A stretch of DNA of 64,000 bases, taken from an uncultured Clostridia bacterium (GTDB lineage Bacteria; Bacillota; Clostridia; Lachnospirales; CAMZNU01). The number at the start of each line of letters is the position of its first letter. Position 1 is the first letter of the stretch. Below are positions 1 through 64,000 of the stretch, one piece after another. The notes under the pieces were generated by a model. The model did not search any database and was not told the DNA's origin. It saw nothing but the letters and a program-made list of their open reading frames with translations. The DNA is taken from NCBI GenBank assembly GCA_947313885.1, contig CAMZNU010000015.1, forward strand, positions 1 through 64,000, read 5' to 3'. Both the position numbers and the translations under genes were made by a program.

Positions 1-374
1 ACACCTGCTATCATCTCTGATGTTAACCCTCTTCTTACCCACTTAATTTTTTCATTTGTCGTACTTGTATCTAACAACCATTCTCTTAGCTCTCCTAATG
101 TCCAGTCTTTTATTTCTTCATATATTTTTACGTTTAGACTATCTATTATGATTCTAGTTATTTCATCTTCCTCATATGGTATTGCTGGGTTTTCCTTTAA
201 CTCTTTTAATTTCACTTCACTTAATACAACTTTTGCCGCAACTCTTTCTTTTGTCGTTTTTGCCGCCAGTCCCGCTAATTCATCTCCTGACTTTAATTCA
301 TTTGCCTTTGCCATTACTTCATATAAATTTTTAAACTTATATGTTTCTCCAAATAATTTTGTTTCTAATTTCAT
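1..374 (-). CDS. eutB: Ethanolamine ammonia-lyase large subunit EutB (N-terminal part, cut by window edge)
   Basis: The large, catalytic subunit of the adenosylcobalamin-dependent lyase that splits ethanolamine into acetaldehyde and ammonia. The reading frame starts at the ATG at 372-374 and is open to base 1, giving about 124 residues. The start is MKLETKLFGETYKF, and later blocks such as AKANELKSGDELAGLAA and RRGLTSEMIAGV match the N terminus of EutB as I remember it from E. coli. The ribosome site GAGAGGTG lies just upstream. It follows eutA by about 100 bases, as in Firmicute eut operons. The catalytic barrel core lies mostly outside the window. Confidence 0.93.
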   Translation of the reverse strand, partial: MKLETKLFGETYKFKNLYEVMAKANELKSGDELAGLAAKTTKERVAAKVVLSEVKLKELKENPAIPYEEDEITRIIIDSLNVKIYEEIKDWTLGELREWLLDTSTTNEKIKWVRRGLTSEMIAG

Positions 375-473
375 TAACTACACCTCTCTCTTATTTTATT
401 TAGGTTATATGTAATTAGCAATATATCCACACAAGTAATTATTAATTGTACTTCTGATACATTGCCATTATTT

Positions 474-1895
474 CTAATAATCCAATACTAATGTTTTTAC
501 TATTACAGGTAAAACATGTCCATTACCTAATGGTTCTCCTATATCTATATAGTCACCATCTTGTACTTCTATACTATCTATACATATTATTTCCACTTCA
601 CTATTTACTTTTGTTTTTATGTATTGACCTAACACTTTACCTAAGTCATTTTTAATTACTATTATTATTTTTTTACGTCCATATAAAGCTTCGCTTATTT
701 TGTTTCCCAGTTCTATTACCTCTTTAAAATCCATATTTTTTCTACCTTTTAAGCCTAGTGCTATTTCTTGCTCTTTATCATCTCCAAACCATTCTATTTT
801 TTTCTTGACTTTTTCTTTAAATATTTCTGTTGTATCCTTCTCATCTTCTACAGATAGTTTTATTACTGGAATATTTTTTAAAGGTAAGCATTTGCCATAA
901 TACGCTATTGTACTTCCTGATATTTCTGTTGTATGTGACCCCGCCCCTATTACTGTAGCGCCTATTGTTTCACCTACTTCTTTTACTATTACTCCATTTT
1001 CTTCAAAAACTTTCTTTATTTGTTCCCCTAATATTATCCCTATATCTCTATATTTAAACTTATCATTTTCTTTTTTACCATATATATACTCGGCTAAAAC
1101 AAAAGAAAAACTTATATGTTTACAATTATTAATTTCACGGAAATCTTTATTTGTTACCAAATAATTATATATGTCACTTTTCTTCTCTATTTTTACACTT
1201 TCTAATAATATCCCGCCTATGTATTTACACAATGTTATTAACTCTTTCTCACACGGAATATTCCCAACCTCTAAACTTTTTAACTCTAATTTTTTAATTA
1301 TTTTTTTATATTTTTCATATATATATTTTATTCTTAAACTATTTTCATCAAATATAATTAATCTACCACCTATATCTAAACATGTAGTATCTAATATTTC
1401 ACCACATTCAAAAACACTTATATTTGTCGTTCCACCACCTACATCTAAATGGCATATACTTGTATTATTTTTTTCCGAAAAAAACATAGCTCCCGACCCT
1501 TTTCCTGCTATCACACTTTCTAAGTCTGGTCCTGCTGTAGCTACTACAAAGTCTCCTGCTAAATCACTTAGTTCATTTAATATTTCTCTAGCATTTTCTT
1601 TCCTTGCCGTTTCTCCTGTTATTATTACAGCACCTGTTTTAACTTCATCTATTGATACATTACTTATTTTATATTCATTACTTATTATTCCCTTTATTTT
1701 TTTTGCATCTACCTCTGTACTGCTTAATAAAGGCGTTAAATGTATTTTACTTCTATAAAAAATTTCTTTATTTACTATTTTTATTTGTGGCACTCTAGAC
1801 CCTGATGACATGTTTTCTAAAGTTATTTTAGCAAAAACTAATTGTGTTGTTGATGTGCCTATATCTATACCTACACTTATTATTTCTTCTTTCAT
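474..1895 (-). CDS. eutA: Ethanolamine ammonia-lyase reactivating factor EutA
   Basis: EutA uses ATP to exchange damaged cobalamin from the lyase EutBC, keeping ethanolamine catabolism active. The protein (473 aa) is an actin/HSP70-like ATPase: the phosphate-1 motif [13 protein letters not shown] is near residue 10 and a second nucleotide motif [12 protein letters not shown] near residue 150. The frame could start at a GTG at 1904, but that codon lies inside the ribosome site GAGGTGAT, so I chose the ATG at 1895. It sits between eutW and eutB and is preceded by a terminator carrying an ANTAR-type hairpin, so its expression probably depends on EutV. Confidence 0.94.
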
Positions 1896-1927
1896 AACTA
1901 TCACCTCACATATCTTTATTTTCTAAA

Positions 1928-1979
1928 AAAGAAGCCAAAACAATACAAATTTCTTTGTAATTATTTTGGCTTCTTTGCC
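1928..1979 (-). promoter_or_regulatory. Terminator with overlapping ANTAR-type hairpin before eutA
   Basis: On the minus strand a 13-bp stem (arms 1964-1976 and 1928-1940) followed by a run of U makes an intrinsic terminator between eutW and eutA. Its 5' arm overlaps a small hairpin at 1968-1979, GGC-AAAGAA-GCC. The six-base loop fits the AANGRR loop described for EutV-bound antitermination hairpins (known from Enterococcus and Listeria). I infer that phosphorylated EutV holds this hairpin and prevents the terminator. A clear second (P1) hairpin was not found upstream. Confidence 0.72.
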
Positions 1980-2001
1980 TATTAACTTTTTATTTATAAT
2001 T

Positions 2002-3381
2002 CTATATATTTTTAAATTCTAATTTTATTGTTGTTCCTTCGTTTTTTTTACTAACTATATATACTTTACCTTTTAATTTATCTGATATTATTTTGTTAAT
2101 TATAATCATTCCTAAACTATCCCTCGTTTTATCTACTTCCATACCGACCCCGTTGTCTGATATTTCTATTTCAAAAAAAAGTGTTTTTTTACTAGTTTTT
2201 ATATTTATAATACCGTCTTTATTTTTTACAAATGCATGATTTACTATGTTTTGTAAAATTTCACTTACTACTAATGCTATTGCTGTTGATGTTTCTGAAT
2301 TGATATTATAATTATCTCCTCTTATATTTAACAATATTTTTTCTTTTTTGTCAATAGATGTTTTTTCAAAATTATCATATAATAATTTTATCATTGTTTG
2401 TACATTTATGTCATTAAATCCATTATCTGATAAAATCTCATGGGTTACTGCTATGCTTAATATTCTATTTGTTGTATCTTTTAATATTTGTTTAGCCTCA
2501 TCATTGTTTAACCTTCTCGTTTGCATTCGTAATAAACTTGCAACAGTTTGTAAATTATTTTTAACTCTATGATGTATTTCTTTTATCGCTACAGATTTTA
2601 ACATTATTTCCTTTTTATCGTTTTTTTCTTTTGTTACATCACTAACTATCATTACTACTCCTGAATTTTCAAATTTAGTTAAGTGGTATGATATATTTAA
2701 TGTAAACAATGCTATAGATACTTCCATTACTTCTTTTGTCCCTACACCTAACAATATATTTTCAAATTTTGTTTTTGTTAACGATATATTTTCAAATTTT
2801 TTACCTATTATACTGTCTACTAACCCTAATGTAGAGTATATTTTTTCTGCCATCTCATTTGTGTACACAGCTTTTCCTTGCTCATTAAATACCACTACAC
2901 CATCTTTTATAAAATCTGATATACCTTCCTTCTCATTATCTATATTTTTTATTAAGTTTATTGTATTTTTATTTATCATCTCTGTATCGATTTTAAAGTT
3001 TTCACTATCCTTTACTTCCACTATTATTACTGCTATCGTTCTACCTTCTCTATTTTTTATCGGTATTACATTTTGTAGAACTTTTTGATTCTCCTGATTT
3101 ATAGCTTTATAATTTTTTGACGGCTTTCCTGTCATTAAGCTCCTAAAAACAGCTGGTTCATTTATTGCTGTAGCTATTTCCCCTGTTATGTTTTTACTAT
3201 ATATACTACCCGCTTTAGGTTTTGCATGATAAATAACAAGAGCCTGCATCTCATCCCGTGTAGCACAATCTATAAAAACATCGGTATTTAATATAGTACT
3301 TATTATTGACGCCGTTTCTTCTAACTTTTTTATTTTATCCATATCATTTTTGTTTAAATCATTAGACATAATTTTTATCAC
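2002..3381 (-). CDS. eutW: Ethanolamine-sensing histidine kinase EutW
   Basis: Sensor kinase of the EutV/EutW two-component system. There is no membrane segment, so it is cytoplasmic. It has an N-terminal sensory region (about residues 20-125), a PAS-like region (about 155-255), then a HisKA_2-type phosphoacceptor helix KEIHHRVKNNLQTVASLL around residue 270, and a C-terminal ATPase with the N-box SEILQNIVNHAF and the G-box DNGVGM. Translation probably begins at a GTG that overlaps the eutV stop by 4 bases; an ATG four codons later (3369) is also possible. The overlap with eutV supports a cognate kinase-regulator pair. Confidence 0.9.
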   Translation of the reverse strand: MIKIMSNDLNKNDMDKIKKLEETASIISTILNTDVFIDCATRDEMQALVIYHAKPKAGSIYSKNITGEIATAINEPAVFRSLMTGKPSKNYKAINQENQKVLQNVIPIKNREGRTIAVIIVEVKDSENFKIDTEMINKNTINLIKNIDNEKEGISDFIKDGVVVFNEQGKAVYTNEMAEKIYSTLGLVDSIIGKKFENISLTKTKFENILLGVGTKEVMEVSIALFTLNISYHLTKFENSGVVMIVSDVTKEKNDKKEIMLKSVAIKEIHHRVKNNLQTVASLLRMQTRRLNNDEAKQILKDTTNRILSIAVTHEILSDNGFNDINVQTMIKLLYDNFEKTSIDKKEKILLNIRGDNYNINSETSTAIALVVSEILQNIVNHAFVKNKDGIINIKTSKKTLFFEIEISDNGVGMEVDKTRDSLGMIIINKIISDKLKGKVYIVSKKNEGTTIKLEFKNI

Positions 3382-3956
3382 TCATATTCACCTGCATATA
3401 CTATTGAATCACATAACTTTCTCATAGTTATTCTTTTTTCCATACTTAAAGTTCTTAACTCTCTATATGCTTCTTCTTCTGTTATACCTTTACTGTCCAT
3501 TACTATACCTTTTGCTTTTCCTATTATTTTTCTGTTTTCTAATTGATTTTTGTTTTTGTTTACCTCTATTTTTAGTTTTTTCATCTTCGTGTAATTTTTA
3601 TATATTAATTTTAAGTGCGACAAAAAATAGTTTTCTGCTATAGGTTTTAATAAATATCCCATGACATGATTTCTATTTGCTAACTCTATATACTTCTCTA
3701 TATTGTACGCTGTTAACAATATAGTACATACCTCTACTTTATCTTCTTTTAATATTTTACTTACATCTAACCCCGTCATTAACGGCATCTTTATATCTAG
3801 TAAAACTATGTCTGGTTTTTTGTTTTTACATAACGTTATCGCCTCTATGCCATCTGACGCTTCACCTATTATTTCATAATTTGCCTCTTTCAATATTTCT
3901 ACTATATCCATCCTTGTTAACGGGTCATCTTCTGCAACAACTACGGTTGTTCGCAT
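3378..3956 (-). CDS. eutV: ANTAR-domain response regulator EutV
   Basis: RNA-binding antiterminator of the eut genes. The receiver domain (about 1-120) keeps the acidic pair E9/D10-D11, the phosphoacceptor D54 in VLLDIKMP, and K104 in LLKP. The C-terminal ANTAR domain (about 133-188) contains KAKGIVMDSKGITEEEAYREL. In the Enterococcus system phosphorylated EutV binds paired hexaloop hairpins in nascent eut RNA; a matching hairpin lies before eutA here. The start ATG has a strong site (GGAGGTG). It is encoded between eutP and eutW, the usual order. Confidence 0.93.
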   Translation of the reverse strand: MRTTVVVAEDDPLTRMDIVEILKEANYEIIGEASDGIEAITLCKNKKPDIVLLDIKMPLMTGLDVSKILKEDKVEVCTILLTAYNIEKYIELANRNHVMGYLLKPIAENYFLSHLKLIYKNYTKMKKLKIEVNKNKNQLENRKIIGKAKGIVMDSKGITEEEAYRELRTLSMEKRITMRKLCDSIVYAGEYE

Positions 3957-4020
3957 ATTTACACCTCCATATATTTAAACTAAGGTAATATATGATCTCT
4001 GTAAAGAACAGGGGAAATAT

Positions 4021-4437
4021 TTACATCTCCATGTATTTTTGCAAACCCTCTAACTCCTTACCTTCTTTTATTTCTACTATTATTTGCACTCCTGCTAACT
4101 CTAGTAACTTTCTTGCAATTTTTGTATCTTCATTTAGATCTATTTTTGTTATTATTCCGATTACTTCTTTATTTAAAAACATTGATGCAAAATTAGGCGG
4201 AAATACACTTGTTTTATCTATTGATGGTTGTACTAATCCTATACAACTAGCATCTGTAGATATTACATTTAATGACTTATAATACATTCTGTTTTCTACA
4301 TATTCTCCTGGTGTATCTATTATTTTTCCTACATAACTTATCATCTGTGTTTTTTTATATTCGATTTTTTCATTGTTTACTTTTTGTGATAGCGTCGTTT
4401 TTCCTGATCCTGTACGCCCTATTAACATTAATCCCAT
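4021..4437 (-). CDS. eutP: EutP, small P-loop NTPase of the eut operon
   Basis: A 138-residue EutP/PduV family protein. It has a P-loop GRTGSGKTT at residues 7-15, a G3-like DTPG at 41-44 and a G4-like TKID at 97-100, so it resembles small Ras-like GTPases. For some EutP proteins acetate-kinase activity has been reported; the exact role here cannot be read from sequence. It starts 1 base after the eutS stop, so the two are translationally linked. Confidence 0.88.
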   Translation of the reverse strand: MGLMLIGRTGSGKTTLSQKVNNEKIEYKKTQMISYVGKIIDTPGEYVENRMYYKSLNVISTDASCIGLVQPSIDKTSVFPPNFASMFLNKEVIGIITKIDLNEDTKIARKLLELAGVQIIVEIKEGKELEGLQKYMEM

Positions 4438-4438
4438 A

Positions 4439-4783
4439 TTATGATCTCGTCACTTTTGATGTTGAAAATTGTAGTTTGTTTTCTAAATACTCTATTACAC
4501 TTTCTAAAGAACCTTCTATGCCCGATACATCTCCTGTAATTACAACCGTTCCACTGAATCTATCTAAAAACCCTATTTCTACATTTCCTGATTTAGTTGC
4601 TATATCCGCCGCTATTATTGATGCTTCCCCTGGTGTGATCGTTAATATACCTATCGCACTTTTGTCCTCACTAGTTAATCCTAATTTTACATATATATCT
4701 TCGTTTGGATTAGCTATTATATGTGCTAATGTCACTTGTTTCCCTGGGACATATTCTTGTATTACTCTTTTTGTATTTTCCAT
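4439..4783 (-). CDS. eutS: Ethanolamine microcompartment shell protein EutS
   Basis: Shell protein of the bacterial microcompartment that encloses ethanolamine breakdown and retains acetaldehyde. It is a circularly permuted BMC-domain protein of 114 aa, the usual length. Recognisable blocks are the N-terminal [19 protein letters not shown] and [17 protein letters not shown] near residue 75. The start ATG is preceded by GGAGG. It is the first gene of the visible operon, and no other shell gene lies in the window; others would be expected beyond eutB. Confidence 0.94.
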
Positions 4784-4832
4784 AAGACCTCCATTTTTTA
4801 TATTTTATCCTCATCTTAGCATATTCGTTCAT

Positions 4833-4869
4833 AAATATAAACATTTATATTAGATTTATGTTTATATTT
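4833..4869. promoter_or_regulatory. Perfect 12-bp inverted repeat upstream of eutS
   Basis: Arms AAATATAAACAT (4833-4844) and ATGTTTATATTT (4858-4869) are separated by 13 bases, about 50 bases before the eutS start codon. No run of T follows, so it is not an intrinsic terminator. It could be a protein operator or an RNA hairpin in the leader. Confidence 0.4.
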
Positions 4870-4991
4870 TTCTTTCCGCTGTTAATTTTATAAAATATCT
4901 TTTTAATGAAAACATAATTGTCTCTTTACTTTCTATTAGTAAGTTTTTTACAAAAAATAACGACTCTTTTAGTTGCCTCTGTCCCCTTCAA

Positions 4992-5072
4992 TATTTTTTC
5001 GGTTTTTTGCTCCGAAAAATACCGCTTGTTGTTTTTCGCCTGTCTATAGCTTTGCGGTTTTTTCAAAACCGC
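4992..5072 (-). other. Two-hairpin structured segment, possible leader RNA
   Basis: Read on the minus strand, GCGGTTTT-GAA-AAAACCGC (5072-5054) is followed by about 32 bases and then a second stem (5021-4992) with CGG/CCG at its apex. The two units share an AAGCGGT...AAAACCG layout, as if one derived from the other. The segment is GC-richer than its surroundings. I compared it by memory with cobalamin and c-di-GMP riboswitches and could not match their conserved cores. Confidence 0.35.
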
Positions 5073-5299
5073 TTTGGTGATCTATATCCTCTAAGATTTT
5101 ACAGTTCTATCTTTTTGAAAATTATATTAATCTTTTTTGCCTTCTTATGTCGAATTCTTTTATATTATATCACCATTTTCACACACTACAAATATTTTTA
5201 TAATTGTTTTATTTTATAATCAGTTATCTTATTTAAATTTAAACTTTATCAATTAAGTTATCTAACCTATTTCTCTTTATGGATTTATATTTTTACATA

Positions 5300-5335
5300 A
5301 AAATAACGCAACATATTAATATGCTACGTTATTTT
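5300..5335 (-). terminator. Terminator of the sodium-dependent transporter gene
   Basis: Arms AAAATAACG (5300-5308) and CGTTATTTT (5327-5335) with a near-palindromic middle lie just after the stop codon of the minus-strand transporter. The minus-strand transcript ends in a U run. Confidence 0.8.
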
Positions 5336-5349
5336 AAAACTTCTTCTAT

Positions 5350-6699
5350 TTAAAAGAAGCTTAATATACTACTAAGTAGTACTACACCTATTAATATTGG
5401 CATAACTACTTTAACATATGTTAAGAAGTTTTTAGCATTAGTTTCATTATTTCCAAATTCTTTTAATATATATTCAAATTTTAATCTATATCCTACGAAT
5501 AATGTAACTAAAAGTGCTGATAATGGTATAAGTAAGTTCATAGTTAATAGATCTAATTGATCTAAGAAGTCTGTTGACCCTGTCCAGTTTAAAAATGGTA
5601 ATCCAAATCCAAACGTGTAGTTAGCTCCTAGTCCTATAATTGATGCTACAACTCCTGATAATATTGTAGCTTTTACTCTATCCATTCCAAATCTATTTTT
5701 TAATAACGATACTGTATTTTCTAGTAATGATATAGCTGATGTAAGTGCTGCTATTACAACTAATAAGAAAAACACTATACCTATAAATCTACCACCTGCC
5801 ATACTACCAAATCCTATTGGTAAACTTATAAACATAAGTCCTGGTCCACCTGATGGATCTATACCTGCTGAAAACACTATTGGGAATATTGCAAGTCCTG
5901 CTAATAATGCAACAGCTGTATCTGCTACTGCTACTTGTTTTGTAATACTTACTATGTCTAATTTACTATCAACGTATGAACCGTATGTAATTATAACTGC
6001 CATCCCTAATGATAAAGAGAAAAATGCTTGTGCCATTGCCGCCGTTGCAATTTCAAATACTCCAGCTTCTACACCTTCAAATGTTGGCTTGAAGAAAAAT
6101 GCGTAAGCATCTTTAGATCCTGGTAAAGTTAATCCGTAAAGAGCTAACCCTATAATAATTACAAATAACATAGGCATAAGTATTTTACTCATTTTCTCTA
6201 TACCTGACTGAACTCCTCCTAGAAGAACTCCTATTACTAATGCCATAAACCCTAATTGTGCTGTTACAGTAAGTTTTGCTGACATAATAGTTTCATTAAA
6301 TATAGTTTCTGATGCTTCTGACGTATATGCCGAAAAACCTGTTGTAATCCCTTCTATGAAATAAATAAGTGACCATCCTGCTAGCACTCCATAAAATGTT
6401 AAAACTAAAAATGATGCTAATATTCCTGTAAATCCTGCTGATGTAAAAAATGAACCTTTTTTATCTAGGTTTTCAAAAGATGTAATAGCATCTGATTTAC
6501 CATTTTTACCAATCATAAATTCCGATAACATTAACGGAACTCCTAAACTAACAACAAACAGTAAGTAAATTAATACAAAAAATCCTCCGCCATTTGTTCC
6601 TGCTTTGTATGAGAATCCCCATAAATTACCTAACCCTACAGCACTACCTGCCGTTGCGGCTATAATTCCAATTTTAGAACCGAACTTTTCATTTTCCAT
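5350..6699 (-). CDS. Sodium-dependent transporter, neurotransmitter:sodium symporter (SNF/NSS) family
   Basis: An inner-membrane secondary transporter of 449 aa, normal for bacterial NSS proteins of the LeuT fold. The first membrane helix carries the family signature SAVGLGNLWGFSYKAGTNGG, including the unwound glycine region that binds substrate and sodium. About 11-12 hydrophobic segments follow. Members usually carry amino acids or related amines; the substrate here cannot be told from sequence. Its position beside the eut genes might hint at an amine, but a terminator separates them and it is a separate unit. Confidence 0.88.
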   Translation of the reverse strand: MENEKFGSKIGIIAATAGSAVGLGNLWGFSYKAGTNGGGFFVLIYLLFVVSLGVPLMLSEFMIGKNGKSDAITSFENLDKKGSFFTSAGFTGILASFLVLTFYGVLAGWSLIYFIEGITTGFSAYTSEASETIFNETIMSAKLTVTAQLGFMALVIGVLLGGVQSGIEKMSKILMPMLFVIIIGLALYGLTLPGSKDAYAFFFKPTFEGVEAGVFEIATAAMAQAFFSLSLGMAVIITYGSYVDSKLDIVSITKQVAVADTAVALLAGLAIFPIVFSAGIDPSGGPGLMFISLPIGFGSMAGGRFIGIVFFLLVVIAALTSAISLLENTVSLLKNRFGMDRVKATILSGVVASIIGLGANYTFGFGLPFLNWTGSTDFLDQLDLLTMNLLIPLSALLVTLFVGYRLKFEYILKEFGNNETNAKNFLTYVKVVMPILIGVVLLSSILSFF

Positions 6700-6719
6700 A
6701 TATGTTGCCCCCTTTTTTT

Positions 6720-6761
6720 ATCATATAAGTTATAATATGTATTTTTTATAATTTATATGAT
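6720..6761. promoter_or_regulatory. Inverted repeat in the transporter leader
   Basis: Arms at 6720-6734 and 6747-6761 (ATCATATAAGTTATA and TATAATTTATATGAT) pair over 15 positions with one mismatch. They lie 20-60 bases upstream of the transporter start codon. They may be an operator or a leader hairpin; there is no T run. The rest of the 6700-7029 gap is AT-rich and holds only the next terminator. Confidence 0.35.
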
Positions 6762-6947
6762 TAAATTTGTATGTTTATAAATATTACCACAGTCTTTGAA
6801 ATTTTACAATATTATTTTAGATTTTTCTCCTTTAGATTTTCAAGTGTTTCATTTTTATGCATTATTTCGGGTTTTTATACTTATACTATTGAATTTTTAG
6901 TGTATTTTAGATCATATTTTACAAGTTATATTTTTTACTTTACAACA

Positions 6948-6992
6948 AAAAAAGAGTAATAAAATCTATATTAGATTTTATTACTCTTTTTT
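6948..6992. terminator. Terminator after the U32 peptidase-family gene
   Basis: A perfect 20-bp stem (6948-6967 and 6973-6992) with a 5-base loop, flanked by A runs on one side and T runs on the other, lies downstream of the minus-strand gene ending at 7030. It could work in both directions. Confidence 0.85.
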
Positions 6993-7029
6993 AAATTATT
7001 TTATTTAAACCAAGCTTAATTACATATTT

Positions 7030-8280
7030 TCAACTTAGTTGTTTTACACAATTTACTTCATTTCTTAAAAAATCATATTTTTTCATCGGAATATTTGTTC
7101 TAATTTTCAAAATTTGTTTTGGGTGTGGTGCTGTATCTACTTTATTTCCTTCTTCGTCAAACATTTCTTCAATAATTAATTTTGTAAATCCTCTAGATGA
7201 AGTGAAATGTTCTAATTCATCACCTACTACAAACTTATAACGTTGCTCTATTGTTGCCAACTTCGTTTCTTCGTCATAGTCTAACACCATTGCACAAAAA
7301 TCATAGTTTCTTATATATGAATTACCATCATATACATGCGAATTTGATTTTGGTCTTCCTACTAAAAATCCTGTTGTGAAATCTCTATGGCTCGTCTTTC
7401 TTATTTCATCTACGTAATACTCTTTTTTGCTTTCATATAATTCTTTAGACTCTAAGTAATCCTCTATAGCTTCTTTATAAATTTTCACTACCGATCCAAC
7501 GTAATACTCTGATTTACGTCTTCCTTCTATTTTAAAACTTTCTATTCCTGATTCCATTAATTCTGGTATATGCTGTATCGTACACAAATCTTTTGAATTA
7601 TATATAAACGTACCTGTTTCATCTTCCACTACTGGCATATATTCATTAGGTCTATTTTTTTCTACTACGTTATATTCCCATCTACATACATTTGCACATA
7701 CACCTTTATTAGCATCTCTATTTATCATATAGTTACTTAATAAACATCTGCCCGAATGTGCCATACATAACGCTCCATGAATAAATATTTCTATTTCTAC
7801 ATCATCTTTAACTTCATCTTTTATTTCTTTTACTTCTTTTATTGATAACTCTCTTGCTAAAATAACTCTTTTTGCCCCTTGACTTGCCCAAAATTTAACT
7901 CCAAATACATTTGTAACATTCGCTTGGGTGCTTATATGTATTTCCATGTCAGGTACTGCGTCCCTTGCTACTGAAAATACTCCTGGATCTCCTATTATCA
8001 ATCCATCTACTCCCATCTTATATAACGACTTGAAATATTCTTTCATGCCTTTAAAATCTCTATTGTTTGCAAATATATTTGATGTTACAAATACTTTCAC
8101 ATCTCTACTATGGGCATATTCTATTCCTTCTATAAACTCTTCCTCTGTAAAGTTTTTTGATTTTGCACGTAATCCATACTTATTTCCACCTATATATATA
8201 GCTGTTGCACCGTATTCTATTGCTACTTTTAACTTTATTAAATTTCCTGCTGGTGCTAATAATTCTATTTTATTTTTCAT
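7030..8280 (-). CDS. trhP: U32 peptidase-family protein, probable tRNA 5-hydroxyuridine synthesis enzyme
   Basis: A 416-residue protein with a TIM-barrel N terminus (ELLAPAGNLIKLKVAIEYGA) and the U32 signature EIFIHGALCMAHSGRCLLS near residue 165. B. subtilis homologues YrrN/YrrO (TrhP1/TrhP2) and E. coli TrhP hydroxylate wobble U34 of tRNAs, using prephenate. Older annotations say collagenase-like protease. Only one copy is present here, whereas B. subtilis has two in tandem. It overlaps the upstream methyltransferase by 11 bases, which supports a joint role in making 5-methoxyuridine. Confidence 0.88.
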   Translation of the reverse strand: MKNKIELLAPAGNLIKLKVAIEYGATAIYIGGNKYGLRAKSKNFTEEEFIEGIEYAHSRDVKVFVTSNIFANNRDFKGMKEYFKSLYKMGVDGLIIGDPGVFSVARDAVPDMEIHISTQANVTNVFGVKFWASQGAKRVILARELSIKEVKEIKDEVKDDVEIEIFIHGALCMAHSGRCLLSNYMINRDANKGVCANVCRWEYNVVEKNRPNEYMPVVEDETGTFIYNSKDLCTIQHIPELMESGIESFKIEGRRKSEYYVGSVVKIYKEAIEDYLESKELYESKKEYYVDEIRKTSHRDFTTGFLVGRPKSNSHVYDGNSYIRNYDFCAMVLDYDEETKLATIEQRYKFVVGDELEHFTSSRGFTKLIIEEMFDEEGNKVDTAPHPKQILKIRTNIPMKKYDFLRNEVNCVKQLS

Positions 8281-8974
8281 TACTTTCTCCTGTTATAGTA
8301 ACTTCACTTTCTTTTTTATAACTAATCAACAAACCATCACCTATTGGTACTAACGATGATTCTAAGCCTTCTGTATTACACATTTTATATAAAAACTCAT
8401 TTAACCTTCTATGTATAGTTCTCTGTCTTCTCGGTATATCATCTATATGATTTGATATATTTCCATTTTGAAAAATATCATCTGCTATTAAAACACCATC
8501 TTTTTTTAATAACCTTAAACAATCATTTATTAATCTTATATATTGTCCTTTTCCACTGTCTAAAAATATAAAATCATACTTATCATCTAACGTAGGCAAT
8601 ATATCTCTCGCATCCCCTTCTAATAATTTTATTTTATCTTCTACTCCAAATTTTTTAAAATTATCTTTAGCTTGATTTATCATAACATCGAATCTATCAA
8701 TTGTAGTTATTTCACTATCCCCATTTACCTTATTCATAAGTATTGACGAAAAACCAACAGCACATCCTATTTCTAATATTTTTTTAGGCTTATGAATTAA
8801 TATTATCATTTCTAAGAACTTTGCCGTTTCTCTATCTATTATTGGTACTTCTGTTTTTAGACATTTTATTTGTAACTCACCTAATTTACCTTTACATATC
8901 GGTTGTGTTTTGTTTATATAATCAACAATTTCCTTTTTTACTATTTTACTATTTTTTTTATCTAGTTCCTCCAT
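8270..8974 (-). CDS. trmR: O-methyltransferase, probable tRNA 5-hydroxyuridine methyltransferase TrmR
   Basis: A class I SAM-dependent methyltransferase of 234 aa. The SAM motif I is ILEIGCAVGFSSI around residue 80, and an acidic metal/SAM block IFLDSGKGQY lies near 145. In B. subtilis the gene in this position (yrrM, trmR) methylates ho5U34 to mo5U34 in tRNA; its partner YrrN/YrrO makes the hydroxyl. The gene order mltG-trmR-trhP is the conserved Firmicute order, which is why I prefer TrmR over a generic catechol-type methyltransferase. Confidence 0.83.
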   Translation of the reverse strand: MEELDKKNSKIVKKEIVDYINKTQPICKGKLGELQIKCLKTEVPIIDRETAKFLEMIILIHKPKKILEIGCAVGFSSILMNKVNGDSEITTIDRFDVMINQAKDNFKKFGVEDKIKLLEGDARDILPTLDDKYDFIFLDSGKGQYIRLINDCLRLLKKDGVLIADDIFQNGNISNHIDDIPRRQRTIHRRLNEFLYKMCNTEGLESSLVPIGDGLLISYKKESEVTITGESNEK

Positions 8975-8977
8975 ATT

Positions 8978-10042
8978 CTAAAACTCCTGTTCATACCTGA
9001 TTTTTGCATTTAAAAAGTCTGTATAATCATTTGTAAAATAATGACTACCCACTATCTCATCCTCAACAACAAAATATAAATAATCTGTATCTTTTGGATT
9101 TAGTGCCGCTTCTATTGATGCTAGTCCCGAATTACTTATTGGCGCTGGTGGTAACCCTTTATTTTTATACGTGTTATATTCTGATTCTACTTCCAAGTCT
9201 TCTAAGCTTAATACCTCTTTCCTTACATCTAATACGTATAATACTGTTGAACACATTTGTAAACTTATATCTTGCCTTAACCTATTATAAATAACTGATG
9301 ATGCTAACTCTCTTTCCTCTGGAACTCTTATCTCTTTTTCTATTATTGATGCTATCGTTAATACTTCACGTGTACTTAACTCTTTTTCCTTTGCCTTTAT
9401 TTTTAAGTCTTCTGTATAGATTTCTGAAAATCTATTCAACATTCTATTTATTATAGATTCTGATGATGCACCTTCATAAAAATTATACGTATCTGGAAAT
9501 AAAAATCCCTCTAAGTAATTAGTGCGTACCTCTTCTCCATCTAAAAACCATTTGTCAAACTTAGTACTGTTTACAATTTTTAAAAATTCTTCCTTACTAT
9601 CAAACCCTTTACTTTCTAACACTTCTCCAATTTCTTTTAATGTTAACCCTTCTCTTATCGTTACAGTTATTACATTATTTCTATCATCTATATTTGATAA
9701 TACTCTGTTTATTTCTTTGAAATCCATTTTATTACTTAAAAAATATGTACCTTTTTTTACTACATCCATATCGCCGTAAAATATTTTTGTATTTAATTTA
9801 AACAAAAAACTATTATCTATTATATTTTTCTCTTCTAACATTTGGACTACGTCACTAAATTCTTTATCTTTTTCTATTATAAAATCGCTTTCTATCTCCT
9901 CTTTTTCTCTAAACATATTGTCCGATATAGACAACGACGTTTCATAAACTTTTAATGTAATAAATACACCCGAAAATATTATGCCGAAAGTTATCATAAC
10001 ATTTATTACAATATTTATTGCTTCTAATTTTTGATTCTTCAT
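8978..10042 (-). CDS. mltG: Endolytic murein transglycosylase MltG
   Basis: A membrane-anchored lytic transglycosylase that cleaves nascent glycan strands and probably ends peptidoglycan chain growth. It has one N-terminal membrane segment (residues about 8-32), a LysM-like region (GTYFLSNKM), and the YceG catalytic domain. The catalytic Glu lies in LTIASIIEKEIRVPEER, followed by the family block SVIYNRLRQDISLQMCSTVLY. The frame extends ten codons upstream to 10072, but AGGAGG is placed correctly for the ATG at 10042, so I use that start. It is first in the mltG-trmR-trhP unit. Confidence 0.92.
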   Translation of the reverse strand: MKNQKLEAINIVINVMITFGIIFSGVFITLKVYETSLSISDNMFREKEEIESDFIIEKDKEFSDVVQMLEEKNIIDNSFLFKLNTKIFYGDMDVVKKGTYFLSNKMDFKEINRVLSNIDDRNNVITVTIREGLTLKEIGEVLESKGFDSKEEFLKIVNSTKFDKWFLDGEEVRTNYLEGFLFPDTYNFYEGASSESIINRMLNRFSEIYTEDLKIKAKEKELSTREVLTIASIIEKEIRVPEERELASSVIYNRLRQDISLQMCSTVLYVLDVRKEVLSLEDLEVESEYNTYKNKGLPPAPISNSGLASIEAALNPKDTDYLYFVVEDEIVGSHYFTNDYTDFLNAKIRYEQEF

Positions 10043-10094
10043 ATTTTGCCTCCTATTAAAAACATTATACATATTTATAAATAGTTATTCAATA

Positions 10095-10140
10095 AAATAA
10101 AACGGTAAATTACTTATAAAAGTAATTTACCGTTTTATTT
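10095..10140. terminator. Terminator after the sugar ABC transporter permease gene
   Basis: A perfect 20-bp stem (10095-10114 and 10121-10140) with a 6-base loop and flanking A/T runs lies between mltG and the end of the permease gene. It probably ends the chvE-mmsA-mmsB transcript. Confidence 0.87.
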
Positions 10141-10148
10141 ATACTTTT

Positions 10149-11321
10149 TTATTTTACATTTTTTCTGGTCTGTATATCGAATATAACTGCCAATACTAAT
10201 ATCGATCCTTTTATTATATATTGATATGATATATTTACACCCATTAAGTTCATTCCATTTGTAAGTGCCGCCATAACTATTGCACCTAATACCGAATTGG
10301 TTACTTTACCTACTCCACCGCTTGCCGATACTCCTCCTACATATGCTCCTGCTATCGCATCTAATTCAAACATTGCTCCTGCCGTCGTTGATGCCGATTG
10401 TAATCTTGACGTATACAACATTCCTGATATTACTGCTAACATTCCCATTGACGAAAATACGATTAATGTTATTTTTTCAACACTAATACCACTTAATCTT
10501 GCTGCCTCTGGGTTTCCTCCTACTGCATATATATGTCTACCTAATGATGTCTTCATCATAATCGTATGATATATAAAAGTTATTATACCAACTGTCACTA
10601 CTGTCCATGATATACCATTATATAAAGATAATTTATATGCTATATAAAACATTACACTTGATGTGAAAAATAATTTTAATATAAATAAATTACTACTTAT
10701 AACTTCAAATTTATAGTTCATTTTTATTTTTCTAGTATTAATTTCACTTAGTATATAAATTATTATTAATACTAACCCCACTATAATCGCCGTAGTATTT
10801 TTTATTCCAAACGCATCTACTTCAAAAAAACTAGGTATAAAATCATTTCCTAATGCATTAAATACTCTGTTTTTCACTATTATTGATCCCTTTTTTTCCG
10901 TTGCCAATAACAATGCACCCCTAAATATCAACATACCTGCTAATGTCGCAACAAATGCTGGCACATGTAGTTTAGCTACTAAAAACCCATTAAATAATCC
11001 TATTATCATACCCATTACTAAAACTATTGGTATGGCTATAAATAATGATATTCCTTTTGCTAGTAATAATGCTATTACAGCACCCATAAATCCCGCTATA
11101 TAACCTATCGACAAATCTATATGTCTTATAATTATAACTAATGTAACACCTATCGATAATACCGCTATATAACCTGTCTGGTTTAATAAGTTACTAAAGT
11201 TTCTAGCCGATAAAAACATGCCATTTGTCGTAGTCGTGAAAAAAATAAATATCGCAACTAATGCAATATACATTCCATATTCCCTTATGTTTTCTTTTAA
11301 AAGCTTTTTTAATTCTATCAT
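10149..11321 (-). CDS. mmsB: Monosaccharide ABC transporter permease (MmsB/GguB/XylH type)
   Basis: Inner-membrane permease of a CUT2-family sugar importer, 390 aa with about ten hydrophobic helices. Family blocks include NQTGYIAVLSIGVTLVII, RHIDLSIGYIAGFMGA and the C-terminal AVGGNPEAARLSGI followed by GAIVMAALTNGMNLMG. The closest named relatives are XylH of E. coli and GguB/MmsB; the ChvE-like binding protein in the same unit favours the latter. It begins 9 bases after the ATPase gene. Confidence 0.87.
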   Translation of the reverse strand: MIELKKLLKENIREYGMYIALVAIFIFFTTTTNGMFLSARNFSNLLNQTGYIAVLSIGVTLVIIIRHIDLSIGYIAGFMGAVIALLLAKGISLFIAIPIVLVMGMIIGLFNGFLVAKLHVPAFVATLAGMLIFRGALLLATEKKGSIIVKNRVFNALGNDFIPSFFEVDAFGIKNTTAIIVGLVLIIIYILSEINTRKIKMNYKFEVISSNLFILKLFFTSSVMFYIAYKLSLYNGISWTVVTVGIITFIYHTIMMKTSLGRHIYAVGGNPEAARLSGISVEKITLIVFSSMGMLAVISGMLYTSRLQSASTTAGAMFELDAIAGAYVGGVSASGGVGKVTNSVLGAIVMAALTNGMNLMGVNISYQYIIKGSILVLAVIFDIQTRKNVK

Positions 11322-11330
11322 TTTTTCTCC

Positions 11331-12845
11331 TTATTCTTTTACAGATAAACTTATTATGTTTTCTTCCGTTATATCCTCTGTTAATTCTCCCTTTAACTCA
11401 CCTTCTGCTATTACATAAACTCTATCACTCATCCCTATTACTTCTAATAACTCCGATGATATCATTATTATACTCATTCCTTTTGCTACCAACTCATTCA
11501 TTAAGCTATATATTTCAAACTTCGCACCTACATCAATCCCTCTCGTTGGCTCATCTAATATTAATATTTTAGGATCTGTATACAACCATTTAGCAAGGGA
11601 TACTTTTTGTTGGTTACCTCCACTTAAGCTACCTGTTTTTTGCTCTATAGATCCTGTCTTTATCGTTAATGACTTTCTATAATATTCCGCTACTTCTACT
11701 TCTTTATTTTCATCTACTTTTCCATTTACTACTAGATCTTCTAAGTTTGCCAACGTAATATTAGTTTTAATATCTTGCCCTAACACTAATCCATTTCCTT
11801 TTCTATCTTCCGTTACATATGCTATTCCTTTTTTAATCGCATCTTTTGTATTTCTAAAATGTACTTCTTTATTGTCTATTTTAATCTTACCGCTCAATTT
11901 ATATTTAGGTGTGTTCCCAAATATCGCTAATGCAAGTTCTGTTCTTCCCGCTCCCATTAATCCCGATATACCTACTATCTCACCTGTCTTAACGTTAAAT
12001 GATATTTCTTTTAATATTTCTTTATTAGTCCCTTGTTCCTTTGCTGTTAAATTTTCAACCTCTAATGATATTTCACCAATATTTTTATTTTCTCTCGCTG
12101 GATATATATTATCAATTTGACGCCCTACCATATTTTTTATTATTTCATCTTCACTTATTTCATCACCTGTTAATGTACATATATTTTTACCATCTCTTAT
12201 TACTGTAACGGTATCTGCTATAGCTGTAACCTCTTTTAATTTATGAGATATCATTATGCAAGTTACTCCCGTATTTTTTAACGTCTCTATCAATTTTAAT
12301 AAATTTTTACTATCATCTTCATTTAACGCCGCTGTCGGCTCATCTAATATTAAAATATCTACTTTTTCTCTTAACGCCTTTGCTATTTCTACTAATTGTT
12401 GTTTACCAATTCCTAAGTTTTTAACTTTTTCTGCAACGTTAACTTTTAACCCAACTTCCTTTAATAGTTTTTCCGCTTCCATTATATGTTCATTAAAATC
12501 AACGAACATCCCCTTCTTTCTTTCTGCCCCTAAAAATATATTTTCGTATATGCTCATTTCGGGAACTAATGCAAGTTCTTGATATATTATTGCTATTCCC
12601 TTCTTTTTACTTTCGGCAATATTTTTAAAATTTTGTTTTTCACCCTTTAAAATTATATTACCACTATACCCCGAACTATATACACCACTAACAATTTTCA
12701 TTAATGTAGATTTTCCAGCACCATTCTCACCACATAAAAAATGTATTTCTCCCTTTTTAATATTAATGTTAACATTATCTAATGCTTTAACACCTGGGAA
12801 CTCTTTTGTTACATTTACAAGTTCTAAAATAATATTGTTTTTCAT
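11331..12845 (-). CDS. mmsA: Monosaccharide ABC transporter ATP-binding protein (MmsA/GguA/XylG type)
   Basis: A duplicated ABC ATPase of about 504 aa that powers the sugar importer. The N-terminal half has Walker A GENGAGKSTLMK and Walker B ILILDEPTAAL. The C-terminal half has the degenerate loop GLMGAGRTELALAIFG, signature LSGGNQQKVSLAKWL and ILILDEPTRGID. This pattern is typical of CUT2 ATPases. The frame extends to 12866, but AAAGGAG is spaced for the ATG at 12845. The terminator-like hairpin upstream lies between it and the binding protein gene. Confidence 0.9.
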   Translation of the reverse strand: MKNNIILELVNVTKEFPGVKALDNVNINIKKGEIHFLCGENGAGKSTLMKIVSGVYSSGYSGNIILKGEKQNFKNIAESKKKGIAIIYQELALVPEMSIYENIFLGAERKKGMFVDFNEHIMEAEKLLKEVGLKVNVAEKVKNLGIGKQQLVEIAKALREKVDILILDEPTAALNEDDSKNLLKLIETLKNTGVTCIMISHKLKEVTAIADTVTVIRDGKNICTLTGDEISEDEIIKNMVGRQIDNIYPARENKNIGEISLEVENLTAKEQGTNKEILKEISFNVKTGEIVGISGLMGAGRTELALAIFGNTPKYKLSGKIKIDNKEVHFRNTKDAIKKGIAYVTEDRKGNGLVLGQDIKTNITLANLEDLVVNGKVDENKEVEVAEYYRKSLTIKTGSIEQKTGSLSGGNQQKVSLAKWLYTDPKILILDEPTRGIDVGAKFEIYSLMNELVAKGMSIIMISSELLEVIGMSDRVYVIAEGELKGELTEDITEENIISLSVKE

Positions 12846-12871
12846 TTTTACTCCTTTCACTTTCATTGTAG

Positions 12872-12920
12872 TTATTAAAAAAACGAGAATAATTTTAAAT
12901 TATTCTCGTTTTTTTAATAA
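12872..12920. terminator. Hairpin between binding-protein and ATPase genes
   Basis: A perfect 24-bp stem (12872-12895 and 12897-12920) with T runs sits in the 87-base gap between chvE and mmsA. It probably works as a partial terminator or mRNA 3'-end protector, letting the binding protein be made in excess of the membrane components, as is common in ABC sugar operons. Confidence 0.78.
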
Positions 12921-12932
12921 CCTAAGTTTTTA

Positions 12933-14048
12933 TTACAGTCCTACTTCTTCTTCTGTGTAATATCCTGTATCTATTAAAATTTCTTCTACGCTATCTTTAG
13001 TAATTATTTGTACGTCTGTAGTTATAGACAGTACGTCTATAACACCATTGTTATATAACTTAGTAACGTTAACATCCTTACCACTTAGTATATCTACAGC
13101 TAAATTAATTGTGTCGTTTGCTAATATTCTTACATCTTTAAATACTGACATGGATTGCTTTCCTTGCATTATATATTGAATAGAAGGAAGTTCCGCATCT
13201 TGTCCCGTTATATGTAAGTTCGTTATTTCCGCATCTGCATTAAATACATCCGCTATAGAACGTGCTGTACCATCATTAGGTGCTAATATAAATACTTCAC
13301 CCTTTTCATCTGTTTTTGCATTTGTTAAATGTGCTTCTGCTTTTTTCTTAGCTTCGTCAAAGTCCCAATTAGTTGTTACCTGACCAATTATTTGTGATTG
13401 CTCTTCTCTTGATAATTTTAATTTTTCTCGCAATTTTTTTGCTTCACTAGAATTAACTATTACAAATGTTCCATCCTCAATTTTAGGTTGTAATACATTC
13501 CAAGCTCCTTCGAAAAATAAAAATGCATTGTTATCACTAGCTGCTCCTGCATATAAATACAACGGTAACCCTGTTCTATCTCCTGCTTGTTCTATTAAAT
13601 AGTTTCCTTGTGCTTCTCCAACTGATACACTGTCAAATGTTACATAGTAGTCTACCGCATCTGTATCTGTTACAAGTCTATCGTACGCTATTACTCTAAT
13701 ACCTGCCGCTTTAGCCTCTTCTACAGCTGCTGCTGCTACTGTTCCATCATGGGCTGTTATTATTATAATATCCGCTTCTTTAGTAATTAGGTTTTCAATA
13801 TTTTGTTTTTCTATTGCTGAACTACCTTGGCTAAACATAATTTCTACTCTATAGTCTGTTTTACTTATTAATTCCTTGAACTTTTCTTCATCTTGTAACC
13901 ATCTCGGCTCATCTTTTGTAGGTAAAATTATACCTATTAACTCTTTTTCGTTCTCACCTAAGTCTGTAGCTTTGTCGTCATTTGAACAGCTAGCTAAAAA
14001 AGTTAATGATAATACTGTAAGTAAACACATTCTTAATATTTTTTTCAT
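12933..14048 (-). CDS. chvE: Sugar-binding lipoprotein of a multiple-monosaccharide ABC importer (ChvE type)
   Basis: Extracellular solute-binding lipoprotein, 371 aa. The signal ends in a lipobox LASC (Cys 21), so it is anchored on the outer face of the membrane. The periplasmic-binding type-1 fold shows AYDRLVTDTDAVDYYVTFD near residue 120 and HITGQDAELPSIQYIMQGK near 280, blocks shared with ChvE-type proteins rather than classical XylF. Probable ligands are aldoses such as glucose, galactose, xylose or arabinose. The start has AGGAGG. It is the first gene of the transporter operon. Confidence 0.86.
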   Translation of the reverse strand: MKKILRMCLLTVLSLTFLASCSNDDKATDLGENEKELIGIILPTKDEPRWLQDEEKFKELISKTDYRVEIMFSQGSSAIEKQNIENLITKEADIIIITAHDGTVAAAAVEEAKAAGIRVIAYDRLVTDTDAVDYYVTFDSVSVGEAQGNYLIEQAGDRTGLPLYLYAGAASDNNAFLFFEGAWNVLQPKIEDGTFVIVNSSEAKKLREKLKLSREEQSQIIGQVTTNWDFDEAKKKAEAHLTNAKTDEKGEVFILAPNDGTARSIADVFNADAEITNLHITGQDAELPSIQYIMQGKQSMSVFKDVRILANDTINLAVDILSGKDVNVTKLYNNGVIDVLSITTDVQIITKDSVEEILIDTGYYTEEEVGL

Positions 14049-14087
14049 ATTTTCCTCCTAATTCAATTACTATATTTACCATGTTAG

Positions 14088-14114
14088 CTTATATTTTTTT
14101 TCAATTTTTGTCAA
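14088..14114 (-). promoter_or_regulatory. Candidate promoter of the chvE operon
   Basis: On the minus strand TTGACA (14114-14109) is followed after 15 bases by TATAAG (14093-14088), about 40 bases before the chvE start codon. The -35 box is perfect, but the spacer is shorter than the usual 17 bases. Confidence 0.45.
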
Positions 14115-14926
14115 GTTTTTTCATGAAAGGTTGCACTATATACTTCTGCTTTATTTTATGTAAATATCATAATAAATTTTCTTACTACTTATAATAACTA
14201 TACTCCCCTTTATTACTTTTATTTTATACTTTTTTAAATTTTTTTTTATTAAACGGACTTAATTATTTACTTCTACATATCTAATTTCAAATATAACCAC
14301 ATTTTTATTTTTCCTAGTAAATAATTTATCTCATTAAATACTTTTAGAAACTTTTATTTCTTATTTACTTTTTAATTTTTGTTCTGCTTATTATCTGTAA
14401 TATGTATAAAATCTTTCATTAGTTTTAAGTTTTCACCTACTATTTTGATATTCTTAACTTTAATATTTTTTCATTTGTTTAGCTACATCTTTATTTTTTA
14501 TTGTATCTCTATCTTCCGTTAGTGGATTCCGTATTATTTTTACATCTATACCTTGCTTACGTTCTTTATATTTAACTTTCAAAATAATTTGTTTTTTTGT
14601 TGTCAAATACAACATTACCTACTTTTATTTGCTGTTACAAATTACATAATTTTAACGCTCTCCCTTTATATGTTATTTCTTCTTTTTATCTAGATAATTT
14701 TTTTATATTAATAAAATCCTATTTTTATTTTCATCCGTCTTTGTATAGATATAATCCTCTTTCATATCACACTTTTTAAACATATATTGACTTTGTTTCT
14801 CTTTTCTTGATTTCAATATGAAATAAATTCTTTGGTTATCTCTCTAATAATTTTTATTAATTTACATTTCTAACTGTTACTTGTCATCCTTTTTTATATT
14901 TTCTAATTACACATTCCTTCTTTTGG
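14115..14926 (-). pseudogene. Gene-free decayed stretch with remnants of an unidentified gene
   Basis: No intact gene fits in this stretch. On the minus strand between about 14790 and 14470, protein-like pieces appear in different frames, broken by stops: MKEDYIYTKTDENKNR, KVGNVVFDNKKTNYF and KERKQGIDVKIIRNPLTED ending in VAKQMKKY. Their order and codon use suggest one small gene inactivated by several frameshifts. I do not recognise its family. The rest of the stretch is featureless AT-rich DNA. Confidence 0.4.
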
Positions 14927-14976
14927 TATAAAAATAGCTACTATAGAATTTCATTTCCATAGTAGCTATTTTTATA
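14927..14976. terminator. Terminator after gatD
   Basis: A perfect 18-bp stem (14927-14944 and 14959-14976) lies 11 bases beyond the gatD stop, with a U run on the minus-strand transcript. Confidence 0.88.
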
Positions 14977-14986
14977 CTCCCGCTAT

Positions 14987-15721
14987 TTATTTATTAACTA
15001 ATTTATTTATAATGTACTCTTTTGCTAATATTTCATACTCATCATCTAATCTTTTTAATGTTATTTCTTTATTATATTTTTCTGCTAATGCATTTTTTAT
15101 TATCCTATCTGCTAAAATTGGGTTTTTCGATAATCCTGAGCCATGTAAATATGTTCCTATTGTGTTTTTATATACAACACCTTCATACCCATCTTCCCCA
15201 TTGTTTCCATATCCTACATTTGACACTACTTTTCCTAATGGTTCTACTTTATCTCCTAAATATGTCTTTCCAAAGTGGTTTTCAAACCCTACATATTTTA
15301 CATTGTTTCTAGTGTCTTCTATTACTATATTACCTATGAATCTTTTTTTACCGCTTTTAGTATATAAGTCTAATATTTCTAATCCCTTTATTTTTTCACC
15401 ACAAGATTTTTCATAATAGTTTCCTAATAACTGATATCCTCCGCATATAGCTAAAAACACTTTATTATTTTCTACATACGATTTTATTTTGTCTTTTTTT
15501 AATTCTAAATCTTCTGATACTATAGATTGCTCATAATCTTGACCACCACCAAAAAATACTATGTCATATTTCTCTTCCTCAAATTCATCATTTAATGATA
15601 CATTTGTTATATTTACTTTTATTCCTCTTTTTTCACATCTATACTTTAAAATTAATACGTTTCCTAAATCTCCATACGTATTTAATAAATCAGGGTACAA
15701 ATGGCATATATTAATTTCCAA
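14987..15721 (-). CDS. gatD: Lipid II isoglutaminyl synthase, glutaminase subunit GatD
   Basis: Class I glutamine amidotransferase that supplies ammonia to MurT, converting D-Glu of lipid II to D-isoglutamine. The catalytic Cys is in FLAICGGYQLLG (about residue 93) and the His in GTYLHGSGLSKNP (about 193). The frame is open to 15769, but the family begins at ICHLYPDLLNTYGDLGN, and a TTG at 15721 with AAGGAAGTG upstream gives the expected N terminus. With that start the gene follows the murT stop by 38 bases; the longer frame would overlap murT. Confidence 0.9.
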   Translation of the reverse strand: MEINICHLYPDLLNTYGDLGNVLILKYRCEKRGIKVNITNVSLNDEFEEEKYDIVFFGGGQDYEQSIVSEDLELKKDKIKSYVENNKVFLAICGGYQLLGNYYEKSCGEKIKGLEILDLYTKSGKKRFIGNIVIEDTRNNVKYVGFENHFGKTYLGDKVEPLGKVVSNVGYGNNGEDGYEGVVYKNTIGTYLHGSGLSKNPILADRIIKNALAEKYNKEITLKRLDDEYEILAKEYIINKLVNK

Positions 15722-15759
15722 TTTTAACACTTCCTTCACTTTTAGTTTTATTTTAAAAT

Positions 15760-17097
15760 TTATTCCCAATATGTCGTTATATATTTATTGTTGAATAAAT
15801 ATTTTCGTAATGATGTCATCGCCGTATACGTCGCTAATATATATACTTTTTCTTCTCTACATTTTTTAATTTTTTCTATTAATTCACTATTAGTACTAGC
15901 GAATATAAAATTTTTCCTGTTGAATCCTGCTATTTTTAACCTTACAGCCATGTCGTACTTTCTTTTTCCACCTATTAATACCGTTCTATCACTTACTATT
16001 TCTTCAAAGTCTACATCCCATATCCACGATATATCGCGACTATCAACATAATCATCATTTAATAACAATACTATAGCACTATTTTCATTTCTTTTTACTG
16101 TCATTAATGCTTCATTATATCCCGCTGGGTTTTTAACTAAAATAACCACAACATCTTTATTTCCTATTTTTATTGTTTCATGTCTTCCTTTAATTTCAAC
16201 GTATCCCTCTAAATACTCCAATATTTTTTCTTTTTTAATTCCTAATTCTCTACATATTCCATATGCACAAAGCACATTGTAACTATTATACATACCCGTT
16301 AATGTTATATTTAATAATTCATTTTCGATTTTTATTGTCATTTCATTTTCTGTCATTTCTACAACTTCATTTATACTATATTTTATCATCGGTCTTTTAT
16401 GTCCACATTTATCACAATAATAATCACCTAAATGATTATACGAAATAAATTTATAACTATATTCATTTTTACATATAGTGCAAAACTTACCCCCTATGTT
16501 CACTTTAGCTTTTGTATCATTTTTCATATCAAACCCAAAATAAATTTTCTCATTCTCTACATCCACATTTCCTAGCATAGGATCATCGCCATTTAATAAT
16601 AATTTTATTTCTTTTTTGTTTATACCTTCTTCTATTATTTTTAATGTCGTGTATACTTCACCATATCTATCTAACTGATCCCTAAATAAATTTGTTACTA
16701 CTATCATTTTTGGTGTTATATATTTAGTTACCAACCTTACATTAGCTTCATCTATTTCTATAACACCTATTCTCTTTTCATCTTTTTTTATTAATTTATA
16801 ATTATATATTAACGTTGTTGCTATACCATTTAACATATTTGCACCTGAACCGTTTGTTACTACTACTATCCCGTCCATCTCTAATACTTTAGTTACTAGT
16901 GATGTTGTCGTAGTTTTACCATTAGTCCCCGTTATAAATACTATGTCCATATTTCTACATACGTACTTTAATATGTTTGGACTTATTTTTAACCCTATCA
17001 TTCCTGGTAAACTCGTTCCTCTTTTCATGATATTTTTTGTTATTATAGCAACTACTTTTGTTACACCTATAGCTATAATATTTCTTACATTTTCCAT
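15760..17097 (-). CDS. murT: Lipid II isoglutaminyl synthase, Mur ligase subunit MurT
   Basis: Mur ligase-like ATPase that activates the D-Glu carboxylate of lipid II for amidation with GatD. It is 445 aa. The P-loop FITGTNGKTTTTSLV is near residue 55, and a four-cysteine zinc-ribbon insertion (CTIC...YYCDKCG) lies around 205-230, both typical of MurT. The C-terminal DUF1727 region follows. The start ATG has AGAGGTG. A candidate -10 box TATAAT lies at 17123-17118. The first eleven codons and the upstream region are duplicated farther upstream. Confidence 0.92.
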   Translation of the reverse strand: MENVRNIIAIGVTKVVAIITKNIMKRGTSLPGMIGLKISPNILKYVCRNMDIVFITGTNGKTTTTSLVTKVLEMDGIVVVTNGSGANMLNGIATTLIYNYKLIKKDEKRIGVIEIDEANVRLVTKYITPKMIVVTNLFRDQLDRYGEVYTTLKIIEEGINKKEIKLLLNGDDPMLGNVDVENEKIYFGFDMKNDTKAKVNIGGKFCTICKNEYSYKFISYNHLGDYYCDKCGHKRPMIKYSINEVVEMTENEMTIKIENELLNITLTGMYNSYNVLCAYGICRELGIKKEKILEYLEGYVEIKGRHETIKIGNKDVVVILVKNPAGYNEALMTVKRNENSAIVLLLNDDYVDSRDISWIWDVDFEEIVSDRTVLIGGKRKYDMAVRLKIAGFNRKNFIFASTNSELIEKIKKCREEKVYILATYTAMTSLRKYLFNNKYITTYWE

Positions 17098-17400
17098 TTA
17101 GCACCTCTTTTCTATTGATTATATTGTAACCTATTCCCACTCTACTTAATCACTTCATAACACTTTAAAACCCATATACATTTATTTAACTTTTTATTAT
17201 AATCTATATTAGCATATTTTTATTTTTTTGTTACCCTATAGCTATAATATTTCTTACATTTTCCATTTAGCACCTCTTTTTCCATCGATTACATTGTAAC
17301 CTATTCCCACTCTACTTAATCACTTCTTAACACTTTAAAACCATATACATTTATTAACTTTTTATTATAATCTATATTAGCATATTTTTATTTTTTTATC
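17066..17400. repeat. Tandem duplication of the murT start and upstream region (about 169-bp period)
   Basis: Bases 17066-17231 and 17235-17400 are nearly identical. The proximal copy contains the real murT start codon and leader. The distal copy contains the same ribosome site, ATG and codons MENVRNIIAIG, immediately followed by TAA, so it encodes an 11-residue truncated peptide. The candidate -10 box is TATAAT in the proximal copy but TGTAAT in the distal copy. Confidence 0.92.
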
Positions 17401-17518
17401 ACCATTAAAATATAATTTTTTCTTTTACATCTTATTCTACTATTTTTTATATTGCTTATTATATTTTAACTTGCTATACTTTTGTGACGTTCATAAATTA
17501 AAAGTTACGAGGTATATT

Positions 17519-18892
17519 ATGTTTACAAACTTAAAAAATAAATTTATTGGTGATAAAGCATTTTACTCATCTGTCTTTTTTATAGCACTACCTATAGCTA
17601 TGCAAGCATCTTTAACTGCTATAGCTCAATTAGTTGATAATGTAATGGTTGGGCGTTTAGGTGGTGACATCGTTGCCGCTGTCGGTGCTGCTAATCAACT
17701 TTTTTTTATCGTTATGGTAACCTTTTTGGGAATAGCGGGCGGTGGGCAAATATTCATTTCACAATATAAAGGCGCGAAAGATGACTTAGGCATAAAATCA
17801 TCTTTTCACAGTATGTTGATTTTATTATTTATTTTTTCATTGTTCACTTATTCAATTGTAAACATTTTTTCAACACAGCTTCTAAGTTTTTTTACAACTG
17901 ATCCCGAAGTTCTTAAAATAAGTAAGCATTATTTACGTGTTACTTCTATTACATACATTTTTTTTGGAATTACAACAGCATATTCTACAGGTTACCGTGG
18001 TATCGGTAAATCTAATATACCTATGTTCGTTAGTTTTACTACCGTTATAACTAACAGCATTCTAAATTTTTTATTCATCTTTGGTTTTGATTTTGGATTC
18101 ATTTCTTTAGAGCCTCAAGGATATATTGGTGCTGGATACGCAACCCTAATAGCTAGAATATTGGAAAGTGCGATAATTGTTATTGTTTCTTTTATTGTTC
18201 ATTCAAATATTAGAACAACTTTTTTTGACTTGTTTAGATTAAAATTTTTATACCTTAAAGCTATTACAAAAAAAGCTTTCCCTCTTACTATAAATGAATT
18301 TTTTTGGTCATTAGGTCAAACAACTTTATTTATACTTTATTCACAGCAAATTCCCGAAAACGTAGCTAGCTTTACAATAGCTTTTACTTTCATTAATATG
18401 TTCTTTGTTCTTATGACATCTACATCTACTGCCGTATCGATTATTCTTGGCAATAACTTAGGTTGTAATGAAATTGAACTCGCAAAATCAAACAGTTATA
18501 AACTTTTAGGTTTTTCATTTTTTGTAAGTGTAGGTTCCGTATTTTTTATATACGCATCAACTGGTTTAATTCCTATTTTATATAATGTAGATGATACTAT
18601 CATTCACGCAACAAAAAATATTATGACTTTAATGGCTATTTTCTTTCCTATATATTTTTTAACAGCTACTTGTTTTTATATTTTACGTGCTGGTGGTGAT
18701 ATCCGTTCTGTATTATTAATGGATACTACTTTTTCATGGACTATTATAATACCAATTTGTTTTGTTCTAAGATCAGTTTTAGGCGTTGACCTACTTATAT
18801 CTTTTGGTATTATACAAGCTTTGGAGTTTGGTAAACTACTCCTTGGCTTTAAATTTATATCAACAAACCGATGGGCGAAAAATTTAACATAA
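17519..18892 (+). CDS. MATE family efflux transporter (first copy)
   Basis: A Na+- or H+-driven multidrug/toxin exporter of the inner membrane, 457 aa with about 12 hydrophobic segments in two MatE halves. Recognisable blocks are ALPIAMQASLTAIAQLVDN, MVGRLGGDIVAAVGAANQ and GGGQIFISQYKGAKDD. The frame is open from 17471, but GAGGT lies correctly before the ATG at 17519. It is a paralogue of the next gene; both end in RWAKNLT. Substrate is unknown. Confidence 0.9.
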   Translation: MFTNLKNKFIGDKAFYSSVFFIALPIAMQASLTAIAQLVDNVMVGRLGGDIVAAVGAANQLFFIVMVTFLGIAGGGQIFISQYKGAKDDLGIKSSFHSMLILLFIFSLFTYSIVNIFSTQLLSFFTTDPEVLKISKHYLRVTSITYIFFGITTAYSTGYRGIGKSNIPMFVSFTTVITNSILNFLFIFGFDFGFISLEPQGYIGAGYATLIARILESAIIVIVSFIVHSNIRTTFFDLFRLKFLYLKAITKKAFPLTINEFFWSLGQTTLFILYSQQIPENVASFTIAFTFINMFFVLMTSTSTAVSIILGNNLGCNEIELAKSNSYKLLGFSFFVSVGSVFFIYASTGLIPILYNVDDTIIHATKNIMTLMAIFFPIYFLTATCFYILRAGGDIRSVLLMDTTFSWTIIIPICFVLRSVLGVDLLISFGIIQALEFGKLLLGFKFISTNRWAKNLT

Positions 18893-18918
18893 ATTAAAAA
18901 ACCATCGTATTATACTGT

Positions 18919-18970
18919 AACCTATGACCTAGACACATAAAAAAAATGTGCCAAGTTGTAGGTTTTTTGT
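18919..18970 (+). terminator. Terminator after the first MATE gene
   Basis: Imperfect stem AACCTATGAC...ACACAT (18919-18938) with ATGTG...TAGGTT (18946-18964), followed by a run of T. Confidence 0.7.
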
Positions 18971-18999
18971 ATTCTAAAATCTCAAGTATCAATGTGGTA

Positions 19000-19035
19000 A
19001 AAAGATGACCTCTCTACGATAAGAAGTCATCTTTT
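19000..19035. terminator. Second hairpin between the MATE genes
   Basis: Arms AAAAGATGAC (19000-19009) and GTCATCTTTT (19026-19035). With the previous hairpin it separates the two MATE genes into separate transcripts. The rest of the 18893-19173 gap holds no other feature I can support. Confidence 0.6.
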
Positions 19036-19173
19036 GCTATTGTAATGTTCAAATGCTTTTTCTAGTGACTTGCATAGTTATATCTCAAATTTTTCTATTT
19101 GCTTTTTTACTGGCATTGACTTTGATATATCATGTTGCTAACATTGATTATATATTTTATAGGAGGTTCTTTT

Positions 19174-20550
19174 ATGGTATTAAAATTTAAAAATACATTT
19201 ATTCCTAACAATGTTTTCTTAAAAGAAATTATTGTTATTTCTTTACCCATTACTTTACAAATGCTCTTATCTAATCTCGGTAATTTAGTTGATAATATTA
19301 TGGTTGGTTCACTAGGAACAGATGTCGTCGCTGCCCTCGGCTCTGCTAATCAAATATTTTTTATTACTATGCTAATTTTTTTCGGCATTAGCGGTGGTGG
19401 ACAAATTTTTATTTCACAATACAAAGGTGCTAAAAATGATGAAGGTATTATGTCGTCTTTTCAAAGTATGCTTATTATTCATTTCTCTTTTTCAATAATT
19501 ATTTATATATTAGTAAATTTGTTTTCTTATAAATTAATTGGTTTCTTTAGTAGTGATTCTACAGTTGTTGATATGGGTGTTAAATACTTAAAAATTACAT
19601 CTATCGCATACATATTACTAGCTATTAATATTTCTTTTTCTACTGGCTTTCGTGCCATTGGAAAAACTAAAATACCCATGTTTATAAGTTTCTCTACTGT
19701 CATAACTAATACTATTTTAAATTATTTATTTATTTTCGGTTTCGACTTTGGTTTCATTTCCTTATCTCCACAAGGGTATGTAGGTGCTGGTTATGCTACT
19801 TTAATTTCTAGATCATTAGAAGTTTGTATTACAATTATCGTATCTACTGTATTAAACACAAATATTAAAATAAATTTACATAGTTTACTTTCCCTTAAAT
19901 TAAAATATTTTAAACAAGTAGCTAAAAAATCTGCCCCTTTAACTATTAATGAATTTTTTTGGTCGTCTGGTCAAACTACATTACTTATAATTTATTCTCA
20001 ACGTATCGCGGATAATGTAGCATCTCTTTCTATATCTGGTGTATTTTCAAATTTCTTTTTTGTTTTAATATCATCTATCGCTACTGCTGTGTCTATTATC
20101 GTTGGAAATAGTTTAGGTGAAAATAAAATTGATACAGCTAAAGAAAAAGCTTTTAAACTTATAGGTTTTTCTTTTTTCATAAGTATTATTGTATCTATTA
20201 TGTTACATTCAACTATATTTTTAATACCTATTCTTTTTAAAGTAGATGCTAATGTTATTGTTAATGCCCAAAACCTATTAACTTTAATCGCTTATGCATC
20301 TCCCCTATATTTTTTAAATGCTACTTGTTTCTTTATTTTACGTGCTGGTGGTGATACTAAATCTGTATTACTTATGGATACTGTTTATTCATGGACTATA
20401 GTATTACCAACTGCATTTTTATTACGTAGCATCTTAAAATTATCTTTAATCCAATCTTTTGCTCTAGTTCAATTACTTGAATTAATTAAATTAGTTATTT
20501 GTTTTAAATTTATTTTAAGCTACCGATGGGCGAAAAATTTAACCACATAA
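19174..20550 (+). CDS. MATE family efflux transporter (second copy)
   Basis: A 458-residue MATE exporter closely similar along its whole length to the preceding gene: shared blocks include MVGSLGTDVVAALGSANQ, GGGQIFISQYKGAKND and FFILRAGGDTKSVLLMDT. This points to a tandem gene duplication with later divergence. The frame begins at 19132, but AGGAGG sits just before the ATG at 19174. Substrate is not predictable; the two copies may differ in specificity. Confidence 0.9.
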   Translation: MVLKFKNTFIPNNVFLKEIIVISLPITLQMLLSNLGNLVDNIMVGSLGTDVVAALGSANQIFFITMLIFFGISGGGQIFISQYKGAKNDEGIMSSFQSMLIIHFSFSIIIYILVNLFSYKLIGFFSSDSTVVDMGVKYLKITSIAYILLAINISFSTGFRAIGKTKIPMFISFSTVITNTILNYLFIFGFDFGFISLSPQGYVGAGYATLISRSLEVCITIIVSTVLNTNIKINLHSLLSLKLKYFKQVAKKSAPLTINEFFWSSGQTTLLIIYSQRIADNVASLSISGVFSNFFFVLISSIATAVSIIVGNSLGENKIDTAKEKAFKLIGFSFFISIIVSIMLHSTIFLIPILFKVDANVIVNAQNLLTLIAYASPLYFLNATCFFILRAGGDTKSVLLMDTVYSWTIVLPTAFLLRSILKLSLIQSFALVQLLELIKLVICFKFILSYRWAKNLTT

Positions 20551-20564
20551 TAAAAATATTAACT

Positions 20565-20612
20565 AAAAAAATATCTGTATTAAAATCTATTTTCTTTACA
20601 GATATTTTTTTT
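20565..20612 (+). terminator. Terminator after the second MATE gene
   Basis: Stem AAATATCTGTA / TACAGATATTT (outer limits 20565-20579 and 20597-20612) followed by T residues. Confidence 0.8.
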
Positions 20613-20621
20613 AAAAAAGTG

Positions 20622-20650
20622 TTGACAATATAAAACGTATATGATATTAT
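20622..20650 (+). promoter_or_regulatory. Sigma-A type promoter of tRNA-Gly
   Basis: TTGACA (20622-20627), a 17-base spacer and TATTAT (20645-20650) lie 28 bases before the tRNA. This is the best sigma-A promoter I see in the window. Confidence 0.85.
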
Positions 20651-20678
20651 ATTTATTGTAAGTGAGGTTCTAAAATGT

Positions 20679-20749
20679 GCGGGTGTGGTTTAGTGGTAAA
20701 ACTCCAGCCTTCCAAGCTGGTTATGCGGGTTCGATTCCCGCCACCCGCT
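20679..20749 (+). tRNA. tRNA-Gly (anticodon UCC)
   Basis: A complete 71-base cloverleaf. The acceptor arms are GCGGGTG and CACCCGC with discriminator U. The anticodon stem CCAGC/GCTGG encloses CTTCCAA, giving anticodon TCC. The T loop reads GGTTCGATTCC. The CCA end is not encoded. It has its own promoter and terminator. Confidence 0.96.
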
Positions 20750-20755
20750 TACAAT

Positions 20756-20795
20756 AAAAAAAAACAAAGACAATTAATTGTCTTTGTTTTTTTTT
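20756..20795 (+). terminator. Terminator of tRNA-Gly
   Basis: Stem ACAAAGACAATT / AATTGTCTTTGT with flanking A and T runs directly after the tRNA. Confidence 0.85.
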
Positions 20796-21066
20796 ATGCT
20801 ATTTAATTCTTTTTTATCTCTGTACGTCAAAGTTGTCATTATAAAATAATTCCTTTACATCTTTTTCATTAGCTAATGTAACATCACCTTTTGTGCTTTT
20901 TTATTTTTAATGTCTTTTAGTTATTCATTTTTATTTTTTTATGAATATATATTTTTCATACGGAAATCGATTTATTTTTATTCGTTCATTTTTTTCTTAA
21001 ACGCAACTTATATAATAAATATGTCTTTTCATTTTAAAGTGATTTCAATATTCTGTTGCTTGTTTA
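20796..21066 (-). other. Gene-free stretch with a short coding remnant
   Basis: No intact gene. On the minus strand around 20900-20818 a 28-codon open piece ends in KDVKELFYNDNFDVQR and a stop, but it is preceded by stops and has no start or ribosome site. It looks like the tail of a lost gene that I cannot identify. Confidence 0.35.
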
Positions 21067-21069
21067 AAT

Positions 21070-21116
21070 AAAAAACACCTTATGTATAAATTTTCATCTA
21101 TCATAGGGTGTTTTTT
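21070..21116 (-). terminator. Terminator downstream of the degenerate spoIIIAH copy
   Basis: AAAAACACC..TATG paired with CATAGGGTGTTTTT. It closely resembles the terminator after the intact spoIIIAH (22411-22459), so it was probably duplicated with the gene. Confidence 0.75.
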
Positions 21117-21120
21117 TTTA

Positions 21121-21561
21121 CTACTTCTATATGACTTGTTTTTACCGCCTTTACTTATAAGTCTGTTTTTCTAACTACTATATTATTAATTTGTGCTACA
21201 TCTTGATTTGTTATTTTCTTTATCTACTACTACATCTACTTTGTATCATCTAATCTTATATATACATCTCCGAAACCTTTAATGTTTTATTATTGTTTCT
21301 ATCGTTGCTTCTTTTTCAATTTTACTTTAAATTCCTAACTTTCTAACTGAAACTTTGTTATTTCTGCTGAACTTAATTTATCATTGTTTATTAATTCTAA
21401 TAAAAATTTTCTTAACATTAATCTTGATTGCTCATATTGACTTAGTTTTAGTAAATTAATTTCTACTATTTATACGGCTACTAATTCCCTCCCGTTATTT
21501 CTCTACTTCCATTTTTTCTAACTTTATATCCATCTTAATGTCGTCAATACTCATGCTTATT
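21121..21561 (-). pseudogene. spoIIIAH: Degenerate third copy of spoIIIAH
   Basis: Conceptual minus-strand translation, with frameshifts and stops, gives pieces matching the intact copy: YEQSRLMLRKFLLELINND, KLSSAEITKFQ, GFGDVYIRLDD and VVRKTDL. The N-terminal membrane anchor is missing. A short frame with ATG after GAAGGTGAT begins near 21554 but stops after 19 codons. I conclude that this is a dead tandem duplicate. Confidence 0.85.
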
Positions 21562-21582
21562 TATCACCTTCAATATATTTTG

Positions 21583-22158
21583 TTATTTATTATTTCTATA
21601 CGGACTTATTTTAACAGCTGTTGCTGGTAATTTTGTTTTCCTCATTACTATATCCCTAATTTGTTCTGCATCTTTATCTGATAAATTTTCCTTGTCTACT
21701 ACCACATCAACTGTTGTACCCTCTATCCTTACATACACATTTCTAAATCCTTTTGACTTTATTGCAAATTCTGTTGCTGTCTCTTTTTCCGTTTTATCTT
21801 GTATTTCTGATATTCTATCTGTAAACTCCGTTTTTTCGGCTAAACTTAATTTATCATTATTTGTTATTTTTAATAAAAGTTCCCTTTGTTTTGATCTCGA
21901 CTGCTCACGATTTAATTTAGCTTCTGTAAAATAATTTTTATTTATTTGTGCATTTACCAATATCGCTTCCCCTTCCTCCTTACTTTCATCTACTGTCAAC
22001 GGTAGGTTTTCTAATGTTATATTCACATCACCTATTGTAGTTATTTCAACTACATCATCATTTAGTTCTATATAATCTAAATAACTTACTATTGCTATTA
22101 ATAGTACTGTCGCACTTAATATCAATTGGCTTTTCCCTGAATTAAATTTTTTCTTCAT
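21583..22158 (-). CDS. spoIIIAH: SpoIIIAH paralogue (second copy)
   Basis: A 191-residue protein with an N-terminal membrane anchor (about 9-25) and a C-terminal ring-building domain in which GFRNVYVRIEGTTVDVVVDK and TAVKISPYRNNK match the first copy. SpoIIIAH sits in the mother-cell membrane and pairs with forespore SpoIIQ to form the feeding channel. Compared with the first copy it lacks about 30 residues after the anchor. The frame is intact and has a strong GGGGGG ribosome site, so it may be functional; it might instead be an early stage of decay. Confidence 0.85.
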   Translation of the reverse strand: MKKKFNSGKSQLILSATVLLIAIVSYLDYIELNDDVVEITTIGDVNITLENLPLTVDESKEEGEAILVNAQINKNYFTEAKLNREQSRSKQRELLLKITNNDKLSLAEKTEFTDRISEIQDKTEKETATEFAIKSKGFRNVYVRIEGTTVDVVVDKENLSDKDAEQIRDIVMRKTKLPATAVKISPYRNNK

Positions 22159-22164
22159 TATATG

Positions 22165-22385
22165 ATATCCCCCCTATTTCATTTCTATGCTTAATTTTTA
22201 TTTGTTAGCATCTTTTAAAGTATTTTTAATGTTGTCAATTCATATTTATCTCCTATAATTTAATCTATTACTATCTTATACATGAAAAAATTTTTAATAT
22301 TATCGATACACCTTCACCCTTCTTGAAATGATCCACTCCCATATTTAGGTGTTCTATAAATCTCCAATCCTTAAAACTACTTATG
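22165..22385 (-). pseudogene. spoIIIAG: Decayed 3' fragment of spoIIIAG between the spoIIIAH copies
   Basis: The sequence before the second spoIIIAH aligns with the last 130 or so bases of spoIIIAG: GGAGATA..AATAT near 22255, ACTTTTAAA-like bases near 22215 and the exact end GAAATAGGGG before the ribosome site. Shared AGTAGCGATAATA-like bases lie near 22310. No open frame survives. It shows that the duplication unit was spoIIIAG-spoIIIAH, not spoIIIAH alone. Confidence 0.65.
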
Positions 22386-22410
22386 TTTTCTTAATTCTAT
22401 CTACTCTTAT

Positions 22411-22459
22411 ATAAAACACCCTATGTATATATTTGATGTTTATACATAGGGTGTTTTAT
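22411..22459 (-). terminator. Terminator at the end of the main spoIIIA operon
   Basis: A perfect 19-bp stem (22411-22429 and 22441-22459) containing AAAACACCCTATG, overlapping the spoIIIAH stop codon. It would limit read-through into the second spoIIIAH copy. Confidence 0.87.
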
Positions 22460-23130
22460 TATTTACTATTTGTATACGGACTTATTTTAACCGCCGTTAC
22501 TGGTAAATTTGTTTTTCTAGTTACTATGTCATTAATTTGTGCTATGTCTTGAGCCGTTAATTTTTCCTTATCTACTACTACATCAACTGTTGTATCATCA
22601 ATTCTGACATATGCCTCTCCAAACCCTTTTGATTTTATTATAGATTCTGCCGCTGTTTCTTTTTCAATTTTACTTTGCATTTCTAACATTCTATCTGAAA
22701 ACTTTGCTCTCTCTGCTGAACTTAATTTATCATTATTTATTAATTCTAATAAAAGTTCTCTTTGCATTGATCTTGATTGTTCACGGTTTAGTTTGGTTTC
22801 TGTAAAATAATTTCTACTTATCTGCGCATTTACTAGTATCGCTTCCCCTATCTCTGTGCTTTCATCTGTTAATGGTAGTTTTTCTAATGTTATATTAGTA
22901 TCCCCTATTGTACTTATTTCAACTATCCCATTATCTCCTATTGTCGGTAATTCTGTAAATTTAGTTGTTTCATCCCTTACTATTGACGTAACTTCCCCAT
23001 TGTCTGATAGCACTATTGGATTTAGCTCATTATTTGAATCTATATAATTTAAATAACCAGCTACTGCGATCATCAACACTAACACACTTAATACAACTTG
23101 ATTTTTACCTAAGTTAAATTTTCTTTTCAT
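22459..23130 (-). CDS. spoIIIAH: Stage III sporulation protein SpoIIIAH (first, canonical copy)
   Basis: A 223-residue protein, the normal SpoIIIAH length. It has an N-terminal membrane anchor (about 9-26), a linker, and a C-terminal YscJ/FliF-like ring domain with KGFGEAYVRIDDTTVDVVVDK. In B. subtilis it forms the mother-cell half of the SpoIIQ-SpoIIIAH channel across the intermembrane space of the forespore. It lies 14 bases after spoIIIAG with a GGGGGA ribosome site, the standard operon order. Confidence 0.93.
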   Translation of the reverse strand: MKRKFNLGKNQVVLSVLVLMIAVAGYLNYIDSNNELNPIVLSDNGEVTSIVRDETTKFTELPTIGDNGIVEISTIGDTNITLEKLPLTDESTEIGEAILVNAQISRNYFTETKLNREQSRSMQRELLLELINNDKLSSAERAKFSDRMLEMQSKIEKETAAESIIKSKGFGEAYVRIDDTTVDVVVDKEKLTAQDIAQINDIVTRKTNLPVTAVKISPYTNSK

Positions 23131-23144
23131 TCTATGATATCCCC

Positions 23145-23702
23145 CTATTTCATCTTCAATACTTGAATTTTATGTACTGGCACATTTAAAAGTGATTCTG
23201 CTACCCTTGTAAAAGCTTCTACTATATTTATATCTCCTCCTCCTTCTGCTATTATCGCTACTCCCTCTATTTGAGGTTTTAATTCCTTTAGCACAACTGG
23301 TGCGTTTTTATTAGCTGTATTTGGCGAAAATAACGTTTCCGTTTTTTCCTTTTCTTCCCTTATCTCCCTTAAACCATTTTCACCGTCTTTTTCAATAGTC
23401 TCCTTGTAGTTAAAGTCAATATCTTTTGCTAATATCAATTCACCTTCATTTACTAAAGTTATCATTACTTTTACTTTTCCCGCACCTTTTACAGTACTTA
23501 ACAATACTTCTAACTTTTTTTCTAAATTAGATGTATAACTCTCTACATTTGCAGGTCTAGGTTTTTCAACTTCTTGAATTATTTCATTTTTATTAAAATC
23601 TATCCCGCTAACTATTAAAATAATGACTCCTAACAAAAAAGCAATATAAACGTTATATTTACTTTTACTGTTCTTATTAAATAGCGTCCTTAGTTCATCC
23701 AT
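23145..23702 (-). CDS. spoIIIAG: Stage III sporulation protein SpoIIIAG
   Basis: A 185-residue protein with an N-terminal membrane segment (about 18-36), a charged middle and a C-terminal domain containing LKPQIEGVAIIAEGGGDINI. SpoIIIAG forms a large secretion-like ring in the feeding tube between mother cell and forespore. It is shorter than the B. subtilis protein (about 229 aa). It overlaps spoIIIAF by 8 bases. Confidence 0.92.
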   Translation of the reverse strand: MDELRTLFNKNSKSKYNVYIAFLLGVIILIVSGIDFNKNEIIQEVEKPRPANVESYTSNLEKKLEVLLSTVKGAGKVKVMITLVNEGELILAKDIDFNYKETIEKDGENGLREIREEKEKTETLFSPNTANKNAPVVLKELKPQIEGVAIIAEGGGDINIVEAFTRVAESLLNVPVHKIQVLKMK

Positions 23703-24282
23703 TCATTTCCTCCTCTTGTATATATATATATATATTGTCTACGGACAAATTATATACCTCGCTTAATAATTTTTTAATCTCTAAACTTTCACTATTTTCG
23801 ACATTTTTTTCATCTATCTCTATCACTATTTTTTTTATAGCCTTTATTTTTTTACTATCCTCTTTTTTTAATTCTAATTTAATGTACTTAACTTTTATAT
23901 CCTTCGCTTCCTCTACTTCTATTTCACACTCTACTACTTTGTACTCACTTTCATTTTCTACTATTTGTTCAATTTCCCTTTTTTTACTTTCTATGTTTCC
24001 ACTTAACAATAATTTACTTTGTTGTTCTTCTATATAATTACTATCTATTGATTTCTCATTTTCTTTTATATACTCCTCATAACCCATATTAATATTTAAG
24101 CTTATATTCCTATCCCCTCCCATTATGAAAAATAATGGTTGCATTACCAAAAACATTAATATTAACCCTAAAAATATTCTTATGAACTTTGCATATTTGT
24201 CACTAGGCATTATTATTTCCACTAAGCTTGTAAACACTACATAAAATACTATTACTCTTACATATTCTTTTATATACTCCAT
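23695..24282 (-). CDS. spoIIIAF: Stage III sporulation protein SpoIIIAF
   Basis: A 195-residue membrane protein with two N-terminal hydrophobic segments (about 8-22 and 34-55) and a charged C-terminal domain, as in SpoIIIAF. It is part of the SpoIIIA complex in the mother-cell membrane. The start ATG at 24282 has GAGGGG 5 bases upstream. This start, its ribosome site and six codons are repeated three more times upstream (see the 55-bp repeats). Confidence 0.9.
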   Translation of the reverse strand: MEYIKEYVRVIVFYVVFTSLVEIIMPSDKYAKFIRIFLGLILMFLVMQPLFFIMGGDRNISLNINMGYEEYIKENEKSIDSNYIEEQQSKLLLSGNIESKKREIEQIVENESEYKVVECEIEVEEAKDIKVKYIKLELKKEDSKKIKAIKKIVIEIDEKNVENSESLEIKKLLSEVYNLSVDNIYIYIQEEEMNG

Positions 24283-24283
24283 A

Positions 24284-24448
24284 CTTACCCCTCGCCTGTC
24301 TCTTTAATATAAAAGATTATTCTTTTATATATTCCATACTTACCCCTCGCCTGTCTCTTTAATATAAAAGATTATTCTTTTATATACTCCATACTTACCC
24401 CTCGCCTGTCTCTTTAATATAAAAGATTATTCTTTTATATACTCCATA
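24284..24448 (-). repeat. Three 55-bp tandem repeats copying the spoIIIAF start region
   Basis: Units begin at 24284, 24339 and 24394, with an exact 55-base period. On the minus strand each unit carries a GAGGGG (or GAGGTAG) ribosome site, an ATG and codons for MEYIKE followed at once by TAA. Each unit also contains a perfect hairpin, ATATAAAAGA / TCTTTTATAT. Only the last start reads into SpoIIIAF. Confidence 0.93.
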
Positions 24449-24463
24449 CTTACTACCTCATAT

Positions 24464-25618
24464 CTATACGCTCAATATTAATATAAACGACATTACCATC
24501 ATTAATAGTGTCGATGTTAGCACACTTAATAAAAATCCTATATATATTTGTATCGTTTTAAATGCTTTGTAAATTCTACCATCACATATAGGCTCTATTA
24601 CTACACCTGCATATGTGTAAACTATCATTACACTAAATATATTTACTACATAATAAAATGATATTATTAACGCACCTATTATCAATGCTACTGTTAACCC
24701 ACTTTTAAACGCATCTGAAAAATACATAACTGTTTCTAATCCCGTTGATATTGTAGTGCCAATTACAGGTACTACATTTAATGTTGATTGTAATACCTTT
24801 TTAACTAATCCATCACTTATAGGAGTACTCATCTTAAATAATGACAGCACGCCTATAAAAATTATTACTATATATTTTATCCCTTCTTTTATAATTTTTC
24901 TTGATATATCTATTAATCCACCTAATACCTCTCTTTTAGTTAAATTATTAAATATTTCTACTATAAACATTAAATATATAAACGGTAATATTATATTTTT
25001 AAATATTGTAATCATTATATAAGATACCGTTAACAATAACGGTTGTGCTAACAACGCTGAATTTGGATTACCACTTATAAACAAACTACTTATTATTATA
25101 GGTATCGTATTTAACATAAAATTATTTGCCTCTATTAAAAGATCTAACGTGTACGAATAAACTAACTCAAATGATGTTATCAATAAAGTTATTATTGATA
25201 TATACATTATATAAAACGTTAATTCTCCTACTCCTTTTGTTTTTAATGAATCTGTTAATACTTTTATAAACGCACTCCCTAGTCCTACTAATATTATATT
25301 TCTTACTATTTCTAAATGTAGTTTCATTTCGCTAAATATAATATATACTATCGTATTAATAATTTCTTTTATTGTAAATGTAGTTCTACCCGTTAAAACA
25401 CCTGTTATTATTTCTTTTGTAGAAATACTACTACCATAACTTTTATTTATTATCCCATCTATATCATCATAATTATATATGTCAACTTGCTCGCTTATAA
25501 GTGTCGATAATTTATCAACTTCGGCACTTTTTATTTCTACCCTTACATTTATTACAAAAATTATTACTAATATTAATATTACTTTTCTTATGTATATCAT
25601 AGACACCTTCTTTATCAT
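24464..25618 (-). CDS. spoIIIAE: Stage III sporulation protein SpoIIIAE
   Basis: A polytopic mother-cell membrane protein of 384 aa (B. subtilis about 399). It starts with a signal-like hydrophobic segment (8-24) and has roughly seven further membrane helices, with family block NTIPIIISSLFISGNPNSA near 170 and a small-residue region VVPVIGTTISTGLETVMYF near 280. It acts in the SpoIIIA channel. It overlaps spoIIIAD by 4 bases. Confidence 0.93.
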   Translation of the reverse strand: MIKKVSMIYIRKVILILVIIFVINVRVEIKSAEVDKLSTLISEQVDIYNYDDIDGIINKSYGSSISTKEIITGVLTGRTTFTIKEIINTIVYIIFSEMKLHLEIVRNIILVGLGSAFIKVLTDSLKTKGVGELTFYIMYISIITLLITSFELVYSYTLDLLIEANNFMLNTIPIIISSLFISGNPNSALLAQPLLLTVSYIMITIFKNIILPFIYLMFIVEIFNNLTKREVLGGLIDISRKIIKEGIKYIVIIFIGVLSLFKMSTPISDGLVKKVLQSTLNVVPVIGTTISTGLETVMYFSDAFKSGLTVALIIGALIISFYYVVNIFSVMIVYTYAGVVIEPICDGRIYKAFKTIQIYIGFLLSVLTSTLLMMVMSFILILSV

Positions 25619-25998
25619 AATACCGTTAGTATTAAATCAACCAACCTTAATATTATAGGTGATGCTATCACCAAAATTAAAACTTTACCCCCTAATTCTA
25701 TTTTATTCGCTATACCATTTTCCCCCGCATCACTACATATTACACTCGCAAACTCCGTTATATACGCTATGCCTATTATTTTAAAAATTATTGAAAAAAA
25801 TATTTTTTCATCTCCTAAATACTTCGTTAATTCACCATATAAATCTCCTAAATACAATATACTAGGTAATAAATACCCTAATATTAATACACTTGCCATT
25901 AAACCTATTAACATAGATATTTCCGGCATTCTTTTTTTTACCAGTAATGATAATACCGTACTAATTAACCCTATACTTATTATTTGAAATATATCCAT
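25615..25998 (-). CDS. spoIIIAD: Stage III sporulation protein SpoIIIAD
   Basis: A 127-residue membrane protein with about four helices and the family end FASVICSDAGENGIANKIEL followed by GKVLILVIASPIILRLVD. Its length and place between spoIIIAC and spoIIIAE match the known operon. It is part of the membrane platform of the SpoIIIA channel. Confidence 0.93.
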   Translation of the reverse strand: MDIFQIISIGLISTVLSLLVKKRMPEISMLIGLMASVLILGYLLPSILYLGDLYGELTKYLGDEKIFFSIIFKIIGIAYITEFASVICSDAGENGIANKIELGGKVLILVIASPIILRLVDLILTVL

Positions 25999-26006
25999 AT
26001 TATGTC

Positions 26007-26201
26007 CTATAACTCGAAAAGTTGTTTCAACATTATAAATAAATCACTTATATATCCTACTACCCAAAATAAAACTAATACCAATCCTGCTAATGTTAAC
26101 AACATCGCTTGTTCATCACGTCCAGCTTTTACTAAAACTTGGTTTACTACTGATATTAATATACCTACTCCTGCTATTTGGAAAATTATATCTATCGTCA
26201 T
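26007..26201 (-). CDS. spoIIIAC: Stage III sporulation protein SpoIIIAC
   Basis: A 64-residue protein with two membrane helices and the conserved middle NQVLVKAGRDEQAMLLTLAG, typical of SpoIIIAC (68 aa in B. subtilis). It is an export-gate-like subunit of the SpoIIIA complex. Confidence 0.94.
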   Translation of the reverse strand: MTIDIIFQIAGVGILISVVNQVLVKAGRDEQAMLLTLAGLVLVLFWVVGYISDLFIMLKQLFEL

Positions 26202-26220
26202 CTTATCCTCCTCGTTACTG

Positions 26221-26748
26221 TTAAACTAAAATTATAATTATTAATAGTCCGCATAATATACTTATCGTTTTATATAATTTAACTTTCTTAAAACTCGTGT
26301 TACTTAACTCTTTAATTTCCACTTCTATAAACTTAATTAACATAATTATATTTTTTAATTGTAGTTCCATATCATTACTACTTAACATTTGACCAAATCT
26401 TTTAATTTCATCTAGTTCAAATGGTGTAAAATACATCTCCTCTTTATATTTTTCAACTACATCTTCCCATATTTTATATGTCTCGCCGTAAATGTTTTCC
26501 TCTAACTCCTCACTAAATTCATAAAATATTTTCTTTACTGGCATCTCCATATTTTCACTTATTTTTTTACATGCAACACTTATTAACTCATTGCTATATT
26601 TAATTTCACTTTCTAACAACAATAATCCCTTTTTTAATTCTTTATAGTCTTTTAACTTATATACTTCTTTACTTCCTATATAACTGCCATACATAAACAT
26701 AGGTATTATTATACATATACTCCCCACTATCAATATCATTTTACTCAC
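26221..26748 (-). CDS. spoIIIAB: Stage III sporulation protein SpoIIIAB
   Basis: A 175-residue protein with N- and C-terminal membrane helices and a helical middle (YKELKKGLLLLESEIKYSNE). It resembles GspF-type platform proteins and is the expected partner of the SpoIIIAA ATPase. It overlaps spoIIIAA by 8 bases. Confidence 0.92.
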   Translation of the reverse strand: MSKMILIVGSICIIIPMFMYGSYIGSKEVYKLKDYKELKKGLLLLESEIKYSNELISVACKKISENMEMPVKKIFYEFSEELEENIYGETYKIWEDVVEKYKEEMYFTPFELDEIKRFGQMLSSNDMELQLKNIIMLIKFIEVEIKELSNTSFKKVKLYKTISILCGLLIIIILV

Positions 26749-27664
26749 CCCACATTTTTTTTAAGTTTTTATCATATACCCCTTCAACTTGTCCAACTTT
26801 TCTTGCATTTGTTAATACTATGTACTTATCAAACGTTTTATTACTTATTAACTCTTTCATTATTTTTTTATTTTTTACATCGTCTATGTTTTTACTATGC
26901 ACCGTTGCTAAAATTTTTACCCCAGCATTTAATAACATGTTTATACTTTTTATATCTTCCTCACTCCCTATCTCATCCACAGCTATCACATTTGGTGACA
27001 TAGATCTTAGCAACATCATCATTCCTAAGCTTTTTGGACAATTTTCTAATACATCTGTCCTACTTCCTAAATCAATTTGCATCTCCCCATTATGTGACGC
27101 ACTTATTTCACTTCTTTCATCTACTACCCCAACTGTTACACCCCGATTACTTATGTTTTTTATTAGATCTCTTAACAATGTAGTTTTTCCACACCCAGGC
27201 GACGATATTATTAATGTATGTCCCATTTCTTTTGAAAAAATATAGGGCATCACTTTATTGCTACACCCTTTAACCTCACGACTTATTCTAATATTCATAC
27301 TCATTATTTCTTTTATACCTTTTATTTTCCCATTTTCGATTATAACTTTTCCCGTGATACCAACTCTATGACCACCCGCTAATGTTAAAAAACCTTTTTT
27401 TATATCTTCTTCTACAGCATAATATGACCTTTTAGTCATAATATCTAAAGTTTGGTTTATATCTTTTTTTGTACACGAATATCCATCTTTTATATTAGTT
27501 GTTAACCCTTTATCTGTTATGTAATATTCATTTTTACCTTTTTTTATTATTAATGCCTTTCCTACTCTTATCCTTATTTCTTCTAAATCTTTAAACCAAT
27601 CACTACTTTTAATTAATTTATTTTTAATTTGCAAACTTACGTTATTTATTATGACATTTTCCAT
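26741..27664 (-). CDS. spoIIIAA: Stage III sporulation ATPase SpoIIIAA
   Basis: A cytoplasmic secretion-type AAA ATPase of 307 aa, the same length as in B. subtilis. The P-loop SSPGCGKTTLLRDLI is near residue 155, and the Walker B-like VIAVDEIGSEED lies near 225. It powers the SpoIIIA-SpoIIQ feeding channel from the mother cell. The start has AAGGAGAAGG. It is the first gene of the operon, and a sigma-E-like promoter precedes it. Confidence 0.95.
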   Translation of the reverse strand: MENVIINNVSLQIKNKLIKSSDWFKDLEEIRIRVGKALIIKKGKNEYYITDKGLTTNIKDGYSCTKKDINQTLDIMTKRSYYAVEEDIKKGFLTLAGGHRVGITGKVIIENGKIKGIKEIMSMNIRISREVKGCSNKVMPYIFSKEMGHTLIISSPGCGKTTLLRDLIKNISNRGVTVGVVDERSEISASHNGEMQIDLGSRTDVLENCPKSLGMMMLLRSMSPNVIAVDEIGSEEDIKSINMLLNAGVKILATVHSKNIDDVKNKKIMKELISNKTFDKYIVLTNARKVGQVEGVYDKNLKKMWGE

Positions 27665-27701
27665 ATCCTTCTCCTTTTACTTTTCTCATTAGTGTTTATA
27701 A

Positions 27702-27731
27702 ATATATATGATGTAGATTACTTTTTTATTC
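27702..27731 (-). promoter_or_regulatory. Candidate sigma-E promoter of spoIIIA
   Basis: On the minus strand GAATAAA (27731-27725), a 14-base spacer and CATATATAT (27710-27702) resemble the sigma-E boxes (KMATATT, CATACANT). They lie about 40 bases before the spoIIIAA start. spoIIIA is a sigma-E operon in B. subtilis. Confidence 0.45.
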
Positions 27732-27856
27732 TTTTAGACTTCCATTATTTTATAGGTTTTTCCTTCATAATATTCCATATAAGTTATCTTTCTTCACATA
27801 ATCAACCTACTCGCATACAATGTTTTATATAAATAATTTGTTATAGGAGGGATTTT

Positions 27857-29119
27857 ATGGGCGAGTTTAATATTACTGGCGGTCACAAATTACATGGCGA
27901 ACTTAAAATTCTAGGTGCTAAAAATTCAATTTTACCTATTCTTGCAGGTACTATTTTAAATAAAGGTGAATCTATTATTAGCAATGTACCTAGACTTTCT
28001 GATACTTTTATTGCTTTAGAAATTTTAGAACATCTAGATTGTACCTATACTTTTGAAAAAGATATTTTAATTATTAATAGTTCTAATGTATCTAATAATG
28101 TTATACCTATAGATCTTGTTCAAAAAATGCGCTCATCTATTATTTTTTTAGGTTCTTTAATTAGCTTATTTGGTTACTGTAAAATTTGCTATCCTGGTGG
28201 TTGCAAGCTTGGTAAACGTCCTATTGATCTCCATCTTGATAATCTGAAAAAATTAGGTGTTACTATTTTAGAAGTTGATGATATTTTAATTTGTACTGCT
28301 AATAAAATTATAGGTGCAGATCTTAACTTAACATTCCCGAGTGTGGGAGCAACAGAAAATTTAATACTTGCTTCTGTTTTTTGCTTAGGTGAAACTAATA
28401 TTATTAATCCCGCTAAAGAACCTGAAATTATCGATCTTGTCCATTTTTTAAATTCTATGGGCTGTAATATACAAGGCGTTGGTACTAATTGCATCACTAT
28501 AAAAGGAGTTTCTTCTTTATATAACTGTGAACATAAAGTTGTTTCTGATAGAATCGTTGCTGGTACTTATTTAGTCGCCGCGGCTATAACTGATGGTTCT
28601 ATTTTATTAGATAATGTTAACATCTCTTATTTACAATCTACTTTAGATGTTCTAAACCAACTTGGTTATTATATTAGATCCTATGAAAAAGACAATAAAG
28701 TTTTTATAACTACTCAAAATAAAAAACTTTCTCTCCCCTTATTAGAAACTAAACCATATCCTGGATTCCCAACAGATATGCAATCTCAATTTATGGCACT
28801 TCTATGTGTATCTAATGGTGTTTCTACTATTAAAGAAACTCTTTTTGAATCTAGAAATATGAATGTTAGTGAACTTAATAAGCTTGGTGCTAATATAATT
28901 ATTGGCGAAAACCAAACTTCTATAATTACAGGTGTTAATAATCTAGTTGGTAATACTGTATATGCTAAAGACTTACGTGGTGGAGCTAGTTTAATTATTG
29001 CCGGGCTTGTAGCATCTGGCGTCACTACTGTGAAAAATTCTGAACACATTGAACGTGGATATGAAGATATCACGCGAGATTTAACCATTTTAAATGGAAA
29101 TATTACGTATTCTAATTAA
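27857..29119 (+). CDS. murA: UDP-N-acetylglucosamine 1-carboxyvinyltransferase MurA
   Basis: Transfers enolpyruvate from PEP to UDP-GlcNAc, the first committed step of peptidoglycan synthesis. It is 420 aa. K22-N23 in ILGAKNSILPILA and the catalytic Cys116 in YPGGCKLGKRPIDLHL are present; this Cys is the fosfomycin target. Later blocks LRGGASLIIAGLVASG and HIERGYEDI are intact. The start has AGGAGGG. It is divergent from spoIIIAA, as often seen for one of two Firmicute murA copies. Confidence 0.95.
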   Translation: MGEFNITGGHKLHGELKILGAKNSILPILAGTILNKGESIISNVPRLSDTFIALEILEHLDCTYTFEKDILIINSSNVSNNVIPIDLVQKMRSSIIFLGSLISLFGYCKICYPGGCKLGKRPIDLHLDNLKKLGVTILEVDDILICTANKIIGADLNLTFPSVGATENLILASVFCLGETNIINPAKEPEIIDLVHFLNSMGCNIQGVGTNCITIKGVSSLYNCEHKVVSDRIVAGTYLVAAAITDGSILLDNVNISYLQSTLDVLNQLGYYIRSYEKDNKVFITTQNKKLSLPLLETKPYPGFPTDMQSQFMALLCVSNGVSTIKETLFESRNMNVSELNKLGANIIIGENQTSIITGVNNLVGNTVYAKDLRGGASLIIAGLVASGVTTVKNSEHIERGYEDITRDLTILNGNITYSN

Positions 29120-29132
29120 TTTTTTTTACAAA

Positions 29133-29165
29133 AAAAAGTAAAGTTCATAATGAACTTTACTTTTT
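29133..29165. terminator. Terminator between convergent murA and the radical SAM gene
   Basis: A 15-bp perfect stem AAAAAGTAAAGTTCA / TGAACTTTACTTTTT with a 3-base loop, usable in both directions. Confidence 0.87.
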
Positions 29166-30027
29166 ATTTTGAAAACCCACACTTTTTACACAATTCTTCT
29201 TCTAAAATATTATTCTCGAATCCTTTTTTTATTTTTAAACTTCTATTTGAATTTATAACGTCTCCTAAATCATCTTTAAAAATATTTCCTAATAAAATAT
29301 CACCGTTATGATCTAAACAGCATGGTACTATATCACCATTTGCTAATATTCCTATTTGTTGTCGTAGTCCATAGCAAGTCCCTTTTTTACGCAATATTTC
29401 ATTTTTTAAATTAGGCCATATAAATTCATACCCTTTACTTAAATATAAATTTTTTAATAACTTTACACCTTTATCTTTTTCCACTTCATCATATTTTTTT
29501 AAATCTACATTAAATTTATTTTTAATGCTATTTAAAATATATTGATTATTATCTGTATTGTTACCATTAAAATTATAATTCCATAATCTTAATTCAAATA
29601 TTATTTCACTTTTTTCTAATGCTACAGCCACTAACTCTAAAATATCCCTCACATATTTTTTAAAGTAAATATTTTTAAAATTTTCACTACTTTGCAATGA
29701 TATGCTAATTTGTCTAATATTTTTATTTTCTAATACTTCCTTTTCATATTTTTTAAGTAGTGTCCCATTTGTCGTCAAATTTATTTTAAAATTATATTTT
29801 TCTATTAATTTTAATATTTCTACAATGTTTTTATGGTACAAAGGTTCACCTTTAATATGCAAAAATATATAATCTGTATATTTACATATTTTTTTTAAAA
29901 TTATATCTATTTCTTTTATATCCATTGATTTTTGTTTTCTATTTCCAATTGCACAAAAACTACAATTCAAATTGCATTCATTAGTTATTTCTATATATAC
30001 ACGTTTAAAAATTTTTTTTGTTTTAAT
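29164..30027 (-). CDS. Radical SAM/SPASM protein with probable ATT start
   Basis: Iron-sulfur enzyme or maturase of unknown substrate. If started at the TTG at 29970 it would lose the first cluster cysteine. Extending the frame upstream gives RVYIEITNECNLNCSFC, a complete CxxxCxxC motif. The only start fitting a ribosome site (AAGAAGGAT, about 7 bases away) is ATT at 30027. The C terminus has a SPASM-like set of cysteines: GTCYGL, DIVPCCLDHNGDILLGN and ELCKKCG. It begins 17 bases after the HD-GYP stop. Confidence 0.8.
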   Translation of the reverse strand: MKTKKIFKRVYIEITNECNLNCSFCAIGNRKQKSMDIKEIDIILKKICKYTDYIFLHIKGEPLYHKNIVEILKLIEKYNFKINLTTNGTLLKKYEKEVLENKNIRQISISLQSSENFKNIYFKKYVRDILELVAVALEKSEIIFELRLWNYNFNGNNTDNNQYILNSIKNKFNVDLKKYDEVEKDKGVKLLKNLYLSKGYEFIWPNLKNEILRKKGTCYGLRQQIGILANGDIVPCCLDHNGDILLGNIFKDDLGDVINSNRSLKIKKGFENNILEEELCKKCGFSK

Positions 30028-30043
30028 TTTCTTATCCTTCTTA

Positions 30044-31159
30044 TTAGTCTCTATATTTTTCCATCGTTTCTTTTATTTTCGGTAATACTTCCATAAATGC
30101 ATCTACTACTACAGGATCAAAATGTTCCCCTTTCTCACGCTCTATTAAACTTATAGCCTCTTCTATTGGCCATATAGCTTTATATACTCGTTTAGACGTT
30201 AGTGCATCAAAAACATCGCATAATGCCACTATTTTTGCATTTATATCTATTTCATCTTTCTTTAAACCTTTTGGATATCCTTTGCCATTATATTTTTCGT
30301 GGTGTTGATATGCTATCTTAGCACCTTCCTTTAGTAGCTGTTTATTACTTCTCATCAACATTTTGTAGCCTTCTTCTGAATGTCTTTTCATTATTTCAAA
30401 TTCGTCTTCTGTAAGAGACCCTCTTTTTTGCAATATCATATCTGGTGTTGATAATTTACCTATATCATGTAATGCTGATGCTTGCGTTAATATTTCTAAC
30501 TTCTCTTCATTTAATCCTATCTGCATGCCTACTAACCTTGCAAATTCTGACACTCTTTTTACATGGCTACCTGTTTCTAAAGATCTTTTTTCACATAACT
30601 CTGTTAATAAAATTATTATCTCTTTTTGTGTTTGCTTAAGCTCTTCTGATAATAGTAATGTTTCTAAATTATTTGCACAATATGCACTTATTACTTTTAA
30701 TAAGACTATGTCCTCTTTTGTAAACCCATCATCGGATACTATCTTATTTATACCTTCTATTATACCTATAACTTCGCCTTTTCTGTTTATTATAGGTTCT
30801 GCTATTAATTCTTTGGTCTCTACTTTTATCATTTTATCTATGCTTTTTGTAAATTTATTTTCTTTATCTGGATTACCTGTTGCCAATCCAACTTTTAACT
30901 TAACACACTTCCCTAATAAACTATTGGCTATATCCAATTCAACTATTTCTAATCTTCTCTTCATTTGAGTATAAATAATGTTTTTTTCGTAATCTATGCT
31001 CCATATTATACACTTCTCCATTCCTATAATATCCCTGCCGAAATCTTCAATATAAGCTAAAGATTGTTCTACACTGTTTGCACATCCTATTTTTTCTATA
31101 TACTCAAACATCATTTTTAATTTTTCTATTTCGGTTAATTCTATAAATTTTTTAGACAT
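30044..31159 (-). CDS. GAF and HD-GYP domain protein, putative cyclic-di-GMP phosphodiesterase
   Basis: A 371-residue cytoplasmic protein. Residues about 20-170 form a GAF-like sensor (ELIAEPIINRKGEVIGIIEGI). The C-terminal HD-GYP domain keeps the metal-site blocks ALHDIGKLSTPDMIL, HSEEGYKML and HHEKYNGKGYPKGLKKDEI. It probably degrades cyclic di-GMP, fitting the PilZ protein encoded in the flagellar operon. The final residues run close to the radical SAM gene, which may be co-transcribed. Confidence 0.88.
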   Translation of the reverse strand: MSKKFIELTEIEKLKMMFEYIEKIGCANSVEQSLAYIEDFGRDIIGMEKCIIWSIDYEKNIIYTQMKRRLEIVELDIANSLLGKCVKLKVGLATGNPDKENKFTKSIDKMIKVETKELIAEPIINRKGEVIGIIEGINKIVSDDGFTKEDIVLLKVISAYCANNLETLLLSEELKQTQKEIIILLTELCEKRSLETGSHVKRVSEFARLVGMQIGLNEEKLEILTQASALHDIGKLSTPDMILQKRGSLTEDEFEIMKRHSEEGYKMLMRSNKQLLKEGAKIAYQHHEKYNGKGYPKGLKKDEIDINAKIVALCDVFDALTSKRVYKAIWPIEEAISLIEREKGEHFDPVVVDAFMEVLPKIKETMEKYRD

Positions 31160-31206
31160 ACCTCACTCCTTTCTTATCCTTTTCTATTTCATTATATCAT
31201 ATATTT

Positions 31207-31251
31207 AATAATAAAAAAAAGACTATTTAAAATAGTCTTTTTTTTATTATT
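31207..31251 (-). terminator. Terminator of the FMN-binding lipoprotein gene
   Basis: A perfect 22-bp stem overlapping the stop codon, with a core AAAAGACTATTT / AAATAGTCTTTT and a U run on the minus transcript. Confidence 0.85.
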
Positions 31252-31711
31252 AATTTAGAGCTTTACTTAAAACGTCTATATGTTCATTTATTGTTATTGT
31301 AACTCCACTTATTGCATCAGTTTTCCCTGTCTCTTCATCATATTCTACATTAATATTTTGTGTTTTTATAATATGTTGACCTAAAAGTTCCATTTGCTCT
31401 ATCCATGTTTTAGTTGATCCTGCAACTGTCATGTCATAATCGCCCTCTTTGACAGCCTCACTTTTTAATCTTCCAAATTCATCGACACCTTCAAAAGATA
31501 TTTCTATAATTTTTCCGTCTTCATCAACTACAACTTCTACAAGATCTTTAAATCCATTATACATATTATACTCGTCACTTTCTGCTGTATAAGTTCCAGC
31601 TGTTAAACCATCTTTTTTTGTTTCTTCTTTTTTTGTTTCTTCTTTACTTCCGCAAGATGCTAACATAGTTAGTAATATTGCACTTAATGCCAATTTAGAT
31701 AATTTTTTCAT
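31250..31711 (-). CDS. FMN-binding domain lipoprotein
   Basis: A secreted 153-residue lipoprotein. The lipobox LASC places Cys 20 as the anchor, followed by a Lys/Glu-rich linker. The FMN-binding domain ends in DAISGVTITINEH, close to the S-G-x-T site at which FMN is covalently attached to threonine by ApbE-type enzymes. Such proteins shuttle electrons outside the membrane in Gram-positive extracellular electron transfer and related systems. No partner gene is nearby. Confidence 0.82.
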   Translation of the reverse strand: MKKLSKLALSAILLTMLASCGSKEETKKEETKKDGLTAGTYTAESDEYNMYNGFKDLVEVVVDEDGKIIEISFEGVDEFGRLKSEAVKEGDYDMTVAGSTKTWIEQMELLGQHIIKTQNINVEYDEETGKTDAISGVTITINEHIDVLSKALN

Positions 31712-31841
31712 TGTTACCCTCCATAATCTTTTCTAAAGTATATTTATATGTTATTATATTATCTATTTTTTGTCAATGTTTTTATAACATATTATTTATT
31801 TTAATTCAATATACTTATTAAAAGTTTTGGAGGCTATAAAT

Positions 31842-32960
31842 ATGTATAATAATTTAATTAAATTTAATAACGGCTCTTTAATTTCTATTTATTTTGAACA
31901 TGGCTCTTTATTTGAATGTTCTTACCTTTCTAATAAATGGGAAACACCTAAAAAGATTTTGGGAAATATTTTAGAGAACTTTTCTGTTTTTGTAAATACA
32001 AATAATACTATTTTTATTTTTTGTCAAAATAATTTAGGCGATGTACTTCTTCTTTCTAATTCATCAGGACTTTGGGTATCTAACACTATGCTTCTGCATC
32101 CTAAAAAAGAGAAAGTGATCCCTATCACTTTTTTTAAAGTTCCTTCTAATGACAATTTTTCTGTCCTTTATTGTTTGCCTTTTGAAAATAGCTATAAAAT
32201 TATGAAGCAAGGTATTTCTAAAAATGGAACTTGGTCTAAACCTATTTTTATTGATTACTGCACACCTCTCAAATATCAACATTTACATATTGTTAATATT
32301 TCTAAAAACCATAACTTGCTTTGTTATAAAATAAAAACTAATTTAACTTCTATTGGCTACAGAGAATTTAATAACAATAAATTTGGTAATTTTTTATCTT
32401 TTTTAGATACTCCTTTTACTATTGTAGATACCTCTTTTTTATTAGCTAACAATACTTTACACAACCTCTCTATCACATCTAGTAACTTGTCTACCCAATT
32501 AACCTATAGACAAAAACATGGTGGCTCATTTTCTAACCCTCTAGTGTTATTTGAAGGTAAATCTTTCAATAAATGTTCATTATTTATTATTAACGATACT
32601 ATTTACTGTTCCTTTGTTTTTTTAGATCATATTTACTTTTTCACATCTACTGATAATGGGTTAACTTTTTCACAAATTAATAAACATCCTCACCATTTTT
32701 CAAACATAACTAAAATTAATTTCATCAATGAATATTCTAATGATACTTTTGTATCAAATGAACTTTATTCTGATTTTTATAATCCTTCTAATATATACTT
32801 TATTACCGATCTATATCCTGATTTTTTTAAACATAACTTAATAGACATTGCTTCTATCGTTAATGATAGTAAACTTTCTACGATAAATAACTTGAAATTA
32901 GAAAATAAAAAACTTTTATCTGAAATAAAGGCTATGAAAAAAAATAAAAATAATAAATAA
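31842..32960 (+). CDS. Unidentified protein, possible beta-propeller with C-terminal coiled coil
   Basis: A 372-residue protein I do not recognise. It has no signal peptide. Aromatic and Asn-rich repeats such as KWETPKKIL, GLWVSNTML, GTWSKPIFI, GSFSNPLVLFEG and TSTDNGLTFSQI recur about every 45-50 residues and resemble blades of sialidase/BNR-type propellers. The last 35 residues are a Lys-rich helix (KLENKKLLSEIKAMKKNK). GGAGG lies before the ATG at 31842; an upstream TTG (31827) overlaps it. The gene is isolated and divergent from the lipoprotein. Confidence 0.75.
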   Translation: MYNNLIKFNNGSLISIYFEHGSLFECSYLSNKWETPKKILGNILENFSVFVNTNNTIFIFCQNNLGDVLLLSNSSGLWVSNTMLLHPKKEKVIPITFFKVPSNDNFSVLYCLPFENSYKIMKQGISKNGTWSKPIFIDYCTPLKYQHLHIVNISKNHNLLCYKIKTNLTSIGYREFNNNKFGNFLSFLDTPFTIVDTSFLLANNTLHNLSITSSNLSTQLTYRQKHGGSFSNPLVLFEGKSFNKCSLFIINDTIYCSFVFLDHIYFFTSTDNGLTFSQINKHPHHFSNITKINFINEYSNDTFVSNELYSDFYNPSNIYFITDLYPDFFKHNLIDIASIVNDSKLSTINNLKLENKKLLSEIKAMKKNKNNK

Positions 32961-33075
32961 TATCGTTCATTTCTTTTCTAATTTTATATTCACCTTTTGC
33001 TCACTAACTACTTTTCCTAACAAAAAATTCTCTTCCATTTAAATTTATATTTAACTATTAATATGCATATTGACT

Positions 33076-33124
33076 GCAAACTAAAAAATGACCACTTTTA
33101 ATAAGTAGTCATTTTTTAGTTTGC
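33076..33124. terminator. Terminator between the unknown protein and the SSB-like gene
   Basis: A 22-bp stem with one weak pair (33076-33097 and 33103-33124), core CTAAAAAATGAC / GTCATTTTTTAG, shared by two convergent genes. Confidence 0.85.
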
Positions 33125-33138
33125 TTTTATTTCTATAT

Positions 33139-33816
33139 TTAGTATTTATCATTGTCGCTTGTTTGTATCTCTTTTTTTTCATCAATTTCTTTTACTTTCT
33201 CCACTCTACTTAATGAAACTTCTAAAGCTATTCTCTCAATAACTTCATCATCACCTTTCTTCTTTTGATATGTTCGGCTTTGTAATCTACCTACAACCTT
33301 TAACCCACTTCCTAATTCTAACATGCTTGTGTATTTTGCATATCTTCCCCACGATATACACGGTATGTAATCTGATTTATTGTATGATCTGTTTACTGCT
33401 ATTAATAAATCACATATTTCTCTTCCAAATGGCGTAGTTCTATAAATAGGTTTTTTACAAATAAACCCATTGAGTTTTATTTGCTGATAATCTTTACTCG
33501 TACTTGTCGATAATTCTATCTTAAATACAAATATTGATAGCAATAATTTATTTTTTTTTTCGACTTCATCGCGTTTATTAAATGATCTTAGTTGACCCTC
33601 TACTTTTATTCGACTACCTACTTTTATTTCACCTATATCTATTAATCTTTCTGATACTATAACTGGTAAAACATCAACTTGTTCACTTAATCTTTGTACT
33701 TCCATTTTAAAAGCATAAAAATTTTCCCCGTATATACCATGACTATATGTACATTCTGTAGCTACTTTCCCTAATAATTTTATTTCATTATTTGTTTCTC
33801 TAATATTATTATCCAT
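33139..33816 (-). CDS. Single-stranded DNA-binding protein-like, two OB folds
   Basis: A 225-residue protein with two tandem OB-fold regions: residues about 10-105 (LGKVATECTYSHGIYGENFY) and 113-205 (LNGFICKKPIYRTTPFGREI, then GSGLKVVGRLQSRTY). The second is close to the SSB core. It lacks the acidic tail tip DDDIPF of canonical SSB, ending instead in a charged stretch. Clostridia carry such proteins besides the main SSB. GGAGAA precedes the start. Its exact DNA role is unknown. Confidence 0.8.
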   Translation of the reverse strand: MDNNIRETNNEIKLLGKVATECTYSHGIYGENFYAFKMEVQRLSEQVDVLPVIVSERLIDIGEIKVGSRIKVEGQLRSFNKRDEVEKKNKLLLSIFVFKIELSTSTSKDYQQIKLNGFICKKPIYRTTPFGREICDLLIAVNRSYNKSDYIPCISWGRYAKYTSMLELGSGLKVVGRLQSRTYQKKKGDDEVIERIALEVSLSRVEKVKEIDEKKEIQTSDNDKY

Positions 33817-33887
33817 AGTATTCTCCTATTCTCAAAATAACCTTTATTCTTTTAAAAGTATATTCTGAATTTGAAAATTTAGAACAA

Positions 33888-34343
33888 TTATATTAGTATT
33901 TTTTTACCTGTTATTAATGCTATGCCTACCAATAATAATATCTCTCCTAATTTTTTATCAAAAGATTTAACTAATAGTTCTTGTTGCACAACTTTTACAC
34001 CTTTTATATTTTTAAAACCTCTTTGGAGAGATATTAAATATTCACCCTTTTCTTTGTTTATGCTAGAATATGTTAACGTTGATTTATCGTTTAGTCCATA
34101 CGTTATAATATGCTCTACATTGTCTACTAGCCCATGCTTGCATTTATAAAGATCACTATTTATGAGCATATATTTACAACCTATTTTTGTTTTTTTATAC
34201 TCTTTTTTACAATTTACTATTACTAAGTCATAGTTAACTTTCTCTATTTTATTTACATCATAACGTTCGACTTCTTCAAATATCTCATTCAATAATTTGT
34301 AAACTTTTTCTTCTTCATATTGTTCTATTATGCATACTTTCAT
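33888..34343 (-). CDS. Conserved hypothetical protein downstream of the motility operon
   Basis: A 151-residue cytoplasmic protein with a possible short hydrophobic C-terminal helix (LGEILLLVGIALITGKKILI). The middle HIITYGLNDKSTLTYSSI resembles a segment seen in Mur-ligase-like small proteins of Clostridia, but the P-loop is missing. I cannot name a function. AGGAGGAG precedes the ATG. Confidence 0.65.
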   Translation of the reverse strand: MKVCIIEQYEEEKVYKLLNEIFEEVERYDVNKIEKVNYDLVIVNCKKEYKKTKIGCKYMLINSDLYKCKHGLVDNVEHIITYGLNDKSTLTYSSINKEKGEYLISLQRGFKNIKGVKVVQQELLVKSFDKKLGEILLLVGIALITGKKILI

Positions 34344-34387
34344 ATTCTCCTCCTTATAATTATTTTGCTTTTAAATAGTTTTTTTAT

Positions 34388-34422
34388 ACAAAAAAAAACT
34401 AGCTCGACTAGTTTTTTTTTGT
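34388..34422 (-). terminator. Terminator after the small YceG-like gene
   Basis: Stem ACAAAAAAAAACTAG / CTAGTTTTTTTTTGT overlapping the stop codon. It is a candidate end of the long motility transcript. Confidence 0.82.
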
Positions 34423-34842
34423 TATTTTTATACTTATTTCCTCTAGCGTGTCATTCTCACTTATTTCATATTTTCCTACTAGTAATTTTCTACTAACTCC
34501 TTTTTCTACGAAATAATCATTTAACTCATCTAGGTCTTTTACTAATCCTGCTTCATATATTTTTTTTGCTATCCCATAAGACGTATCTCCTTGATTTACT
34601 TCTATAATATTTTTTTTAGGGATAGTATTTTCTTTAGGAATAGTATTTTCTTTAGGGATAGTATTTTCTTTCTCGGTATCTATACTTTCTGCGTATAAGT
34701 TTTCTATGCAATCATCCTCTTTATAATTTCCAGTTATACTTTTTATATTCATACTAATAGCCATATACATTCCTACTGTTGATATGATTATTCCTGCACT
34801 TAAGCCAAATAAAAAGTATGCTTTATTATATTTTTTATCCAT
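34408..34842 (-). CDS. Small membrane protein with YceG/LysM-like domain and KENTIP repeats
   Basis: A 144-residue protein with an N-terminal membrane helix (about 9-31), a linker and a C-terminal domain (NQGDTSYGIAKKIYEAGLV onward) resembling the non-catalytic N-terminal domain of MltG. The linker carries three exact KENTIP repeats (58-75). The catalytic MltG domain is missing, so it is not a transglycosylase. It starts 1 base after the DUF6115 gene. Confidence 0.72.
   Translation of the reverse strand: MDKKYNKAYFLFGLSAGIIISTVGMYMAISMNIKSITGNYKEDDCIENLYAESIDTEKENTIPKENTIPKENTIPKKNIIEVNQGDTSYGIAKKIYEAGLVKDLDELNDYFVEKGVSRKLLVGKYEISENDTLEEISIKITKKN
34618..34671 (-). repeat. Three 18-bp repeats encoding KENTIP
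   Basis: Near-identical 18-base units in the linker of the YceG-like protein; a fourth, diverged unit follows (KKNII). Confidence 0.9.
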
Positions 34843-34843
34843 T

Positions 34844-35257
34844 TTATACCTCGCGTAAACTTAATATTAAGTTTACTTCTCTTATCCCTAAATTAAGCTT
34901 TTTGGCGATTTCTACATTTTTTATCCCTTGATCCTCTAATTTATATATTTCTCGTCCTTTTTTACTAATCTTTTTATTAATTATAGTATTTCCTACTTCA
35001 CTTTTTCCTAATATCTTTTTCTCTTTTTCATCTATCAACTTGTACATCTCTAGTAACTCTTCGTACTTCAAATCAAATTCATTAAATATACTATCCCCTA
35101 AACTACTTAACTGCTCGATTTTATCATCGATATCTATATTCTTATCTATTTTTGTATTTTTTACATTATCGCTATTTTTTTTTATTTTAATCCCATATAT
35201 TCCACTTAGTATGCCTAAAACTAAAAATACTATGGCTATTAGTTGTATTTGTAACAT
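34844..35257 (-). CDS. DUF6115-type membrane protein
   Basis: A 137-residue protein with an N-terminal membrane helix (2-22), a coiled linker and a C-terminal helix-turn-helix-like block, GREIYKLEDQGIKNVEIAKK followed by LNLGIREVNLIL. This architecture is the DUF6115 family often found near clostridial motility genes. The C terminus looks like a small DNA-binding or oligomerisation motif, but its function is not known to me. Confidence 0.75.
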   Translation of the reverse strand: MLQIQLIAIVFLVLGILSGIYGIKIKKNSDNVKNTKIDKNIDIDDKIEQLSSLGDSIFNEFDLKYEELLEMYKLIDEKEKKILGKSEVGNTIINKKISKKGREIYKLEDQGIKNVEIAKKLNLGIREVNLILSLREV

Positions 35258-35275
35258 TTTTAGCCTCCCTGCTTC

Positions 35276-35557
35276 TTATACTGATATATCTAACGATATT
35301 TTTTTCTTTTTATCACTTTCTTTTTTTTCTTTTCTATTTTTACTATCATCTCTTTTTTCCTTTAATCTATTATTCAATTTTTTTTCATTTTTACTTTTTT
35401 TTACTACTTTATCTGTTTTTCTTCTTACTTCTTTTTCTTTTTTATTTCCTTCCCCTACATTTAAATTATTCATTTCTGCACTTCTATCTTGTGCTGATTT
35501 ATCCAATTCAAATGTTCTGTGAACCATTGCTTTCATATCTACCGGTGTTATCGACAT
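35276..35557 (-). CDS. Small Lys/Glu-rich protein downstream of fapA
   Basis: A 93-residue hydrophilic protein. The N terminus MSITPVDMKAMVHRTFELDK is regular, and the rest is very Lys-rich and likely disordered or coiled. I do not recognise a domain. A good ribosome site (AAGGAG) and its place 12 bases after fapA support a real gene; small proteins of this kind often occupy this position in Clostridia. Confidence 0.65.
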   Translation of the reverse strand: MSITPVDMKAMVHRTFELDKSAQDRSAEMNNLNVGEGNKKEKEVRRKTDKVVKKSKNEKKLNNRLKEKRDDSKNRKEKKESDKKKKISLDISV

Positions 35558-35569
35558 AATAACATCTCC

Positions 35570-37150
35570 TTATAATGGTATTGATACTATTTTTCCATCT
35601 TTATTTATAAATCTTAAACGTTCTTTTTGGTCCCTATTTTTCATACCTGCATTACCTATTACTATATTTGCCCCTGGATGAATTACTTGTGATACTATTA
35701 CTTTACCTTTACCACTTTCCAAAATAGGTATTATTTCTTTTAGCTGTATCGCTATTTCTTTTTTTTCTTTCTTTAACTTTGTATTGTGATACAATGCGCT
35801 TGCTAATAGATTTTTTTTGCTACTATCTATATTTTCTCCTAACCTTCTTATTAATTTTATACCTTTATCATGCTTATCTATTTCTTTTGCAACTTTTTCA
35901 TACTCTACAATTAGGTGTTTGTATTTATCTAACATTGCTGGTAATGCACCTACTGTTATTTTTGTACTCGTCCCCATAGGTGAACCTATTGTTCCTGCAT
36001 TTACTTCATACACTGCTGATATTTTTCCACCAACCAGTAACCCTTTTTTACCTTCAACTAATATACTTTTATCCGCTGAGACATCGCTATGCATTATACT
36101 ATTTGCCCTCACTATTCCACCTGAGGCAATTTTGGCGCTATCTATAAATTTTGCTGTTATATCGCCTAATGATGTAACTACTGCTTTACCACCACCTATT
36201 ATTCCACCTGCAATTATACAGTCTCCACTAGCAAATATATTCGCTCCTTCTACTACACCCATTATTTCTATAGTACCTTTTGCTTTTAATGAAAATCCAC
36301 CTTTTACACTGCCTCCTACTTTTACAGAACCATTAAAATTTATATTTCCTGTTGAGTTGTCTATATCTTTTCTTATCTCTAAAATAGGCACTATATTTAC
36401 TTTATTACCTTTATTTTCTATCTGTCCGCTCTCTAAAGCATATGCAAAAGTTTTATCTTCTGAAAGCTTTACATTTTTTCCAGCTGGTATTTTAGATACC
36501 TTTTTACCTTTCTTGCTTTTTGTCACTTTCCCTTTTACAGTCACACCATCTGTACCTTTTACAGGTGGGTGGATTGTAAATAACTTTTGATCTTTATTAG
36601 CACTTACATAAAGATCTATATTTTGATAATCTGCACTTCCATCTTCTCCCACTACTGGTGCAAGTTTCTTTTTAGCAATGTCAAAATGGTATTCTATATA
36701 CCCGTCTTTGCCATCTACAACTTCTTCACCTTTTGCTATTACATACGGTACATTATAATCCTTTTCTTTACCTATTTTTACTGTGTCTTCTAATATACCT
36801 TTTTTTACACCACTTTTTTTCAAAATAGACCTAATATCTGCCTCTGTAATGGCTGCACCTCCATTTTTAGCTGCTATAAATTCTATAGTACATACCATAT
36901 CATTGTCTTTTATTTCTACTACACCTATTTCGTCTTCTGGAATCACCTCCATTTTCCCCTCTATTATATTAGATGATTTCAACTCCCCAAAATTAACTAT
37001 TTGTTCTATTTCTTTCATGTTATACTCTGTTACATTAAAACTTTTCAACTCCATTACTATGTCTGATACTGCTGGGTGATTTTCACTGCTTTGTACATCT
37101 ATCTCAAGAAGAACCCCTTCTTTATTTTCGCTTATCGTTATACTTTTCAT
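35570..37150 (-). CDS. fapA: Flagellar assembly protein A (FapA, DUF342)
   Basis: A 526-residue FapA-family protein. An N-terminal domain (1-95) is followed by the DUF342 region with ITEADIRSILKKSGVKKGI, the Gly-rich beta-helix GGSVKGGFSLKAKGTIEIMG around 275-365, and a C-terminal coiled coil. In Vibrio FapA affects polar flagellar assembly; in Firmicutes it sits beside sigD, as here. GGGAGG precedes the start. Confidence 0.85.
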   Translation of the reverse strand: MKSITISENKEGVLLEIDVQSSENHPAVSDIVMELKSFNVTEYNMKEIEQIVNFGELKSSNIIEGKMEVIPEDEIGVVEIKDNDMVCTIEFIAAKNGGAAITEADIRSILKKSGVKKGILEDTVKIGKEKDYNVPYVIAKGEEVVDGKDGYIEYHFDIAKKKLAPVVGEDGSADYQNIDLYVSANKDQKLFTIHPPVKGTDGVTVKGKVTKSKKGKKVSKIPAGKNVKLSEDKTFAYALESGQIENKGNKVNIVPILEIRKDIDNSTGNINFNGSVKVGGSVKGGFSLKAKGTIEIMGVVEGANIFASGDCIIAGGIIGGGKAVVTSLGDITAKFIDSAKIASGGIVRANSIMHSDVSADKSILVEGKKGLLVGGKISAVYEVNAGTIGSPMGTSTKITVGALPAMLDKYKHLIVEYEKVAKEIDKHDKGIKLIRRLGENIDSSKKNLLASALYHNTKLKKEKKEIAIQLKEIIPILESGKGKVIVSQVIHPGANIVIGNAGMKNRDQKERLRFINKDGKIVSIPL

Positions 37151-37179
37151 TAATACGTATCCTCCCTTTTACCCCTACA

Positions 37180-37917
37180 CTAATTTTTTTCTAATTTTTT
37201 TTCTAATTTTTTTAACGCTTTCGTATGTATTTGTGATACTCGTGATTCTGTAACTTCTAATACTTTACTTATTTCTTTTAGTGTTAAGTCATCAAAATAG
37301 TACAAGCTTATTACATATTTTTCTTTTTGTGTTAATTCTTTTAATGCCTTTTCTATAGTTTCCTTTTTTTCTAACCTGTTAAATTCTTCTTCTGGATTAC
37401 CAAGCTTTTTTTCTTGATTTATAGAAAATATATCTCCTGTGCTTTCCATAAATTCCTCTATTGATAATATTTTTGCACCTTGTGTTTTACTAATTACCTT
37501 TGCATATTCTTCTTTTGTCATTTTACATGTTGATCTTATTTCATCATCTGTTGGCTCTCTACCAAATTCATTTTCTAACATTTCCTTTGCTACTAAAATT
37601 TCTTTATATTTTGTTCTTAATTTCCGCGGAATCCAATCTTTTTTTCTCAAGTCATCTAATATGGCACCTCTTATTCTAAGGCTCGCATACGTTTCAAACT
37701 TTGTATTAAATTCTAGTTTATATTTATCTATTGCATCTATTAACCCTAATACACCACTACTTACCAAATCCTCAAATTCTATGAAATGTCCAACATCCAT
37801 GTTTATTCGTCCTGCTATATAGTTAACCAATTTTAAGTAACTAACTATTAATTCTTTTCTTATATTTTCATCTTTAGTTTTTGAGTATTTCTCCCATAAC
37901 TCATTTTGATTACTCAA
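37180..37917 (-). CDS. sigD: Flagellar sigma factor SigD (sigma-28, FliA/WhiG family)
   Basis: A 245-residue sigma-28 factor for late flagellar, motility and chemotaxis genes. Region 2 contains EFEDLVSSGVLGLIDAIDKY and TYASLRIRGAILDDLRKKDW; region 4 contains LTLKEISKVLEVTESRVSQI. Translation begins at TTG (37917), six bases after a perfect AAAGGAGGTGA. It is near the end of the motility operon, as in B. subtilis. Confidence 0.94.
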   Translation of the reverse strand: MSNQNELWEKYSKTKDENIRKELIVSYLKLVNYIAGRINMDVGHFIEFEDLVSSGVLGLIDAIDKYKLEFNTKFETYASLRIRGAILDDLRKKDWIPRKLRTKYKEILVAKEMLENEFGREPTDDEIRSTCKMTKEEYAKVISKTQGAKILSIEEFMESTGDIFSINQEKKLGNPEEEFNRLEKKETIEKALKELTQKEKYVISLYYFDDLTLKEISKVLEVTESRVSQIHTKALKKLEKKLEKN

Positions 37918-37943
37918 AATTCACCTCCTTTATAGCCCTTTGT

Positions 37944-38237
37944 TTATTCCTTTAAACTTTCAAAGTAATTTTCTGTTTCGCTTTTTTCATCATTCTTTAC
38001 CTCCATATTTTCTATATCTGTATTCGTATTTTCTTCACTCTCTACCTCTTCGTCCTCTACTAAAAAAACTTTTTTTTCTAAATAAATTTTCAGTATTGTT
38101 CCAAAAATTATTGAAAACATCATGACTAGCACTAAATTGTATGCCCATACCATTGCATTTTCATTTTTTATAATAGCTAATAATGTATATATTATGCTTG
38201 CTATTAATGTAACCAAAACATTTGTATACTTATTCAT
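37944..38237 (-). CDS. Small two-helix membrane protein
   Basis: A 97-residue protein with two membrane helices (about 7-23 and 32-52) and an acidic cytoplasmic tail (VEDEEVESEENTNTDIE). I do not recognise it. It overlaps the PilZ gene by 8 bases and has AGGAG, so it is probably translated with it. Confidence 0.65.
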   Translation of the reverse strand: MNKYTNVLVTLIASIIYTLLAIIKNENAMVWAYNLVLVMMFSIIFGTILKIYLEKKVFLVEDEEVESEENTNTDIENMEVKNDEKSETENYFESLKE

Positions 38238-39120
38238 AGTAATTCTCCTTACTCCCTTTACTAATACTAGCCCTTCTTCTTTCTTCTGAGAAAATAAATT
38301 TTATTAACTTATCTTCTCCTTCTTTAGTTGTTTCCGTAAATTGGCACCTCACTGTATAAGTGTATTTCATATTATTTATATCATCTATGCAAGATACTAT
38401 ATCACCCTCTGCTATTAATAAATAATCTCCAAGCTTGTAAAAAATTCTTATTTTTTCATCTATTTTATCATTTGTATAAAACATCATTCCACCAGCACAT
38501 ATATCTATAGAATATCCTGTTAGCATATTCTTCATCATTTTACTAATTTCCTCGTCTGTTTTACTGATTTCTTCACCTGTTTTAATAAGTTCTTCATCTG
38601 TTTTAGTGATTTCTTCATCTCTTCTAATAAGTTCTTCATCTCTTCTAATAAGTTCTTCATCTCTTCTAATAAGTTCTTCATCTCTTCTAATAAGTTCTTC
38701 ATCTATTCTAATAAGTTCTTCATCTGTTTTACTGATTCCTTCATCTGTTATAATAAGTTCTTCATCTGTTATATTTATGAAATTAAACTCTTTTTCTATT
38801 TTAAGCCTATAATATTCTCTCCTTTGCAGTCTAGTTCCTTTATCTAATATTTTAATTTTCATATATGGTAATTTATCTATCTTGATATATTTTATTATGC
38901 TAGCTTTAAATTCATATATGCTCTTTTCATCCATAAAACTTATCAGATACTTATCTGTTTTTTCCAGCTTTACGTACCGTCCTTCACTTATTATAAAGTC
39001 TACATATATATACGTATCATCTTCTACTTTTTCTATCTCTTCTATTTTTGTTGTATATTCTATATTATTATCACTATCTTTTATTTTTATGCTAATATTT
39101 ATCTCCAATTTATTTAACAT
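38230..39120 (-). CDS. PilZ-domain flagellar regulator (YcgR type) with embedded heptad repeats
   Basis: A 296-residue cyclic-di-GMP receptor. A YcgR-like N-terminal domain (1-90) is followed by a PilZ domain with the RxxxR motif R101-EYY-R105 and the second motif DICAGG (206-211, canonical DISxGG with Ser replaced by Cys). Between them lie residues 118-194, eleven copies of a heptad close to RDEELIR. YcgR-type proteins brake the motor when cyclic di-GMP is high. The gene follows flhG with a GGGGGGAG ribosome site. Confidence 0.87.
   Translation of the reverse strand: MLNKLEINISIKIKDSDNNIEYTTKIEEIEKVEDDTYIYVDFIISEGRYVKLEKTDKYLISFMDEKSIYEFKASIIKYIKIDKLPYMKIKILDKGTRLQRREYYRLKIEKEFNFINITDEELIITDEGISKTDEELIRIDEELIRRDEELIRRDEELIRRDEELIRRDEEITKTDEELIKTGEEISKTDEEISKMMKNMLTGYSIDICAGGMMFYTNDKIDEKIRIFYKLGDYLLIAEGDIVSCIDDINNMKYTYTVRCQFTETTKEGEDKLIKFIFSEERRRASISKGSKENYYE
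38539..38769 (-). repeat. Eleven 21-bp repeats inside the PilZ gene
   Basis: A minisatellite encoding (R/T)DEELIR-like heptads; the central four units are nearly identical at DNA level. The 21-base period keeps the frame, so copy number can change without breaking the gene. Confidence 0.94.
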
Positions 39121-39142
39121 CTATTACTCCCCCCCTTTATTC

Positions 39143-40021
39143 TTACATCCCTAATATTTTTTTTAAAAACCCTCTTGCTCCTTTTTTATTTCCATCTATA
39201 TCTACTGAATATTTTTCATTTATTATTTTGTCAGTTATTAATTTTATATTTCTTGAATAATCTGATTTTGGATATTCTATCGCCATTGGCACTTGTTTCT
39301 TTATCGCTCTATTTAACTTTTCATCGTAAAGTATTATTCCTAATCCTTTTACTTCTAAGTTTAAAAACTTTTTACATACCATATGTACTTTTTTAAATGA
39401 ATTTTTACCCTCTTCAATATCTTCTACTTTGTTTACTACAATATTAACGTCTATGTCCTCTTTGCCTTCTTTTAATAATTTTATCATTGCATATGAATCA
39501 GTTATCGCCGTTGGTTCTGGATTAGTTACTATTATAACTTTGTCCGATGCAAAAACAAAATTCAATATAATATTTGTTATACCGGCCCCTGTATCTATTA
39601 ATATATAGTCAAAATAATCATCTAAATAGGCAAACTCTTTTAACATCTTTTTTTGAGTTCTTGCATCTATGTCGTTTAATTCTTTTAAGCCTCTACCACC
39701 TGATATTAATTTTATACCAAGTGGTCCTTCTGATATTATTTCTTTTATTGTGTTTTTGCCATTTATTAAATGTGCTAAATTACGTTTAGGCATAACTCCG
39801 TATAGTATTTCTATATTTGATAATCCTAAATCTGCATCAATTATTAATACTCTTTTTTTATTCCTTACTAATTCTATCGCTACATTGGCAACAAAATTAG
39901 ATTTACCTGAACCACCTTTACCACTCGTTATTGCTATTACCTTTGAATTGTTGGCAATCCTAATATTGTTGTTTTGACTATTTACCATATTCCTTAATTT
40001 ATCTGCTTGGTCTACAAACAT
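39143..40021 (-). CDS. flhG: Flagellar number regulator FlhG (YlxH, MinD-like ATPase)
   Basis: A 292-residue MinD/ParA ATPase. The deviant Walker A TSGKGGSGKSNFVANVA is near residue 32, followed by IIDADLGLSNIEILYG and YILIDTGAGI. The N terminus FVDQADKLRNMV is the segment that stimulates FlhF GTPase activity. With FlhF it sets flagellar number and position. It overlaps flhF by 23 bases. Confidence 0.92.
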   Translation of the reverse strand: MFVDQADKLRNMVNSQNNNIRIANNSKVIAITSGKGGSGKSNFVANVAIELVRNKKRVLIIDADLGLSNIEILYGVMPKRNLAHLINGKNTIKEIISEGPLGIKLISGGRGLKELNDIDARTQKKMLKEFAYLDDYFDYILIDTGAGITNIILNFVFASDKVIIVTNPEPTAITDSYAMIKLLKEGKEDIDVNIVVNKVEDIEEGKNSFKKVHMVCKKFLNLEVKGLGIILYDEKLNRAIKKQVPMAIEYPKSDYSRNIKLITDKIINEKYSVDIDGNKKGARGFLKKILGM

Positions 40022-41222
40022 TATTGTCTCCTAATCCTAATATCGATTCTGCTATTTTTTTTGCATCTAATAACTTAATATCCTCTGGTACATTTTGACC
40101 ATTTGTAATATACGACATTTTCTTTTGTGTCATGTAACTCATATTTAAAATATCTCCAAAAGACAATGTTTCATCCTCTTTTGTTAATATTATTTTAAAA
40201 TCGAAATATTCTGCATATGTTTGGATTATTGATATCAAATCTTCTGTTTTTGTAGTTAAACTCAAAACTAGATATTTATCTAATCCTTTTATACTGCTAG
40301 CTATTTCTTCCAATTCTTTTACTTCTTTTAAGTTTTTATGCGATCTTCCTGCTGTATCTATTAGCACTATGTCTACGTTGTTTTTTAATTTTTTATAACT
40401 TTCTATTAAATCATCTTTCTCGTATGATACTAATACATCTGCATCTAGTATGTCTCCATATATTTTTAATTGATCTACTGCCGCTATCCTATACGTGTCA
40501 GATGTTATAAATCCTATTTGTAAATTATCCTCTATTGAAAATTTAGATGCTAATTTAGCTAGCGTCGTTGTCTTACCCACTCCCGTTGGTCCTAAAAACA
40601 TTACACCTTTTCCTTCTGTATTGTTTTTTACAGTTATCGCCTCTACTTCGCCTATTATATTTACTATGTCACTATACACTTTTTTATAGCACATTTTTAT
40701 ATCTATGTTCTCTTTTTCTATACTCTCTACTAATGCTCTTGCTACTGGCTCTAACACGTTCTCTTCAATTAATTTCTGATATATTTCTTCTGCTTGCTTG
40801 TGCTTATTTTCAAATTTGTTTTTAGGTTCTGCTTTACCTGTTAATTCAACTACATCTTTTGTTAATATTGACACTAACCTGTTAGATTTTGTGATTTTTT
40901 CTTGTAATTCTCTTATGATTTTTTCATTTTCATCTGTTTTTTCATTGTTTTCTTTTTTTTGTGCTTTGCTCTCTACTTTCATTAACTTTTTTACATTTCC
41001 CATCTTTTCTAAAAAAATGTTTTTTTCGTTTACTTCTGCTTCTTTTTTAGAATCTTTTTTTACACCGTCTTTTATCGCAGTTATTTCAACTTTACTTTTA
41101 GAAAATATTCCTCTACCTTTATATTTTTTTATATTCGCAATCATCGCACCTTCACCTAGCTCTTCTCTTACCTTCTCTAAAGCCTCTCCTTCTGTTTTTG
41201 CTGTAAAAGTTTTTATTATCAT
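39999..41222 (-). CDS. flhF: Flagellar biosynthesis GTPase FlhF
   Basis: An SRP-type GTPase of 407 aa. The N-terminal basic region starts MIIKTFTAKTEGEALEKV. The NG domain has the P-loop FLGPTGVGKTTTLAKLA near 215, SDTYRIAAVDQLKIY, and DTAGRSHKNLKE. It marks the site of new flagella and is regulated by FlhG. It overlaps flhA by 4 bases. Confidence 0.94.
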   Translation of the reverse strand: MIIKTFTAKTEGEALEKVREELGEGAMIANIKKYKGRGIFSKSKVEITAIKDGVKKDSKKEAEVNEKNIFLEKMGNVKKLMKVESKAQKKENNEKTDENEKIIRELQEKITKSNRLVSILTKDVVELTGKAEPKNKFENKHKQAEEIYQKLIEENVLEPVARALVESIEKENIDIKMCYKKVYSDIVNIIGEVEAITVKNNTEGKGVMFLGPTGVGKTTTLAKLASKFSIEDNLQIGFITSDTYRIAAVDQLKIYGDILDADVLVSYEKDDLIESYKKLKNNVDIVLIDTAGRSHKNLKEVKELEEIASSIKGLDKYLVLSLTTKTEDLISIIQTYAEYFDFKIILTKEDETLSFGDILNMSYMTQKKMSYITNGQNVPEDIKLLDAKKIAESILGLGDNNVCRPSR

Positions 41223-43261
41223 TTAGAACTCACCATCCCTATCGATTTTATCGCTATACTTTGTTCTACCTCATTATATGATAATACTACTAAATCTGGT
41301 AATATCTGCTCCACTAATTTTTTGAAATATCCTCTTACAATTGGTGATGTTAATAATATAGGTGTTGTTCCAACGTTATTAAACTTCTCTACTTCTTCTG
41401 TTAAGCTATCAAATATTTCTTGCGTTCTATCCGGACTGATTGCTAAATATGAACCCTGCTCTGATTGCTGTACACTTTCCATTATTTCTTGCTCTAGCTC
41501 TGGATCTAACGTTATTACTGTATTATCGCTTCCGTCAAAGTACTTACTCGTAATCGATCTTTTTAATCCTTGTCTAACGTATTCTGTTAACATATCTGTA
41601 TCTTTTGTCATACCTGCATAATCTGCAAGAGTTTCTAGTATACTTACTAAGTTTCTTATCGATATACCTTCTTTTAATAAATTAGATAATACTTTTTGTA
41701 CATCCCCTACCGATAATAATTTCGGTATTAATTCATCTACCAGTATTTGATTATCTTCTTTTACTGTATCTATTAACATTTGCGTATCTTGTCTTGTTAA
41801 TAATTCATATAAACTATTTCTTATTGTTTCTGTTAAATGCGTTGTTATTATTGCTGGCGGATCTACTACTGTATACCCTAACGCTTCTGCTCTTTCTCTT
41901 TGAGACTCTGATATCCATAATGCCGGCAACCCTAAATATGGCTCTACTGTTTCTATACCATCTATTTCTTCTTCTACATATCCTGTATTCATCGCCATAT
42001 AGTGATCAAACATTATTTCACCACCTGCTATTTCATCCCCAGATATCAAAATTTTATATTCATTAGGGTTTAATCTTATATTGTCTCTAAGTCTTATTAT
42101 TGGAACTACTGCCCCTAAGTCTAATGCTATTTGTCTTCTTATCATTACCAATCTATCTAATAAATCTCCACCTTGATTAGAATCTGCTAAAGGAATTAAC
42201 CCATACCCTAATATCAATAGTATAGGATCTACATTTAATAAAGATGTTACACTCTCTGGTTTTCTTATATCTTCTACTTCTTCATCTTCTTCGTTTAACT
42301 CATTGTATAATACATCTTCTTTCTCTTTCTCTGCTAATAAATAACCTAAATACATTATTCCAATTCCTGCTGGAACGAATATTAATGTTGGAAACGGTGT
42401 GAAGCCTAGTAACGCTAACACACTTCCTGTTATATATAATACTAATGGATTTCTAAATAATTGTAATGCCACTTGTGTACTAATATCTTCTGTTGAGTTT
42501 GCTTTCGTTACTAATATACCTGTAGCCGTTGATATTAATAGTGCCGGTATTTGATTCACTAGCCCATCACCTATAGCTAATAATGTATATATGTTACTTG
42601 CATCGCTGATAGATATAGGCGGTTTACCACCTATCCCAGATGTACCTATTATTATACCACCTATTATATTTATAACTGTTATAATTATACCTGCTATTGC
42701 ATCTCCTTTTACGAACTTACTAGCACCATCCATAGCACCAAAAAAGCTAGCTTCATCTTGTATTTTTAATCTTCTATTCTTTGCTTCTTCTTCTCCTATA
42801 ATTCCTGAGTTTAAATCTGCATCTATTGCCATTTGTTTTCCTGGCATTGCATCTAATGTGAATCTTGCCGTAACTTCTGCTACTCTTTCTGAACCTTTTG
42901 TTATTACCATGAAGTTTATAATTACTAAAATTGTAAATATGATTCCACCAATAACTATATTGTTACCTGCCACAAGCTCCCCAAATGTTTCTATTACTTC
43001 CCCTGCTGATTGATTCAATAACATTAATCTTGTACTTGAAATGTTTATCGCTAACCTAAACAAAGTTGTAATTAAAAGTATCGTTGGAAATAAAGACATT
43101 TCTAATGCTTCTTTTGAATATATAGCATTTAATAATATTAATAAAGACATTGTTATATTCATCATTATCAAAAAGTCTAATAATGTTTCTGGTATCGGTA
43201 ATATAAATGCCATTACAATACTTACTACTATAAATCCTAATATAATTTCTTTTATTTTCAT
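41219..43261 (-). CDS. flhA: Flagellar export gate protein FlhA
   Basis: A 680-residue export protein with about eight N-terminal helices, the FHIPEP signature region RFTLDAMPGKQMAIDADLN around 155, and a large cytoplasmic domain (about 330-680) that docks chaperone-substrate complexes. It forms the nonameric ring of the type III export gate. Normal family length. Confidence 0.96.
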   Translation of the reverse strand: MKIKEIILGFIVVSIVMAFILPIPETLLDFLIMMNITMSLLILLNAIYSKEALEMSLFPTILLITTLFRLAINISSTRLMLLNQSAGEVIETFGELVAGNNIVIGGIIFTILVIINFMVITKGSERVAEVTARFTLDAMPGKQMAIDADLNSGIIGEEEAKNRRLKIQDEASFFGAMDGASKFVKGDAIAGIIITVINIIGGIIIGTSGIGGKPPISISDASNIYTLLAIGDGLVNQIPALLISTATGILVTKANSTEDISTQVALQLFRNPLVLYITGSVLALLGFTPFPTLIFVPAGIGIMYLGYLLAEKEKEDVLYNELNEEDEEVEDIRKPESVTSLLNVDPILLILGYGLIPLADSNQGGDLLDRLVMIRRQIALDLGAVVPIIRLRDNIRLNPNEYKILISGDEIAGGEIMFDHYMAMNTGYVEEEIDGIETVEPYLGLPALWISESQRERAEALGYTVVDPPAIITTHLTETIRNSLYELLTRQDTQMLIDTVKEDNQILVDELIPKLLSVGDVQKVLSNLLKEGISIRNLVSILETLADYAGMTKDTDMLTEYVRQGLKRSITSKYFDGSDNTVITLDPELEQEIMESVQQSEQGSYLAISPDRTQEIFDSLTEEVEKFNNVGTTPILLTSPIVRGYFKKLVEQILPDLVVLSYNEVEQSIAIKSIGMVSSK

Positions 43262-43314
43262 ATTTTTCTCCTTGAACAGTTCTTTATTATATTATACATC
43301 AAAATGCTCTTAAT

Positions 43315-44442
43315 TTAAACTTTATTTTTTAATTTGTAAACATATGCTAATACTTCTGCTACTGATTGATATAGTTCTTCCGGTATTTCTTTACCAATAT
43401 CAACGGTTGCGTACAATGTTCTTGCTAATATTTTATTTTCTACAATTTCAATGTTACTTTCTTTTCCTAGCTCTCTTATTTTTTTCGCTAAATGATCTTT
43501 CCCTTTAGCAACTACCTGCGGAGCATCTTTTCCATTTGGATCATATTTGATTGCAACTGCATAGTGAGTTGGATTCGTTATTATAACATCTGCTGTAGGT
43601 ACATCATCCATCATTCGACGCATCGATGCTTCTAACATTTTTTGTTTAATTTTACCTTTTATTAGCGGATTACCCTCTACGCTTTTATATTCTTCTTTTA
43701 TCTCTTGCTTACTCATCTTTAAATCTTTTGTTAATTTCAATTTCTGATATATATAATCTATTAAAGCTATTGCCAAAAATAGAAATCCTATTCCTATTCC
43801 TAAATCTATTATTAATTTTCCAACAAAAATTGTGCCATCTATTAATTCAAATGCAAATAAATTTATTAAACTCGGTATTTTATCTTTTATTATTATATAT
43901 GATGTGAATCCTATTACTGCTAATTTACCAATAGACTTAAATAAATTCATCACTGCGGCAAATGAAATTATTTTTTTAACTCCTTTAATTGGGTTTAATT
44001 TACTAAATTTAGGTTTTAGTGGTTTTGTTGTTGGATGCCATCCCACTTGAATATAATTACTAATAAACGACACTAAAAATGAAACCCCCAATATCGGTCC
44101 TACCGCACTAAAAAACATGAACATTATATACTTTGTATTTTCTTTTAATTCATTTACTTCATATACTTTGTCATAATATCTGATTTCATTAAATGCTTCT
44201 GTATATATTATTAACGCACTTTTTATTATTGATGGAAATAGTAATTTAAATGCAAAAAAAACTGCAATTAAAAGAAAAGCTGTAGAAACTTCAGGACTTT
44301 TTGCTACTTGTCCTTCTTTTCTAGCTTTTTTTCTTTTTTTTGCAGTCGGCTTTTCTGTCTTATCTCCACTATCAAAAAAACTTAAATTCATTTTAAACAA
44401 TTGCTTTTCATTCAATCTATTCAATCTATTCAATTTATTCAT
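43315..44442 (-). CDS. flhB: Flagellar export switch protein FlhB
   Basis: A 375-residue FlhB with four membrane helices and the autocleavage motif NPTHYAVAIKYD near residue 285, where cleavage after Asn switches export from rod/hook to filament substrates. The family start MNLSFFDSGDKTEKPTAKKR lies at residue 18, so the true start may be the ATG at 44391. The preceding 17 codons contain a slipped repeat (NRLNRLN), and the ATG at 44442 is very close to the fliR stop. Confidence 0.94.
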   Translation of the reverse strand: MNKLNRLNRLNEKQLFKMNLSFFDSGDKTEKPTAKKRKKARKEGQVAKSPEVSTAFLLIAVFFAFKLLFPSIIKSALIIYTEAFNEIRYYDKVYEVNELKENTKYIMFMFFSAVGPILGVSFLVSFISNYIQVGWHPTTKPLKPKFSKLNPIKGVKKIISFAAVMNLFKSIGKLAVIGFTSYIIIKDKIPSLINLFAFELIDGTIFVGKLIIDLGIGIGFLFLAIALIDYIYQKLKLTKDLKMSKQEIKEEYKSVEGNPLIKGKIKQKMLEASMRRMMDDVPTADVIITNPTHYAVAIKYDPNGKDAPQVVAKGKDHLAKKIRELGKESNIEIVENKILARTLYATVDIGKEIPEELYQSVAEVLAYVYKLKNKV

Positions 44443-44446
44443 TCCC

Positions 44447-45253
44447 TTACATAGTTCTTATAATCACCTTCATTAAATTATATGCTTCATCAAATATTAA
44501 CGTAAACATATCTACTAGCATAGGTATAAAAAATAATAATAATACAAGTCCTATTAATAATTTAACTGGCATCCCTACGACGAATATGTTCATTTGCGGA
44601 TTTGCTTTTACTAATATGCCTAGCGCTATATTTACTATCATTATTACTCCTGTAATCGGTAGCGCTATTCTTAGTCCTAGTTCAAAGTATTTAGTCATAG
44701 ATTTTATTATCAAATATGGTGTGTTTCCGCTAGACATAATATTTGATGTTCCTATTGGCACTATTTTATAACTATCAAAAAGAGTGTCGATTACTAAATG
44801 TATAGCCCCTGTTTGTATAAAAAAAACTACAATTATAAAATAAAAAAAATTACCTGTTACAGGTGCTTGGGTTTGAGTCAACGGGTTCGTAACACTGACC
44901 ATTGAAAATCCTATGTTGTAATCTATTATTTGACCTGAAAAAAAAACTATTGTGAAAAACATATATATTGTAAACCCAATAGTAAACCCAACTATAAATT
45001 CTAAAAATAATAACATCCCAAAACCTATAAATGTATTTGTATACGTGTTTACATTATAAAATGTTGTGTAATTCGAAACATATAGCATAGTTGATATTAT
45101 GAATGTAAAGCCTATTCTAGATATTAAAGGAAAAGATCTACCGCTTAATCCTGGTAATATTATAGTAAACCCTAAAAGCCTTGCCATAATTATCATTAAT
45201 ATATCCATGCTTGCTAATGTAGCTTGTATTATTGGTGCTGACGAATCATACAT
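44447..45253 (-). CDS. fliR: Flagellar export gate protein FliR
   Basis: A 268-residue membrane protein with about six helices. The family pattern starts MARLLGFTIILPGLSGRSFP and contains GFTIGFTIYMFFTIVFFSGQ. It builds the FliP-FliQ-FliR core of the export gate. GGAG precedes the ATG. Confidence 0.94.
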   Translation of the reverse strand: MYDSSAPIIQATLASMDILMIIMARLLGFTIILPGLSGRSFPLISRIGFTFIISTMLYVSNYTTFYNVNTYTNTFIGFGMLLFLEFIVGFTIGFTIYMFFTIVFFSGQIIDYNIGFSMVSVTNPLTQTQAPVTGNFFYFIIVVFFIQTGAIHLVIDTLFDSYKIVPIGTSNIMSSGNTPYLIIKSMTKYFELGLRIALPITGVIMIVNIALGILVKANPQMNIFVVGMPVKLLIGLVLLLFFIPMLVDMFTLIFDEAYNLMKVIIRTM

Positions 45254-45262
45254 ATTATCTCC

Positions 45263-45541
45263 TTACATCGGTACTACTAATGTAGGTATCATTTTAAAAA
45301 GTTCTATTATAAATTCTTGTACTGTAGTTATTATAAATGGTCCGAAAATTAACAGTGCTAAAAAAACAGCTATAATTTTCGGAACAAATGCTAATGTTTG
45401 TTCTTGTATTGACGTTACTGCTTGAAATATACTTACTAACAATCCTACGGTTAGTGCTGTTAATAATATCGGTGATGCCACTATTATTAACGTATATATT
45501 GATTGTTGTGCTATATCTATTACTGTCTCTTGATTCATCAT
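45263..45541 (-). CDS. fliQ: Flagellar export gate protein FliQ
   Basis: A 92-residue protein with two membrane helices. Characteristic blocks are VIDIAQQSIYTLIIVASPIL and FQAVTSIQEQTLAFVPKI. Part of the FliPQR gate complex. The length is normal. Confidence 0.95.
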   Translation of the reverse strand: MMNQETVIDIAQQSIYTLIIVASPILLTALTVGLLVSIFQAVTSIQEQTLAFVPKIIAVFLALLIFGPFIITTVQEFIIELFKMIPTLVVPM

Positions 45542-45545
45542 TCAC

Positions 45546-46283
45546 CTACCTAAATGTCAATATTAAGTTTTCAAATAACAACACCCATCCATCTGCTAAT
45601 ATGAAAAATAATAACTTGAATGGTAATGATATCATAGCTGGTGGCAACATCATCATTCCCATAGCCATCAATATTGATGCAACTATCATATCTATAACTA
45701 TAAATGGCATATATATTATGAATGCTATCCTAAATGCTTTTGTAATTTCACCTAATATAAACGCTGGTATTAGTACCCTATTTGGTAGCTCATCTACTGT
45801 ATCATATTTGCTATTATCTAGTTTTACAAACAAAATTACATCTTTCTCTTCTGTTTGTTTTATCATAAACTCTCTTATTGGAATCATTGCTTCTTCCATA
45901 AACTCACTTTGACTCATAATTCCTTCTGTATATGGTGTTATCGCCCTGTCTTTCACTTCATCAAATGTTGGTCCCATTATAAAAAATGTAAGAAATAATG
46001 CTATACCTATTAAAACTTGATTAGGTGGCATTTGCTGTGTTCCTAATGCAGCTCTTATAAAATGCATCACTATTATTATTCTAGTAAATGCTGTCATCAT
46101 CAATAACACAGCTGGAATGAATGCTATAAATGTCATTAAGAAAAATAATTGCAAAGTAGAATCTACTCCATCATTTTCATTTGCTAAATCTATAGTTATA
46201 GTGTTTGCTTCTACAACATCTATTATATTTAATGTTATGAAAATTACTATTAATAGCATTAACAATGGTTTATATTTTTTCAT
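45546..46283 (-). CDS. fliP: Flagellar export gate protein FliP
   Basis: About 245 residues with a cleavable N-terminal signal (KYKPLLMLLIVIFITLNII) and four later helices. Signature blocks are MTAFTRIIIVMHFIRAALGT and GMMMLPPAMISLPFKLLFF. The frame extends to 46304, but GGAG is placed for the ATG at 46283. It overlaps fliO slightly. Confidence 0.95.
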   Translation of the reverse strand: MKKYKPLLMLLIVIFITLNIIDVVEANTITIDLANENDGVDSTLQLFFLMTFIAFIPAVLLMMTAFTRIIIVMHFIRAALGTQQMPPNQVLIGIALFLTFFIMGPTFDEVKDRAITPYTEGIMSQSEFMEEAMIPIREFMIKQTEEKDVILFVKLDNSKYDTVDELPNRVLIPAFILGEITKAFRIAFIIYMPFIVIDMIVASILMAMGMMMLPPAMISLPFKLLFFILADGWVLLFENLILTFR

Positions 46284-46683
46284 CTCTAGTCTCCATTTTT
46301 TCATTCGTTTTTATTTTTTTTAATAATATATCCATAAACTCATTTCTTGTATTTCCTTTTTCCATTATTTCTATATCGTCTTTATTTAAATCGCTTATTT
46401 TTTTTGTGCCATCTTTTGATACTGATAATAATATCAACTCACTACCAACTTTCACTATGACAAGATATACATTGTTATTCATATATTTTCTTTCTATTAT
46501 CTGTATGTTGTTATTTGACATATCTAAAAATTTAAACTTATTAATAAACTTCATCAAATAATAAAACGCTATTAACATTATTGCCAAAATAAACACAAGA
46601 AAAACAAGCTGTCCTGTTAATGCTAATACGGACGAGCTTGTTCCTGTAATATTTGCAACTATTGTTTCGCTACCTACATTCAT
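46270..46683 (-). CDS. fliO: Flagellar protein FliO
   Basis: A 137-residue protein with one membrane helix (about 23-45) and a FliO-type domain: MNNNVYLVIVKVGSELILLS. FliO helps assemble FliP. It starts one base after the cheY stop. FliO is poorly conserved, so the call rests partly on position before fliP. Confidence 0.87.
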   Translation of the reverse strand: MNVGSETIVANITGTSSSVLALTGQLVFLVFILAIMLIAFYYLMKFINKFKFLDMSNNNIQIIERKYMNNNVYLVIVKVGSELILLSVSKDGTKKISDLNKDDIEIMEKGNTRNEFMDILLKKIKTNEKMETRDEKI

Positions 46684-47049
46684 TTAAATCACCTTTTCTA
46701 TTGTTTCTAATAAATTTTCCACCTCAAAAGGTTTCGTTATAAATTCTTGTGCACCTATATTAATAGCGGTATGTATTATTTTTTCATGCCCCATCATACT
46801 ACACATCACTATTTTTGATGCAGGGTGCATTTTCAAAATTTCTTTCAAAACCTCTATTCCATCCTTTTTAGGCATATTTATGTCTAGCAAAATAAGATCT
46901 GGCTTATTATCTCCTGTAGTTGCAAATTTTTTTATTGCTTCTTCACCATCCTCGGCTTCTAAAGAAACATTATACCCTCCTGCTGTCAGTATATCTTTTA
47001 ATACTTTACGCATAAACATAGAATCATCTACTACCATTATTTTTTTCAT
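46684..47049 (-). CDS. cheY: Chemotaxis response regulator CheY
   Basis: A 121-residue stand-alone receiver. It has D8-D9, the phosphoacceptor D56 in LILLDINMPKKDG, and K in ITKPFEVENLL. Phosphorylated CheY binds FliM/FliY at the switch and changes rotation. It is located between fliY and fliO, the usual Firmicute position. Confidence 0.94.
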   Translation of the reverse strand: MKKIMVVDDSMFMRKVLKDILTAGGYNVSLEAEDGEEAIKKFATTGDNKPDLILLDINMPKKDGIEVLKEILKMHPASKIVMCSMMGHEKIIHTAINIGAQEFITKPFEVENLLETIEKVI

Positions 47050-47082
47050 ATATGTTACTAAATCCCCCCTTGTGTTTCGCTT

Positions 47083-48231
47083 TTACAATCTATTTTTAAC
47101 ATTTAGTATTTCTGTAACACGTATTCCATAATTCTCGTCTATAACTACAACTTCGCCTTTTGCTATAAATTTTCCATTCACAACTATATCTATCGGATCT
47201 CCAGCTAATTGATCTAGCTCTATAACTGTGCCTGGTGCAAATTCTAATATTTCTGTTATTTTTTTATATGTTCGCCCCATCTCAACAGAAACTTCTAGAG
47301 AAACATCTTTTATTATATCGATATTTTCCTTTTGCTGTACTAAATCTTCTATATCTAGTTCTTCAAATTCAACTGGAGATGCGTTTATATTATTTTCATT
47401 ATACATCTGTCTTTTAAAACCTCCCGAATTATTTGTAAGTATATTTCTATTTCCTTGTTTTGAACTACGTGCATTTTGAGTTTTACTACTTTCTTTGTTA
47501 GAATTTTTCTTTGTTATTTCTTTATCTATAACTTCACCCGTATCAAATGTATAACCATTTTTTTTAATCATGTCATATATTTTTTCAATTATTGATAATT
47601 GAACGACACTTATAATTTTTTCATCAAATACATCTTCTATTTCAAATTTATATTCTATATATAGCACTTCTGTATCATCGTTCATCTCTAAGTTGCTGTT
47701 GAGTTCTTCTTTTGATTCGCTTATTTCATATGTTTTTGGTGGTTCTATTTCCACCATTTGATCTAACATATTTATATATTTTTGCGTAGCATTACCTAAT
47801 GTTTGATTTACCCCTTCGTTCATTGCATCTTTTTCTAATTCACTTAAACTTTCGTCTTCTTCGCTAGAGTCATTTTCTGGAATCATCATATTTACTAATG
47901 ATTTTACTGTTTTTTCTAATAATATATATGTGCTAGTTCCTTCTACGCCTTTTTTATATTTTATCGTCGTTCCAATTTTTTTACCTTCTATGCCTTTACC
48001 GCTTTCACCCTCTATATTTTTTTTCACTTCGCCCAATGTAGTTACTTCAAAAACATCAGTTCCTTCAATAGTTATTTTTTTTCTTAAATTTTTTTCAAAA
48101 TTTTTTGCCATTACTTCTATAATTTCTATTTCTATTTTTTTGCATATGTCTATAAAATCATCTGGTCTTTTATCTATAAAATCATCTGATAATAATGCAT
48201 CTAATTCTTCCGTTGATAACGATTCTGTCAT
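47083..48231 (-). CDS. fliY: Flagellar switch phosphatase/FliN fusion FliY
   Basis: A 382-residue switch protein. The N terminus SLSTEELDALL resembles the CheY-P-binding segment. The middle carries one CheC-type phosphatase motif: D135, E139, N142 and P164; the equivalent first motif near 35-42 looks degenerate. After a linker, the C-terminal FliN domain (about 300-378) contains APGTVIELDQLAGDPIDIVV. It forms part of the C ring and probably dephosphorylates CheY-P. It overlaps fliM by 4 bases. Confidence 0.9.
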   Translation of the reverse strand: MTESLSTEELDALLSDDFIDKRPDDFIDICKKIEIEIIEVMAKNFEKNLRKKITIEGTDVFEVTTLGEVKKNIEGESGKGIEGKKIGTTIKYKKGVEGTSTYILLEKTVKSLVNMMIPENDSSEEDESLSELEKDAMNEGVNQTLGNATQKYINMLDQMVEIEPPKTYEISESKEELNSNLEMNDDTEVLYIEYKFEIEDVFDEKIISVVQLSIIEKIYDMIKKNGYTFDTGEVIDKEITKKNSNKESSKTQNARSSKQGNRNILTNNSGGFKRQMYNENNINASPVEFEELDIEDLVQQKENIDIIKDVSLEVSVEMGRTYKKITEILEFAPGTVIELDQLAGDPIDIVVNGKFIAKGEVVVIDENYGIRVTEILNVKNRL

Positions 48232-49214
48232 AAAATTTCATCCTTTCTTATCGCCTCTGTTATTTGAATAGCATTTTTTTGCTTGTAAACACCTGGCTTC
48301 GCTTTAAACTTTAAAATATTTCCTACCATTACATCAATATCTGCTCCTAGGTATGAATCAAGAGGAATAACATCGTTTACCTGTAGTTGAATAAAATCAT
48401 CAAGGGTTATTGTGGTTTTTCCTACGTTGGCTGTAATTTTTATATTAGCTTCATCCAAGTTTTCGGCTATATATTCTTTGTAGTTATCTTTTTCATCTTT
48501 AGTCGGTTTATTATACCAATACTTTGTATTTAGTCTATCCATTACAGGCTTTAAAACTAAATGAGGTAGGCAGTATGTTAAAAATCCTTCTGTAGCCCCT
48601 ATTTTAATTTTTAAAGTAACTAAAGCAACCATTTCATTTGGAGATATTATTTGAGAAAATTGTGAATTTGTTTCTACTTTATCCAATTTTGGCTTTATTT
48701 TCGCAACGTTCACCCAAGGTTCTAGTAAAAAATTTAGTAAATGTTCTACAAACCTTTTTAATATTGTTTTTTCAATATCTGAAAATTCCCTAAGTTTTTC
48801 TAATGGTTTGCCTTCTCCGCCTAACAATCTATCTATTACAGCAAATCCTACAGAAGCTGATAATTCTGATACAACTGTTCCATTTAATGGTTCAAGTTCA
48901 AATATTGATAATATTATAGGATTTAACAGTGTACTGCTAAACTCACTATAAGTAACCTGTTCAGAATTAACTACTTCTAGTGTTACATTAGTTCTTAAAT
49001 ACCCTGTTAAAAATGTTGCCAATTTTCTTCCATAGTTGTCAAATATTATTTCTAAAGTTCTTAAATGGTCCTTATTGAACTTTGGCGGTCTTGCAAAATC
49101 ATATTCTTTTACATCTTTTCTAATATTTTTAATTTCGGAGTCTTCTAAACTTTCCTCCAATGTAAGTGCTATTAGTAATTCATCTATTTCGCTTTGTGAT
49201 AATATGTCACCCAT
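48228..49214 (-). CDS. fliM: Flagellar motor switch protein FliM
   Basis: A 328-residue C-ring protein. The CheY-P-binding N terminus ILSQSEIDELLIAL is followed by the CheC-like middle domain (LRTLEIIFDNYGRKLATFLT) and a C-terminal SpoA domain (FIQLQVNDVIPLD). It transmits CheY-P binding to rotation direction. Confidence 0.95.
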   Translation of the reverse strand: MGDILSQSEIDELLIALTLEESLEDSEIKNIRKDVKEYDFARPPKFNKDHLRTLEIIFDNYGRKLATFLTGYLRTNVTLEVVNSEQVTYSEFSSTLLNPIILSIFELEPLNGTVVSELSASVGFAVIDRLLGGEGKPLEKLREFSDIEKTILKRFVEHLLNFLLEPWVNVAKIKPKLDKVETNSQFSQIISPNEMVALVTLKIKIGATEGFLTYCLPHLVLKPVMDRLNTKYWYNKPTKDEKDNYKEYIAENLDEANIKITANVGKTTITLDDFIQLQVNDVIPLDSYLGADIDVMVGNILKFKAKPGVYKQKNAIQITEAIRKDEIL

Positions 49215-49239
49215 ACTTCTGCCCTCTATTCTAATCTTT

Positions 49240-49731
49240 TTAAATTGCTATAAATTCGAATATTTCTACACTGTAAATTAAATTTGTTTCAAATTCGATT
49301 TGTAATTTTTCTTTAATTTCATTTTCTAGCTTTTCTTTTGCATCTGTTTTCATTATTTCTTCATATGTTTTTTTCTTAACATAATCTAATACTATTGATT
49401 TTATAACTACTTTTTTATTTTGTAGTAAAGCTATTAATTCTGTACTTTCCTCTAAGGTTTCTTCACTATTTACAACACTTATAGATAAATCAAGTCGTAC
49501 CGTATGAGGAACTCTATCTTCCCCCGTTAATAAATTCGTACTAATTGGTCCATCTATACCGACAAGTTCAAGTTCTAAATGACTTACTCCCTTATATTCT
49601 AAGCTTCCTTCTGCATCTACATCTTCTTTGCCTAATGATCTAACTACCATTAATCCTACTCCTACTACTGCTCCTATTACCGCCACTAAGAGTATTATAA
49701 TAGCAACCATCATAATTTTGTTCTTTTCCAT
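49240..49731 (-). CDS. fliL: Flagellar basal-body-associated protein FliL (copy next to fliM)
   Basis: A 163-residue protein with a single N-terminal helix (about 5-25) and a stomatin-like C-terminal domain: PHTVRLDLSISVVNSE, IKSIVLDYVKKKTYEEI. FliL surrounds and stabilises the stator. The frame extends to 49743, but GGAGGTTGAT is positioned for the ATG at 49731. A second FliL-like gene precedes it. Confidence 0.88.
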   Translation of the reverse strand: MEKNKIMMVAIIILLVAVIGAVVGVGLMVVRSLGKEDVDAEGSLEYKGVSHLELELVGIDGPISTNLLTGEDRVPHTVRLDLSISVVNSEETLEESTELIALLQNKKVVIKSIVLDYVKKKTYEEIMKTDAKEKLENEIKEKLQIEFETNLIYSVEIFEFIAI

Positions 49732-49754
49732 ATCAACCTCCATAATGCAACTTA

Positions 49755-50258
49755 TTAATCCGTTACTATACTCTGTACGTACACTTTCACTATTGCATTT
49801 GTCATAAACTTTTTTTGTAATTCATCTAATATTTTATTACCTAATACTTCTTTTTGTTTTGCTCTATTCATATCTTCCACGCTTTCTTTTCTAATAATCC
49901 CTAAAATAATTGATCGTGCTACCATTTCTTTATCCTTTAACTTTGCGACTAGCTCATCATTTATTCCTTCTTTGTTGTAAACTTCATATTTAACTTCTAC
50001 AATTGCTAAATGATCTAAATCACCTTTCGCCTTGTTCTTATCCACTTTCAAGTTGGTATAAAATGGGTTTTCGAATGTTATATATTCTATATCTAAAGGA
50101 CTTATCTTATCGTATGGTATAGATATGTTTAAACCTGGATTCTCGGTTTTAGGTACAAGAGATTTGTACATTACTAACGCTGATACCGTTAACAATAAAA
50201 TCGCTATTGCACTTAGTAACAATATTAATTTATGCATTGATATTTTAATTTTTTTCAT
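49755..50258 (-). CDS. fliL: FliL-like protein (second copy, next to motB)
   Basis: A 167-residue protein with an N-terminal helix (about 10-30) and a FliL-type domain: HLAIVEVKYEVYNKEG and MVARSIILGIIRKESVEDM. It is similar in layout to the next gene downstream, but the sequences have diverged strongly. It may interact with the stator together with FliL. GGAGGAG precedes the start. Confidence 0.78.
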   Translation of the reverse strand: MKKIKISMHKLILLLSAIAILLLTVSALVMYKSLVPKTENPGLNISIPYDKISPLDIEYITFENPFYTNLKVDKNKAKGDLDHLAIVEVKYEVYNKEGINDELVAKLKDKEMVARSIILGIIRKESVEDMNRAKQKEVLGNKILDELQKKFMTNAIVKVYVQSIVTD

Positions 50259-50280
50259 CTCTCCTCCTAAACCCTTTGCA

Positions 50281-51024
50281 TTATCTGTAATTTGTAATTC
50301 TTATTTCAACGCGTCTATTTTTCCCTTTATTTTCTGGTGTGTCATTAGGGGCTATAGGGCTATATTCTCCTTTTCCTTCTACTACAAACATTTTCTCTTC
50401 CATATTTTTATCTTCAATAAAATATGTTAATACTGCTAATGCTCTATTTGATGATAAATACCAATTATTTTTTATTCTTACTGAATTTATTGGTACGTTG
50501 TCTGTATGTCCTTCAATCTTGATGTTTTTATCTGGATATTTTAGTAATAAAGATCCTACTCCATTTAACACCTCTTTTGAATCTGCGTTTAATTCATCTT
50601 CACCTGATGAAAATAAAATACCATCTTTAAAGTTTAATAAAACTTCATCGCCTATTACTTCAACTTCTATATTATCTGATAAATTATTTTCTGCAAAATA
50701 TGTCTTGAATTCCGACGCCATTTTTTCAGCTTCTTCTCTTTGCTTTTTAAAATTTTCTTTTGAATCGTGTATATTTCTATCTACGTTAGGTAAATCCATT
50801 ATCCCGGAACCTAATTTGCTCCCTTCGTCGCTTTTACCACCTGCATTAATTACAATTACTTTATCATTAAACGACTGTGCTATAGCCTGGAATTTTTCTG
50901 CATCTACAGATGATGTCGCAAATAATAATACAAAAAAACATAATAATAATGTAACTAAATCTCCATATGTGGCCATCCATGATGGTAGCCCTGCTTTACA
51001 TTCTTCCTTTTTCTTGTTAGCCAT
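50281..51024 (-). CDS. motB: Flagellar stator protein MotB
   Basis: A 247-residue stator subunit. One membrane helix follows LPSWMATYGDLVTLLLCFFV, with the ion-binding D22. The C-terminal OmpA-like domain binds peptidoglycan: IKIEGHTDNVPINS and NRRVEIRI. The ion (H+ or Na+) cannot be assigned safely. Confidence 0.94.
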   Translation of the reverse strand: MANKKKEECKAGLPSWMATYGDLVTLLLCFFVLLFATSSVDAEKFQAIAQSFNDKVIVINAGGKSDEGSKLGSGIMDLPNVDRNIHDSKENFKKQREEAEKMASEFKTYFAENNLSDNIEVEVIGDEVLLNFKDGILFSSGEDELNADSKEVLNGVGSLLLKYPDKNIKIEGHTDNVPINSVRIKNNWYLSSNRALAVLTYFIEDKNMEEKMFVVEGKGEYSPIAPNDTPENKGKNRRVEIRITNYR

Positions 51025-51028
51025 TTAT

Positions 51029-51823
51029 TTAATCATCTCCATTTTCTTCCCCTATATCGCTTCTTAGTGTTGGTGATAAGAAAGATTTAAGTTTTTCTTC
51101 TATGATTCTTGGATTTTCACCTGCCTGTATAGATAATATCCCTTCTATTAAGACTTCCTTTATCAACATTTCTTCATCACTAAAGATTTTAAGTTTATTT
51201 GCTACGGGTATCGCAATGTAGTTGGCTATTATTGATCCATACATGGTAGTTAATAATGCAACAGCCATTTTAGGTCCTATGGTATCTGGATCACTTAAGT
51301 CTAACAACATTAAAACAAGTCCTATTAATGTCCCTATCATCCCCCAAGCTGGTGACATTGCACCAAGATATTCCCATACTCCTCTTACATCTTTATGTCT
51401 TGTTTCTAAATATATTAATTCTGTTTCTAATATGTTTCTCACTAATTCTGGGTCCGTACCATCTACTACTAATACTACGCCCTTTTTTAAAAAATCATCA
51501 TCTACATCCTCGACAGCTGCCTCTAATGCTAATAGTCCTTCTTTTCTTGCTAAATTTGCAAGCTCAACTATTTTTTCTATCCCTTCTTGTGAACTTAATT
51601 CTTGCTTTTCCATAACTTTTTTAAATACTTTTAATCCATTTATTACATTTGGTAATGGGTTACCTATTAGCAAAGATGCGAACGTACCACCAAAAACTAT
51701 CATCATTGATGGTATATCCACAAAAGCACCTAATAACATAATATCATAACCTGCTCCTATAAACATAGCTAAAAACATAAATATTGCTCCTGCTATTAAT
51801 CCGATCAGTGAACCTAACTCCAC
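51029..51823 (-). CDS. motA: Flagellar stator protein MotA
   Basis: A 264-residue protein with four membrane helices. The cytoplasmic loop contains the charged torque residues in RKEGLLALEAAVEDVDDDFL and the later block LGAMSPAWGMIGTLIGLVLM with its conserved prolines. With MotB it forms the ion-driven torque generator. It lies 4 bases upstream of motB. Confidence 0.95.
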   Translation of the reverse strand: MELGSLIGLIAGAIFMFLAMFIGAGYDIMLLGAFVDIPSMMIVFGGTFASLLIGNPLPNVINGLKVFKKVMEKQELSSQEGIEKIVELANLARKEGLLALEAAVEDVDDDFLKKGVVLVVDGTDPELVRNILETELIYLETRHKDVRGVWEYLGAMSPAWGMIGTLIGLVLMLLDLSDPDTIGPKMAVALLTTMYGSIIANYIAIPVANKLKIFSDEEMLIKEVLIEGILSIQAGENPRIIEEKLKSFLSPTLRSDIGEENGDD

Positions 51824-51846
51824 AATATGGCTCCTTTCTTATACTC

Positions 51847-52032
51847 TTATTTATATAATTTTCTTTTAAACTCTACTGTTTTTTCTACTATTTCATCTAT
51901 ACTATTTTTCACAATAATTTTTTTTCCGTTGCTTAATAAAATTATTGTATCTGGTGATTCTTGTATACTTTCTATCTTATCGCAGTTTATCACTATTTCT
52001 TTATCATTAATTTTCCTTAAATATATCATCAT
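51847..52032 (-). CDS. flbD: FlbD family flagellar protein (SwrD)
   Basis: A 61-residue protein whose pattern INDKEIVINCDKIESIQESP followed by DTIILLSNGKKIIVKNS matches the small FlbD/SwrD family. In B. subtilis SwrD increases motor torque. Its place between flgE and motA is the usual one. Confidence 0.9.
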   Translation of the reverse strand: MMIYLRKINDKEIVINCDKIESIQESPDTIILLSNGKKIIVKNSIDEIVEKTVEFKRKLYK

Positions 52033-52111
52033 ACCCTCCCTAAGTATATGAATTTTTTAATACACTTATATACTAGCATTATTTTATATTTATTTCAATT
52101 ATTTCATTTAT

Positions 52112-53467
52112 TTATCTTTTTAAATTTACTAACTCTTGCAACATTTCATCTGATGTTGTTATTGTTCTAGAGTTTGCCTGGAATCCTCTTTGAGTAGTTA
52201 TCATTTCCGTAAATTCTCCTGATAAATCTACATTACTCATTTCTAGGGCACCACTTAAAATCGAACCTCCTAGTGCTCCTACATCACGTCCTATTTCATC
52301 AAAATCACCTGAATTTAGTGATGCTCTAAATAAATTGTTACCTACTTTTTCAAGGCCAGCCGGATTTATAAACGTTGCAACTGGAACTTTGTATAACGGT
52401 CTTATTTCTCCATTACTATATTGTCCTATTAATGTTCCATCTTGTGATATAGACATATTAGTTAAATTTCCTGACGTGTTTCCATTTATCGTTGTAGCAT
52501 AAGCGTCTGCAATTTGATTAAACGCTGTTAGTCCTGTTAGATCCATATTTACCACACCAGCTGTTCCAAATGTACTATCAAATGGTAATCCTGTATTCGT
52601 TATATTCATATCCAACATCGTTAATTCATTTTCATCAATTAAACCATCTGATGTGAATTTGACATCTCCATAACTTGTATAGTTTATAACATCTGGTGTT
52701 GGTGTAACTAAGCTATCTATTTGGAAATCTGGTGCTCCATGGTTAATCTGATACGCTTTATCTTTATCTCCATTTAAATATGCTATATCTCCTAGCTGAT
52801 ACGCCCATGTTTTATTTGTGTCATCATACGATAATTTAGAATCTACTACATATCTATTACCTAAACTATCATAAAACGCTATGGTTGATATATGTTCTTT
52901 GTTATCCACTGTATTTAAATTACCTGACATCTTCATATGCTTTGTTGCCATAGGTGGTGCATATGTTTTATCGCCTTTTATTTCTATAGGCTGTACTTTG
53001 TCTTTTAAAGGTATGTACGCTCCCGGGTTTTTTGGATCTTCTTCCATTATCCATCCTTTTAATTTTTCACCAGTGTTAATTACTATATTTCCTGCTTTGT
53101 CTAGAACCAACGCTCCTGCTCGTGTGAAAAAGTTTCTTCCTTTATCTCCTACTATAAAGAAGCCATCGCCATTAATACTAAGATCAAAAGGTCGGTCTGT
53201 TCTTTGTGTAGTTCCCGTAGTCATATTTAAATCAATAGATCCTAAACTTGCTCCTAATCCGATTTGTTTGGCATTTACCCCTCCTCTTCCTGTATCCTCG
53301 TTTGGCGAAGTTGCTGGAGAAATATTTTGACTGAAAAATTCATTAAATGTCACTCTACTTGACTTAAATCCTACTGTATTTACATTCGATATATTATTCG
53401 CTATAACATCCATTTTCGTTTGATGTACTTTTAAACCTGATATTCCTGAAAACATTGAACGCATCAT
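52112..53467 (-). CDS. flgE: Flagellar hook protein FlgE
   Basis: A 451-residue hook subunit. The N-terminal rod-type motif GLKVHQTKMDVIANNISNVN and the C-terminal GALEMSNVDLSGEFTEMI plus QRGFQANSRTITTSDEMLQE are intact. The middle contains the FlgE D2 region. It is exported through the flagellar type III system. AGGAGG precedes ATGATG. Confidence 0.94.
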   Translation of the reverse strand: MMRSMFSGISGLKVHQTKMDVIANNISNVNTVGFKSSRVTFNEFFSQNISPATSPNEDTGRGGVNAKQIGLGASLGSIDLNMTTGTTQRTDRPFDLSINGDGFFIVGDKGRNFFTRAGALVLDKAGNIVINTGEKLKGWIMEEDPKNPGAYIPLKDKVQPIEIKGDKTYAPPMATKHMKMSGNLNTVDNKEHISTIAFYDSLGNRYVVDSKLSYDDTNKTWAYQLGDIAYLNGDKDKAYQINHGAPDFQIDSLVTPTPDVINYTSYGDVKFTSDGLIDENELTMLDMNITNTGLPFDSTFGTAGVVNMDLTGLTAFNQIADAYATTINGNTSGNLTNMSISQDGTLIGQYSNGEIRPLYKVPVATFINPAGLEKVGNNLFRASLNSGDFDEIGRDVGALGGSILSGALEMSNVDLSGEFTEMITTQRGFQANSRTITTSDEMLQELVNLKR

Positions 53468-53548
53468 AATGCATTACCTCCTATTATTATGCTGTATACA
53501 CTTCTTCATTCATTCCAAAGTGATAGCCCCCCCTTTTAAAAGGTCCAA

Positions 53549-53920
53549 CTATACTATTACAGCTCCATCTATATTTGTGAAAACTCTCTCGTCATTATTT
53601 ACTGCTGTTATTACTTTGTTATTCTTTATATTTACTACCAATACTATGTTATCAATTAATATTACTGAGTCTCTTATTCCTTTTTCTCTTGCTTTATCAA
53701 CTCCGTCATCTAATCTTTTTAATTGCTCCTTTGTTAATTTTATATCTCTACTTTTAATTCGTAAATTTGCATGTTTTGAAAACTTTACTTTTCTTTCCTC
53801 TATCTTGATATCTAATATATCCTTAAAATGATTACCTTTATCTATTTTTAATTCATTTCTACCTTTACTTATAATCTCACGATTAGTAATAGCTATATTG
53901 TAATTATTTGTAATTTTCAT
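53549..53920 (-). CDS. Flagellar operon protein, TIGR02530 family
   Basis: A 123-residue protein with KFSKHANLRIKSRDIKLTKE, VDKAREKGIRDSVILID and VVNIKNNKVITAV, the pattern of the TIGR02530 flagellar operon protein found between flgD and flgE in Firmicutes. Its function is unknown. Confidence 0.87.
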   Translation of the reverse strand: MKITNNYNIAITNREIISKGRNELKIDKGNHFKDILDIKIEERKVKFSKHANLRIKSRDIKLTKEQLKRLDDGVDKAREKGIRDSVILIDNIVLVVNIKNNKVITAVNNDERVFTNIDGAVIV

Positions 53921-53964
53921 ATTATTACCCTCTTTAATTACTTATATTTTATTATCGTTTTTAC

Positions 53965-54936
53965 CTATTCGCTCTTTTCTTCGCCTTCTTCTTTATCGTA
54001 ATCATTTAAATCTCTAATTACTGCATCATATGGTACTTCTTTACCATTAATTGTTATTAATACTTCTCCATTCTTAATTTTTACATTTGTAACATGTATA
54101 AACTCGCCTTCGTATTTTATCTCATTTCCCATTAACTGCAATGCCTCTGATAATTGATTTATATTATCTATGAGTATTACCTTCTCTCCATCCTCTATAT
54201 ATGTTTTACCACCTTTAATTTCTACATCTTTAATTTTCATATTTACATATGTATCTCTCTCTTCATCATACACTTCTACGTATTTATCCACTAACATCTT
54301 AGTTTCTGATATTAAAAACACCTCACTTGCAAATATTTCTTTTCCATCTACCATTAGTATAGGTATTCCATTGGAATATTTTATATATCCTACTTTACCT
54401 TCTATAAACTCTACAGGCTTACCATCGTCACCTACTACAAATGCTTGTATATACTTACCTATAAGTCCCAAACTTTGTTGCGAACTCATCATTTCTGATA
54501 TGCTGGCCATTTGTGCAATACCACTATAATCATCATATGTCGCAAATATATCTTCAATCGGAATATCTCTATCTCCAACTTCTAAAATTACTTTTCCACC
54601 TTCTGTAATAACCCCATCAACTCTGCCTTCTATTATTTCTATTTCATTTGTATCCGTATTCCTTACTTGTGCAGCAATGTACTTACCTATCATTGCATAA
54701 CCTTTTTGTTGTATAGCGTTCGTGTTTAAATTTTGTAATTGTTCTAATGACGTAAATTGTGCCATCTGTGCTAAAAATTCCTTATCATCTACTGGATTTA
54801 ATGGATCTTGATTTTGCATTTGAACTAACATAAGTTTTAAAAACATGTCTTTATCTGTTTCGTTTTTTTCTTGAACTTTAGTGTAATTACCTTCTAACGA
54901 AAAAGGCTCCCAATTATTTTGTATGCTACTTGGCAT
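53965..54936 (-). CDS. flgD: Flagellar hook cap protein FlgD, enlarged by a duplicated module
   Basis: Hook-capping protein that guides FlgE assembly. The N-terminal FlgD signature [20 protein letters not shown] is at 32-51. At 323 aa it is longer than many FlgD proteins. Residues about 57-132 and 142-208 are related repeats, each with a QMA helix, an IGKYI block and an IEG turn. A weaker third unit follows. The cap function may thus be carried by several similar domains. Confidence 0.9.
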
Positions 54937-54953
54937 TATAACCTCCTCTTATA

Positions 54954-56249
54954 CTATACTCTATATTCAATATTAGATTTAACTATTTCGTCTCCATCTA
55001 AATATTCTCTCTCTTCTACTTCTTCTTCAATTTCCTTTATTATAGTCATTATTCTTTTTACACTTTTATTTTTCTCTTTAAAAAAATTATCCATATGTTT
55101 TTTATTTTCACTTTCTACTGATACTGATAATTCCGATATTTCTAGCCCTTTACTTTTTAATGTATCACTTAAATCGCTAAAGTTAGATTCTATTATTTCC
55201 TTAACTTTTTGACTTTCGGCCACAAATTCTGCTGATACTATACCATTTTGCGTTATTATTTTTAAAGTTATATCTCCTAATTCTTTTGGCGTAAGGTTTA
55301 TTTTCATTTCTGAATACTCGTTTTTTATTACTAAATCTATTTTCTCAATAACCTGAGTCATAACATTCTTTTCTTCTAATAACGTATACATACTTTTCGT
55401 TGTGTTATTAGTCTTCGTTGTTTTTATTGTCTCATCGTCGATTTTCACATTGTCTAAAATTGATATTTCTACCTCTTCTTTTAAAACAGTTCCTGATTCT
55501 TTCACAACATTATGCTTACTTTCTAAATCTTTTCCTTTATCACTTTCACTACCTTTATCTCTTCCTTCGTTATCTTCTGTGTCTAGTAAAGGAATTTCAA
55601 CCTCCATATTTTCTATATCTTTACTTCCAATTTCATTGTCTATACTTTCATTATTTTTTATACTAATACTTGCTATTTCTTTAACGTTATTTTCCATACC
55701 TTTGATTTCTGGTTCTCTATTCGATATTTCTATGCCTTTTACAATTTTGTCACTATTTATATCTATTTTATTTTCTGCTTCTGTTTTAACTTCCAATAGC
55801 TTCGAAAACTCGCTTAATAATTCTTTGCTCCCCTCTAGTGCTATTATGTCTACTTCATTTTCTAATCCAAATTCATTAACTAAAATCTCTTTTAATTCCT
55901 CTAATGTTATCCCATTTTCTAATGCGTATCTCTCGATTAATTGTTCAACTTCTACACCCGTATATTCACTTATTAATTCTAAAATATCCTGTTCTGTTTT
56001 TTTCACATCAACTATGTCTTCTTTATTTTTTATATCATTTCTCGATACTTTTACATGATCACTTTTGTTCGTTCTTTTTAATACTTTTTCTTTTCTTTTA
56101 AAGTTGATTTTATTCTCTTTATCATTTCTATTACTTATTCTATTTTTGAATTCATTAGTAAACTTACTTCCTTTAATTTCTTTTTTTCTCTCATTTCCTT
56201 TATACTGATTTGCCTCTTTTTTTATTGGGTCAAAATTAAATTCCATCAT
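54954..56249 (-). CDS. fliK: Flagellar hook-length control protein FliK
   Basis: About 431 residues. A long, charged, low-complexity N-terminal ruler region is followed by the Flg_hook domain (about 330-400) with MKINLTPKELGDITLKI and VKEIIESNFSDLSDTLKSKG. It measures hook length and triggers the FlhB switch. The frame reaches 56261, but AGGAGGTG lies before the ATG at 56249. Confidence 0.88.
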   Translation of the reverse strand: MMEFNFDPIKKEANQYKGNERKKEIKGSKFTNEFKNRISNRNDKENKINFKRKEKVLKRTNKSDHVKVSRNDIKNKEDIVDVKKTEQDILELISEYTGVEVEQLIERYALENGITLEELKEILVNEFGLENEVDIIALEGSKELLSEFSKLLEVKTEAENKIDINSDKIVKGIEISNREPEIKGMENNVKEIASISIKNNESIDNEIGSKDIENMEVEIPLLDTEDNEGRDKGSESDKGKDLESKHNVVKESGTVLKEEVEISILDNVKIDDETIKTTKTNNTTKSMYTLLEEKNVMTQVIEKIDLVIKNEYSEMKINLTPKELGDITLKIITQNGIVSAEFVAESQKVKEIIESNFSDLSDTLKSKGLEISELSVSVESENKKHMDNFFKEKNKSVKRIMTIIKEIEEEVEEREYLDGDEIVKSNIEYRV

Positions 56250-56271
56250 CTCTCTTCTCACCTCCTTTACA

Positions 56272-57054
56272 CTAATTTGTAGGCGTTAACCTTTTTAATA
56301 TAGTCGCTGAATTTTCTATCTTCATTGCTTCTAGCACTTCACTACTGGTTTTTATAGACAATTTGTTGACTATATTTATAACTAACTCCCGATCTGTATA
56401 CAATAATTCTTCTAAAATCCCCGCTGACACTTTAGGGTCCATATTTTCATATCTTGATATATACTTCTCCATCTCTTCTTGGTTTATTTTTTTTCCTATT
56501 AAGTTTTCATATATTTCTTTAGCCGTTTCTTCTTCTATACCTTTATAATATTTTAAATATTCTGTAGGTTCTAAATTACCAACTTCCATATCAAACTTTT
56601 TTTTATCTTCTACATATGTTAAGTAATTGTTTTCTAATTCTCTCAACTTATCTAATTCTAATAAATAATTTTCATTTGATTCATATAGTTTTTCTATATC
56701 GCTTTCTAAATTATCAATTGTTTTTAATAAAGCATCGTTTTCTATTAATAGTTCTCCACGACTTTTTTCCGCTCTTTCATTATCTATTTCTATAAATCTA
56801 TTCACGTATGGTATTTTACCCAGTGTTGGTCTTACTTTATCTCCAATCCCTAAAAAATTCGCTCTGAAAACAAAAAATGAGATCCCACCTGCTAAGATAA
56901 AGAATATAATAACTTTTATTGCTAGCCATTTTTTACTTCCCTTTTTCTCTTTCTTTTTTTGTCTCTTAAGCTCTTTTTTCTCTTCTTTGGTCATTTTTTC
57001 TTTTTTGTCTTCTATTTCATTCTCTGTCTTTTCTAATTCTTTTAACTTTGGCAT
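56272..57054 (-). CDS. MotE-like membrane protein with MgtE-N domain
   Basis: About 260 residues: Lys/Glu-rich N terminus, one membrane helix (WLAIKVIIFFILAGGISFFV), a coiled coil (LIENDALLKTIDNLESDIEK) and a C-terminal MgtE N-domain-like helical repeat (VSAGILEELLYTDRELVINI). This layout is called MotE in some bacteria and is usual between fliJ and fliK. GTG at 57063 lies in the ribosome site; the ATG at 57054 is preferred. Confidence 0.82.
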   Translation of the reverse strand: MPKLKELEKTENEIEDKKEKMTKEEKKELKRQKKKEKKGSKKWLAIKVIIFFILAGGISFFVFRANFLGIGDKVRPTLGKIPYVNRFIEIDNERAEKSRGELLIENDALLKTIDNLESDIEKLYESNENYLLELDKLRELENNYLTYVEDKKKFDMEVGNLEPTEYLKYYKGIEEETAKEIYENLIGKKINQEEMEKYISRYENMDPKVSAGILEELLYTDRELVINIVNKLSIKTSSEVLEAMKIENSATILKRLTPTN

Positions 57055-57059
57055 TAGTG

Positions 57060-57503
57060 TCACTCCTTAATGTTATACATGTAACTCACTACCTCGTCTG
57101 TATTTTTTTGCTCTTCCTTTTTTTCTTCTTTTAAATATCTCGCATACTCTTTTTCTTTTAACTTCTCTAAAATTTTTCGTTCTCTCGTTTTCTCTAATAA
57201 CTCCATTATTTTATTTTCTAATTCTTTTTCCTTTATCTTTGTTCTTTCCTCTTGAGCTTTTATTCTATTTTTCATAATATACATATATTCATTTGCTATT
57301 CTTAATTTTCTAATATTTAATTGGTTTTCCAATTCCTGTTTACCTTTTTCTAACTGCTCTATTATTTCTTTCTTTAACTTGAATTCTTTTTCTTTTTCTA
57401 ATTTTAATTCTTGACTCACTACACCTAACTCTATTTTTTTTACTTCCTCTAGTTTAATTCTTATTTCTAATAGTTTTTCTAATTTGTATTTAAATTTTTT
57501 CAT
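57060..57503 (-). CDS. fliJ: Flagellar export protein FliJ
   Basis: About 147 residues, almost entirely coiled coil, starting MKKFKYKLEKLLEIRIKLEE as is typical of FliJ. It is the central stalk that links the FliI ATPase to FlhA. The ATG at 57503 is better placed after TAGGTG than the GTG at 57509. Confidence 0.9.
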   Translation of the reverse strand: MKKFKYKLEKLLEIRIKLEEVKKIELGVVSQELKLEKEKEFKLKKEIIEQLEKGKQELENQLNIRKLRIANEYMYIMKNRIKAQEERTKIKEKELENKIMELLEKTRERKILEKLKEKEYARYLKEEKKEEQKNTDEVVSYMYNIKE

Positions 57504-57509
57504 ACTCAC

Positions 57510-58823
57510 CTATATATCCACTATGTTTTCCATTTCCTCTATAGTTGTGTTAAAGGCTACTTTATCCTTCGTGTCTTGCTTTAAAAAATTTAAAATTTTT
57601 TCATGGCTATCTATTGCCTCATCAACTTTAGAATTACTACCTTTTATATATGCACCTATATTTATCAAATCTTCAGACTCTTCATATTGTGCCATTAATT
57701 CCTTAATCCTATTAGATTTATTTTTATGACTTTCTTCTACTATATCTGTCATTACCCTTGACACACTCTCTAACACATCTATCGACGGATACTGATTTCT
57801 GTTTGCAATTTTACGGCTTAAAATAATATGTCCATCTAATATCCCTCTTACCATATCTGTAATAGGTTCATTTAAGTCATCGCCATCTACTAACACATTA
57901 TACAGACCCGTTATTGATCCTTTATCAGACATTCCTGCCCTTTCTAGCAACTTAGGCATGTTTGCAAATACGGACGGTGTATATCCTCTTGTAACTGGTG
58001 GCTCTCCTATCGCTAACCCTATTTCTCTTTGTGCCATCGCATACCTTGTTAAAGAATCCATTAACAATAAAACATCTTTTCCTAAACTTCTAAAGTATTC
58101 CGCTATAGCTGTTGCAACTTCTGCTGCCTTTAAACGCACCAATGCTGGCTCGTCTGAAGTAGCTACTATCAATATGGAGCGTTCTAATCCTTTTTCACCT
58201 AAGTCTTTTTCTATAAATTCTTTTACTTCACGTCCTCTTTCACCTATCAATGCTATTACATTTATATCCGATTCTGCATTTCTTGATAGCATTCCTAATA
58301 ACGTACTCTTACCTACTCCTGATCCTGCAAATATGCCTACCCTTTGTCCTTTTCCTATTGTTAATAATCCATCTATTGCTTTTACGCCTAATGGCATAAC
58401 TTCTGTTATTCGCTTTCTACTCAATGCTTTAGGTGGTACACCTTTCACTTCTACCTCTTCTGACTCTCCTATATCACCTATTTCATCTATAAACTCTCCT
58501 AGACCATTTAAAACTCTTCCTAGCATTTCCTCTGATACATTAACTTTCAATGAACTATTTGTAGATTCTACTATGCTTCCTGGTCCAATACCTTCCATAG
58601 TTCCTAGCGGCATCAATAATATATTGTTGTTTTTAAATCCAACAACTTCACTTTTTACAACCTTATCATTAGCTACAGATTTTATGTTGCACATGTCTCC
58701 AATGCTAACATCTGGACCCACTGACTCTATAGTTAAACCAACAATTTGCGAAACTCTACCTAACTTTTTTACAGGTATATTTTTACCTACATCCTTATAT
58801 TTCTCTAAGTTTAACTGTATCAT
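57510..58823 (-). CDS. fliI: Flagellar export ATPase FliI
   Basis: A 437-residue F1-like ATPase. The P-loop GIFAGSGVGKSTLLGML is near 165 and Walker B LLLMDSLTRYAMAQREIGLA near 245, with the family block GEPPVTRGYTPSVFANMPKL. It unfolds and feeds export substrates. It starts 8 bases after fliH. Confidence 0.96.
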   Translation of the reverse strand: MIQLNLEKYKDVGKNIPVKKLGRVSQIVGLTIESVGPDVSIGDMCNIKSVANDKVVKSEVVGFKNNNILLMPLGTMEGIGPGSIVESTNSSLKVNVSEEMLGRVLNGLGEFIDEIGDIGESEEVEVKGVPPKALSRKRITEVMPLGVKAIDGLLTIGKGQRVGIFAGSGVGKSTLLGMLSRNAESDINVIALIGERGREVKEFIEKDLGEKGLERSILIVATSDEPALVRLKAAEVATAIAEYFRSLGKDVLLLMDSLTRYAMAQREIGLAIGEPPVTRGYTPSVFANMPKLLERAGMSDKGSITGLYNVLVDGDDLNEPITDMVRGILDGHIILSRKIANRNQYPSIDVLESVSRVMTDIVEESHKNKSNRIKELMAQYEESEDLINIGAYIKGSNSKVDEAIDSHEKILNFLKQDTKDKVAFNTTIEEMENIVDI

Positions 58824-58830
58824 TTTTCAC

Positions 58831-59607
58831 CTATTTAACTTTATTATTCAATAATAAATCTACATTGGCTCTTAAAGTTTTCATTTTATCTTCTAACGAG
58901 CATTTTACATATCCTAATTCTGTTTCGATTAAAGCTTCATTTTTAATAATTCCCTTATCCTTTACTAATGTAATTTTTTTATCACTACCTACTATTGCTT
59001 TTAATTGTTCCTCATACTCTTTTATTAAATCGTAATCTTTATCGTTAACTTTTACTGTTACTTCTTCTAATATAGTTGTATTGCCCAATCCCTCTTTTAG
59101 TATTTCAAGTATTATTTTTTCATCATATTTAATAGTCGTTTTTAACATGTCATTATTTATTTCCATTATTAAATCCAACATTTCTTTTTCAATACTTTCT
59201 ATAGTTTCTTTTCGTTCTTCTTTGCTTTTCCTTAATTCCTCAGAAGCTTCTTTTATTAATTCTTCAGCTTCTTTTCTACTATCTTCGTAACCTTTTTCTT
59301 TACCTTCTTTACATCCATTCTCATAACCTTCATCATAACCCTCTTGCCTTGCTTCTTCTAATACTCTTTTTTTCTCTTCTCTAGATTCCTCTAGTATTTT
59401 TTCTCTTTCTTTCTCTGCATCTTCTAACATTTTTTTTATTTGTGCTTGTATTTCTTGCTTCGATTCTTCTTTTTTATCCTCTTTCTTTTCTTCCTCTATC
59501 ACGTTTTTTTCTTCTGTTTTTACATTAAATTTAATTTTTTCACTTTTTATCAATACTCTATTATCACTGTCTATTGTAACTTTAGAGGCTTTATATATTC
59601 TAGACAA
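58831..59607 (-). CDS. fliH: Flagellar assembly protein FliH
   Basis: A 258-residue regulator of FliI. A long charged coiled coil contains the glycine-spaced FliH pattern GYDEGYENGCKEGKEKGYED near 105, followed by a C-terminal domain (TVKVNDKDYDLIKEYEEQLK). It begins at TTG after GGAGATGAG and overlaps fliG by 8 bases. Confidence 0.9.
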   Translation of the reverse strand: MSRIYKASKVTIDSDNRVLIKSEKIKFNVKTEEKNVIEEEKKEDKKEESKQEIQAQIKKMLEDAEKEREKILEESREEKKRVLEEARQEGYDEGYENGCKEGKEKGYEDSRKEAEELIKEASEELRKSKEERKETIESIEKEMLDLIMEINNDMLKTTIKYDEKIILEILKEGLGNTTILEEVTVKVNDKDYDLIKEYEEQLKAIVGSDKKITLVKDKGIIKNEALIETELGYVKCSLEDKMKTLRANVDLLLNNKVK

Positions 59608-60613
59608 TTAACTCATCTCCTCCACCTCTTGACACGATAATCTCACCTGTTTCTTGTAGTCTTCTTATTATGCTAACTATTTTTTGTTGCGCTTCTTCTA
59701 CATCTGTTTTTCTTACAGGTCCCATAAACTCCATATCTTCTCTTATCATAGAGCCTAAACGTTTTGATAGATTGCCAAATATTAATTCTTGTACATCCGT
59801 ACTTGAACCTTTTAGTGCAATTGCTAACTCTTTATTATCTATATCTTGTCTAAATATAGTTTGTACCGCTCTATTGTCTAAGCTTAATATATCTTCAAAT
59901 ACAAACATTTTCTTTCTAATTTGATCTGATAACTCTGTATCGTCTTCCTCTAATGTCTCCATAATATTTTTCTCTGTTGTTCTATTAACTGTATTTAATA
60001 TTTCTACAACTGAATCTATTCCACCAACATTTGCAATTTTTTCTGTTGTTAATGCTGATATTTTTTTCTCTAATATTATTTCTATTTCTTTTATAATATC
60101 TGGCGATGTACTATCCATTATTGCTATCCTCTTTGTAATATCTGCCTGTTTCTCCATTGATAGCGATGATAAAATCTCTCCCGCTTTCTCTGGCTCTAGA
60201 TATGACAATATTAATGCTATAGTTTGATTATGCTCGCCTTGTATAAAGTTTATTATTTGTCTTCCATCTGTATTTCTTATGAAATCAAATGGTCGCACTT
60301 GCAACTGTGCTGTTAAGCTTCCTATTATTTCAAAAGCTTTTGATTCTCCTAAAGCTTTCTCTAATATACTTTTAGCATAACCTATTCCACCTTCTGTTAT
60401 AAACTCTTGCGCTATACATATATTATAAAATTCTTCTATTACTGCTTCTTTAGTCTCTGGTAATATAGTTGATAAATTTGAAATTTCTAACGTTAGCAAC
60501 TCTATCTCATCTTCTTTTAAATATTTAAAAATTTCCGCCGCTTTCTCTGGTCCTAATGCTACCAATAAAATAGCCGCTTTCTCTCGTCCTAACAATTCAA
60601 GTTCTACACCCAT
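59600..60613 (-). CDS. fliG: Flagellar motor switch protein FliG
   Basis: A 337-residue rotor protein. The N-terminal domain has LLGREKAAILLVALGPEKAA, and the middle carries the EHNQTIALILSYLEPEKAGE armadillo block. The C-terminal torque helix contains DDTELSDQIRKKMFVFEDIL with charged residues facing MotA. It joins FliF to FliM. Confidence 0.96.
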   Translation of the reverse strand: MGVELELLGREKAAILLVALGPEKAAEIFKYLKEDEIELLTLEISNLSTILPETKEAVIEEFYNICIAQEFITEGGIGYAKSILEKALGESKAFEIIGSLTAQLQVRPFDFIRNTDGRQIINFIQGEHNQTIALILSYLEPEKAGEILSSLSMEKQADITKRIAIMDSTSPDIIKEIEIILEKKISALTTEKIANVGGIDSVVEILNTVNRTTEKNIMETLEEDDTELSDQIRKKMFVFEDILSLDNRAVQTIFRQDIDNKELAIALKGSSTDVQELIFGNLSKRLGSMIREDMEFMGPVRKTDVEEAQQKIVSIIRRLQETGEIIVSRGGGDELIV

Positions 60614-60617
60614 ATTA

Positions 60618-62216
60618 TCACTCCCACTCTTGATTTAACCAATTTCTTAACAGCTGTGCAGCCATCTCTGGCTTTTCTAATACAAACTTTCCAACTTGTG
60701 CTTTTATTTCGTCTTCTTCTTTTAATGGTATTTCGCCTATTTTGCTATCTTCTTCTATTTGTGAGCTAATTAATAAGTCTTCTACTGATAACTCCGGCTC
60801 AACTTCTTCTATTATATCCATCTTCGTATTTCTAACGAACAATAATCCTAACAATAATATTAGTATGGCTAATACTACAAATATTATTATTTCTTGAATA
60901 TTTATAGGAGTTTTTACATTATCTTGGAATAGAGGAACTGTATATCCTACTACCCTTACATTCTCAACCCCTGCTGCATTTTCTATACCTAACACAGTGG
61001 CTTCATCTACTTCAAATGTTTCCGCTGGGTTTATAGTATCTTTGTACTCTTCCCAACTCATACCGTTTAATAAATCATTCTTCTCTAAATATTTTTGATT
61101 TAAAATTTTATTTCGCGTTAAAAATACAGTTACTGACGATTTACTCGCATCTATTAGTCCTGGTGTTACTTTCTCAAACGTTTCTAATTCATTTAACTTA
61201 TACTCTGTTTCTGATAACTCCGTACTCCCCGATGATTGTCCAGAACCTCCCATCGTATAATTTATAACTTCATTATTTGCTTTTGCCCCTGGTTCTAATC
61301 CTGCACCGCTATTTTCAACCTCACTGCTTTCTAATTTTTGACTACTAATTAAGCCAGATGCATTTCCTTGCATCGGTGCCGTTACTGTACTAGATATTCT
61401 TTCTACTTCATCCCAATCAAACACCAAATTAGTCGATACAGTTACCCCATCATAAAGATTCTTTAAATGCGCATTTATATCGTTTATTATCTGGTTTCTT
61501 TTCATTAATTCATGTTCTAAATTTTTCCCCGACACTGTTGTCTCAAAAGAACCTGAATATATGAAGTTACCATTTTGATCTATTATTTCTATGTTTTCTT
61601 GTTCTAGTCCTAATACACTTCTTTGAATTAATCTAGCTACTGCATTCGCTTGTGTCGTGCTTAGTTCCCTGCTAGTTGTTAATACTGCTGATGCTGTAGC
61701 TTTATCATCTGATTCAAATATATAATTATTTGAATTTGGAATATCTAAGGTTATTATTGCATTTTCTACACCTTCTATCGTTAATAACGCTTTTCTTAAT
61801 TTACTCTCCTGTGCTTCTATTAACGCTTGCCTTCTAAAACTTTGTGTTGTTCCCATTCCCGTTAAGTTTAGTGCATCTTCGAATGTGAAGTCTTTCGAAT
61901 CTATCGATACATTTTGTGCAATTGCTAACTGCGCTTGCATATAATCAGATTCTTTTACCGTTATCCCCTTAGACCCATTTATTAATTTATATTTTATGCC
62001 AACATTGTCTAATGAATTCTTCGTTTCTATTATCGTTCCAAACTCTTGGTTATCTATTAGTGTTACAACACTTGGCTTTGATATCATATATATAAATATT
62101 ATTAATGTCGCAATAACCAGTGTCGTAGCTATTATCACTTTTTGTTTTTGCTCTTTTTCTAATTCTTCCCACTTATCCTTTATTACCATAAAACGTTTCT
62201 TTATCTTCTGTTGCAC
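60618..62216 (-). CDS. fliF: Flagellar MS-ring protein FliF
   Basis: A 532-residue membrane ring protein with two membrane helices (about 25-44 and 435-455), between which lie YscJ-type ring domains (LTGMGTTQSFRRQALIEAQE, VIDQ-like EIIDQNGNFIYSG). The C terminus (EKPEMAAQLLRNWLNQE) binds FliG. Translation starts at GTG after AGAGGTG. Confidence 0.95.
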   Translation of the reverse strand: MQQKIKKRFMVIKDKWEELEKEQKQKVIIATTLVIATLIIFIYMISKPSVVTLIDNQEFGTIIETKNSLDNVGIKYKLINGSKGITVKESDYMQAQLAIAQNVSIDSKDFTFEDALNLTGMGTTQSFRRQALIEAQESKLRKALLTIEGVENAIITLDIPNSNNYIFESDDKATASAVLTTSRELSTTQANAVARLIQRSVLGLEQENIEIIDQNGNFIYSGSFETTVSGKNLEHELMKRNQIINDINAHLKNLYDGVTVSTNLVFDWDEVERISSTVTAPMQGNASGLISSQKLESSEVENSGAGLEPGAKANNEVINYTMGGSGQSSGSTELSETEYKLNELETFEKVTPGLIDASKSSVTVFLTRNKILNQKYLEKNDLLNGMSWEEYKDTINPAETFEVDEATVLGIENAAGVENVRVVGYTVPLFQDNVKTPINIQEIIIFVVLAILILLLGLLFVRNTKMDIIEEVEPELSVEDLLISSQIEEDSKIGEIPLKEEDEIKAQVGKFVLEKPEMAAQLLRNWLNQEWE

Positions 62217-62254
62217 ATTTTCACCTCTTTCTCCTTATTCACATACTTTTCAGT

Positions 62255-62575
62255 TTATACTTGTATTTGCATAATTTGTTTATAAACTTCTACCATCCTA
62301 TTCGTAACTTGTACTGTGAAATTTAAAGATGATAATGCCGATTCTTGTGCCATTATTACCCCTAACACATTATCCGTTTTTCCAGTAACAAAATCCATTT
62401 GTGCTTTGTTTGATTCAAATTGTTTCTCATTTACCTCGTCATACAGGTTTATACTCGCTTTGTAGATATCCTCAAAGAAAACTCCAGATGTCTTATCTTT
62501 ATTTAACTTACTTTCGCTAATATTTACCTCTTTATTAGTGTCAAATATTTTGATCAAACTATTATTTACTTCCAT
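62255..62575 (-). CDS. fliE: Flagellar MS-ring/rod adapter FliE
   Basis: A 106-residue protein with SGVFFEDIYKASINLYDEVN and a C-terminal helix ALSSLNFTVQVTNRMVEVYK typical of FliE. It connects the MS ring to the proximal rod. GGGGGATGAG precedes the start. Confidence 0.94.
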   Translation of the reverse strand: MEVNNSLIKIFDTNKEVNISESKLNKDKTSGVFFEDIYKASINLYDEVNEKQFESNKAQMDFVTGKTDNVLGVIMAQESALSSLNFTVQVTNRMVEVYKQIMQIQV

Positions 62576-62590
62576 TTTTTCTCATCCCCC

Positions 62591-63037
62591 TTAATTACCT
62601 ATCTCAAATGTCTTTGCTACCATACCTTTTGTAGTATTCATTGCTGTTATGTTGGCTTCATATGATCTGCTTGCTGATATCATGTTTACCATTTCCTCAA
62701 CTATATTAACATTTGGCATCTCAACATATCCATCTTTGTCAGCATCTGGATGGGATGGATCATATTTTAATGTCCCCTGTGAATTATCTACGCTTATGTC
62801 TGTTACTCGGACTCCCGCACCTACACCACCATTTAAATCCAACTCTCTAGTGAAATAATTTGAAAAAGGCTTCTTTTTTTCCATTGCCTCGAATAATACT
62901 GTTTTTCTCTTATACGGTGTACCATTTTCCGTTCTTGTCGTGTTTACATTTGCTATGTTTTCACTTATAACATCCATTCTTAGTGTTTGTGCTGTTAATG
63001 CCGTCGCACTTGTGTTTATCGCATTTAAAAAAGACAT
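62591..63037 (-). CDS. flgC: Flagellar proximal rod protein FlgC
   Basis: A 148-residue rod protein with the N-terminal ALTAQTLRMDVISENIANVN motif and C-terminal PNVNIVEEMVNMISASRSYE and ANITAMNTTKGM. Normal length. Confidence 0.95.
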   Translation of the reverse strand: MSFLNAINTSATALTAQTLRMDVISENIANVNTTRTENGTPYKRKTVLFEAMEKKKPFSNYFTRELDLNGGVGAGVRVTDISVDNSQGTLKYDPSHPDADKDGYVEMPNVNIVEEMVNMISASRSYEANITAMNTTKGMVAKTFEIGN

Positions 63038-63046
63038 CTTATCCTC

Positions 63047-63412
63047 CTACTTATTTAAAACTAAATTTATTTTCTTAATATTATTTGATACGCTACTTAT
63101 CAACATGTCATATCTTACTGCATTTTTATAAAGTTCTACCATTTCTGTATTTATATCTACGCCATTTCCATCTAATCTATATCTCGGTGGAGAACTTTTT
63201 ACCGTTGGAACTATTTTTCTTACGTCTATTACTCCACTTGTTTTTGACGCTTCCATCTCCTTAGCTAACTTACTCTCAAATATTACTGATTTTCTTTGAT
63301 AGTCTGGAGTATCTGCATTAGCTATATTGTCCTGTATTATGTTGTTTTTAATTACAGATGCCTGTAATCCTTTTTCAAGTACTGAGTTTATAGAGTACAT
63401 TCTGTTTAGCAT
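63047..63412 (-). CDS. flgB: Flagellar proximal rod protein FlgB
   Basis: A 121-residue rod protein with ASVIKNNIIQDNIANADTPD and GNGVDINTEMVELYKNAVRY. It is the first gene of the operon. AGAAAGGA precedes the start. No clear promoter lies in the 45 bases before it, so transcription may begin inside or upstream of the preceding gene. Confidence 0.94.
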   Translation of the reverse strand: MLNRMYSINSVLEKGLQASVIKNNIIQDNIANADTPDYQRKSVIFESKLAKEMEASKTSGVIDVRKIVPTVKSSPPRYRLDGNGVDINTEMVELYKNAVRYDMLISSVSNNIKKINLVLNK

Positions 63413-63457
63413 ATTTTTTTCCTTTCTTCGTAAATATTATTATTTTTTTGTCTTTTA

Positions 63458-64000
63458 TTATTTTTTCTCGGCGTTACTAAATGTATATTTAAATACTTTT
63501 TTATTTCCTAATATATTTTTCCTGATATAACCTTTTATTTCATCAACTCCTATATTGTCTTCATACATGATTTTTTCATTGTACAGTAATATCTCAGCGC
63601 TAATTCTATTAAATTCCCATTCTATATTTAGCCTTTTGTTTCTATTACTTTTTATTTCTATTAATGCTTTTTTTATTGCAACTTCTAAATTTTTCATATT
63701 ATACACTTCTTTAAATGAATTTTTAAATATTTCATATGTTTCACTCACATTTGGGTCTTCTTTACTATAAAGCAGTAGCTCGTTAGGATATATTTTATAT
63801 CCACAACTATATGCTCCATTCTTATTTCTTATATCTCTATTTAAAATATGATTTTTTATTATTGTTCCTATTATTTCAATGTATATGTACTTAAATTCTT
63901 TTTTTATTTCTATATAATAATTATTGTAGTTAATCTCTTTTTTTATTATCGGTACTTTGCACCCTCCTGTGTACGTTTTTTGACTGTTTGGTTTGCCTTT
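63458..64000 (-). CDS. Unidentified gene upstream of flgB (C-terminal part, cut by window edge)
   Basis: The minus-strand frame is open from the edge (base 64000) to the stop at 63458, about 180 residues. The visible part begins KGKPNSQKTYTGGCKVPII and includes YSCGYKIYPNELLLYS and VYNMKNLEVAIKKALIEI. It is predicted soluble and charged. A GTG at 63748 could start a shorter frame, but it lacks a ribosome site. I do not recognise the family; codY, topA or comM would be expected here in many Clostridia, and it matches none of them. Confidence 0.55.
   Translation of the reverse strand, partial: KGKPNSQKTYTGGCKVPIIKKEINYNNYYIEIKKEFKYIYIEIIGTIIKNHILNRDIRNKNGAYSCGYKIYPNELLLYSKEDPNVSETYEIFKNSFKEVYNMKNLEVAIKKALIEIKSNRNKRLNIEWEFNRISAEILLYNEKIMYEDNIGVDEIKGYIRKNILGNKKVFKYTFSNAEKK

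Follow-up and report, generated by a model that had tools for sequence, protein, structure and literature searches.

The spoIIIA operon of an uncultured Clostridia bacterium ends in a tandem array of three spoIIIAH copies, the second of which (H2) is an unusual, probably functional paralogue of a normally single-copy gene. The first copy (H1) is the intact orthologue and the third (H3) is a pseudogene, while H2 behaves like a gene under constraint, though a relaxed one, and not like a plain pseudogene. H2 retains the ring-building domain, has a shorter linker than H1 and differs from its relatives mainly in the membrane anchor, and from this sequence pattern we consider it about evenly poised whether H2 is a retained, diverging second ring subunit of the SpoIIIA-SpoIIQ (A-Q) complex. 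The tandem amplification with unequal decay described in a first-pass annotation of this DNA is borne out by the three-copy alignment, the codon models and the frame analysis.

The window, i.e., the whole stretch of 64,000 nucleotides that was analysed, has a G+C content of 28.5% and comes from a 1.55 Mb draft genome (95.8% complete, 49 contigs). The bacterium is a spore-former with a small genome; the entire spoIIIA operon, AA to AH, lies on the minus strand of the window with every frame open (Table 1), and SpoIVA is present in the genome. The spoIIIAG-spoIIIAH pair, earlier described as intact, has both frames intact, and H1 combines a full-length PF12685 match above the curated cut-off of 30.6 bits with the slot directly after spoIIIAG on the same strand. 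The second open copy of 191 aa was likewise confirmed, with a match over the full PF12685 profile. No match to the alpha/beta-type SASP family (PF00269) was found in this 95.8% complete genome with SpoIVA and the spoIIIA operon; the spores may be without these DNA-protecting proteins, or the gene may fall in a gap.

Table 1. Features of the spoIIIA operon and of the spoIIIAH array (positions in the window).
Feature	Position	Strand	Evidence
spoIIIA operon remainder (AA-AF), all open	23695..27664	-	
spoIIIAA	26741-27664	-	NCBIfam spore_III_AA
spoIIIAB	26221-26748	-	NCBIfam spore_III_A series (AA to AE)
spoIIIAC	26007-26201	-	NCBIfam spore_III_A series (AA to AE)
spoIIIAD	25615-25998	-	NCBIfam spore_III_A series (AA to AE)
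spoIIIAE	24464-25618	-	NCBIfam spore_III_AE
spoIIIAF	23695-24282	-	Pfam and NCBIfam
spoIIIAG, intact, 185 aa	23145-23702	-	TIGR02830, E 7.6e-29, below curated cut-off
spoIIIAH-1 (H1), 223 aa, intact, orthologue	22459-23130	-	PF12685 163.5 bits, profile 1-191
Hairpin 3' of H1, 19 perfect pairs, terminator-like	22411-22459	-	-24.9 kcal/mol, z -7.3; repeat I8
spoIIIAG 3'-end remnant and copy of the spoIIIAH ribosome-binding block (GAAATAGGGGGGATATCATA)	22159-22221	-	Repeat and alignment
spoIIIAH-2 (H2), 191 aa, open	21583-22158	-	PF12685 131.6 bits, profile 1-191
spoIIIAH-3 (H3), ring-domain pseudogene without anchor	~21120-21550	-	Stops and frameshifts
Decayed hairpin copy 3' of H3	21072-21119	-	-18.0 kcal/mol, z -5.4; repeat I10

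Over their shared part the copies are 81% (H1-H2), 78% (H1-H3) and 72% (H2-H3) identical in DNA and a 300-bp repeat block is common to H1 and H2, identities that are far beyond chance; the H1 and H2 proteins are 69% identical. The spoIIIAG remnant and the copied ribosome-binding block before H2 are borne out by an ungapped repeat (22042-22221 and 23014-23193, 71%). Of this stretch, the last 26 nt ahead of the H2 start codon hardly differ from the corresponding nucleotides of H1, whereas the adjoining remnant has decayed. The presence of a decayed spoIIIAG 3' fragment, reported earlier, is clear over about 65 nt and becomes marginal further upstream (p = 0.036 against shuffles). Similar terminators had also been noticed at two of the copies, and the hairpins after H1 and H3 are indeed homologous (paired as repeat I10), the second lying just outside the annotated region 21121-23702; H2 itself is followed by none. 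H3 begins in mid-gene about 30 nt past the H2 stop, which indicates that the intervening stretch has been deleted.

The strip from 17 to 24.5 kb holds several tandem duplications that differ in age, at murT, between spoIIIAE and spoIIIAF, and at spoIIIAH. The first is a 170-bp duplication (17056-17397, 95%) of the murT start and the region upstream of murT. The second consists of 3.5 copies (98%) of a 55-bp unit (24263-24453) that contains the spoIIIAF ribosome-binding site and first codons, and it adds three starts (24447, 24392, and 24337), each reading MEYIKE and then a stop; two of them carry the same GGCGAGGGG block. These extra starts could be decoy or leader starts for spoIIIAF. Two adjacent MATE-family efflux genes (17471-18892 and 19132-20550), with DNA 78% identical over 141 nt in places, are probably another, older tandem pair.

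The duplication is native to the lineage, as shown by a tree of SpoIIIAH from 44 loci of the order, the level at which the nearest relatives among the comparison genomes were found: H1 and H2 are sisters with support of 100/100. The branch leading to H2 is three times longer than that of H1 (0.60 vs. 0.19 changes per column). There are five sites where a single copy retains the family residue and the other two have a different residue in common; the pair is H1 and H3 at four of them (best T112 and M122) and H2 and H3 at one (p 0.045 for the departure from equal odds). Together with the H1-like hairpin behind H3 this small number of sites suggests that H2 split off first and that H3 came later from H1, perhaps through duplication of an H1-H2 block and a subsequent deletion. 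The successive stages of duplication and loss that had been read from the array are thus weakly ordered, by four sites against one in favour of H2 before H3.

H3 matches the C-terminal ring domain only. Relative to H1 it has 52% protein identity, nine in-frame stops (six TAG and three TAA in the H1 frame) and about ten frameshifting gaps, in agreement with its earlier description as frameshifted and anchorless, and it is a pseudogene. Its changes are spread evenly over codon positions 1, 2, and 3 (24, 23, and 18; p 0.62), which makes it a useful internal control for H2.

The alignment of H2 with H1 contains two gaps, of 99 and 3 nt, both in frame, and pairwise omega between them is 0.09-0.41 (four methods). 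A codon model of all three copies, in which H3 was treated as a pseudogene branch with free omega and two frequency models were used, gave an omega of 0.04-0.06 for the H1 branch and a higher one of 0.25-0.53 for H2 (p 0.01-0.04). H1 is thus shown to be under strong purifying selection, and its low omega indicates that the A-Q complex is in use. With a free omega for H3, a value of 1 for H2 was not rejected (p 0.40 and 0.15); fixing H3 at 1 led to rejection under just one of the two frequency models (p 0.003 vs. 0.08). The dN/dS comparison of copy 2 with copy 1 that had been proposed favours constraint in its pairwise form, but neutrality of the H2 branch is not always rejected. Nor do the H2-specific changes by codon position (12, 18, and 23) depart from uniformity (p 0.18). 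Neutral evolution over the H2 branch is expected to produce 1.7-3.4 stops, and none is present (probability of none 0.19-0.03); at the H3 rate, 4.6-10.6 frameshifts are expected, and again none is present. The combined chance of an intact frame under neutrality is about 1.5e-3 to 1e-6 according to the branch length assumed, with the indel rate calibrated on one pseudogene, H3. Taken as a whole it is likely that the H2 protein is under constraint.

The changes in H2 are unevenly placed. Conservation among the 44 relatives reaches 95% or more at 25 positions of the alignment; H1 has the conserved residue at all of them and H2 at 19. In its anchor region (first 33 residues) H2 has lost five of six such invariants (N10S, L17T, M20L, A24V, and G25S) vs. 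one of 19 elsewhere (A197E, H1 numbering; p = 0.0006). H2 still has an anchor-like hydrophobic stretch that qualifies as a membrane anchor (mean hydropathy 2.14 over 19 residues), with one of the six anchor-region invariants of the order, a count that is not a formal family criterion. The stretch from anchor to ring domain is 47 residues long in H2, 79 in H1 and 63-135 in the relatives; the H2 linker is 33 codons shorter than that of H1 and below all 44 relatives compared. Open frames of just 167-175 aa occur in some genomes elsewhere in the class, so that shortness of the linker is not in itself without precedent. The ring domain of H2 scores 140.7 bits against its profile, the lowest of 46 sequences (H1, 160.5). 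The fold of this domain is retained in a structure model built on two sequences and confident for residues ~120-186 only, the best PDB matches of which are SpoIIIAH (3TUF_A and 3UZ0, E ~1e-5). The same B. subtilis SpoIIIAH structures (3TUF and 3UZ0) were matched by the model of H1, likewise built on two sequences. The change in H2 is thus centred on how the protein is placed in the membrane and less on its ring domain, and this pattern, with anchor and linker altered and the ring domain kept, agrees more readily with a mixed ring than with a new partner for the ectodomain.

The genome encodes one SpoIIQ (332 aa; contig C7, G000:C7:49101-50096), anchored at its N-terminus and carrying a LytM domain that is dead. 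The second SpoIIQ gene that the first-pass annotation suggested looking for was absent among all M23 matches of the genome above the family cut-off, and the genome has a single SpoIIIAG match, the intact gene of the operon. The dead LytM motif was considered as a special feature tied to the duplication and was ruled out, as almost every relative within the order has a dead motif too. On another contig an M23 peptidase gene adjoining a pyruvate kinase gene (L042:7212-8050, G000:C27) has its anchor and catalytic parts in two frames, with intact catalytic motifs and the break near a run of A; this is a frameshift, phase variation or a sequencing error. With respect to expression, a strong hairpin separates H2 from H1 and the operon. 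Consensus scans for a sigma-E, -G, or -K promoter of H2 gave nothing convincing over shuffles, and the positive control before spoIIIAA failed too; sigma-70 sites were no more numerous than in shuffles.

The array arose when a block consisting of the spoIIIAG 3' end, spoIIIAH and the terminator was duplicated in tandem in this lineage. Copy one stayed the orthologue under strong purifying selection, and copy two kept its ribosome-binding block, frame and ring-building domain while dropping the 33 linker codons and altering the anchor-helix invariants. A later duplication may then have yielded H3, which lost its anchor and died. Transcription of H2 could occur by readthrough of the hairpin or from its own promoter. 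Most likely, H2 would function in the membrane of the mother cell as a second ring subunit of the SpoIIIAH type. It may assemble with H1, perhaps facing the single SpoIIQ, but its position within the membrane may differ and its ring domain may be held nearer to the membrane, so that mixed or alternative rings would form in the A-Q complex. It is tempting to speculate further that H1 and H2, the latter having a short linker and an anchor unlike that of H1, make up mixed or stage-specific rings facing one SpoIIQ, i.e., a natural heteromeric ring; this more specific proposal is a tentative one, possible although rather doubtful on the sequence pattern from which it is drawn.

The main rival to a retained ring subunit is that H2 is in early decay, selection having been lost recently and the frame still being open by luck, with H3 as a later stage. 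The long branch, the relaxed omega, the loss of six of 25 invariants along with the lowest ring-domain score, and the linker deletion would all be expected from this, as would a hairpin that cuts H2 off from the operon and the lack of a clear promoter in scans that failed on their control. However, a neutral tail giving an omega of 0.25-0.5 would have been long enough for stops and frameshifts to accumulate at the rates calibrated on H3, the losses are concentrated in the anchor instead of being spread, and the ribosome-binding block has been kept; we regard early decay as somewhat unlikely. H2 could also have left the A-Q complex to serve another membrane partner. The alteration of N10, L17, M20, A24, and G25 may change helix packing in the complex and would agree with such a departure, as would a linker below that of the 44 relatives, but with 18 of 19 invariants outside the anchor kept and neither a second SpoIIQ nor a second SpoIIIAG in the genome a different partner is improbable.

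That H2 serves to increase SpoIIIAH dosage and is in other respects interchangeable with H1 is very unlikely: a tandem copy with the same ribosome-binding block would be suited to this, but 69% identity, the loss of 33 linker codons and a long branch are unlike the outcome of pure selection for dosage. Likewise, a draft in 49 contigs could in principle contain an array made by assembly, but the copies differ by 19-28% in DNA, have decayed unequally and are located within a single contig, away from its ends. Strain mixing or misjoining does not produce such a pattern, and an artefact is the least probable reading.

The view that SpoIIIAH is normally single-copy was upheld by a survey in which the PF12685 family was found above the cut-off in 284 of 392 genomes from the order and in 278 of 391 from the class (~550 different genomes): none of these other genomes has a second copy. 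At least two raw matches were present in 37 of them, and when checked individually the extra matches were split pieces of one gene, one apparently frameshifted gene, or matches below the cut-off. The frameshifted case (L061 and L063, G287:C49:43573-44176) is the sole spoIIIAH of another genome of the order, lying in two overlapping pieces, and is apparently a single copy. No description of a duplicated spoIIIAH was found in the literature.

It is disputed whether SpoIIIAH forms a ring or channel at all, and according to a recent report B. subtilis can dispense with direct binding between SpoIIQ and SpoIIIAH (PMC12720343). A paralogue in which the ring domain is kept while anchor and linker are changed is a natural variant with which to ask which part of SpoIIIAH matters, and ring contacts, the SpoIIQ contact and membrane partners are candidate parts that H2 could help to tell apart. 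The array by itself is no demonstration of a new mechanism. It does suggest that duplication followed by retention is possible for a gene found as a single copy throughout a class. The SpoIIIAH described here resembles that of the A-Q complex of Bacillus subtilis and Clostridioides difficile (PF12685; 3TUF, 3UZ0) in its N-terminal anchor, linker, ring-building domain and slot after spoIIIAG; it differs in that SpoIIIAH elsewhere was found as one copy per genome checked, whereas here a second divergent open copy is present with a pseudogene behind it. Several ring-type proteins in the A-Q complex are already the rule, as SpoIIIAG and SpoIIIAF share a related ring-building motif (PMC7924749), but these are ancient separate families whereas H2 is a lineage-specific duplicate of SpoIIIAH. 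Sporulation genes that are tandemly duplicated, with some copies lost, are known from the SASP genes (PMC3533761). SASPs, however, are DNA-protecting spore proteins that form multigene families, whereas SpoIIIAH works as part of a multi-subunit complex and remains single-copy.
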